From positions 1-30,830 of IMG/VR virus record IMGVR_UViG_3300013010_000006: 30,830 nt of DNA; one strand, written 5' to 3'. The position numbers and the translations under genes were made by a program. The notes beneath the pieces are model-generated. The model did not search any database. It saw only the letters and a list, made by a program, of their open reading frames with translations, and was not told the origin of the DNA. Of the stretch, positions 1 to 30,830 are shown piece after piece (position 1 is the stretch's first letter; every line of letters begins with the position of its first letter). The DNA is from a virus.

Positions 1-123
1 AAGAACTCGGAGAGGATTGGACTACTGTTGAAGATACAATTTCGTTTAGTGAAAACGGCTTAGTAATGACTTCAACGGAAGGAACAGATGTAAATGTAAG
101 AACAACACCTGCAATTGTAGAGG
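1..123. repeat. Terminal direct repeat (left copy)
   Basis: These 123 bases are identical, base for base, to 30708-30830. The reading frame runs through the join without a break. Because the repeat lies in the middle of a gene, it is more likely the overlap of a circular assembly than the physical end of the virion DNA. The unit genome would then be 30707 bp. A collapsed copy of the repeated modules in this same gene is the main alternative. Confidence 0.85.
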
Positions 124-1784
124 ATGGTAAGTCATACAAAGTAACTTATACAATTCACGCAATAGGATTAACTGGCACAAATTCTATTCAGTATTATACT
201 GGCTCTACTTTAGGGTATCAGGATTTACCTGAACAAGGTGTAGGAACTCACACCTTTTATCACACTAAAGCTGCTGGGGTTGATTATTGGTATTTCAAAT
301 TAGAAAATGGCAACGCCTCAACAACCGACACAGTAACTATAAGCAGCATCGTAGTCCAAGAGCTTGGAGAGGGGTGGAATTTTAATACTCCGCCTTGGGA
401 TGTTGTGTCAAATGGTATTGCTTCTGATGGAGCAAATAGCAATGATATGAATCAATCAACATGGTTTCCAGTTCTGGGAAAATCATATAAGATAGTTTAT
501 ACAATAGCTTCAATTACTCAAGGTTCATACAAAATTACTTTAGGAGGTCAAACAACTACACCCAGAAGTGCAGCAGCAACATACACAGAGTATATCACAG
601 CCACAGATTTAAGTAATGGAGGTGGAAGGTTAAGAATACAGATTGATAATGATAATGCAATTGGAACAATCAGCAGTATCTCAGTTAAGGAGGTCGGACA
701 AGATTGGACTGTTCAAGAGGGTTGGACTGTTGAAGATAACAAAGCGGTATGTGATGGTTCGTTAAATAAAAACATTAATCAAAATATTGGCTTAATTACT
801 GGAAAACCTTATAAAATAGTTTTTACTGTAGCCGATTATGTTTCTGGAAAAATAGATTATAATGTTGGGGGCAATACAAGGAGGGGTGACATTGCAGCAA
901 ATGGAACTTATACGGATTATGTTGTTTCAGATAGTGGGAATTTTTTGTACTTTCAGTCAAACCAAACTTTGGGTTTTGTAGGTTCAATAACAAACATTAC
1001 AGTCCAACAACTTGATACAAATGATAGATGGGTAACATTTGCAGATCCAGATTCAAAATCTGTAATGAAACTCGGTCAGGTAGATCTTGAGATTGATTCA
1101 TCTGGAAATAATTGTGGAGTATATCAGACTGGATTGATTAAGCCAAATAAGCTCTATATCATCACGATAAATATGAAAGCAACAGCAGCTATCTATGTTG
1201 AGATTGCTGCTTCTTTGGGTACGGCTGTGAGTGCTGTGATAGGAACAGAATTACTGACTACATCATACAAGGAATATTCTTTTGAATATGTCACTCCATT
1301 TGCTGTTGATCATGACTTGCAAATACACAGATTGTTTGGTTCTGGAGCAAATCAAACTATTTCCATTGATTATGTTTCTATGAATGGGGTTGATGAAAGC
1401 CAGTGGACTAATGATCCAACTTGGGATCCATTTGCAACATCACTGGTTTTTGTTCCTACCTTAACAGATGAATCAACAAACAACTCAAAGCAATTCACAC
1501 TTAATACTTCAATAACTGATGGAGGTTGGGATGGTCGAAGTTTACATGGCCAAGTAATAATCAATGAATTTCCAACTGAAGTTCCAGCAGCTGGAATTAT
1601 CAATTTAAAACAACCTGATTTTTTAGAAGGATTTTACCAAGTAGAAATTCGTGGTTATCTTGGAACTTTTTATCGAGTATTAGGAAAATGCATGGCACAT
1701 CTTGAGAGAACATCCACAGAAGATGGATACAATAGATTTGAATCATATAATGACACAGTAACATACAAGGCATATGAAGAATAA
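1..1784 (+). CDS. Modular tail fibre / receptor-binding protein, C-terminal part (continues from 29798-30707)
   Basis: This is the second part of a gene that starts at 29798 and crosses the circular junction; the joined product is 897 residues. The codon spanning the join is residue 304, and position 3 starts residue 305. The part here holds four further copies of a beta-rich module of about 105-125 residues. Each ends in a strand plus a Trp-containing turn: IVVQELGEGW (about residues 420-429), ISVKEVGQDW (530-539), ITVQQLDTNDRW (636-647) and a divergent one ending near SQW (about 772). Such modules resemble the jelly-roll carbohydrate-binding domains found in phage fibres, so binding of host surface glycan is likely. 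The last 110 or so residues look like a different, small virion domain. An ATG at 66 would give only a truncated product and is probably not the real start. The 3' end overlaps the portal gene by 11 bases. Confidence 0.75.
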   Translation, partial: ELGEDWTTVEDTISFSENGLVMTSTEGTDVNVRTTPAIVEDGKSYKVTYTIHAIGLTGTNSIQYYTGSTLGYQDLPEQGVGTHTFYHTKAAGVDYWYFKLENGNASTTDTVTISSIVVQELGEGWNFNTPPWDVVSNGIASDGANSNDMNQSTWFPVLGKSYKIVYTIASITQGSYKITLGGQTTTPRSAAATYTEYITATDLSNGGGRLRIQIDNDNAIGTISSISVKEVGQDWTVQEGWTVEDNKAVCDGSLNKNINQNIGLITGKPYKIVFTVADYVSGKIDYNVGGNTRRGDIAANGTYTDYVVSDSGNFLYFQSNQTLGFVGSITNITVQQLDTNDRWVTFADPDSKSVMKLGQVDLEIDSSGNNCGVYQTGLIKPNKLYIITINMKATAAIYVEIAASLGTAVSAVIGTELLTTSYKEYSFEYVTPFAVDHDLQIHRLFGSGANQTISIDYVSMNGVDESQWTNDPTWDPFATSLVFVPTLTDESTNNSKQFTLNTSITDGGWDGRSLHGQVIINEFPTEVPAAGIINLKQPDFLEGFYQVEIRGYLGTFYRVLGKCMAHLERTSTEDGYNRFESYNDTVTYKAYEE

Positions 1785-3606
1785 TAAAAGCGAGTTCTCA
1801 GTAATGGGAATGCCAGTGCATGACGTTCCACAATTTGAAGAAGTACAAGGAAAGAATTGGATATCATACGGCTCTGATGATTGCTATGGTGATTATCTTG
1901 AGAGCTTGTATCTTGGATCTTCAATACATTCAGCAATTGTGAATGGTGTTGGAGCTATGATATACGGCAAAGGACTGGATGCGGTTGAAAGAGATGATTC
2001 AGATGGTAACAAAGAGCAGTGGTTGAGACTTCAATCTCTATTGAATAGCAGTGATGATGATTTGCTCAAAAAATTAGCTATTGACTTAAAGCTATACGGC
2101 CAGTGTTATGTGAATACAATCTGGAATAAAGCAAGAACTTCAGTTGCTCAGATGAAACACTTGCCAGTGCATACGTTGAGAGCTGGTGTAGCAGACAGTG
2201 AAGGAAATATACATGAGTGGTATTACAAAAATTCTTGGGCAAGGTCTAATGATAGAGTAAAACCAAATGTATTGAAGTCTTTTTCAAGTGAGGACAGAAC
2301 AAATGCATCCACAGTTTTACAGATAAAGAGATATGCTCCATCTTTTCATTATTATGGGTTGCCAGATTACGTTGGTTCAACTGGATATATAGAACTGGAT
2401 CATGAGGTGCAGTCTTTCCATCTAAACAACATTAAAAATTCACTCATGCCAAGTATGATGTTGAGTTTTTCTAATGGTATTCCAACAGATCAAGAGAGAG
2501 CAGATATTGAACGCAAAGTATATGAAAAATTCTCTGGAAGTAACAATGCTGGAAAGCTATTAATAACGTTTAATGATGGGCCAGATACAGCTCCAAAGAT
2601 TGAACCAATTTCAAGCAATGGATCTGATGATATGTACACCTACCTAAGCACTGAGATAACTAACAAAGTGCTCTCAGGTCATAGAGTGACATCACCACTA
2701 TTATTTGGAGTGAGAGGTGGTGGAAATTCTTGGGGTTCTAATGCTGATGAATTAAATGATTCATACAGTTTATTCCACAATACAGTTGTAGAGGAATTCC
2801 AAGAAATTTTACTCAAGGGATTACAGCCTATATTTGAATCGAATGCTATAAATTTAGATATATTTTTCATTCCATCGAAACCAGCTAACTTCATAAATAT
2901 TGAAGATGACACTACTGAGGTCGTAGAACCACCAAAAGAAGAAATGAGTAGTGAGATACCTAAACCAGATGAAAGTTGCTTAGAAGCTCTCTTATCACTT
3001 GGAGAGGATGCTCCAGAAGGATATGAAGTGATTGATGAACGTGAAGTGGATTATGATGATGAAGATCGGCTTGATGGAATGATTAATGGAGTGAATTTAG
3101 CTTCAGTAATTCCAAATCCAAGTGATCAATCAAAAGAGCAAGACAATCCACTGTTTAAAATTAGGTATCAATACGCTCCACTGAAAATAAACCAGATGAA
3201 ATACAAGAGCAGAGACTTTTGTGTCAAAATGGTCAATGCTGCTAAGTTTTATACTAAGGAAAATATCTACAAAGCTGGTAGAACAGCGGTCAATAAAGGA
3301 TGGGGGCCAAAAGGTGCATCAAAATATGACATATGGCTATATAAGGGCGGTGGATCATGTGCTCATTATTGGAGTAGATTCACGTTCCTGAAGAAAGATG
3401 ATTCAAGAATCACTGCTAAACAACGACAAGCCATAATTAATGCGCTTGATCCAGATGAAAGAAAAGCAGTCACACCAAAAAAGAATGATCCAAAGGTAGC
3501 AGAGAGACCAAGAGATATGGATAACCGAGGATTTTTACCATCTAACAAAGCAGCTCAGAATATTAAAACTCCAGTGAATTACGTGAAACCAAAAGAAGAT
3601 AATTAA
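1774..3606 (+). CDS. Portal protein with C-terminal extension
   Basis: The 610-residue product resembles portal proteins of Bacteroidota phages, which form the dodecameric ring at one capsid vertex through which DNA is packaged and released. The N-terminal 370 or so residues show the usual order: a start region with YLESLYLGSSIHSAIVNGV, a segment LYGQCYVNTIW, a mid-region with HYYGLPDYVG and the later EITNKVLSGHRVTSPLLFGV followed by a Gly-rich loop. An acidic linker (about 375-440) leads to a separate C-terminal domain with SRDFCVKMVNA, YDIWLYKGGGSCAHYW and a Lys-rich end. That domain looks like a structural domain that other Bacteroidota phages carry in a separate head protein (from memory, not searched). 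The gene overlaps the fibre gene by 11 bases and is followed 2 bases later by the connector. The portal assignment is fairly secure; the fusion is inference. Confidence 0.75.
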   Translation: MKNNKSEFSVMGMPVHDVPQFEEVQGKNWISYGSDDCYGDYLESLYLGSSIHSAIVNGVGAMIYGKGLDAVERDDSDGNKEQWLRLQSLLNSSDDDLLKKLAIDLKLYGQCYVNTIWNKARTSVAQMKHLPVHTLRAGVADSEGNIHEWYYKNSWARSNDRVKPNVLKSFSSEDRTNASTVLQIKRYAPSFHYYGLPDYVGSTGYIELDHEVQSFHLNNIKNSLMPSMMLSFSNGIPTDQERADIERKVYEKFSGSNNAGKLLITFNDGPDTAPKIEPISSNGSDDMYTYLSTEITNKVLSGHRVTSPLLFGVRGGGNSWGSNADELNDSYSLFHNTVVEEFQEILLKGLQPIFESNAINLDIFFIPSKPANFINIEDDTTEVVEPPKEEMSSEIPKPDESCLEALLSLGEDAPEGYEVIDEREVDYDDEDRLDGMINGVNLASVIPNPSDQSKEQDNPLFKIRYQYAPLKINQMKYKSRDFCVKMVNAAKFYTKENIYKAGRTAVNKGWGPKGASKYDIWLYKGGGSCAHYWSRFTFLKKDDSRITAKQRQAIINALDPDERKAVTPKKNDPKVAERPRDMDNRGFLPSNKAAQNIKTPVNYVKPKEDN

Positions 3607-3608
3607 TC

Positions 3609-4190
3609 ATGGCAAGTACTACAATTGTATTGGTATCTCCATCAAGAGTTAAGAGAGATACATCACTGGGTGGATCGGTTGATCCAAATGTGTTATTTCC
3701 AGCTATTTTACAAGCTCAAGAAAAATGGATTTTGCCAGTGCTGGGAACAGATCTTTATAATAAGATAAAAACACTGATTTCAGCTGGAACAATTGACGAA
3801 GTTGGAAATGAAATTTATGCCACATTATTGAACACATATATCATTCCATGTTTGGTGCAATTTAGCTTCATGGAGGTGATACCAGTGTTGAGAGTGAGAT
3901 TCGTGAACAATGCTGTTGTGGCAATGAACTCTGAACAAGGTGGATCTGTGTCATATGATGATATAAAACCTCTCATATCAACTGCAAGAGATATTGCATC
4001 ATGGTATAAAGAAAGACTAATTGACTATCTATGTGCAAACTCCTCAACATATCCAGAATTTACAAGCAATACATTTCCAGATGTTGCACCATCTTCAGCA
4101 AACTACACTCAAGGATTAAATGTGGAGAGATCATACAACAAATCAGAAGCAGAAGCATTATTGAGATTAATTACTGGGCCAAGAGTATGA
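3609..4190 (+). CDS. Head-tail connector (adaptor) protein
   Basis: The 193-residue product is mostly helical and follows the portal directly. The stretch ILQAQEKWILPVLGTDLYNK near residues 32-51 matches a signature I associate with connector proteins of Bacteroidota phages (DUF6712-like), where N-terminal helices bind the portal. It would form a ring under the portal and join it to the tail. The later segment has a conserved-looking helix around SWYKERLIDYL, then a polar C-terminal tail. Position after the portal supports the role. No catalytic motif is visible. The family name is from memory; the connector role is moderately sure. Confidence 0.65.
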   Translation: MASTTIVLVSPSRVKRDTSLGGSVDPNVLFPAILQAQEKWILPVLGTDLYNKIKTLISAGTIDEVGNEIYATLLNTYIIPCLVQFSFMEVIPVLRVRFVNNAVVAMNSEQGGSVSYDDIKPLISTARDIASWYKERLIDYLCANSSTYPEFTSNTFPDVAPSSANYTQGLNVERSYNKSEAEALLRLITGPRV

Positions 4191-4330
4191 AACTTAACAA
4201 GCGCACCAGAGCTAATATCAAAAAATTAAAGAAATATATTAAGAAACATGGCAACAAAAAAAGTAACACAACTGGCAACAGCGACAAGTGCAGCGGATCT
4301 GGATCTTGTGATGATTGTCGATGTGGCTGA
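4187..4330 (+). CDS. Possible small basic protein, 47 aa
   Basis: An ATG at 4187 overlaps the stop of the connector gene in an ATGA junction, the arrangement used by many genes here. It opens a 47-codon frame. The first 25 residues are very basic (MKLNKRTRANIKKLKKYIKK) and the end has four cysteines within ten residues. The second half overlaps the next gene by 83 bases in another frame, so its Cys-rich, Gly/Ser-rich tail may be a by-product of that gene. The start geometry argues for a real gene; the overlap argues against. No function is assigned. Confidence 0.35.
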   Translation: MKLNKRTRANIKKLKKYIKKHGNKKSNTTGNSDKCSGSGSCDDCRCG

Positions 4331-4967
4331 CACTGCGATGTCACCAGATGGCACAAATAAGCAGATCACAAAAGCCAATTTATTGACTGGAATTGGTGGA
4401 GGTGGAGGATTGCTTGTATCAGGCGGTGCAAGGATTCAAGTTTCTACAACTACCGACAACGGTTCTCTCTGCATTGGATGGGGTGGATCTTTGGGTTTTA
4501 ATTACTATGTATGGTCTTCTTCTATTGGAGCAAATCCTTTGACTACGGGTGGGGATTTAGGAACTCCAGGTACTACACAAATAGCTTCAGTTACTATGAG
4601 TTCAGTAGTTAATACAATGTTTGTAGCTGCTTCTTCAGGAACGGCAACATTTTCAGTTATTCAAGAGTTTGATAGTTCTGCTGAAGTAGCTGGAGTTGTT
4701 ATGAGATATATGATATGGAAAGCAGATGCTGGTTTAGTTACTGCTTTAGAAAATGGAACTGGAGGTGCTGGATTAACTGCTACTTTAGTTGCAAGTGCAA
4801 AATTGACCGTACCAGCATCTTCTCAATCTATTAAACCTATGGTTGTAACTTCTACAAATGGGGTTGCTATTGCTAAAGGTGACATAATATTTGGCTGTAC
4901 TGTTTATGATGGTACGGTTACTGGCACTCAATATTTTCCTATGAACCTTTCAATTTACACAGTATAA
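4248..4967 (+). CDS. Putative virion adhesin / secondary tail fibre
   Basis: The 239-residue product opens with a pattern typical of phage fibre and appendage proteins: a short Thr/Ala-rich head (TKKVTQLATATSAADLDLVM) and then KQITKANLL at about 38-46, which usually precedes a trimeric shaft or receptor-binding domain. A Gly run at 50-54 separates this from a beta-rich, Ser/Thr/Gly-rich C-terminal domain of about 185 residues with few charges, as expected for a virion surface domain. It has no signal peptide. It lies between the connector and the membrane-protein cluster and ends in a TAATG junction with the next gene. A role in host attachment is inferred from composition and the N-terminal pattern only. 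Confidence 0.5.
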   Translation: MATKKVTQLATATSAADLDLVMIVDVADTAMSPDGTNKQITKANLLTGIGGGGGLLVSGGARIQVSTTTDNGSLCIGWGGSLGFNYYVWSSSIGANPLTTGGDLGTPGTTQIASVTMSSVVNTMFVAASSGTATFSVIQEFDSSAEVAGVVMRYMIWKADAGLVTALENGTGGAGLTATLVASAKLTVPASSQSIKPMVVTSTNGVAIAKGDIIFGCTVYDGTVTGTQYFPMNLSIYTV

Positions 4968-5131
4968 TGGCTCACGACAAAATAGACTTTCACGGTGAAG
5001 ATTTAGACAAAATACTTGACAGTAGTCCTACAGACAAAGCAACTTTATCAGAGATAAGGACTTCAGTACAAGAGTTGTATCATATATTCCACGAATACCT
5101 TTTGGACTTGCAAAATAAAGAAGTTGAATAA
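4967..5131 (+). CDS. Small acidic protein of unknown function, 54 aa
   Basis: The frame starts in a TAATG overlap with the upstream stop and ends in a second TAATG overlap with the downstream start, which is strong evidence that it is a translated gene in a coupled series. The product (MAHDKIDFHGEDLDKILDSS at its start) is acidic and predicted helical, with an amphipathic C-terminal half around SVQELYHIFHEYLLDL. No family recognised. Confidence 0.6.
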   Translation: MAHDKIDFHGEDLDKILDSSPTDKATLSEIRTSVQELYHIFHEYLLDLQNKEVE

Positions 5132-5331
5132 TGGAAATATTAGCAGTTGCGGCATCTTGTTTTATTGGAATACTTGGAACGTGGATCAGAATGACAAATG
5201 ATGTCACAAAAATCAAAGCAAGGATATTCTCACTTGAAAAGCAAGAAGGAGAGGTCAAATCACTACTCAAAGAATTGTGTGTTGGTATGCAAGAAATTAA
5301 GATTTTATTAGCAGAAAAAGGAATCAAATAA
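5131..5331 (+). CDS. Small membrane protein with coiled coil, 66 aa
   Basis: The product has one N-terminal hydrophobic segment (about residues 3-18, ILAVAASCFIGILGTW) followed by a charged helix of about 45 residues with heptad-like spacing (IKARIFSLEKQEGEVKSLLK). This layout is seen in small lysis-associated proteins such as inner-membrane spanins and XhlA-type accessories, although XhlA has its membrane segment at the other end. It is the first of three consecutive small membrane proteins, which makes a lysis or membrane role likely. It is coupled to the previous gene by TAATG. Which lysis component it is cannot be decided. Confidence 0.55.
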   Translation: MEILAVAASCFIGILGTWIRMTNDVTKIKARIFSLEKQEGEVKSLLKELCVGMQEIKILLAEKGIK

Positions 5332-5344
5332 AAATATATATATT

Positions 5345-5506
5345 ATGGAATTTATTATTGAAAACTGGGCAATATTGCTATTGTCTTTTATGGCTTTTTT
5401 GAAAGTGGTTGTGAATCTCACACCTACAAAAACAGACAATCAGATATTTGGATATCTGGATATTCTCATAACAGCAATAACTGGAGATCGTAGAAAGAAG
5501 AAGTGA
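5345..5506 (+). CDS. Holin-like small membrane protein, 53 aa
   Basis: The ATG at 5345 begins a 53-codon frame. A hydrophobic helix (about 7-25, NWAILLLSFMAFLKVVV) is followed by LTPTKTDNQIFGYLDILITA and a very basic end, DRRKKK. A single membrane segment, small size and a positively charged cytoplasmic tail are typical of phage holins. The pattern K-V-V-V-x-L-T-P-T-x-x-D also looks familiar from small membrane proteins of Bacteroidota phages. It ends in a GTGA overlap with the next gene. Holin is inference from topology and neighbours. Confidence 0.55.
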   Translation: MEFIIENWAILLLSFMAFLKVVVNLTPTKTDNQIFGYLDILITAITGDRRKKK

Positions 5507-5724
5507 AGCAAATTCTCACACAGATATTAGGGAATCTTGATATTACTGAGATATTTAAAACTAAAGGTAATTTGAGGAGATGGAGCGCAAAGCGTTCTAT
5601 TGGTGGCATCATTGTATTGACTGCGTGTAATGATGTTTTAATACATGGTATATCATGGCAAGGTGTTGTGATGTGCTTTGTTGGAGTGTTGCCATTAATA
5701 TTATCACTATATGAATACAACTAA
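5503..5724 (+). CDS. Small membrane protein, possible holin, 73 aa
   Basis: The start is GTG at 5503, in a GTGA overlap with the preceding stop. The N-terminal 30 residues are polar; then come two hydrophobic stretches (about 34-49, GGIIVLTACNDVLIHG, and 52-68, WQGVVMCFVGVLPLILSL). A Lys/Arg pair of segments (RRWSAKRS) precedes the first one, giving a positive-inside signal. Two close membrane segments and a length near 70 residues fit class II holins. With 5131-5506 it forms a set of three neighbouring membrane proteins that could control lysis timing. Confidence 0.55.
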   Translation: MKQILTQILGNLDITEIFKTKGNLRRWSAKRSIGGIIVLTACNDVLIHGISWQGVVMCFVGVLPLILSLYEYN

Positions 5725-5803
5725 GAAATATACTTGGTATTCAAGTCAAACATATCACAATGGATTCAATACAGCTGTTCTGTACACTTATATTCCTAAA
5801 TGA
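5711..5803 (+). CDS. Possible 30-aa peptide
   Basis: An ATG at 5711 opens a 30-codon frame (MNTTKKYTWYSSQTYHNGFN at its start) that overlaps the upstream gene by 14 bases and shares an ATGA junction with the phosphoesterase at 5800. It may be a real short peptide or simply the coupling leader for the next gene. No function can be given. Confidence 0.3.
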   Translation: MNTTKKYTWYSSQTYHNGFNTAVLYTYIPK

Positions 5804-6501
5804 GGCCAAGACTATCAGGAAATATTTTAAAGGCCTACAATAGCCTTATATCGCGTGAGAGACGTATTTTAGTTATTGGAGATCTGCATGAACCATTCTG
5901 TTTAGATGGATATCTTGAATTTTGTAAAGAAACATATGCTAAGTGGAATTGCAATCAAGTCTTATTCATTGGTGATATTATAGACAATCATTATTCAAGC
6001 TATCATGAAGCTGATCCAGATGGAATGGGTGGTGGATCAGAACTTGCATTAGCAATTAAGCGTGTACAGAAATGGTACACTGCATTTCCAGATGCTGATG
6101 TATGCATTGGAAATCATGATCGTATTATCATGCGCAAAGCATTTAGTTCTGCTATTCCAAAAGAATGGATCAAATCTTACAATGATGTGCTTGGTGTGAA
6201 ATGGAACTGGGTGGAGAGTGTTTCATATGATAATGTCCTATATGAGCATGGTGAAGGAGGTCAGGCCAAAACCAAAGCAAAGAATAACATGATGTCAAGT
6301 GTTTGCGGCCATACTCACACAGAAGCATATGTGCATTATTTCGTTGGCAAGAAATACAGAGTATTTGGAATGCAAGTTGGATGTGGTGTGGATGCTAACA
6401 GCTATGCAGCGGCATATGCAAAGAACTTTAAAAAACAAGCTATTGGATGCGGTGTCATATTAGGAGGTCACACAGCCATTAATGTACTGATGGATCTATA
6501 A
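5800..6501 (+). CDS. Calcineurin-like metallophosphoesterase
   Basis: The 233-residue product carries the full metal-binding set of the calcineurin-like phosphoesterase fold in the right order: GDLH (27-30), GDIID (58-62), GNHD (104-107), a His at 150 in YEHGEG and GHTH (170-173). Such enzymes hydrolyse phosphomono- or diesters with two metal ions; phage members may act on nucleotides or nucleic acids, but the substrate cannot be read from the sequence. It is the last gene of the virion/lysis operon, just upstream of a terminator. It has no signal peptide, so it acts in the cytoplasm. The family is sure, the substrate open. Confidence 0.85.
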   Translation: MRPRLSGNILKAYNSLISRERRILVIGDLHEPFCLDGYLEFCKETYAKWNCNQVLFIGDIIDNHYSSYHEADPDGMGGGSELALAIKRVQKWYTAFPDADVCIGNHDRIIMRKAFSSAIPKEWIKSYNDVLGVKWNWVESVSYDNVLYEHGEGGQAKTKAKNNMMSSVCGHTHTEAYVHYFVGKKYRVFGMQVGCGVDANSYAAAYAKNFKKQAIGCGVILGGHTAINVLMDL

Positions 6502-6507
6502 TAGAAA

Positions 6508-6592
6508 GAGAGCCACAGAAAATAAGGTGTTCACGTCTCATTTTGATGCAGCTCTCCAACTAAACAGATGACAAAGCACAATGGAACACTTT
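6508..6592 (+). ncRNA. Possible structured RNA in the 3' region of the virion/lysis operon
   Basis: This stretch carries no gene. Two pairs of complementary segments cross each other. GAGAGC (6508-6513) can pair with GCTCTC (6551-6556), and AAGGTGTTC (6524-6532) with GAACACTTT (6584-6592) over nine pairs with one G-U. The order is A-B-A'-B', with loops of 10, 18 and 27 nt, which is feasible for a pseudoknot. It lies between the phosphoesterase stop and the terminator, so it would be transcribed. Chance complementarity is possible. Confidence 0.25.
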
Positions 6593-6623
6593 GAAATCTG
6601 GTCAAATATACGTATAAATGATG

Positions 6624-6651
6624 AAACTCACTAAATGTGGGTTTTTTTTTT
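6624..6651 (+). terminator. Rho-independent terminator after the virion/lysis operon
   Basis: AAACTCAC (6624-6631), a loop TAAAT and GTGGGTTT (6637-6644) form an eight-pair hairpin with one T-G pair, followed by an unbroken T run to 6651. It sits about 120 bases after the last gene of the operon and just before the early promoter, where a transcription boundary is expected. Confidence 0.8.
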
Positions 6652-6705
6652 GCTCTGTATTCTCCAGTAAACACTAAGAAATCAAAGAAAGATTAAAGAA
6701 AGTAC

Positions 6706-6733
6706 AATAAAAGTATTGTTTTATTAAAAGTAT
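6706..6733. promoter_or_regulatory. Possible operator: inverted and direct repeats over the early promoter
   Basis: AATAAAA (6706-6712) and TTTTATT (6719-6725) form an inverted repeat. TAAAAGTAT occurs at 6708-6716 and again at 6725-6733, 17 bases apart. The copies cover the -33 element and the spacer of the promoter at 6714-6745, so a bound protein could block or help polymerase. The small helix-turn-helix protein at 9855 is one possible ligand. AT-richness makes chance repeats plausible. Confidence 0.35.
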
Positions 6734-6745
6734 GTTGTATCTTTA
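6714..6745 (+). promoter_or_regulatory. Bacteroidota-type promoter for the early region
   Basis: TATCTTTA at 6738-6745 is close to the TAnnTTTG (-7) consensus of Bacteroidota, and TATTG at 6714-6718 provides a -33 TTG with a 19-base spacer. Transcription would begin near 6751, about 23 bases before the first start codon at 6774. It is the first promoter after the terminator and the only plausible start for the early operon. The same core TTGTATCTTTAC recurs at 7527. Confidence 0.6.
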
Positions 6746-6773
6746 CGGTATGCAAAACGAAAAAACATACAAA

Positions 6774-6911
6774 ATGAAAAATTTAAAAACACAATTATCA
6801 GCAACAGAGTTAGAATTAGTTGTAAGCTCATTATCAATGACTATATCAGCAATTGAAACAGCAGAACAGAAAGAAGTTTATCTTGAATTATACAACAAGC
6901 TAACAAAGTAA
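6774..6911 (+). CDS. Small early protein, 45 aa
   Basis: The frame begins with ATG in an A-rich context (acaaaATGaaaa) about 23 bases after the predicted transcription start. The product (MKNLKTQLSATELELVVSSL at its start) is predicted helical with no membrane segment. As the first gene after the early promoter it may be made very early, a position often used for host-takeover peptides, but the sequence shows no function. Confidence 0.55.
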   Translation: MKNLKTQLSATELELVVSSLSMTISAIETAEQKEVYLELYNKLTK

Positions 6912-6923
6912 AAAAATAAGGTG

Positions 6924-6978
6924 AGGGGTGCGTGTAGTAAAGAAGCATTGAGTTGCTTGTATGGCGCATCCCTTTACT
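6924..6978 (+). ncRNA. Possible switching RNA element in a 5' leader
   Basis: In the 82-base gap before the gene at 6994, AGGGGTGCG (6924-6932) pairs with CGCATCCCT (6965-6973) over nine pairs with one G-T. AGTAAAG (6936-6942) pairs perfectly with CTTTACT (6972-6978). AAGCA (6943-6947) and TGCTT (6954-6958) form a hairpin inside both. The first two helices share bases 6972-6973. With no linker between their 3' strands they are unlikely to form fully together, so two alternative folds are more likely than a pseudoknot. No T run follows, so it is not a simple terminator. It could act on translation of the gene 16 bases downstream. Confidence 0.4.
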
Positions 6979-6993
6979 TAAAATCAAATCAAA

Positions 6994-7206
6994 ATGAATC
7001 AAGAATTAAAAAATAAGCTGGTGACTTTGAAACTAGAAGCTGAAACAGAAATTGTATATTATCGCAATCGTATGAATGAAGCTATTGATGATAAAGCTGG
7101 AAAATATAGCACTGAGTTTTATCAATCTAAACTTAACGAATCAAAAGAATATTTTAAAGGAATAATGGATACATTAAACATAATCGCACAAGATCAAGCA
7201 AAATGA
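6994..7206 (+). CDS. Small early protein of unknown function, 70 aa
   Basis: The product is charged and almost wholly helical, with coiled-coil-like spacing (LKNKLVTLKLEAETEIVYYR; later YQSKLNESKEYFKGIMDTLN). It follows the possible RNA switch and ends in an ATGA overlap with the next gene. No motif or family recognised. Confidence 0.65.
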   Translation: MNQELKNKLVTLKLEAETEIVYYRNRMNEAIDDKAGKYSTEFYQSKLNESKEYFKGIMDTLNIIAQDQAK

Positions 7207-7520
7207 AAAATTCAGTAAGAGAAGAACTAAGTGAGTACATCACAGAACGAGTTGAAGAAATACAAAGGTATGATGGTAGAGAAATGGAAGATTTGCACTT
7301 TCATCTATTCAATGAGGATTATTACATCATAGGATATTATCAGGCATCACAATGGCTGAAAACACATAACATTGGAGAGTTTGAAGCTATCCAAATATGT
7401 CAAGAGTATGAAAAGGATCACTTTGGAGAAACAAGAATATATGACAACGCAGAAAAGACTGTGAATATGTTAGCTTACATCTGGGGTGAAGAATTACTGA
7501 GTGACATGAATTTATTATAA
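7203..7520 (+). CDS. Conserved phage protein of unknown function, 105 aa
   Basis: The product has an N-terminal charged helix and then a well-defined core: LHFHLFNEDYYIIGYYQASQ (about 29-48), followed by IQICQEYEKDHFGETR and a C-terminal helix VNMLAYIWGEELL. I recall closely similar small proteins in Bacteroidota phages, where they have no known role. It is coupled to the upstream gene by ATGA. Soluble, with no catalytic motif that I can name. Confidence 0.65.
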   Translation: MKNSVREELSEYITERVEEIQRYDGREMEDLHFHLFNEDYYIIGYYQASQWLKTHNIGEFEAIQICQEYEKDHFGETRIYDNAEKTVNMLAYIWGEELLSDMNLL

Positions 7521-7529
7521 TTTTATTTG

Positions 7530-7537
7530 TATCTTTA
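7530..7537 (+). promoter_or_regulatory. Possible second early promoter (-7 element)
   Basis: TATCTTTA, with the flanks TTG before and C after, repeats the core of the promoter at 6738-6745. No good -33 TTTG is seen 19-21 bases upstream. A start near 7543 would leave a leader of about 13 bases before the ATG at 7556. The gap between genes here is just 35 bases and is used almost entirely by this element. Confidence 0.45.
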
Positions 7538-7555
7538 CCATCTAAACAATGACAA

Positions 7556-7822
7556 ATGGACTTAATTGAAACAACCAGAATCCTCTCAAGGATCTTAGAG
7601 CAAACAGAATACTCTATTGAGTACAATGGCAAGAGGTTAGAAGATGCCAAGAAAGAATGCATCAAGGATTCCAATACTAAAATGTGGATCGAAGCGAATG
7701 AGGAAAGAATGACAAGGTACAATGATGAAGTTGATGCTTTGAGACAAGCAATCTACTCTATTAAAACACAACAAGAATTTGAATACTGGAAAGGTAAAAA
7801 TTTAATCACCCCTAAAACATAA
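7556..7822 (+). CDS. Small early protein of unknown function, 88 aa
   Basis: The product is helical and highly charged, with two long helices (about 5-35 and 45-75) that could form an antiparallel coiled coil. No catalytic or metal-binding motif is visible. Another ATG at 7549 gives only a six-codon frame, so 7556 is the likely start. It follows the possible promoter at 7530. Confidence 0.6.
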   Translation: MDLIETTRILSRILEQTEYSIEYNGKRLEDAKKECIKDSNTKMWIEANEERMTRYNDEVDALRQAIYSIKTQQEFEYWKGKNLITPKT

Positions 7823-7825
7823 AAC

Positions 7826-8077
7826 ATGGGAATCAAGAAAAGTGAGTTGAAGCAACTCCAACAAACTGCTTCAAATATGGTTAGAACACTAACTGAAATG
7901 ACTTCACAAACTGGAGAGCTTTCAAAAATAGCTACCAAGCTAACAGAACGAGCTGAGACAAATCAAAAGAAGTCATCAATTAAGATGGCTCAAGAGATGA
8001 ATGATGTTATGATTGAGCTTTCAGCATCTCAGGGCATTATTGGATCGGCATTAGTCAAAGCATTAAACATTAAATAA
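7826..8077 (+). CDS. Small helical protein, 83 aa
   Basis: The product is helical with many Lys, Glu and Gln residues, and heptad-like Leu/Met/Ile positions from about residue 8 to 45. It starts four bases after the previous stop and belongs to the same early series. No family recognised. Confidence 0.6.
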   Translation: MGIKKSELKQLQQTASNMVRTLTEMTSQTGELSKIATKLTERAETNQKKSSIKMAQEMNDVMIELSASQGIIGSALVKALNIK

Positions 8078-8087
8078 ACTAAAACAG

Positions 8088-8477
8088 ATGACAAATTTCA
8101 ACACAGAGATACACGAAAAAGTATCACTACTTGCAAAGGGTACAACCGAGATATTAGATCGCAATCTTTCAACACTAAAATCTGAATCTAATCACAAGAG
8201 AAAGAAAATGATGATGGGAATGTTGAATGGATCAAAATTGCTATCAATCACGATTGGTAATATGGTCACAACTGAAGATGATCAGAGTGTGGTAATTTCA
8301 ACCTTGATTCAGAGCTTAACGAATACATACAAGGTATGTTTTCAGTATGGTGTTCAATTCACCACAACTGATGGATTGATTAATGCATGGCATAGTGGAT
8401 TAAGTTGGGCGCAAAAACGTGAAGCAAAACCAACCGCATCATCTAATGATGTACTAAATCTATTTGACAATGAATAA
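8088..8477 (+). CDS. Early protein of unknown function, 129 aa
   Basis: The product has a charged N-terminal half with a basic segment (ESNHKRKKMMMGMLNGSKLL, about 35-54) and a mixed alpha/beta second half ending in an acidic tail. There is no membrane segment. The basic patch could contact nucleic acid, but no domain is recognised. The gene ends in an eight-base overlap with the small Cys-rich gene at 8470. Confidence 0.6.
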   Translation: MTNFNTEIHEKVSLLAKGTTEILDRNLSTLKSESNHKRKKMMMGMLNGSKLLSITIGNMVTTEDDQSVVISTLIQSLTNTYKVCFQYGVQFTTTDGLINAWHSGLSWAQKREAKPTASSNDVLNLFDNE

Positions 8478-8577
8478 TCAATACAGTGACTGTTGTGGAG
8501 CTGAATGCTTCATGACTGAATATGGCATATGTCCAGACTGCTTAGAACATTGCGAATTTATAAGTGAGGAATCATGA
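8470..8577 (+). CDS. Zinc-ribbon-like microprotein, 35 aa
   Basis: The product has seven cysteines' worth of metal-ligand potential in 35 residues: the visible Cys positions are 8, 9, 13, 21, 24 and 28, with His at 27. CCGAEC and CPDCLEHC look like the two knuckles of a small zinc ribbon. The ATG overlaps the previous gene and the stop overlaps the next ATG in an ATGA junction. Similar tiny Cys-rich proteins occur in Bacteroidota phages (recollection). Zinc binding is inference; a regulatory or nucleic-acid role is possible. Confidence 0.6.
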   Translation: MNNQYSDCCGAECFMTEYGICPDCLEHCEFISEES

Positions 8578-8765
8578 AGAAAATAAACACAGAAACAGCT
8601 GCACTTTATCTTCTGGATTATATAGATAATATAAAAACAGAAGATGCATATGATCAATCAGCAAAGAAATTAGCGAAGCATTATATCCAGTATCTTATCA
8701 ATTGGCATGTAGAACCAGCTCAGAACGATTCTAAGCGCAATACAGAGCATAATGAACAAAAGTGA
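8574..8765 (+). CDS. Small protein of unknown function, 63 aa
   Basis: The product has an N-terminal helical region (INTETAALYLLDYIDNI) and a second helix (LAKHYIQYLINWHV), then a polar tail rich in Asn, Lys and Glu. The start is in an ATGA junction and the 3' end overlaps the next gene by 14 bases. No family recognised. Confidence 0.55.
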   Translation: MKKINTETAALYLLDYIDNIKTEDAYDQSAKKLAKHYIQYLINWHVEPAQNDSKRNTEHNEQK

Positions 8766-8994
8766 TAGCAACACAAGGCAAGTGGATAAAAGTCGCTTAA
8801 AAGATGGCTATGTGGTCTTACATGAAGCCGAGTGGTTAGAATGCCAAGCCAGATTGAATGCAATTGGTGATGAAAGAGAACGCAAAGGAGCACCATATGA
8901 CAATCCAATGGTTCAGATAGAATCTACTTTGTTTGAAATAGAGTGCAAAACAGAGATGCTGAAGAAGCTGCTCAATCAATACGTTTTAAAATGA
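8752..8994 (+). CDS. Small protein of unknown function, 80 aa
   Basis: The product is charged and predicted helical in its C-terminal half (LFEIECKTEMLKKLLNQYVL), with a short beta-like segment YVVLHEAEWLE near residue 20. It overlaps its neighbours at both ends, by 14 bases upstream and by ATGA downstream. No recognisable domain. Confidence 0.55.
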   Translation: MNKSDSNTRQVDKSRLKDGYVVLHEAEWLECQARLNAIGDERERKGAPYDNPMVQIESTLFEIECKTEMLKKLLNQYVLK

Positions 8995-9452
8995 GCACAC
9001 ATATCAGTCCACTCACTGGTGAAGTTGTACTATCTGGAGAAAGTTTAGATGTAAGAGGTAATGTCTTAACGACTGACACGATCTCAGCATATGAATTGGC
9101 TCACAAATACAACAAATCCATTACAGCTCTGGTCAATGGTCAATATGTTGGTTGGGGTTATACTCCATCTTTCATTCATTTCAAGCACAATAGAGAGCAT
9201 ATAGATAAGATTTCAGAGATTACATACTGGCATGATTTTCCTCATGGAGAATATTGCCGATATCATGCAATTGTGCTTATAGCTTGTGGTGGATATGATT
9301 CAAAACAATTCTATTCTGATAGATTATCAGATCAAGAAAATGAAAGGTATCTCACTCATGTACGTGGTTCAGTTTTATCCAAGAGTAAAACACAAAAAAT
9401 AAATTTCAAATCCAGAAAAGATAAATCTGGATTCACAATTAAACAAAATTAA
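8991..9452 (+). CDS. Protein of unknown function, 153 aa
   Basis: I take the ATG at 8991, in an ATGA overlap with the upstream stop, rather than the GTG at 8943 that would add 16 residues in another gene's frame. The product is mixed alpha/beta with an N-terminal beta-rich part (GEVVLSGESLDVRGNVLTTD), several His and Trp residues in the middle and a very basic C-terminal tail (KSKTQKINFKSRKDKSGFTI). The tail suggests nucleic-acid contact. It lies directly before the OB-fold-like gene at the start of the replication block. Confidence 0.6.
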   Translation: MSTHISPLTGEVVLSGESLDVRGNVLTTDTISAYELAHKYNKSITALVNGQYVGWGYTPSFIHFKHNREHIDKISEITYWHDFPHGEYCRYHAIVLIACGGYDSKQFYSDRLSDQENERYLTHVRGSVLSKSKTQKINFKSRKDKSGFTIKQN

Positions 9453-9453
9453 A

Positions 9454-9855
9454 ATGAAAAATTCAAAAATTACTGCTTTACAAGCAAATGGAACGTGGCA
9501 AACTAAAAGAGGTGATACAATGTATTCCTTTGAGATTCAGTTTGAAGATGAACAAACTGGACAGTGCAATGCTAAAACAGCTGAACCACCATATGCAATA
9601 GGTGACATGGTATTCTATGAGGTCACCAGATCATCAAACTTTGGAGATACTCTAAAAGTGACTAAGAATGATCCAACAGCATTTAATGGAGCACCAAAAC
9701 CACAAACCACTCAGAAGAATATTGAAAATTCTTGGGCTATCCAGACAGCTGTTCAGATAGTTGGATCATGCAAAGAAGAAACGTATGATGAATATCTGGA
9801 ACAGATTGGAATTTTAGCTCGTATTTTATTAATAGAACGTGATAATTTAAACTAA
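9454..9855 (+). CDS. OB-fold-like protein, possible single-strand DNA-binding protein
   Basis: The first 70 or so residues have the strand-and-loop pattern of a small OB fold: ITALQANGTWQTKRGDTMYS, then FEIQFEDEQTG and IGDMVFYEVT. A linker rich in Pro, Thr and Gln follows, and then a helical tail with ENSWAIQTAVQIV and a C-terminal segment RILLIERDNL. Similar proteins lie at the head of replication genes in Bacteroidota phages and are candidates for single-strand DNA binding. The position next to the primosome-like genes supports this. No acidic C-terminal tip typical of bacterial SSB is present. It is coupled to the next gene by TAATG. Confidence 0.45.
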   Translation: MKNSKITALQANGTWQTKRGDTMYSFEIQFEDEQTGQCNAKTAEPPYAIGDMVFYEVTRSSNFGDTLKVTKNDPTAFNGAPKPQTTQKNIENSWAIQTAVQIVGSCKEETYDEYLEQIGILARILLIERDNLN

Positions 9856-10079
9856 TGAAACATAACAAAAACGGATTCAAATCTTATATAGTTAAGATGT
9901 ATGGATCTCAAGCGAAGATGGCCAGTGCTCTGAAAGTTTCAACGAACACAGTTAATAGTTGGGTGCAAAAGAATCCAATGCCATTATTGAAACACTCTCA
10001 AACAATATTGAAACAATGTGATACAACAGCTCAAGAATTAATGTCTGAGGTTCTGTATCATAATGAGAATATAAAGTGA
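9855..10079 (+). CDS. Small helix-turn-helix DNA-binding protein
   Basis: The 74-residue product has a clear helix-turn-helix at about 17-39: YGSQAKMASALKVSTNTVNS, followed by WVQKNPMPLLK. The spacing (Gln and Ala in helix one, Ser-Thr-Asn-Thr-Val in the recognition helix) fits Cro/YdaS-like regulators. It lies in the middle of the replication genes, as regulators in phages often do, and could act on the repeat at 6706-6733. The first residues are basic. It starts in TAATG and ends in GTGA junctions. Confidence 0.65.
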   Translation: MKHNKNGFKSYIVKMYGSQAKMASALKVSTNTVNSWVQKNPMPLLKHSQTILKQCDTTAQELMSEVLYHNENIK

Positions 10080-10819
10080 AGCGTGACCTTTGCTTCAATT
10101 CAGAAGCAGCTCAAATGTATGGTGTAGATGGGGCAATCATGCTCCACCACCTTGCATTCTGGGTGTATAAAAACAAGCTCAATCAAAAGAATGAGATTGA
10201 TGGTCACACATGGACTTGGAACAGCGCATCTGCTCTAAGAGCAATATTTCCATTCTGGAAAGATAATCAGATCAGAAGAATCTTAACTAATCTTGAGAAA
10301 GAAGGTGCAATTATTTCAGCTGTTCATAATCGTGCGAGATGGGATAGAACAAAATGGTACACAATTACTGAAAAAGTCCAGCAATTCTACCAATTCCAGA
10401 AATCTGAACATGCAAGTACAGAAATCAACACTTCGAAGTCTAAAAAACAGAAGAACGATGTTAAGAAAACATCACACCAATACCAGATAGTTAATACAGA
10501 TAGTAAACAGATAAAGACACATATAGTATATCCATACGAAAATGAGGAATTTAAAAAAATATGGATACTCTGGAAACAAGACCGATCCAATCGTAAAATA
10601 AAAAAATACACAAAGGTTGGAGAACAAGCTGCTCTCAAGAAATTGCAAGATGAAAGCGGTGGAGATGTAAATACAGCAATAAAAATGATTCAAAACTCAA
10701 TAGCAAATGGATATCAGGGAATCTTCGCAATTAAAAACAACAGAAAACAGAATGCAGCTGTTCAAGGATTCGACAAATCAAAGCTGCTTGACCATCTTAA
10801 ACAAACTCGCAACTCTTAA
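10076..10819 (+). CDS. Primosome-like replication protein (winged-helix N-domain)
   Basis: The start is GTG in a GTGA overlap with the upstream stop. The first 110 residues are a winged-helix domain common in phage replication initiators: AAQMYGVDGAIMLHHLAFWV, then WTWNSASALRAIFPFW, NQIRRILTNLEKEGAI and RTKWYTIT. A polar linker leads to a C-terminal domain (about 165-247) with FKKIWILWKQ, EQAALKKLQDE and AIKMIQNSIANGYQGIF, which resembles the DnaD-like helicase-loader domain. It probably marks the phage origin and recruits the host helicase, since no phage DNA polymerase or helicase is present in the window. The origin itself is not identified. Confidence 0.7.
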   Translation: MKRDLCFNSEAAQMYGVDGAIMLHHLAFWVYKNKLNQKNEIDGHTWTWNSASALRAIFPFWKDNQIRRILTNLEKEGAIISAVHNRARWDRTKWYTITEKVQQFYQFQKSEHASTEINTSKSKKQKNDVKKTSHQYQIVNTDSKQIKTHIVYPYENEEFKKIWILWKQDRSNRKIKKYTKVGEQAALKKLQDESGGDVNTAIKMIQNSIANGYQGIFAIKNNRKQNAAVQGFDKSKLLDHLKQTRNS

Positions 10820-11300
10820 TCCAGTTGAGGCATGGCATCAAGGCACTAATGTAAGGACTGCAATGAAATGTGATGAGGTGACAACATTTGCAGCTCTATA
10901 TGCTATCACAAAAGACATGCTTGATTATCTGGAGATGAACAAAACTCTCAGAACGCAAGAAGAAATACAACATGCAGTATCTGTTTTACTGAATGAATTT
11001 CCAGCGTATAAATTAGAGGAATGGAAAATTGTCATGGATAGATTCAAAGCTGGATATTTTGGCAATATGTTTGAACGTCTAAAATTGCCAGAGCTGAGAG
11101 AGGCATTTTTAAAGTATGCAGATGAAAGATCAATTATGATGGAGAATAAATACCATGAGACAAAAAAGATAGAACCAGAACCATTGTCTGAAGAACAAAA
11201 AAACATCATGAAGCAGTTGGTGAAAGATCTGGACTTAAAATCAGACACAGATTTCAGAGGTCGCTGGAAGCATATTCATCACCCAAACACAACAGAATGA
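10752..11300 (+). CDS. Replication-associated protein, partner of the primosome gene
   Basis: The 182-residue reading from ATG 10752 overlaps the previous gene by 68 bases. Alternative starts are 10707 and a TTG at 10788; the conserved-looking part begins at about LNPVEAWHQGTNVR, so 10788 cannot be excluded. The helical core with VSVLLNEFPAYKLEEWKIV and FERLKLPELREAFLKYAD resembles the small helical protein that follows the initiator gene in many Bacteroidota phages and may help load the helicase. This is a family resemblance from memory. It ends in an ATGA junction. Confidence 0.6.
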   Translation: MQLFKDSTNQSCLTILNKLATLNPVEAWHQGTNVRTAMKCDEVTTFAALYAITKDMLDYLEMNKTLRTQEEIQHAVSVLLNEFPAYKLEEWKIVMDRFKAGYFGNMFERLKLPELREAFLKYADERSIMMENKYHETKKIEPEPLSEEQKNIMKQLVKDLDLKSDTDFRGRWKHIHHPNTTE

Positions 11301-11767
11301 AACTTAAACTAATTAGAACAAACAGCAGCGCAAATTCAACAAATGGATTATTGTATGACATCACATCAGATCCAGAATTTATGTGCTACACTCTTGAGGA
11401 TGAACCAAGAGAAATCAAAGTGAAACATCAAACATGCATTCCAGCTGGTGAATACACTCTTGGATTAAAAACTCATGGAAGGTTGCATGACAAATACCAA
11501 TATAGATTTGCAGACATCCACAATGGAATGATTGAACTCTTGCATGTGCCAAATTTTACAGATATTTTGATTCATTGTGGCAATACAGATGAAGATACTT
11601 CTGGATGTTTACTTGTTGGAGATACACAAGAGAACAACAACATTAAAAAATCTGGATTTATAGGCAAGAGCACCAGTGCATATTTTAGAATCTACAAAGC
11701 CATATCTAAAGCAATAATGTCTGGAGAGCACTGTTCAATTAATATCACAGATGATGTAATCATATGA
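11297..11767 (+). CDS. DUF5675-family protein, possible peptidoglycan-active enzyme
   Basis: The 156-residue product fits the DUF5675 family, found in phages and bacteria. Typical features are CYTLEDEPREIK (30-41), IPAGEY (48-53) and the core LLHVPNFTDILIHCGNTDED (81-100), followed by TSGCLLVG (101-108). The His93 and Cys104 pair resembles the active site of L,D-transpeptidase-like enzymes, so a role in peptidoglycan cleavage is often suggested but is inference here. No signal peptide is seen, so it would need a holin to reach the wall. It is the best endolysin candidate in this genome, though it sits in the replication block rather than with the holin-like genes. Confidence 0.7.
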   Translation: MKLKLIRTNSSANSTNGLLYDITSDPEFMCYTLEDEPREIKVKHQTCIPAGEYTLGLKTHGRLHDKYQYRFADIHNGMIELLHVPNFTDILIHCGNTDEDTSGCLLVGDTQENNNIKKSGFIGKSTSAYFRIYKAISKAIMSGEHCSINITDDVII

Positions 11768-12177
11768 CTGAAAGAAGCAAAGCAAAAAATGCATGTGATA
11801 AAGCCTTTAGCAGATTTGTTAGGTTATCATGTGCTGATAAATATGGAATGATAAACTGTATTACTTGTGACAAGCGCAAGATGTGGGATGAAGTTGATTG
11901 TGGTCACTTTCAAACCAGAAGCAAATTATCAGTAAGATGGTTATATGAACCAGAAAACGGATTAATAAATGCAGCTGCTCAGTGTAAAGGATGCAATATG
12001 AGTAATGGAGGGCATTCTTATCAGTTCGGCAAGAAGATAGATGCTCTGTATGGCTCAGGGAAGGCTGATACAGTCGTTTTTATGTCTAATCAGATACGCA
12101 AGTACTCAGTGCAAGAGTTAAGGGATATGGCGGCCTTATTTGAAGCGAGAGCACAAGCCATATTACAAGAAATTTAG
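11764..12177 (+). CDS. ninG: NinG/Rap-like recombination nuclease
   Basis: The 137-residue product carries the NinG pattern: a basic N-terminal helix (KAFSRFVRLSCAD), a CxxC at 32-35, CGHF at 46-49, QTRS, and a second CxxC at 74-77 in QCKGCN. In lambda this protein (Rap) aids recombination and is a structure-specific nuclease acting on branched DNA. Cys and His residues probably bind zinc. The length is somewhat shorter than lambda NinG but the core is complete. It is the last gene before the sigma-factor promoter and is coupled upstream by ATGA. Confidence 0.8.
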   Translation: MTERSKAKNACDKAFSRFVRLSCADKYGMINCITCDKRKMWDEVDCGHFQTRSKLSVRWLYEPENGLINAAAQCKGCNMSNGGHSYQFGKKIDALYGSGKADTVVFMSNQIRKYSVQELRDMAALFEARAQAILQEI

Positions 12178-12204
12178 GAGACAAATATTGTTTTCTTATA
12201 TTTG
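12173..12204 (+). promoter_or_regulatory. Consensus Bacteroidota promoter for the sigma-like gene
   Basis: TATATTTG at 12197-12204 matches TAnnTTTG exactly. A weak -33 (TTTA, 12173-12176) lies 20 bases upstream. Transcription should start around 12210, the same place as the GTG start of the next gene, so that message may be leaderless or nearly so. Confidence 0.6.
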
Positions 12205-12209
12205 GGGTT

Positions 12210-12740
12210 GTGGTTAGAAGCTACATATCCAAAAATTACAATGCTATCAAAAAAATGGCATGTACTATTGCCAAAAAAAGTTTGATTGATTGTGAGGAAT
12301 TATGTCACATTGTGATATTAAGTATTTTAGAGAGTGATCAGAGCAAGATTGAAGAACTGATCAAGAAGAAGCAGTTGAGATATTGGTTGGCAAGGATGAT
12401 GATGAACCAATACAACTCCACCACATCACCATATCATTACACATACAGAAAACCAGCTGAAAGACACAGAGAAGCGAAGCAAGATATTCTGCTGTGGTTT
12501 GATTCTGATATTGAAAAGAAGATTAAGGATGAAGAAAAGATTGATTTCATCAATTCTACTCTTTCAGATATGCCATATTTTGATAAGACAGTAACAGAAA
12601 TATATTATGAGCATGGCCATTCTTTCAAAACTATGTCTGAAGATACTGGTATAAGCAAAACAACTCTTTTCAAAGCTCTAAAACGTACTAAAAATGAAAT
12701 CAAAAAAAAAGCCAAGCAAAGGACTTGGAGACACGATTGA
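12210..12740 (+). CDS. Sigma-70-like transcription factor
   Basis: The 176-residue product looks like a short sigma factor. The N-terminal part (5-40, YISKNYNAIKKMACTIAKKS, then CEELCHIVILSIL) resembles region 2, which binds core polymerase and the -10 DNA. The C-terminal part (about 110-165) resembles region 4, with a helix-turn-helix in EHGHSFKTMSEDTGISKTTL. Region 3 is missing, as in ECF-type factors. It probably directs host polymerase to later phage genes. The GTG start at 12210 is chosen because the region-2 helix begins at once; the next ATG would remove 15 residues of it. The gene has its own promoter. Confidence 0.6.
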   Translation: MVRSYISKNYNAIKKMACTIAKKSLIDCEELCHIVILSILESDQSKIEELIKKKQLRYWLARMMMNQYNSTTSPYHYTYRKPAERHREAKQDILLWFDSDIEKKIKDEEKIDFINSTLSDMPYFDKTVTEIYYEHGHSFKTMSEDTGISKTTLFKALKRTKNEIKKKAKQRTWRHD

Positions 12741-13065
12741 GAAAGTAACAAAATTCACTGGACTGAAAGCTGCTGTGGAATCCATCTTTGGAGAGGATTG
12801 TGGATGCTCAGAGAGGAAAGAGAAATTGAATAAACTTTTTCCATTTGGAGCACATATGAGTGCAGAGGATCGTGATCTCTATAACAAGCATTTGATAAAT
12901 TGGAAGAAGGGCGGTAAGGTGACTGCTTCACAGCAACATCTGGCCATTGATATTTGGATCAGAAGCACAAACAAAAAAAAGAAATTTTCCAATTGCACAT
13001 CTTGTGTAAGGAAATTCTTTGAGGATATTGAAAAACTATATGAAAACAGTTGCGACAATGACTAG
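12694..13065 (+). CDS. Small Cys-containing phage protein, 123 aa
   Basis: The product begins with a very basic segment and then GLGDTIEKVTKFTGLKAAVE (10-29), FGEDCGCSERKEKLNKLFPF (32-51) and a later CTSC. Similar proteins with GLGDTIEK...GEDCGC are known to me from Bacteroidota phages without a function. The two Cys pairs could bind a metal ion. It overlaps the sigma-like gene by 47 bases and the ParB-like gene by 8 bases, so it is co-transcribed with both. A regulatory or nucleic-acid role is possible. Confidence 0.6.
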   Translation: MKSKKKPSKGLGDTIEKVTKFTGLKAAVESIFGEDCGCSERKEKLNKLFPFGAHMSAEDRDLYNKHLINWKKGGKVTASQQHLAIDIWIRSTNKKKKFSNCTSCVRKFFEDIEKLYENSCDND

Positions 13066-13636
13066 ACCTATCAATAAAATATTTGCTCATAAAAAAAATC
13101 CACGTTTTATACGAAACGAAAAATATCTGGAGCAATTAAAAAGCATAAAAGAGACACCAGAGATGATGAAGCTCAGACCAGTAATAATAGACGAGAATGA
13201 TATCATACTTGGAGGACATCAAAGATGGAGAGCGTGTAAAGAATTAAAGTGGAAAGATATTCCAGTCACACAATATACCAGAGAGATGCATTTGAAATCT
13301 GAATCGTGGACTGTTTATGGAAAGTCATATGAAGCAGTCGGTGCTGAAGTTGCCATCAAAGACAATACACACTATGGAGAATTTGATTATGATATTCTTG
13401 CGAATGAATGGGATGTGCATCCATTGGTTGATTGGGGACTGGATGTCTGGCAACCAGAAACGGATCTGAATTTGGATGAATTTTTTGCTGAACCAGATAT
13501 TACACCAGAGAGCTCTGATTTCAAAATCATTCTTGAATATAGCGAAGATGAATACAATAATCTGATGGAAGTATTTGAGAAACAAAGTGGATCAAAAGAA
13601 TCAATCATATACAAATTGCTTACAGATGAAAAGTGA
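13058..13636 (+). CDS. ParB/Srx-like domain protein
   Basis: I take ATG 13058; the earlier in-frame ATG at 13019 would put 13 unrelated residues before the domain. Residues 3-75 match the ParB N-terminal (sulfiredoxin-like) fold: an Asn-Pro-Arg at 14-16, then LRPVIIDENDIILGGHQRWR (39-58) with the characteristic GGHQRWRA loop, and IPV. ParB proteins use this fold to bind nucleotides, and in phages it often accompanies DNA modification enzymes. The last 80 residues are acidic. It is an isolated domain: no methyltransferase or partition partner is fused or adjacent. It is directly upstream of the 7-deazaguanine island. Its role there is inference. Confidence 0.7.
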   Translation: MTRPINKIFAHKKNPRFIRNEKYLEQLKSIKETPEMMKLRPVIIDENDIILGGHQRWRACKELKWKDIPVTQYTREMHLKSESWTVYGKSYEAVGAEVAIKDNTHYGEFDYDILANEWDVHPLVDWGLDVWQPETDLNLDEFFAEPDITPESSDFKIILEYSEDEYNNLMEVFEKQSGSKESIIYKLLTDEK

Positions 13637-13961
13637 AGTGATAATACAATTTGAAATGGAGGGATTTCACAACTATCCAAATCCACCAGAACAAGTTGAG
13701 TTTTTAAAGTATGTCCACAGACATACATTCACAATCAAATGTGGCTATGAAGTAACAGATCTGAACAGAGAGAAAGAAATTTTCATATGCAGAGACATGG
13801 TGAAAGAATATCTCACAGAGGCGTATGGATATCCTTGTCAATTTAAAAACATGAGCTGTGAAATGATCGCAAAAGAAATACTTGAATTCAGTAAAGAAGA
13901 TCAAATGAAGTGGTGTGAGGTATGGGAAGAAAACACTGGTGGAGCAAAAGTTGAATTATGA
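13626..13961 (+). CDS. Possible T-fold protein, distantly QueD-like, 111 aa
   Basis: Start at ATG 13626; an earlier TTG at 13575 lies inside the ParB-like gene. The product has EMEGFHNYPNPPEQVEFLKY (10-29), then HRHTFTIKCGYEV and a later NMSCEMIAKEILEF. The His-x-His strand and the Cys-Glu near the end of the chain recall the T-fold of QueD and pterin enzymes (HGH and T-x-E-N), but the spacing is not that of normal QueD. Phages often carry this small family with no known function. Next to DpdA, a role in making or checking the modified base is attractive but unproved. Confidence 0.4.
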   Translation: MKSEVIIQFEMEGFHNYPNPPEQVEFLKYVHRHTFTIKCGYEVTDLNREKEIFICRDMVKEYLTEAYGYPCQFKNMSCEMIAKEILEFSKEDQMKWCEVWEENTGGAKVEL

Positions 13962-14869
13962 TTGTACCAAACCAATCAAATTTGAAAGTTCATTATGCTG
14001 GTGCTGAGGATATTAGAATTGCTGAGTTCATACATTCAAAAGCAGACATTAATTATCATCTGTTCACAGTTTATCCATTTATCAGAAAGAAACAAAAAAA
14101 TGATAAAGAGTATATTCAAAGACTTGAAAAGATATCTAAACACAGCATCATGGACAGCGGATTGTTCACACTAATGTTTGGAGCTGAAAAAGGAAAAAAA
14201 GACGCAAAATTCTTAGATAATTGGACAGAAAAACTGATTGAATTTATTCAAGAAACAAATTATGCTGGAACATATGTTGATGTTGATTGTCAGAAAATTC
14301 TTGGTGTAGATCAAGCGTGGAAATATCGAAAACTTTTACGAAGTAGATTACCAAACAACAGACAAATAAATGTATTTCATATAGAGGATGGAAAGAAAGG
14401 ATTGGATGAATTGATAGAATATACAGATTACATTGCAATATCTGTTCCCGAACTCAGATCGATCAAGAAGTCGGAATACTTATATCGTGTGTTTTGTTAT
14501 ATTAAAAACAAAAAGCCAGATATCGATGTACATTTGTTAGGATACACAGAGTTCAAAGGCATATCAAAATACAAGGATGCATCAAGCTGTGACAGTGTCT
14601 CTTGGAAACAAGGTTCAATGTATGGTCAAATTGTAAAACTAAATACACAAAAAAACTCGGTTGAAGTATTTGTCAGTAATACAAAACGAAGCTCCAACAG
14701 TGGCAAAAGAATTGATTATGATGCAATAGGAAATTCGTATGAATCCATAGTGAGAGAACACTTCAATAAAAAACTAACAGAACGTTCAATAATTAATTAC
14801 GGAATTGATCTCAGCAATGCAAAAGAATATAGAAAAATCAGCGAATACTTCGTTGGCCCTCAAGATTAG
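13958..14869 (+). CDS. dpdA: DpdA-like guanine transglycosylase for DNA
   Basis: The 303-residue product looks like phage DpdA, a relative of tRNA-guanine transglycosylase that exchanges guanine in DNA for a 7-deazaguanine base. Key segments are IMDSGLF (64-70), with Asp66 matching the DSG/F catalytic loop, YVDVD (106-110) with a probable nucleophile Asp, VFHIEDG (139-145), AISVPELR and LLGYTEFKGISKYKDASSCD (193-212) with DSVSW after it. It lacks the Cys3-His zinc site of bacterial TGT, as expected for the phage type. Neighbouring genes supply its base: FolE, QueD, QueE and a precursor transporter. Family moderately to highly sure; specificity unknown. Confidence 0.75.
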   Translation: MIVPNQSNLKVHYAGAEDIRIAEFIHSKADINYHLFTVYPFIRKKQKNDKEYIQRLEKISKHSIMDSGLFTLMFGAEKGKKDAKFLDNWTEKLIEFIQETNYAGTYVDVDCQKILGVDQAWKYRKLLRSRLPNNRQINVFHIEDGKKGLDELIEYTDYIAISVPELRSIKKSEYLYRVFCYIKNKKPDIDVHLLGYTEFKGISKYKDASSCDSVSWKQGSMYGQIVKLNTQKNSVEVFVSNTKRSSNSGKRIDYDAIGNSYESIVREHFNKKLTERSIINYGIDLSNAKEYRKISEYFVGPQD

Positions 14870-15353
14870 TCTTTATTTATTGGCATTTGTATTTGCTAAT
14901 TTCATTGTGTTATGGTTCGGATCCAAAGGTCTAATCTTCACAGCTCTCTTTCTTGTGCCATTTGACTTCGTGATCCGATGTCTGTTTCATGAGACTTGGA
15001 AAGGTATGGAGCTGTTTCTGAAACTGGGTGCGCTTGTGTTGATTGCAAGTGCTCTCACGTATGTAATAAACAGAGACAGCTTGAACATAGCACTTGGAAG
15101 CGCATGTGGATTCATAGCTGCTCAAATAGCTGCTGGGATCTTCTATCAATTAACTATTAAAAGGAATTTTTTTATTAAGGTGAACGGATCCGATGCGGTT
15201 GGTATTTTAGTTGACAGCATCATCTTTCAAGTGGTGGCCTTTGAAATAATAATTCCAAGCATCACTTTGTCACAATTCTTACTGAAAATTATCGGTGGAC
15301 TTTTTTGGTACTGGGTAATTTTTGTCAAATTAAAACTTCAAGAGAAAATATGA
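14817..15353 (+). CDS. YhhQ/VUT-type 7-deazaguanine precursor transporter
   Basis: ATG 14817 gives 178 residues and overlaps the DpdA gene by 53 bases; a TTG at 14853 is an alternative and would start at the first membrane helix. The chain has about five or six hydrophobic segments and signatures of the VUT (YhhQ) family: FANFIVLWFGSKG, LVPFDFVIRCLFHETWKG, VINRDSLNIA and the diagnostic KVNGSDAVGILVDSIIFQVV. In E. coli YhhQ imports preQ0 and preQ1. Here it could import precursor base into the infected host cell. It is coupled to queD by ATGA. A virion-encoded transporter inside a base-modification island is consistent with that role. Confidence 0.7.
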   Translation: MQKNIEKSANTSLALKISLYLLAFVFANFIVLWFGSKGLIFTALFLVPFDFVIRCLFHETWKGMELFLKLGALVLIASALTYVINRDSLNIALGSACGFIAAQIAAGIFYQLTIKRNFFIKVNGSDAVGILVDSIIFQVVAFEIIIPSITLSQFLLKIIGGLFWYWVIFVKLKLQEKI

Positions 15354-15748
15354 AAGTTGTAAAAAAATATCACTTTTATGCAGCACATAGAAATAAATCT
15401 GCTGGTGAAAAGTGTGGAAGATTACATGGCCATACCTATCATGTGAAAGTTCATCTTGACTTTCCTAAGTGGAAGAAAGATGTCACAATTTTATTTCAAG
15501 AGATAGATGAAAAATGTGAAAGAGTAATAAAGCTGTACGATCATTATCTTCTACTTTACATCAATGATCCATTAGCAAAAATATTGCACGATGCCAACGA
15601 GCCATTTCACCCACTTTATTTTGAAACATCAGCAGAGAATGTTGCAAAGAATATCTTTAATGAAATAAAAGAAACTGGTTTACCAATTTCAAGATTAGAA
15701 TTAGCAGAAACAGAATCCTCAAATATTATCTATGAATCTACCAATTAG
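15350..15748 (+). CDS. queD: 6-carboxy-5,6,7,8-tetrahydropterin synthase
   Basis: ATG 15350 lies in an ATGA overlap with the transporter stop; 15 more codons upstream are only the other frame of that gene. The 132-residue product has all residues of QueD: zinc ligands His13, His26 and His28 in CGRLHGHTYHV, catalytic Cys22, the Asp64-His65 pair in LYDHYLLL and Glu120/122 in LAETESSN. ETSAENVAKN is the usual T-fold C-terminal motif. QueD converts dihydroneopterin triphosphate to 6-carboxytetrahydropterin, the second step to 7-deazaguanines. Length matches the family. Confidence 0.88.
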   Translation: MKVVKKYHFYAAHRNKSAGEKCGRLHGHTYHVKVHLDFPKWKKDVTILFQEIDEKCERVIKLYDHYLLLYINDPLAKILHDANEPFHPLYFETSAENVAKNIFNEIKETGLPISRLELAETESSNIIYESTN

Positions 15749-16331
15749 CGAAATTTTCTACTCCTTACAAGGTGAAGGATTAAGAACTGGCACAGCAAAT
15801 ATATTTGTCAGAATACAAGGCTGCAAAGCCAAACATGCTTGTTATGCTTCTGGCATACGATGTGACACAGAATTCACCAGTGGAACAGATTACACACTGG
15901 ACGAAATACACGACATGATTCAAGATCTTGGAAAAGGTTGCATGAACATCATTTGGACTGGAGGCGAACCAGCTGACAGAGTAAATGAAGAAGTAGTGAA
16001 GTGGTTTAAGGATAAAGGATATTATCAATGTATTGAAACATCTGGATTGTTTCCAGTCACAGATCTACTTGATTATGTAACTATCTCTCCAAAGGTGGCT
16101 GAACATGTTATAGCTAAAAACTTCAAACACGTTAATGAATTGAGATATGTTCGTCACAAAGGTCAGAGCGTTCCAGTTCCTACAATTACAGCTGACAGTT
16201 ATTGCATTTCACCTCACAGTGATGGCATGGATATTAACTCTGAAAATTTAAAACATTGCGTACAACTCTGCTTAGATAATCCACAGTGGAGATTGAGCGT
16301 ACAAAACCACAAGATATGGATGGTATTATAA
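15732..16331 (+). CDS. queE: 7-carboxy-7-deazaguanine synthase (radical SAM)
   Basis: The 199-residue product matches Que[18 protein letters not shown] (5-21), VRIQGC (26-31), CDTEF (44-48), the SAM-binding IIWTGGEP (73-80), ETSG and YVTISPK. QueE turns 6-carboxytetrahydropterin into 7-carboxy-7-deazaguanine. The cluster-binding cysteines appear as Cys31, Cys37 and Cys44, a C-x5-C-x6-C spacing. The familiar short CxxC before Asp-Thr is missing, because the residue three before Cys44 is Gly. That is unusual for the family. The 3' end overlaps folE by 16 bases. Assignment is fairly secure; the cluster geometry is the odd point. Confidence 0.82.
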
Positions 16332-16867
16332 CACAAAAAGAAGCAGAACAATATCTAGCAAAAGTGCTAGAGTATTTAAATGAAGATCCAACTCGTGAAG
16401 GATTGGTTGAAACACCTAAACGATATCTCAAGTTCATGAAAGAATTTCTTTCACCACCTGATTTCAAATACACCAGCTTTGAAAATGAAGGAACTGATGA
16501 TATGATTGTACAAAGAAACATCCCTTTCTTTTCTTTGTGTGAACATCACATAGCTCCATTCTTTGGAGTTGCTCATGTTGCCTATATTCCAAACGGAAAT
16601 ATTATAGGATTGAGTAAATTAGCGAGAACAGTTGAAACATACTCAAGACGATTACAAAACCAAGAAAGAATCACACAACAGATTGCAGAGCGTTTAATGG
16701 ACGAACTAAACGCAAAGGGGGTTGCAGTCGTTATGGAAGCTGAACACCTCTGTATGGCCATGAGAGGAGTTAAGAAGCATGGAGTAACAACTACAACAAG
16801 CAAGATGTGTGGAATATTCTTTGAAGATAGCAAAACCAGAAATGAATTTATGAGCTTAATTAAATGA
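16316..16867 (+). CDS. folE: GTP cyclohydrolase I
   Basis: I choose ATG 16316 over GTG 16286, because conserved sequence begins only afterwards. The 183-residue product has the FolE signatures: [15 protein letters not shown] (24-38), [12 protein letters not shown] (73-84) with zinc ligands Cys75 and His78, IGLSKLAR (97-104), [11 protein letters not shown] and [12 protein letters not shown] (143-154) with zinc ligand Cys146. It converts GTP to dihydroneopterin triphosphate, the first step in the path to 7-deazaguanine. It ends in an ATGA junction with the small terminase, so the island and the packaging genes lie in one transcript. Confidence 0.9.
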
Positions 16868-17211
16868 ATAAAACTGAATTGAAAAAGAAAGCTATGATGG
16901 AAGCTCTGGAGAAATCACTTGGTGTAGTCACTCAAGCATGTAAGATTGCAAGTGTATCCAGAACGCAATACTATCAATGGTTAAAAGATGATCCAGTATT
17001 CAAGAAGCAGACAGATGATATTGCTGAGATAGCAATTGACTTTGCTGAGAGCAAACTTCATTCTCTTATCAGTCAAGAGAACGTGCCAAGCACAATATTC
17101 TATCTCAAGACAAAAGGAAAGAAACGTGGATATGTAGAATCTCAAGAAATGACTATCTCAGAACCAAACAAAAAGCCAAGCTGGATCACAAGCGAGGATG
17201 AAGCAGAGTAA
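16864..17211 (+). CDS. Terminase small subunit
   Basis: The 115-residue product carries a helix-turn-helix (about 20-42, [20 protein letters not shown]) followed by a helical segment with [14 protein letters not shown] and a conserved-looking end [14 protein letters not shown]. This arrangement fits phage small terminases of the phBC6A51-like type, which bind the packaging site and hand DNA to the large subunit. The direct neighbour is the large subunit (14-base overlap), and the start is in an ATGA junction with folE. Function is well supported by family and context. Confidence 0.8.
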
Positions 17212-18352
17212 GTCATATTACGACTGTAAGAACTGTGATACTCGTATCCAAGTGCATCAAGGTGGAACGAGATCTGGCAAGACGTATTCTATATGTCAGG
17301 CATTAATCGAATGGTGTGTAAATAATAAGAATGCTGGTTGGGTTATTACAATCATAAGAAAGACAATGCCTTCTCTCAAGGCAAGTGTAATGAGAGACTT
17401 CTTTGAGATATTAGAGAATGAAGGATGGTATTCACCAATGAATCATAACAAATCATCTTCACAATATATTCTGTTTGGAAATGTCATTGAATTTGTTTCA
17501 ATCCAAGAACCACAACGAATCAGAGGCCGCAAAAGACACATAGCATTTTTGAATGAGTGCAATGAATTAACCTTTGAAGATTTCACTCAGATAATTTTGA
17601 GAACTTCAGAAATTATGATAATGGACTTTAATCCATCTGATGTATTTTCTTGGATATATGACAAAGTAATGACCAGAGATGATTGCAGCTTTTTTCAAAC
17701 TACATATCTGGACAATCCATTCTTAGACGAAAACACAATAAAAGAGATTGAATACCTAAAATTAACAGATGCAAATTATTGGAGAATTTATGGACTTGGT
17801 GAACGTGGCTTGAATATCGCTGCTATCTTTCCACACTTTAATCAAGTAGATAAAACTCCTGACAGAGCAAAGTTTATTTCATTTGGTTTAGACTGGGGAT
17901 TCACAAACGATCCAAGCGCACTCATATCTGTGTACAAAGATGGTTTGGATCTATATGTTGAAGAACACTTGTATGAAACTGGCTTGACAAATAATGATCT
18001 GAGCAGAAAAATGAAAGATCTTGGAATAACACGTGAAGAAATTATTGCAGATTCAGCAGAGCCTAAATCGATCACTGAACTATCTAGACATGGATTCTTA
18101 ATCAAGGGCGCGAACAAAGGGCAAGATAGTGTCAGGTTAGGAATAGACGTAATGAAACGCCACAGAATAAACATCACAAAAGAAAGCACCAATTTAATTA
18201 AAGAGATGCAGTCATATAAGTGGAAAACAGATAGAGATGGAAACCAAATCAACGTGCCAGAGAGTGGTAATGACCATGCTATTGATGCACTCAGATATGT
18301 TTGTTTGAATAAGCTCATGGAAAACTACTCTGGAAAATATTACATATCATAA
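17198..18352 (+). CDS. Terminase large subunit
   Basis: The 384-residue product is a complete phage packaging motor. Walker A is GGTRSGKT (22-29); Walker B is IAFLNE (115-120), with Glu120 as catalytic acid; a coupling-like motif follows in MDFNPSD. The nuclease domain has GLDWGFTNDP (Asp232), IIADSAEPKSI (Asp285) and GNDHAIDALRY (Asp359 and Asp363), the RNase H-like metal site. It cuts concatemeric DNA and pumps it into the prohead using ATP. The sequence is typical of the Terminase_3/6 type; whether cutting is headful or site-specific cannot be seen from it. Confidence 0.92.
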   Translation: MKQSKSYYDCKNCDTRIQVHQGGTRSGKTYSICQALIEWCVNNKNAGWVITIIRKTMPSLKASVMRDFFEILENEGWYSPMNHNKSSSQYILFGNVIEFVSIQEPQRIRGRKRHIAFLNECNELTFEDFTQIILRTSEIMIMDFNPSDVFSWIYDKVMTRDDCSFFQTTYLDNPFLDENTIKEIEYLKLTDANYWRIYGLGERGLNIAAIFPHFNQVDKTPDRAKFISFGLDWGFTNDPSALISVYKDGLDLYVEEHLYETGLTNNDLSRKMKDLGITREEIIADSAEPKSITELSRHGFLIKGANKGQDSVRLGIDVMKRHRINITKESTNLIKEMQSYKWKTDRDGNQINVPESGNDHAIDALRYVCLNKLMENYSGKYYIS

Positions 18353-18364
18353 TCAAAGGTAAAA

Positions 18365-18438
18365 AAGTGAACACAGAACTTCAGCATGTCCAATAATAGA
18401 CATAAAATGAACATGAACTCACGTTATAAGTGAACACA
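18365..18438. repeat. Short direct repeats in the gap after terminase
   Basis: The gap 18353-18461 holds no gene. AAGTGAACACA occurs at 18365-18375 and 18428-18438, with related pieces (ATGAACATGAAC, AGTGAATAAAATG) around it. No promoter or terminator of normal type is seen. A packaging-site or regulatory role is possible but not shown. Confidence 0.3.
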
Positions 18439-18461
18439 CTCACCAATTAGCATAACCAAAA

Positions 18462-19001
18462 GTGAATAAAATGAAAATAACAGTTCCAACATCAATTGCA
18501 GATATCACAGTAAAGAAATGGATCAAGCTATCCAAGACAGATGATGTGGTTAAGCGTGTAGCAATACTCTGTGACATAACACAGAAAACAGTTAAGAGTA
18601 TGACTATTGAAAGCATGGAAACTGTAAACTCTTTACTGGAGGAATTAGAAGATCCAAGCCAGACAGAATTTGAGTTTTTTCCAATTATAGAATTGAAAGG
18701 TGAAAAATACGGAATACATCCAAACCTCTCAGAGCTTACTGTTGGAGAGTATGCAGACCTTGAGACAGCTTGTGTTGATTCTGATGCAAACTTGCTTCAA
18801 ATCCTCTCTATACTATACAGAAAGGTCACACACGAATCAAAAGACTTCTATCAGATAGCTCCATACACTGGAAGTGAAAACAGAAAGATATTCAATGAGT
18901 TGAAAATGGACAAAGTTTTCTCTCTACTCGCTTTTTTTTTGAATATAGGTCTGACCTTTATGAAAGATTCAGTGCAATATTTGGAGGAGGGGGAGAGGTA
19001 G
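18462..19001 (+). CDS. Tail assembly chaperone (gpG-like)
   Basis: The 179-residue product is a helical protein in the place and of the size of the gpG-type tail assembly chaperone, which coats the tape measure during tail assembly. It has no catalytic motif. A conserved-looking core reads PNLSELTVGEYADLETACVD and then FSLLAFFLN. Near the 3' end a run of nine T residues lies in phase for a -1 ribosomal slip, after which a second frame continues to 19174. The zero-frame product stops at 19001 with YLEEGER. With the tape measure gene downstream this gives the classic G/GT arrangement. Confidence 0.65.
   Translation: MNKMKITVPTSIADITVKKWIKLSKTDDVVKRVAILCDITQKTVKSMTIESMETVNSLLEELEDPSQTEFEFFPIIELKGEKYGIHPNLSELTVGEYADLETACVDSDANLLQILSILYRKVTHESKDFYQIAPYTGSENRKIFNELKMDKVFSLLAFFLNIGLTFMKDSVQYLEEGER
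18932..18938 (+). other. Probable -1 ribosomal frameshift slippery site
   Basis: In the chaperone frame the codons read GCT TTT TTT TTG. The heptamer T-TTT-TTT (18932-18938) is a perfect X-XXY-YYZ slippery site within a nine-T run (18932-18940). After a -1 slip the frame is open until the stop at 19172-19174. A small AGGT/ACCT hairpin (18947-18957) lies downstream but is weak. Confidence 0.6.
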
Positions 19002-19009
19002 GTTCATCA

Positions 19010-19174
19010 ATGGCAAATAAATGGGGCTGGTTCGCTTCAATCTATCATCTGGCTGGTGGAGACATATTAAAAATTGAAGCCGTTACAGAGCTTAAAATTG
19101 AACAAGCATTTACTTTCTTGTGTTACGAATTAGACTTATCTATATCTAAGAATAATAAAGACATAATCAAGTAA
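19010..19174 (+). CDS. Tail assembly chaperone, frameshift extension (gpT-like)
   Basis: From ATG 19010 this is a 54-residue frame, but the same frame is open from 18899, upstream of the slippery site. A -1 slip at 18938 would give a product of about 237 residues: 159 of the chaperone, then 78 from this frame. The extension starts FFFEYRSDLYERFSAIFGGG and continues into KWGWFASIYHLAGGDILK and KIEQAFTFLCYELDL. The Trp-Gly-Trp and Ala-Gly-Gly-Asp motifs look like a domain that other phages have as part of one chain. Translation from its own ATG is an alternative. Confidence 0.6.
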   Translation: MANKWGWFASIYHLAGGDILKIEAVTELKIEQAFTFLCYELDLSISKNNKDIIK

Positions 19175-19175
19175 T

Positions 19176-19652
19176 ATGGAAGCAAATCAAAGTGAAACCA
19201 CAGTATATAAATTACTGGAAGCATTTGAAACGTATGGAGCTAAGAACACACAGATTCACAGCACTGTAATCGGGCCAATTGATGAAATGGATGTAAAGAA
19301 GATGAATGCAGACTTATTTCCATGTTTGTTTGTGAATCTTAGTGCTGGAAGTATTGACAAAGGTGAAGCGGAATTGACAGTGGAAGTGATTATTGCCACA
19401 CTCCAACCAAGTGATTTGAAAGATCGTGCATGGATTATCAGTAATATGTTCTATATGATCAAAGATGTGATTGCATTAGGCCACAATCATGCTTATGATG
19501 ATAGTAAGTTCATTCCGAGAGCAACAATGGAGCTACCAGTTGCAGTTTTACCATTCAATGTGAGATTTGAAAATCAATTAATTGGATGGACTGCTGATCT
19601 TAACTTTAGTGTAGATAACACAAATGATGTTTGCTTAATACCAATGACATGA
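19176..19652 (+). CDS. Putative tail completion (terminator) protein
   Basis: The 158-residue product has an alpha/beta pattern: an N-terminal helix (VYKLLEAFETYG), then the strands LFPCLFVNLSAGSI and AELTVEVIIATLQPSD, a helix with WIISNMFYMIKDVI and a last strand region GWTADLNFSV. This is the usual layout of the tail terminator, which caps the tail tube and joins it to the connector. The surrounding order (chaperone, this gene, gp10-like protein) supports it. It ends in an ATGA junction with the next gene. Function assigned by shape and order, not by a strong motif. Confidence 0.45.
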   Translation: MEANQSETTVYKLLEAFETYGAKNTQIHSTVIGPIDEMDVKKMNADLFPCLFVNLSAGSIDKGEAELTVEVIIATLQPSDLKDRAWIISNMFYMIKDVIALGHNHAYDDSKFIPRATMELPVAVLPFNVRFENQLIGWTADLNFSVDNTNDVCLIPMT

Positions 19653-20218
19653 TCACAATGATGATTGACAATGTGAAGTATGATGCACCACTCACTACAA
19701 AGATCATGCATGATGTAGCAATGAGATGGAAAAAGAATGCACTCCAGATGTTAAGGAGACAAGGACACAGAGCAACTGGAACACTTGCCAACTCAATGAA
19801 ATTAGAATGGGAGCTGAATCAAGACAAAGATGAATGGACAATTGAACTCACTCCGGATGTTGATTATTGGCAATATGTAGATTCTGGTGTTGATGGAGTG
19901 AACAAGAAATATAGTCGGGAGACTTTCAAACTCATGAACTCAAATACAAGAACATTCAGCTTCACAAATAAGAAACCACCACTGAAAGCAATTATGGGAT
20001 GGTTAAAAATAAAAGGATATCAAGGCCGTAATGCAAAAGGACAATTTATAACAGATAGATCATTTGGATTCTTAGTACAGAGAGCAATATTTCAAAGAGG
20101 ATTAAAACCATCATACTTTATATCTAAAACTGGAAATAACATTCTAAAAAAATACTCAGATCCAATTGCTTCTGCTGTTGGTCAAGATGTAGCAAATATC
20201 ATAGCTAAGATATTGTAA
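19649..20218 (+). CDS. HK97 gp10-like head-tail joining protein
   Basis: I prefer ATG 19649, in an ATGA junction, over 19631, which adds six residues in the previous gene. The 189-residue chain has typical features: an N-terminal helix, RQGHRATGTLANSMKLEWEL, VDYWQYVDSGVDGV and, after a loop, FTNKKPPLKAIMGWLKIKGY. This matches the HK97 gp10 neck family, which connects head and tail. The last part has FLVQRAIFQRGLKPSYF. The assignment agrees with its place next to the tail terminator candidate. Confidence 0.6.
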   Translation: MITMMIDNVKYDAPLTTKIMHDVAMRWKKNALQMLRRQGHRATGTLANSMKLEWELNQDKDEWTIELTPDVDYWQYVDSGVDGVNKKYSRETFKLMNSNTRTFSFTNKKPPLKAIMGWLKIKGYQGRNAKGQFITDRSFGFLVQRAIFQRGLKPSYFISKTGNNILKKYSDPIASAVGQDVANIIAKIL

Positions 20219-20247
20219 TAAAATAACAGAAACGAACATATATAAAA

Positions 20248-21651
20248 ATGGCATACATCGTAGAACAACAACCATCTGAAACAGCTCTCACAAGCACACT
20301 ACAACCAACTATCTTCACAGTCTCTGATGTAGGATTCAGTGGATTCAAATACAGATTTGCATTAAAGGTAAAAGATGATGCTGGAGTAGTATTGACAGTC
20401 TTAGCATTACAGCCAAACAATAATGAAGCAGCCACATTTAATATCTCTCAAGTATTAGATAGTTATGTAAAGACAACAGAGATACAAATTCCATTAGATG
20501 ATTCCAGTGGTTCAATTCATCTTCTTGGTAAAAAGGTCTTAACTCAGCTATGTGCAAAGGGAGCTTTTACAGCAAGAAAGTTTTTGATTGATGTTGGATA
20601 CATAAAATCAGCAACAGCAGATGGAGACGTATCATATACAGCTGCTGATACAAACAACAAAGTATTTGCATTAAGATGGGCTGGACAAACTTCTGATTTT
20701 GCTAATTGGAATAAAGTGGAAATAAATGATAAGCTCATAAGCGAATTTTCAGAAGCAGCTCCATCATATGATACTCCAATGCTCAGTGAGATACCTTTGA
20801 ATGGAAGTGATACATGGCCATCTGGAACGGATGCTCGTTCAAGTCTTTTTAAAGACAATGTGACAATGACTTCATTCAGAACATTAGCAACACCAACTGG
20901 AACTGCAACTGGATATGATCTTAATCGTAATCTAAATTACTATAAAATTAGAGTAATGAATGGAGCATCTGAGGTTGGAAAGTATGAAATAGATATTGCT
21001 GCTGATGGAGGCATAGGAGCAAGTTCTGTTGGATCAGATAGTATGATTTCATTTGTTGGAATCGGGCCAATGAACTTAACATCTCAAACTGTCAATGCTA
21101 CACTTAAAGCAGCTATTTCAGGCACATGGACACATTATGATGTGGTTGCATATTCCACCAGTGGATTATCATCAACATATCAATTGTCAGGAATATACAG
21201 ATACACTCAAGTAGAAGAATCATGTTTATACGATGCATTCACTATTGCATTTCAAAACAGAGCTGGAGCATATGACTACATAGATGTATTAGGAGCACAA
21301 ACCAACACAACCAACGTAACAAGCAAAGCAAAGTATGTAGGCAAATCTGGAAACTACCTTGATACAAGTACATCTGTTAATTGGGCTGCATATGGAAGGA
21401 ATGGAGGCACTACATTCAGAGATGTGAGATCTAAGAGAGGAATGAAAGTATCAACTGGATGGTATGATGAAAGCAGAGATGTTTTGATTGAATCATTGAT
21501 AGTATCACGCAAGGTTGTAATGATAGACAGCAATGGAGACATAAGGCCAATTGTGATAAAGGATACAAACTATCTTGAGAAAACCAGTCTAAGAAATAAG
21601 CTATTCGCATATGATATAAATATTGAATACGCAAAAGAAAGAGTATCATGA
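20248..21651 (+). CDS. Tail-associated structural protein, 467 aa
   Basis: The 467-residue product is beta-rich, with a Gly/Ser/Thr-rich middle and a late FQNRAGAYDYIDVLGA (about 331-346) followed by TSTSVNWAAYGRNGGTTFRD. That late pattern resembles tail proteins of Bacteroidota phages lying between the neck and the baseplate genes. The gene starts after a 29-base gap with an A-rich leader, and ends in an ATGA junction with the large baseplate-like gene. A distal tail or baseplate role is probable but no known fold can be named with confidence. Confidence 0.5.
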   Translation: MAYIVEQQPSETALTSTLQPTIFTVSDVGFSGFKYRFALKVKDDAGVVLTVLALQPNNNEAATFNISQVLDSYVKTTEIQIPLDDSSGSIHLLGKKVLTQLCAKGAFTARKFLIDVGYIKSATADGDVSYTAADTNNKVFALRWAGQTSDFANWNKVEINDKLISEFSEAAPSYDTPMLSEIPLNGSDTWPSGTDARSSLFKDNVTMTSFRTLATPTGTATGYDLNRNLNYYKIRVMNGASEVGKYEIDIAADGGIGASSVGSDSMISFVGIGPMNLTSQTVNATLKAAISGTWTHYDVVAYSTSGLSSTYQLSGIYRYTQVEESCLYDAFTIAFQNRAGAYDYIDVLGAQTNTTNVTSKAKYVGKSGNYLDTSTSVNWAAYGRNGGTTFRDVRSKRGMKVSTGWYDESRDVLIESLIVSRKVVMIDSNGDIRPIVIKDTNYLEKTSLRNKLFAYDINIEYAKERVS

Positions 21652-24600
21652 TAGAGCTACAAGCGAGAGTTGGAGATTTCTATGATTGGCATACTTTGGA
21701 ATTATCTGAAGATGCAGCTATACCATTAACATACAGCTTTGCTGATCCAGAGAAACTAATGAGTAGAGAGGCTCCATATTCTGGAACATTTCTCTTGCCA
21801 TTCTCAAACATCAACAATGACTTCTTTGAGAACTATTTTATGATAGACCTCTCACAAGGAGCATGGAGCGGTGATGTATTTAGGCCAGAGAATCCAGTTC
21901 AATGCACTCTGTTGAATGATGGTGTTGCTTTGATTGAAGGAGTATTGCAGTTGTTGAGTGTATCTAAAACTGGCCAGACGTATGAATGTGCTATAAGTGG
22001 AGGTGCTGGTGATCTATTTACACAGATGGGCAATACTAAGCTGAGAGATGTATTTGCAAATCCAGCTAACTATGAATATGACAATACACCAGCAAATGTC
22101 ATTGCATCATGGAGTGGAGATATTACAGATGGAAATGTTGGATCTGGTGTGCTTCGTATTCCATTAGTAGATAAGGCACTCAGTCAAGGAGGGCGGTTGT
22201 ATGGTGATTTTGGAGTTGATGAAGGTGTATTCACTTCAAACTATCTACCACCAGCACATCTGCTACCATTCATGCAGATAGATCATATTTTTAGAGAGAT
22301 ATTAAACTTTTTTGGATTCTCACTTGAGAGTACGTTCATGGCAACTTCTGTATGGACAAATTTATATATGAGTTTAGGCAATGGAGCTAATGGATTAAAA
22401 ACAACTCCATATTATGGTTTTAAAGCTGGATTGAGCTTAGACATAACAGCAGCGGCTGGAAGTGATACTTTTGTCATTCCATTCAATGATACTTCTGGAG
22501 TGAATCTTTATGATCCAGATGATAGATTCAATGAAACATCTTTTTCTTTTATTGTGCCAAGTGATATGTGGGCGGTGTTTGATTTCTCATTTGAGATAGA
22601 TAATACATCTCAGGCTAATACTTGGGGAATTTTTAATGTTGAGTTAAATTCATCTGATACCATTCTATCAAGTATGGGTTGGTCATTGGAACAAGGTCAA
22701 ACATACTCAGAACCTTTTTCATATACTATGCCACAAGCAGTATTCTTGGAATCTGGCATGGAAGTGCAACTGACTATGACAACTTATATGGAGGGTTGTA
22801 TCATAAAAAAGAATCCATTAACAACATTCTTTAGATGGTTATCATATGAGAGTACAACAATAAGTGGTGAACCAGTTGATACGATTGCTAATATGCCAGA
22901 TATCACATGCGCGGCATTCGTGAAAGACTTAGTTCAAAGATACAATCTTACTCTATTACCATCTACAAGTCCACAGCAGCTCATATTAGAGCCATTAAGC
23001 GACTATATTGCTTCAGGTGATGTATTGGACTGGTCTGAGAAATTAGATCACTCACAACCGTTTATTGTAAAACCAGCCACAGAGCTTAGAAGTAAAGATA
23101 TTACTCTCAATGATGGAGTAGATAATGATTGGCCAAATCAATTTCAATTCACTGAATATGGCACTCCATTAGGTCAATATGGATATAGATCAGATGATAC
23201 ATATGCAGTTGGAACACATCAAAACAGTTCAGTATTTGGAGCAACAGCAATTCAACAACTACCAACAGCGGATTGGAATTCAGTTGATGCAAACACAATA
23301 ATATATCCACGTTTGTTTGGAGAGAGTAATGGTGCGCAAGTTCCAGTTGCTCACAAACCAAAGATATTGTATTGGAATGGAACACAAACAACTGGAGGTC
23401 AAAGCATATATATAGGCTCAACAGAAACAGCTGTGTATGGATGTGTCACTCCATTTCATACTTTGCCAATAACAGATTCAACACAATCAACATATTGGAG
23501 GCATACACTAAAACAAGCTGCTGGTTCTCCTTTGATTGGTCAAAATTATGCACTTGGATTGGCCAGATCTTATTGGAGTGAATACCTACAACAGATATAT
23601 TCAGAGGATGCAAGACTTGTGATGTGTCAAATAGCTATCACACCAGCTGACATGAATCTCTTAACCTTTGATGATAGGATATTTATTGATGGAATCTATT
23701 ACAGAGTGATTGAGATAAGTGGATACAATCCAGTCGATCCCAAACCAACTCCAGTAAAGTTAATGAAATTGATTGATATAGGATCTATAACATTATTTCC
23801 ATCTGAGCAATGTGCATTGACATATGTATCTTCAAACATAGATGGAACAACAAACTGGGTTGATGCTTCTGGAGTATCTCAAAATCCAACTATTGAATGT
23901 TGTGAAGCAGAAGGATTGACATATGCACTTGATGGTGTTATTCCTGAATGTTGGTGGGATTGGCAATCAGATGGAGAGGATGGAGATCCAACAGAAGGAT
24001 TTGAAAATGGAGTATCAAGTGGTTCGGGTGTTTCAGGTATTCCAACAAGATCATTCTTTCCACAAGTGCCAATTCCAGTTGGATCACAACAAGGAACACA
24101 TCTACTGAGACAAAGCTCTAAGAATTTTAATATGGCTTGGTCACAGAATGGAACAGCTGCTTATGTTAAAAATACACTGAATGAAGGTATGGCATCTTCT
24201 ATGGCATTTCAGTTAATGTGTGTAACGAATAGCACCACAGCTGTTGTGGCTGGAGTAGAAGGAAAGCTGATAAGTGATATCATAATACCTATCAATTCAA
24301 CAGCACACTTCAAAATCAATGCACTGGGTGTAATATATGCAGCAGCAACATTACCAATAGGTGGAACATATTTTGTTTCTCAATCCATTGTGCTAAAAAA
24401 CATTGATGGAGTAATATCAACCATTTCAGACACAGTGGTTGAAAGCAATCGTGATTCTGGATTGGCTGCTCCAACTGTTTCAATAGCTCATGTGAGTGCA
24501 TCTAAGAGAGACTTTGTGCTGGATATTTCAGTCACTGGAGAGGATGATGTGAACACATCTTGGGTAATGGATGTGAATGTAACATATATGAATATGAGCA

Positions 24601-24695
24601 GCAGTTCATCAATAGTCAATAATGGCTTAATGACTGAGGCAAATGATTTCTTTGTATTAGAGAATAAGACTAAACTGGTAACAGAAGCAGCATGA
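21648..24695 (+). CDS. Large tail tip / baseplate protein
   Basis: This is the longest uninterrupted gene, 1015 residues. It begins with AIPLTYSFADPEKLMSREAP and YSGTFLLPFSNINNDFFENY (about 24-63), a pattern I associate with tail hub proteins of Bacteroidota phages. Residues to about 730 are beta-rich. A Cys-containing stretch (about 725-775, with EQCALTYVSS and IECCEAEG) and a Gly/Ser-rich linker (GVSSGSGVSGIP, about 789-800) lead to a separate C-terminal domain of about 210 residues that may bind receptor or cap the tip. It lies in a tail operon, coupled to both neighbours by ATGA. Confidence 0.55.
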   Translation: MIELQARVGDFYDWHTLELSEDAAIPLTYSFADPEKLMSREAPYSGTFLLPFSNINNDFFENYFMIDLSQGAWSGDVFRPENPVQCTLLNDGVALIEGVLQLLSVSKTGQTYECAISGGAGDLFTQMGNTKLRDVFANPANYEYDNTPANVIASWSGDITDGNVGSGVLRIPLVDKALSQGGRLYGDFGVDEGVFTSNYLPPAHLLPFMQIDHIFREILNFFGFSLESTFMATSVWTNLYMSLGNGANGLKTTPYYGFKAGLSLDITAAAGSDTFVIPFNDTSGVNLYDPDDRFNETSFSFIVPSDMWAVFDFSFEIDNTSQANTWGIFNVELNSSDTILSSMGWSLEQGQTYSEPFSYTMPQAVFLESGMEVQLTMTTYMEGCIIKKNPLTTFFRWLSYESTTISGEPVDTIANMPDITCAAFVKDLVQRYNLTLLPSTSPQQLILEPLSDYIASGDVLDWSEKLDHSQPFIVKPATELRSKDITLNDGVDNDWPNQFQFTEYGTPLGQYGYRSDDTYAVGTHQNSSVFGATAIQQLPTADWNSVDANTIIYPRLFGESNGAQVPVAHKPKILYWNGTQTTGGQSIYIGSTETAVYGCVTPFHTLPITDSTQSTYWRHTLKQAAGSPLIGQNYALGLARSYWSEYLQQIYSEDARLVMCQIAITPADMNLLTFDDRIFIDGIYYRVIEISGYNPVDPKPTPVKLMKLIDIGSITLFPSEQCALTYVSSNIDGTTNWVDASGVSQNPTIECCEAEGLTYALDGVIPECWWDWQSDGEDGDPTEGFENGVSSGSGVSGIPTRSFFPQVPIPVGSQQGTHLLRQSSKNFNMAWSQNGTAAYVKNTLNEGMASSMAFQLMCVTNSTTAVVAGVEGKLISDIIIPINSTAHFKINALGVIYAAATLPIGGTYFVSQSIVLKNIDGVISTISDTVVESNRDSGLAAPTVSIAHVSASKRDFVLDISVTGEDDVNTSWVMDVNVTYMNMSSSSSIVNNGLMTEANDFFVLENKTKLVTEAA

Positions 24696-24877
24696 GAAAA
24701 AACTATATAAAAAATATGTTTATTACAGTTCCTAAAATTATCAAGTTGGGTACTATGTCTGATTCAAAAACATACACAAAAGAGACAATTCGCTTTTATG
24801 GGTATTATGAAGAAACTGGATTCAAAGGTTTTTTTAGGAAAGTATATATGGGAATAAAAGCCAGATTCAATGTCTAA
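24692..24877 (+). CDS. Small protein of unknown function, 61 aa
   Basis: A basic 61-residue product with several aromatic residues (MSDSKTYTKETIRFYGYYEE and a C-terminal FFRKVYMGIKARFNV). It starts in an ATGA junction with the large tail gene and ends 8 bases inside the tape measure gene. No family recognised; its position suggests a minor tail or assembly role. Confidence 0.5.
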   Translation: MRKNYIKNMFITVPKIIKLGTMSDSKTYTKETIRFYGYYEETGFKGFFRKVYMGIKARFNV

Positions 24878-26717
24878 GACAGCCACAGTCAAACTCAAAA
24901 CTGAAGGAGTAACACAACTCACTTCAGAGCTAAACAAAGCTGCAAAAGCAGCTGACAATCTGGAAGATTCACTTGATGAAACAGCAGAAGCAGCTGATGA
25001 TGTAGGTGAAGCATCTACACAAATGACTGGTGGCCTTGATCGTATGTCTGGTGGCCTTATAACTATGTTTAAAGGAGCAATTAAAGGAGCAAAGACATTT
25101 GTACTTGGACTAAAAACAATGAAAGGTGCTATGGTAGCAACTGGAGTTGGTGCGCTGGTCGTGGCTGTTGGTTCTCTTGTGGCATATTTCACCTCAACTA
25201 AGAAAGGTGCAGAGATGTTAGAAGTTGCAACAGCAGCTCTGGGAGTGGTTATGGGAAAACTTACAGATACACTTTCGGGAATGGGAGAAATTATGGTTGG
25301 CATCTTCACAGATCCAGTTCAATCAATTAAAGATTTCGGTAAATTCTTGAAGGAGTTTGTAATGGATCGTGTTCAAAATCTGATGGATGGTCTTGGATTT
25401 CTTGGTTCAGCAGTTTCAAAGCTATTCAAAAGAGACTTTGCTGGAGCTATGGAGGATGCAAAGAAAGGAGTTGAGAATCTTGCAATGGCAAATCCATTAA
25501 TTGCTGGAACTGTTCTTGTGGTTGGTGAATTGGTTGATGCTACAAAAGAGCTTGTTGATGAAACTACCAAAGCAGTCACAGCTCAAAATGCATTAACAAA
25601 AGCAAGTCAAAATCTAAGACAAGCAGAGAGAGATTTGCTTGTAACGGAGGCAGAAAAACGTGCTATCATGGATGAGCAGCGTGTGATTTCTGGTGATATA
25701 AGTAAAAGTTATGTGGACAGAATCGAAGCAAATCAGAAAGCTCAGAAACTTGAGAAAGAAATATTTGATGAACAGCTGAGAATCGCAGAAGAAAAATTGC
25801 GAATCCACCAAGAAGAAATTGCATTAACTGAAAGTCTGGAAGAAGATTATCAGAAAGAAGCAGAATTGGAAGCAGCAGCGATATCCTTGAGATCTCAATC
25901 TGCTAAAATGAAAAAGCGTTTCATAATGGAAGAAATGCTGTTGAAAGAACAGATGGCAGCAGAAAACAAAGCAGCGGATGATGCTGAATTGTTAAGGATT
26001 GCAACATTGAAAGCAGCAACACAATCAGCAGAACAGAATGAAATTGATGCTGTTGCTTTGAAATATCTCACACTTAATGAGATGGCTCAAGGTAATGCAG
26101 AAACTGAAAAGCTACTGAAGGAAAAACAAGATGCAGAATTACTTGCCATCACAGAAAAATATGCTAAAAAAGAAGAAGAAGTTGTAAAAGAAGCAGAGAA
26201 AACCAAACAAGAATTAAGGCAAGAAACAATCAATTCAGTCATGGCAATGACACAAGCAGCGTTCTCTTTATTCTCTGCGCTGGATCAGGGGCGTGAAGAT
26301 GATGATAAGAAAACTGCAAAGAAAAGATTTCAGAGAGCAAAGAAGATGCAAATTGCTTCGGCTGTTATGAGTACTGGATCTGCTATCATTGCTTCATTAT
26401 CAGCTCCACCAGTTGGATTAGGATTTCCAGCTGGATTACCGGGTGCTGTTACAGCTGGATTAACTGGAGCAGCTTCTATTGCATCCATAGCAAAAACAAG
26501 ATTTGATTCTGGTGGAACTCCAGATGTAGTATCACCACCAACTGCTGGAAGTAATCAAACAACAGCATTAGTGCCAGATACATTTGCACCAAGTGAAACA
26601 GCTCCAACTGACTTAGAAACATTAACAGATAAACCAATCAAAGCATTCGTTGTGGCTCAAGACATGACATCACAACAACAACTCAATGCTAACTTATTAC
26701 ATCATGCAACCTTATGA
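24870..26717 (+). CDS. Tape measure protein
   Basis: The 615-residue product has the usual plan of a tape measure: a coiled coil at the N-terminus (LTSELNKAAKAADNLEDSLD), a hydrophobic region (about 73-165, with MVATGVGALVVAVGSLVAYF), a long charged coiled coil (about 235-450) rich in Glu, Lys and Gln, and a hydrophobic Gly/Ala/Pro-rich stretch (about 490-550, with SAVMSTGSAIIASLSAPP). It fills the tail tube and sets its length. At about 0.15 nm per residue the predicted tail is near 90 nm. The late hydrophobic part may help DNA enter the cell. The gene ends in an ATGA junction with the protease. Confidence 0.8.
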   Translation: MSKTATVKLKTEGVTQLTSELNKAAKAADNLEDSLDETAEAADDVGEASTQMTGGLDRMSGGLITMFKGAIKGAKTFVLGLKTMKGAMVATGVGALVVAVGSLVAYFTSTKKGAEMLEVATAALGVVMGKLTDTLSGMGEIMVGIFTDPVQSIKDFGKFLKEFVMDRVQNLMDGLGFLGSAVSKLFKRDFAGAMEDAKKGVENLAMANPLIAGTVLVVGELVDATKELVDETTKAVTAQNALTKASQNLRQAERDLLVTEAEKRAIMDEQRVISGDISKSYVDRIEANQKAQKLEKEIFDEQLRIAEEKLRIHQEEIALTESLEEDYQKEAELEAAAISLRSQSAKMKKRFIMEEMLLKEQMAAENKAADDAELLRIATLKAATQSAEQNEIDAVALKYLTLNEMAQGNAETEKLLKEKQDAELLAITEKYAKKEEEVVKEAEKTKQELRQETINSVMAMTQAAFSLFSALDQGREDDDKKTAKKRFQRAKKMQIASAVMSTGSAIIASLSAPPVGLGFPAGLPGAVTAGLTGAASIASIAKTRFDSGGTPDVVSPPTAGSNQTTALVPDTFAPSETAPTDLETLTDKPIKAFVVAQDMTSQQQLNANLLHHATL

Positions 26718-27487
26718 AAACAATTGAATTATTAATAGATGAAGAAATGGAGCTGTCAGGAATTACAGCTGTCAGTTTAGTTAGATTTCCAGCCATAGAA
26801 GAAAATTTTGTTTTCTTTAATCGTGGAGACAAATATATCATGGCCAAAGTAGATGAAGCCAAAAGAATGTTAGTCGGCCCAGCATTGATTCCAGAGAAAA
26901 GAATTGCCAGATACAACGAAGAAGAAGATGAAGAATATGAGGTGTATTTCTCAGTTGAAACTGTGAGACAAGCTTCACAGCTTTATATGAAAGAGGAAAA
27001 AACCAATTCACACACATATGAGCATGTAGATGATATCAGTGGATTGACTGTTGTTGAATCATGGCTTATAGAAGATCCGAAAAGAGACAAAGCAGCTCTC
27101 TATGGATTTGATTTGCCAGTTGGCACATGGATGTTATCTATGAAAATATGGGATGAAAATATCTGGAATGCTATCATTGAGAAAGATGTGAGAGGTTTTT
27201 CTATTGAAGGATATTTCACAGATGAATTGGTGAAGGCACAAAGACTTGAAAGAGTGCCATGTCCGAATTGCCCAAAAGATACAGAAACTCTTGAGCAGTT
27301 AAAATCACTTGTATTGGAGGAAATGGATGCAGTATTTCATCTGGATGGCAAACCACTTTGGAGGACTATTGAAGAAGCAGAGCTGTATGGAGAGCTGTTC
27401 AATAGTTGTATTGGATACCATGAGCACACTGTTGATGATATCGTGCTCTATATGGCTTGTGAGGATCATACAAAGGGAACGGATTGA
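26714..27487 (+). CDS. XkdF-like prohead protease
   Basis: The 257-residue product resembles XkdF, a putative phage serine protease. It has VSLVRFPAIEENFVFF (20-35), LVGPALIPEKRIAR (53-66), HTYEHVDD (100-107), VESWLIEDPKRDK (114-126), LPVGTWMLSMKIW and the serine motif VRGFSIEGYF (159-168). His100 or His104 and Ser163 could be the catalytic pair. It would cleave scaffold and perhaps capsid protein during head maturation. It is followed by scaffold and capsid genes, as expected, but it comes after the tape measure, which is unusual. Confidence 0.75.
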   Translation: MKTIELLIDEEMELSGITAVSLVRFPAIEENFVFFNRGDKYIMAKVDEAKRMLVGPALIPEKRIARYNEEEDEEYEVYFSVETVRQASQLYMKEEKTNSHTYEHVDDISGLTVVESWLIEDPKRDKAALYGFDLPVGTWMLSMKIWDENIWNAIIEKDVRGFSIEGYFTDELVKAQRLERVPCPNCPKDTETLEQLKSLVLEEMDAVFHLDGKPLWRTIEEAELYGELFNSCIGYHEHTVDDIVLYMACEDHTKGTD

Positions 27488-27521
27488 AGAAAATTATATA
27501 TGTATTTGAACAAGTAATATC

Positions 27522-28142
27522 ATGAGCAAAACAATCGACAAAATCAGAGGATTATTAAACCTCCCAAACCTAACCAAATTCTATGCAGAAGCAAGATTAG
27601 ATGATGGTCGCTTAGTAGTAACAGAAGCCGAAGCAATGGCTGTTGGAGTAGAGATATCTGTGATGTCTGATGAAGGCAATGCAGACTATCTTGATGATGG
27701 CACATATGCACTTGAGGATGGAACAGTTCTCGTTGTTGCTGATGGTCGAATTGTACAACTTGGTGAAGAAGAACCAGAAGCAGAAGCTGAAGTGGAAGTG
27801 GAGGTTGAAATGGCTGAAGGTGATGAAGCTGATGTGCAAGATTGGGCTGGTATGGAGAAGCGTATCAAGAATCTTGAGGATGCAGTTGCAGATTTGAAGC
27901 GTGATAAGGTTGGAGGTGATGATGAAGTATCTGAAGAAATGAGTGAACTATCTTCAGAGATAAATGCAGCATTTGAAAACATTGTGGAACGTCTTTCAGC
28001 TATTGAAAACGAACCAGCAGATACTGGTGTTAATCACTCACCAACAAAAAATAATAGTAAGGACATGGATCAAGAAACTTTTTCATCTTTGAAAACAGCA
28101 GACAGAGCACATGCAATAATTTCAAACTTCGCAAAAAACTAA
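27522..28142 (+). CDS. Scaffold-like head assembly protein
   Basis: The 206-residue product lies between protease and capsid, where a scaffold is expected. Its N-terminal 85 residues form a beta-rich domain (FYAEARLDDGRLVVTEAEAM and YALEDGTVLVVADGRIVQL). Then come an acidic Glu/Ala/Val-rich linker (86-105), a coiled coil (about 110-165, with MEKRIKNLEDAVADLKRD) and a basic/polar end. Scaffolds have just this mix of acidic, coiled-coil and flexible parts. It has no catalytic motif. It ends 1 base before the capsid gene. Confidence 0.65.
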   Translation: MSKTIDKIRGLLNLPNLTKFYAEARLDDGRLVVTEAEAMAVGVEISVMSDEGNADYLDDGTYALEDGTVLVVADGRIVQLGEEEPEAEAEVEVEVEMAEGDEADVQDWAGMEKRIKNLEDAVADLKRDKVGGDDEVSEEMSELSSEINAAFENIVERLSAIENEPADTGVNHSPTKNNSKDMDQETFSSLKTADRAHAIISNFAKN

Positions 28143-28143
28143 A

Positions 28144-29121
28144 ATGAAGTATATTAAAAAAACCTCATTCAATGCAGAGGAAAAAAGCGTTGCAACAAAG
28201 CATGAATTTGCTGGGCCAACATTAACTACTCCAACTTATGCTGGAGAGTTAGCATTGCCATTCGTGAGTGCTGCTTTAAAGAGTGGTGCTACCTTAGCAA
28301 ATGGATGGATCAGAACAATTGATGATGTATATTACAAGGCTGTAATAAACCAAATTGAAGGTGCTTCTTTAATAGCTGATGCATCTTGTGATTTCGCTGA
28401 TGCTGGATCTGTAACAATTACAGAGAACGTTCTAACTACAAAAGAACTTGCTGTAAATATTGACCTTTGCAAAAAGACAATGCGCCAATCATGGTTAGCA
28501 GCTGATACTGGAAACAGTCTCAACTCTAATATGCCATCTGCATTCTCTGATTATGTAATTGGACACATTGCTGGATTAGTTGCTCAACAAGTTGAGAATG
28601 ATATCTGGACTGGAGCAGATGCTACTGGTGGAGAGTTTGAAGGATTCCTTACAGCTACAACTGGAATATTTGTTGTTGATGGAAACGTTAATGATGTGAC
28701 TACAATCTCACCATTCACAAAAGGAATCATTGTTGTGGAAATGGAAAAAGTACTTGATGCTTGTTCATCTGAAGTATTAGCAAAGCCAGACTTTGCTTTG
28801 TATGTCTCACCAAAGACAGCATTCCTATACCAGCAGCATCTTGGATCTGAAGGATTCTCAAATGACTATCAAGCGAATGCAAAGCCATCTAACATATACG
28901 GCTATCCTATCTATGCTTGTCCTGGAATGCCAGACAATCAGATTGTTGCTACATATGAGAGCAATCTTGTATTTGGTTCTAACATCCTCACAAACATGAC
29001 TGAGGTTCGTACAATAGATATGTCACCAATTGATGGATCTGACAACGTGCGCTTCATCATGCGTTATGCAGCTGGTGTACAAGTTGGAGTAGGTGCTGAC
29101 ATCTACTGGGGTAAGGCTTAA
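28144..29121 (+). CDS. Major capsid protein (HK97-like)
   Basis: The 325-residue product has the pattern of a HK97-fold capsid protein: a flexible N-terminus, AGELALPFVSAALKSGATLA, an E-loop-like region, the spine helix with DYVIGHIAGLVAQQVENDIW (about 139-158) followed by TGADATGGEFEGFL, and a late PKTAFLYQQHLGSEGF and NIYGYPIYACPGMPDNQIVA, where a Tyr-Pro-Ile-Tyr strand leads to the C-terminal core. It is directly preceded by scaffold and protease. Length is within the usual range. It builds the icosahedral shell. Confidence 0.85.
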   Translation: MKYIKKTSFNAEEKSVATKHEFAGPTLTTPTYAGELALPFVSAALKSGATLANGWIRTIDDVYYKAVINQIEGASLIADASCDFADAGSVTITENVLTTKELAVNIDLCKKTMRQSWLAADTGNSLNSNMPSAFSDYVIGHIAGLVAQQVENDIWTGADATGGEFEGFLTATTGIFVVDGNVNDVTTISPFTKGIIVVEMEKVLDACSSEVLAKPDFALYVSPKTAFLYQQHLGSEGFSNDYQANAKPSNIYGYPIYACPGMPDNQIVATYESNLVFGSNILTNMTEVRTIDMSPIDGSDNVRFIMRYAAGVQVGVGADIYWGKA

Positions 29122-29147
29122 TATTAACTGAAAAAAATTAAAACAAA

Positions 29148-29714
29148 ATGGCTTGTAATTTAACAGCTGCGATTGGATTAAACTGTAAAGACACAGTTGG
29201 TGGAATCAAGGCAATTTATTTTAGTGACTTTCAGGTGGCTGGATATGGTGGTATGACATTTGATACTGGTGCATTGGATGGAATTGATGTAACTCAGGCG
29301 TGTTTCAGATATGATGTGCAACCAAATACAGCTTCATTGACTACAACTATAACAAATGAACCAGCTGGATCTGCTTCATATGATTCAGCATTGGAAGTCA
29401 CTTTGAATATCTTGAAGCAATCAACATCTGATGAATTACAGAAGTTGATTCAAACAAGAGTATTTGCATACATCTTAGATGCGAATGATAATGTGTACTG
29501 CATTGGACTTCAAAATGGATGTACTGTGACTGGTGGAACGTTTGTAACTGGTCAAGCGAGAGCAGACATGCAAGGATATACACTAACTGTGACAGCTGGA
29601 GAGAATACCTACCCACCAGCAATAACAGCTTCAACTGATGCTGCTGCTGCTAACTGGCCATTCGATCAAGTTGATGGTGGAACTGCTGCATTTACTGTGA
29701 CGAATCCATCATAG
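29148..29714 (+). CDS. Putative major tail tube protein
   Basis: The 188-residue product is beta-rich, with ACNLTAAIGLNCKDTVGGIK near the N-terminus and then AIYFSDF, LEVTLNILKQSTSDELQKLI and QGYTLTVTAGENTYP near residues 140-155. A late Gly-Tyr-Thr-Leu-Thr motif followed by a Glu and a Pro is common in tail tube proteins, and the CKDTVGGIK start is familiar from Bacteroidota phage virion proteins. A head decoration protein is the alternative, given its place right after the capsid gene. It is the last gene before the terminator at 29734. Confidence 0.5.
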   Translation: MACNLTAAIGLNCKDTVGGIKAIYFSDFQVAGYGGMTFDTGALDGIDVTQACFRYDVQPNTASLTTTITNEPAGSASYDSALEVTLNILKQSTSDELQKLIQTRVFAYILDANDNVYCIGLQNGCTVTGGTFVTGQARADMQGYTLTVTAGENTYPPAITASTDAAAANWPFDQVDGGTAAFTVTNPS

Positions 29715-29733
29715 TATTTTAAATAACTAACTG

Positions 29734-29770
29734 AAAGAGGGGTGGCGATTCGCTTCTCCTCTTTTTTTTT
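29734..29770 (+). terminator. Rho-independent terminator after the capsid genes
   Basis: AAAGAGG (29734-29740) and CCTCTTT (29758-29764) form a seven-pair stem enclosing a smaller GCG-ATT-CGC hairpin, followed by a T run to 29770. It separates the capsid/tail tube genes from the fibre gene at 29798, which suggests the fibre operon needs read-through or its own promoter. Confidence 0.8.
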
Positions 29771-29797
29771 ACTAATAAATTAATAACTTAGCACACA

Positions 29798-30830
29798 ATG
29801 ATTCAGCTCACCAAAGGAACAAACGTATTGGATATCAATCTAAGTGATTTTAGTGGAGCTGGTCAAGACGTGGTTCAGAATGGATCATTTAATGATATAG
29901 GTTCAGACCTTGTTCAGAATGGTGATTTTGCTGAGATAGGTTCTGAGCTTGTCACGAACGGAGATTTTAGTGCTGTTCCATTAGGTGGTGAACTTGTGAC
30001 TGATGGAAACTTTCCAACGCCAAATGTAAATTGGAGTTTATCTTCATCATTTACAATAGCAAATAACAAGCTGCATTGTCTATCAGATGGAACATATGAA
30101 TTTGCTTATCAGAGTTCAGTTTTTGAAATTGGCAAATCATATGTAATTACTTTTGATATTACTGGATGGACTTTAGGAACAATAAGAGTAAGACCAACAG
30201 CAGAGTCTCCTTTTCAAAAGGCTTCTGCTAATGGTAGTTATTCTTTTTTTTATGTAGCTGTTGAAAATACTCAATTAATAATAGAAAGAGATTCAGGTGC
30301 TTGTGATATGTTCCTTGAAAATATCTCAGTTAAGGAAGCTACCAACCTTGTCACAAATCCAAACTTTACGGATACGGGAAGTGAGCTTGTAACAAATGGA
30401 GATTTCAGTTCAGGTAGTGGTTGGAATGGTTCAATAAGTGTATCAGGTGGACAAGGGACTAAAACAAGTTCTGGTTTAGCTTATCAAGGTGGCGTTGTAG
30501 CAGCAGAAAAATCATATCAAGTATCTGTTGATGTAGCAAGTTTGGGTGGTGCCCCCGCACAAATTTATGCGGGTGGTAACAATAGCGCAGCACTAACGGT
30601 TGGTGTACAAACAATATATATTACAGGTGGTTCAACTAATGATTTTATTGGATTTAATAATGGTTATTCAGGTGGTGTAGGTGCTGTATTCAATAGCATA
30701 TCAGTTAAAGAACTCGGAGAGGATTGGACTACTGTTGAAGATACAATTTCGTTTAGTGAAAACGGCTTAGTAATGACTTCAACGGAAGGAACAGATGTAA
30801 ATGTAAGAACAACACCTGCAATTGTAGAGG
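29798..30830 (+). CDS. Modular tail fibre / receptor-binding protein, N-terminal part (continues at position 1)
   Basis: ATG 29798 opens a frame that stays open to the end of the window and continues at position 1, giving an 897-residue protein. The first 15 residues (MIQLTKGTNVLDINL) resemble the start of a short virion protein of Bacteroidota phages. Residues 23-76 are tandem short repeats of the form LVxNGDF, and then two beta-rich modules follow, ending at ISVKE (176-180) and ISVKELGEDW (301-310). The LVTNGDF pattern is typical of carbohydrate-binding modules (CBM4/9-like) in phage fibres, so binding to cell-surface polysaccharide is likely. The last 123 bases are the terminal repeat. The terminator at 29734 lies 27 bases upstream. 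Confidence 0.75.
   Translation, partial: MIQLTKGTNVLDINLSDFSGAGQDVVQNGSFNDIGSDLVQNGDFAEIGSELVTNGDFSAVPLGGELVTDGNFPTPNVNWSLSSSFTIANNKLHCLSDGTYEFAYQSSVFEIGKSYVITFDITGWTLGTIRVRPTAESPFQKASANGSYSFFYVAVENTQLIIERDSGACDMFLENISVKEATNLVTNPNFTDTGSELVTNGDFSSGSGWNGSISVSGGQGTKTSSGLAYQGGVVAAEKSYQVSVDVASLGGAPAQIYAGGNNSAALTVGVQTIYITGGSTNDFIGFNNGYSGGVGAVFNSISVKELGEDWTTVEDTISFSENGLVMTSTEGTDVNVRTTPAIVE
29867..30013 (+). repeat. Tandem in-frame repeats coding for LVxNGDF units
   Basis: Four imperfect units in register: 29867-29905, 29906-29944, 29945-29989 and 29990-30013, two of 39 bases, one of 45 and a shorter one. They encode VVQNGSFNDIGS, LVQNGDFAEIGS, LVTNGDFSAVPLGG and LVTDGNF. Two similar units follow the first full module (residues 183-208). 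Each unit looks like the first strand of a carbohydrate-binding module without the rest. Confidence 0.75.
30708..30830. repeat. Terminal direct repeat (right copy)
   Basis: Identical to bases 1-123, and in the same reading frame of the fibre gene. It is the second copy of the overlap produced by linearising a circular or circularly permuted genome. Confidence 0.85.

Follow-up and report, generated by a model that had tools for sequence, protein, structure and literature searches.

The virus record IMGVR_UViG_3300013010_000006 (positions 1 to 30,830; this whole stretch of 30,830 bases is called the window below) carries an operon for DpdA-type 7-deazaguanine DNA modification in which a small protein with the fold of QueD stands in the place of QueC. 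This kind of modification is already known; what is new is the variant in which QueC is replaced. QueC is regarded as the gateway from 7-carboxy-7-deazaguanine (CDG) to all further 7-deazaguanines. We consider, with a probability of roughly 0.55, that the operon works independently of QueC: the small protein would take CDG and most likely decarboxylate it, DpdA would insert the product, and the two together would form a swappable module.

The window has an exact direct repeat of 123 bp at both ends (1 to 123, no strand assigned, identical to 30708-30830). The record is therefore very probably a complete tailed-phage genome, in agreement with the sequence-only reading that preceded this analysis, and PHROG and Pfam scans identify portal, terminase, tape measure and head proteins. 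A nucleotide comparison of 14 kb of the window with phage records gave no match. Positions 13626 to 16867 hold a series of six genes, each overlapping the next, in the order small protein, DpdA-like, YhhQ-like, QueD, QueE and FolE, all on the + strand. They are preceded by a gene for a ParB-like protein (13019 to 13636, + strand; PF02195, E 4e-5, below the cut-off, and phrog_17622/620; start codon uncertain) and followed directly by those for the small and large terminase subunits, TerS and TerL (16864 to 18352, + strand; phrog_4044 and phrog_2), which mark the downstream end of the conserved block.

Five of the six genes belong to known pathways. FolE, GTP cyclohydrolase I (16286 to 16867, + strand), matches PF01227 (E 4e-67) and, over its cut-off, TIGR00063; its start is either the GTG at 16286 or the ATG at 16319. 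QueD, 6-carboxytetrahydropterin synthase (15350 to 15748, + strand), matches PF01242 (E 1e-20) and, below the cut-off, TIGR03367 (E 3e-17); its zinc histidines, catalytic Cys (EKCGRLHGH), Asp-His and Glu are all present. QueE, the radical SAM enzyme CDG synthase (15732 to 16331, + strand), was identified by phrog_2076 (E 1e-22), TIGR04508 (E 7e-29, below the cut-off) and alignment, and has three Cys with the spacing C-x5-C-x6-C. The synthesis of CDG by these three enzymes is established (PMC13329287, PMC6884629). The DpdA-like DNA guanine transglycosylase (303 aa; 13958 to 14869, + strand) matches phrog_887, 'queuine tRNA-ribosyltransferase' (E 2e-23). Its AF2 model (pLDDT 91.4) has only tRNA-guanine transglycosylases (TGT) as best Foldseek matches (E 3e-6), and the catalytic aspartates D66, D110 and D212 are invariant in the alignment; a scan of viral sequences with the single DpdA sequence found no relatives. 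The remaining gene (14805 to 15353, + strand; start uncertain, likely 3' of 14805) encodes a YhhQ-like (Vut_1) predicted precursor transporter, with phrog_4899 and a PF02592 score of 29.6 bits, just above the curated cut-off of 27.2. The window thus combines FolE, QueD and QueE with a TGT-fold transglycosylase that has its catalytic aspartates, and the overlapping series of known genes described from the sequence alone is borne out by Pfam and PHROG matches and by the reading frames.

The same is true of what that reading had reported as missing. A six-frame profile search of the window for QueC (PF06508) gave no match, while the controls were detected; the only match for QueF is FolE itself, which scores below the cut-off as a fellow member of the T-fold superfamily and is not a credible QueF. 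PHROG and Pfam scans of the window's other genes gave no amidotransferase. The window therefore contains neither QueC nor Gat-QueC nor an equivalent that would place it in the preQ0/ADG/G+ branch.

The first gene of the series (13626 to 13961, + strand) had been given no identity and had been left out of the alternatives considered for the lack of QueC. It encodes a protein of 111 aa, a proposed CDG-processing enzyme, that belongs to PHROG 17812 (phrog_17812, E 7e-18), whose function is unannotated; no family model for it was found in Pfam, NCBIfam or PADLOC. The top PDB match of its AF2 model (pLDDT 96.8) in Foldseek is E. coli QueD (4ntk; E 7e-7, probability 1.0, TM 0.77). At the sequence level it matches the QueD/PTPS-like protein PH0634 of Pyrococcus over its full length (E 0.007), and a profile of the small protein matches an alignment of phage QueD proteins (E 3e-5), with no significant match to single QueD sequences.

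Alignment of 48 relatives identified 11 invariant residues: H15, L27, H31, R32, H33, R48, E51, S77, C78, E79 and E101. H15, H31 and H33 correspond to the zinc histidines of QueD, so that a zinc site is predicted in the T-fold, and E79 and E101 to its substrate glutamates. The small protein therefore shares fold, zinc histidines and substrate glutamates with the QueD/6-pyruvoyl-tetrahydropterin synthase superfamily, but the catalytic Cys that precedes HxH is an invariant leucine, Leu27, in 48/48 sequences, no His outside the triad is invariant, and R32, R48, E51 and C78 are new invariants. It can therefore be classed as a paralogue of QueD whose active site has been remodelled. The retained residues would suit any 2-amino-4-oxo-pyrimidine substrate, CDG among them, and their retention together with the loss of the Cys fits the binding of a guanine-like base for a new reaction. 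No nucleotide- or flavin-binding motif and no obvious cofactor site were seen in the protein.

The distribution of the family is directly opposed to that of QueC. When 50 viral records with the small protein were searched whole, none contained QueC, while FolE was found in 41, QueE in 40 and a phrog_887-type DpdA in 24; in loci that lack this DpdA type, at least three other TGT/DpdA-like families, judged from motifs, recur beside the small protein. A second set of loci was chosen by FolE similarity alone, independently of the small protein. Among its loci with QueE, FolE and DpdA, 21 have the small protein, 33 QueC, 5 neither and none both. Where the slot between ParB and QueD is intact (33 loci), 15 have the small protein, 16 QueC or a QueC-like protein, 2 neither and none both (Fisher p 1.5e-7; the loci are related and p-values overstate their independence). 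Some of the 'QueC' loci (L114, L116 and L101) have short or divergent SGGxDS proteins, and recounting these as 'neither' still leaves none with both. Conversely, the small protein is absent from 20 QueC-type records, where the single weak match lands on QueD. Isolated phages show the same split: Cellulophaga phi38:2 has QueC and Cellulophaga phiST the small protein. It is well supported that the two are mutually exclusive and that the small protein substitutes for QueC. The earlier description of an island that stops before QueC is thus correct as to the missing gene, but not as to an empty place.

Comparison with sister phages (blastn against L088, L090 and L091, and the ORFs of L090 and L091) shows how this place is filled. 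The proteins of L088 and L090 are 96% (QueE), 90% (FolE) and 91% (TerL) identical to those of the window, and around the operon L090 aligns with it collinearly, in blocks of 74-85% DNA identity. In the operon region collinearity is broken only at 13060-15359 (+ strand), up to the start of queD and excepting a short conserved ParB-like piece. The same long stretch also lacks collinearity with L088 and L091. This exchange slot, which in this phage group is preceded by the ParB-like gene (in many loci a ParB-like gene lies close to it), contains small protein, DpdA and YhhQ in the window, DpdA and QueC (PF06508, E 5e-58) in L090, and DpdA and a Methyltransf_23-like protein in L091. In a further relative, L136, which has FolE, QueD, QueE and DpdA, the slot is otherwise empty. 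The GC content of the slot is 34.5%, that of the whole genome 36.4%, so that base composition gives no indication either way of a foreign origin of the slot.

The type of cassette follows DpdA. On a tree of QueE and FolE from 51 loci there are 24 changes of cassette type, against a mean of 24.0 for shuffled labels; on a DpdA tree of 44 of the same 51 loci there are 8, against 21.9. DpdA and the choice between QueC and small protein therefore travel together, independently of FolE-QueD-QueE, and cassette type is co-inherited with the DpdA lineage. A loop in DpdA also differs: it is YVAIGG with QueC, YIA[IL]S[VI]PELR in the type found in the window and CVAGG in the glycosyltransferase type. By its position, we read this loop as the probable counterpart of the TGT contact with the 7-substituent (IGG). 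The swapping of QueC and small protein among close relatives points to a different final DNA base. From the exchange of the slot among them it would seem that a phage can alter its DNA base through replacement of a single module, as one would expect where defences that sense modification exert selection.

Something must use CDG in the place of QueC and, beside DpdA, the small protein is the sole gene consistently present, which makes it the candidate. In the mechanism we favour, FolE, QueD and QueE would make CDG, the small protein would divert it from QueC and most likely strip its carboxyl group to give 7-deazaguanine, and DpdA would exchange guanine in phage DNA for this base. Small protein and matching DpdA would constitute a module exchanged, between the ParB-like gene and queD, against DpdA and QueC or other alternatives. 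With 111 aa, a QueD-like pocket and no nucleotide or flavin motif, the protein could hardly amidate or reduce the carboxylate, and decarboxylation would be the simplest reaction. We infer that CDG is the substrate and is decarboxylated, and that the resulting base is incorporated into DNA and shields it from restriction. Cui et al. (2023) reportedly detected both dDG and dCDG in DNA from phages and predicted a CDG decarboxylase, named DpdL. The activity predicted for DpdL, conversion of CDG to 7-deazaguanine for insertion by DpdA, would be the very step proposed here for the small protein.

The neighbours of the small protein in other phages allow a more elaborate version. A GT-B glycosyltransferase (Pfam Glycos_transf_1, remotely similar to a mannosyltransferase of solved structure) occurs no more than 4 kb from the small protein in 58/101 loci, and at this distance from QueC in none of 50 QueC loci (Fisher 3e-14); after clustering at 70% identity the counts are 35/62 and 0/34. 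Its gene mostly adjoins that of the small protein directly, and some loci include in addition a radical SAM/SPASM protein. This hints at glycosylated forms of the base in other phages: the enzyme may add sugar to the product, or else have some other target. Such a neighbour would be odd if the product were bare 7-deazaguanine, where only carbon 7 could serve as acceptor. Tentatively, then, PHROG 17812 might be a QueC-independent entry enzyme that converts CDG to a base which certain phages, the present one included, insert bare and which many others decorate with sugar by means of the adjacent GT-B, for instance through C-glycosylation of carbon 7, which would then be free and nucleophilic. 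The final-step cassette would be swappable, and its exchange frequent enough for close relatives to differ in their DNA base.

It is unlikely, in our view, that DpdA puts CDG itself into DNA (as dCDG), with the small protein as an accessory such as a CDG carrier or DpdA partner. Direct insertion was one of the two alternatives of the sequence-only reading and is still conceivable; L136, with FolE, QueD, QueE and DpdA alone, makes insertion without QueC or small protein seem possible, and the dCDG attributed to phage DNA points the same way. However, direct insertion leaves the small protein unexplained. As an accessory it would hardly retain a site that looks like that of an enzyme, with 11 residues invariant; a dedicated partner of DpdA would not be expected beside several quite different DpdA lineages, and L136 shows that DpdA as such can do without it.

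The glycosyltransferase counts and the radical SAM/SPASM protein would also be consistent with a small protein that derives a different base from CDG, or whose target is the base already in DNA, to give a product with a group open to further modification. We regard this as improbable: the window has no such GT-B glycosyltransferase, and the small protein is without an obvious cofactor site for richer chemistry.

The use of host QueC or of imported preQ0 or preQ1 was the other alternative proposed from the sequence; with the small protein then unrelated, it is now disfavoured to the point of being quite improbable. A YhhQ-like transporter is indeed encoded, and some phages are described in PMC6884629 as encoding DpdA alone. 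But a phage that takes up preQ0 would have no use for FolE, QueD and QueE, sister phages with the same three genes hold QueC in the identical slot, paired with a different DpdA, and there would be no account of why the small protein and QueC exclude each other. YhhQ is also infrequent, in one type of locus as much as in the other (8/101 with the small protein, 3/50 with QueC), so that it was rejected as an explanation of the missing QueC; according to PMC6884629, too, YhhQ does not correlate with any group of phages. Finally, a further QueD with an earlier role in the pathway is very improbable, in spite of the QueD fold, since the operon has a complete QueD three genes further downstream, Leu27 replaces the catalytic Cys in all of the 48 aligned sequences, and QueC-type cassettes also need QueD and never have the small protein.

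The operon resembles systems described in PMC6884629. In Enterobacteria phage 9g, CAjan and Vibrio nt-1, FolE, QueD, QueE and DpdA are clustered as in the window, and an anti-restriction role is expected both for their preQ0/dG+ pathway and for the window; these phages have QueC or Gat-QueC, whereas the window has the QueD-fold protein in the slot. In Mycobacterium phage Bipper and the uncultured clone 7AX_2, the genome of which is noted as incomplete, only QueC is reported as missing, as in the window, but the passages on them name no replacement for it; for Bipper, CDG was suggested as a possible inserted base. If the family excludes and replaces QueC, it would provide a second exit from CDG and account for phages counted as 'missing QueC'.

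Relatives of the small protein occur in several hundred viral stretches, whereas a scan of bacterial genomes gave a single short MAG contig. Isolated carriers include, besides Cellulophaga phiST, Pseudomonas PA5oct, Pseudomonas Paride, Acidovorax ACP17 and Faecalibacterium Roos. With these phages already isolated, the product is open to measurement. Cellulophaga phi38:2, for which 7-deazaguanine modification has been described (PMC11515303), was considered as a clue to this product but is uninformative, having QueF as well as QueC and no small protein. The complete phage Roos carries small protein, DpdA and YhhQ without FolE, QueD or QueE, and the record G028 (L056) likewise has small protein and DpdA without these three genes; in both, CDG would be made by the host or the substrate would be another one.

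The ParB-like gene lies ahead of the slot, the exchange interval preceding queD, in the window (13019-13636) and in sister loci of the same phage group; in Cellulophaga phi38:2 it is located between QueC and DpdA, the DNA guanine transglycosylase. The ParB tree tracks the type of slot filling in part, the glycosyltransferase type forming a single clade. This GT-B glycosyltransferase, frequently accompanied by a companion protein of approximately 135 aa, adjoins the small QueD-fold protein inside the slot, between it and QueD (related loci L040, L059, L097-L099, L106, L110, L125, L132 and L155). Among the loci compared, it never occurs together with QueC. A radical SAM protein is additionally present in the slot of L155 (a SPASM copy), L095 and L047.

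Some slots contain neither QueC nor the small protein. A third filling, a Methyltransf_23-like protein, lies between DpdA and QueD in two such loci (L091:2142-2717 and L126:1367-1948). The L091 QueE is 95% identical to that of the window. In L136 (3319-4526), DpdA is followed directly by QueD, the slot being otherwise empty, and this locus is the cleanest candidate for direct insertion of 7-carboxy-7-deazaguanine.

The window QueE (15732-16331) has an unusual cysteine spacing, C-x5-C-x6-C. Since QueC-bearing relatives share this spacing, the enzyme is probably functional.

In L114 (8526-9005), L116 (2028-2492) and L101 (8317-8919), the QueC position is taken by SGGxDS proteins of 155-201 aa that are either short or divergent; these are possibly QueC relatives with a different reaction. 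A DUF6884 protein, found between QueC and QueD (L092:9219-9632), is confined to QueC-type loci in the compared set (5/50).

In larger phages (L174, PA5oct; L004, BUCT-ZZ01; L002, phiST; L003, MA9V-3), phosphoribosyltransferase, MazG or dNMP-kinase-like genes lie near the small protein, and these neighbours might indicate that the base is used at the nucleotide level.
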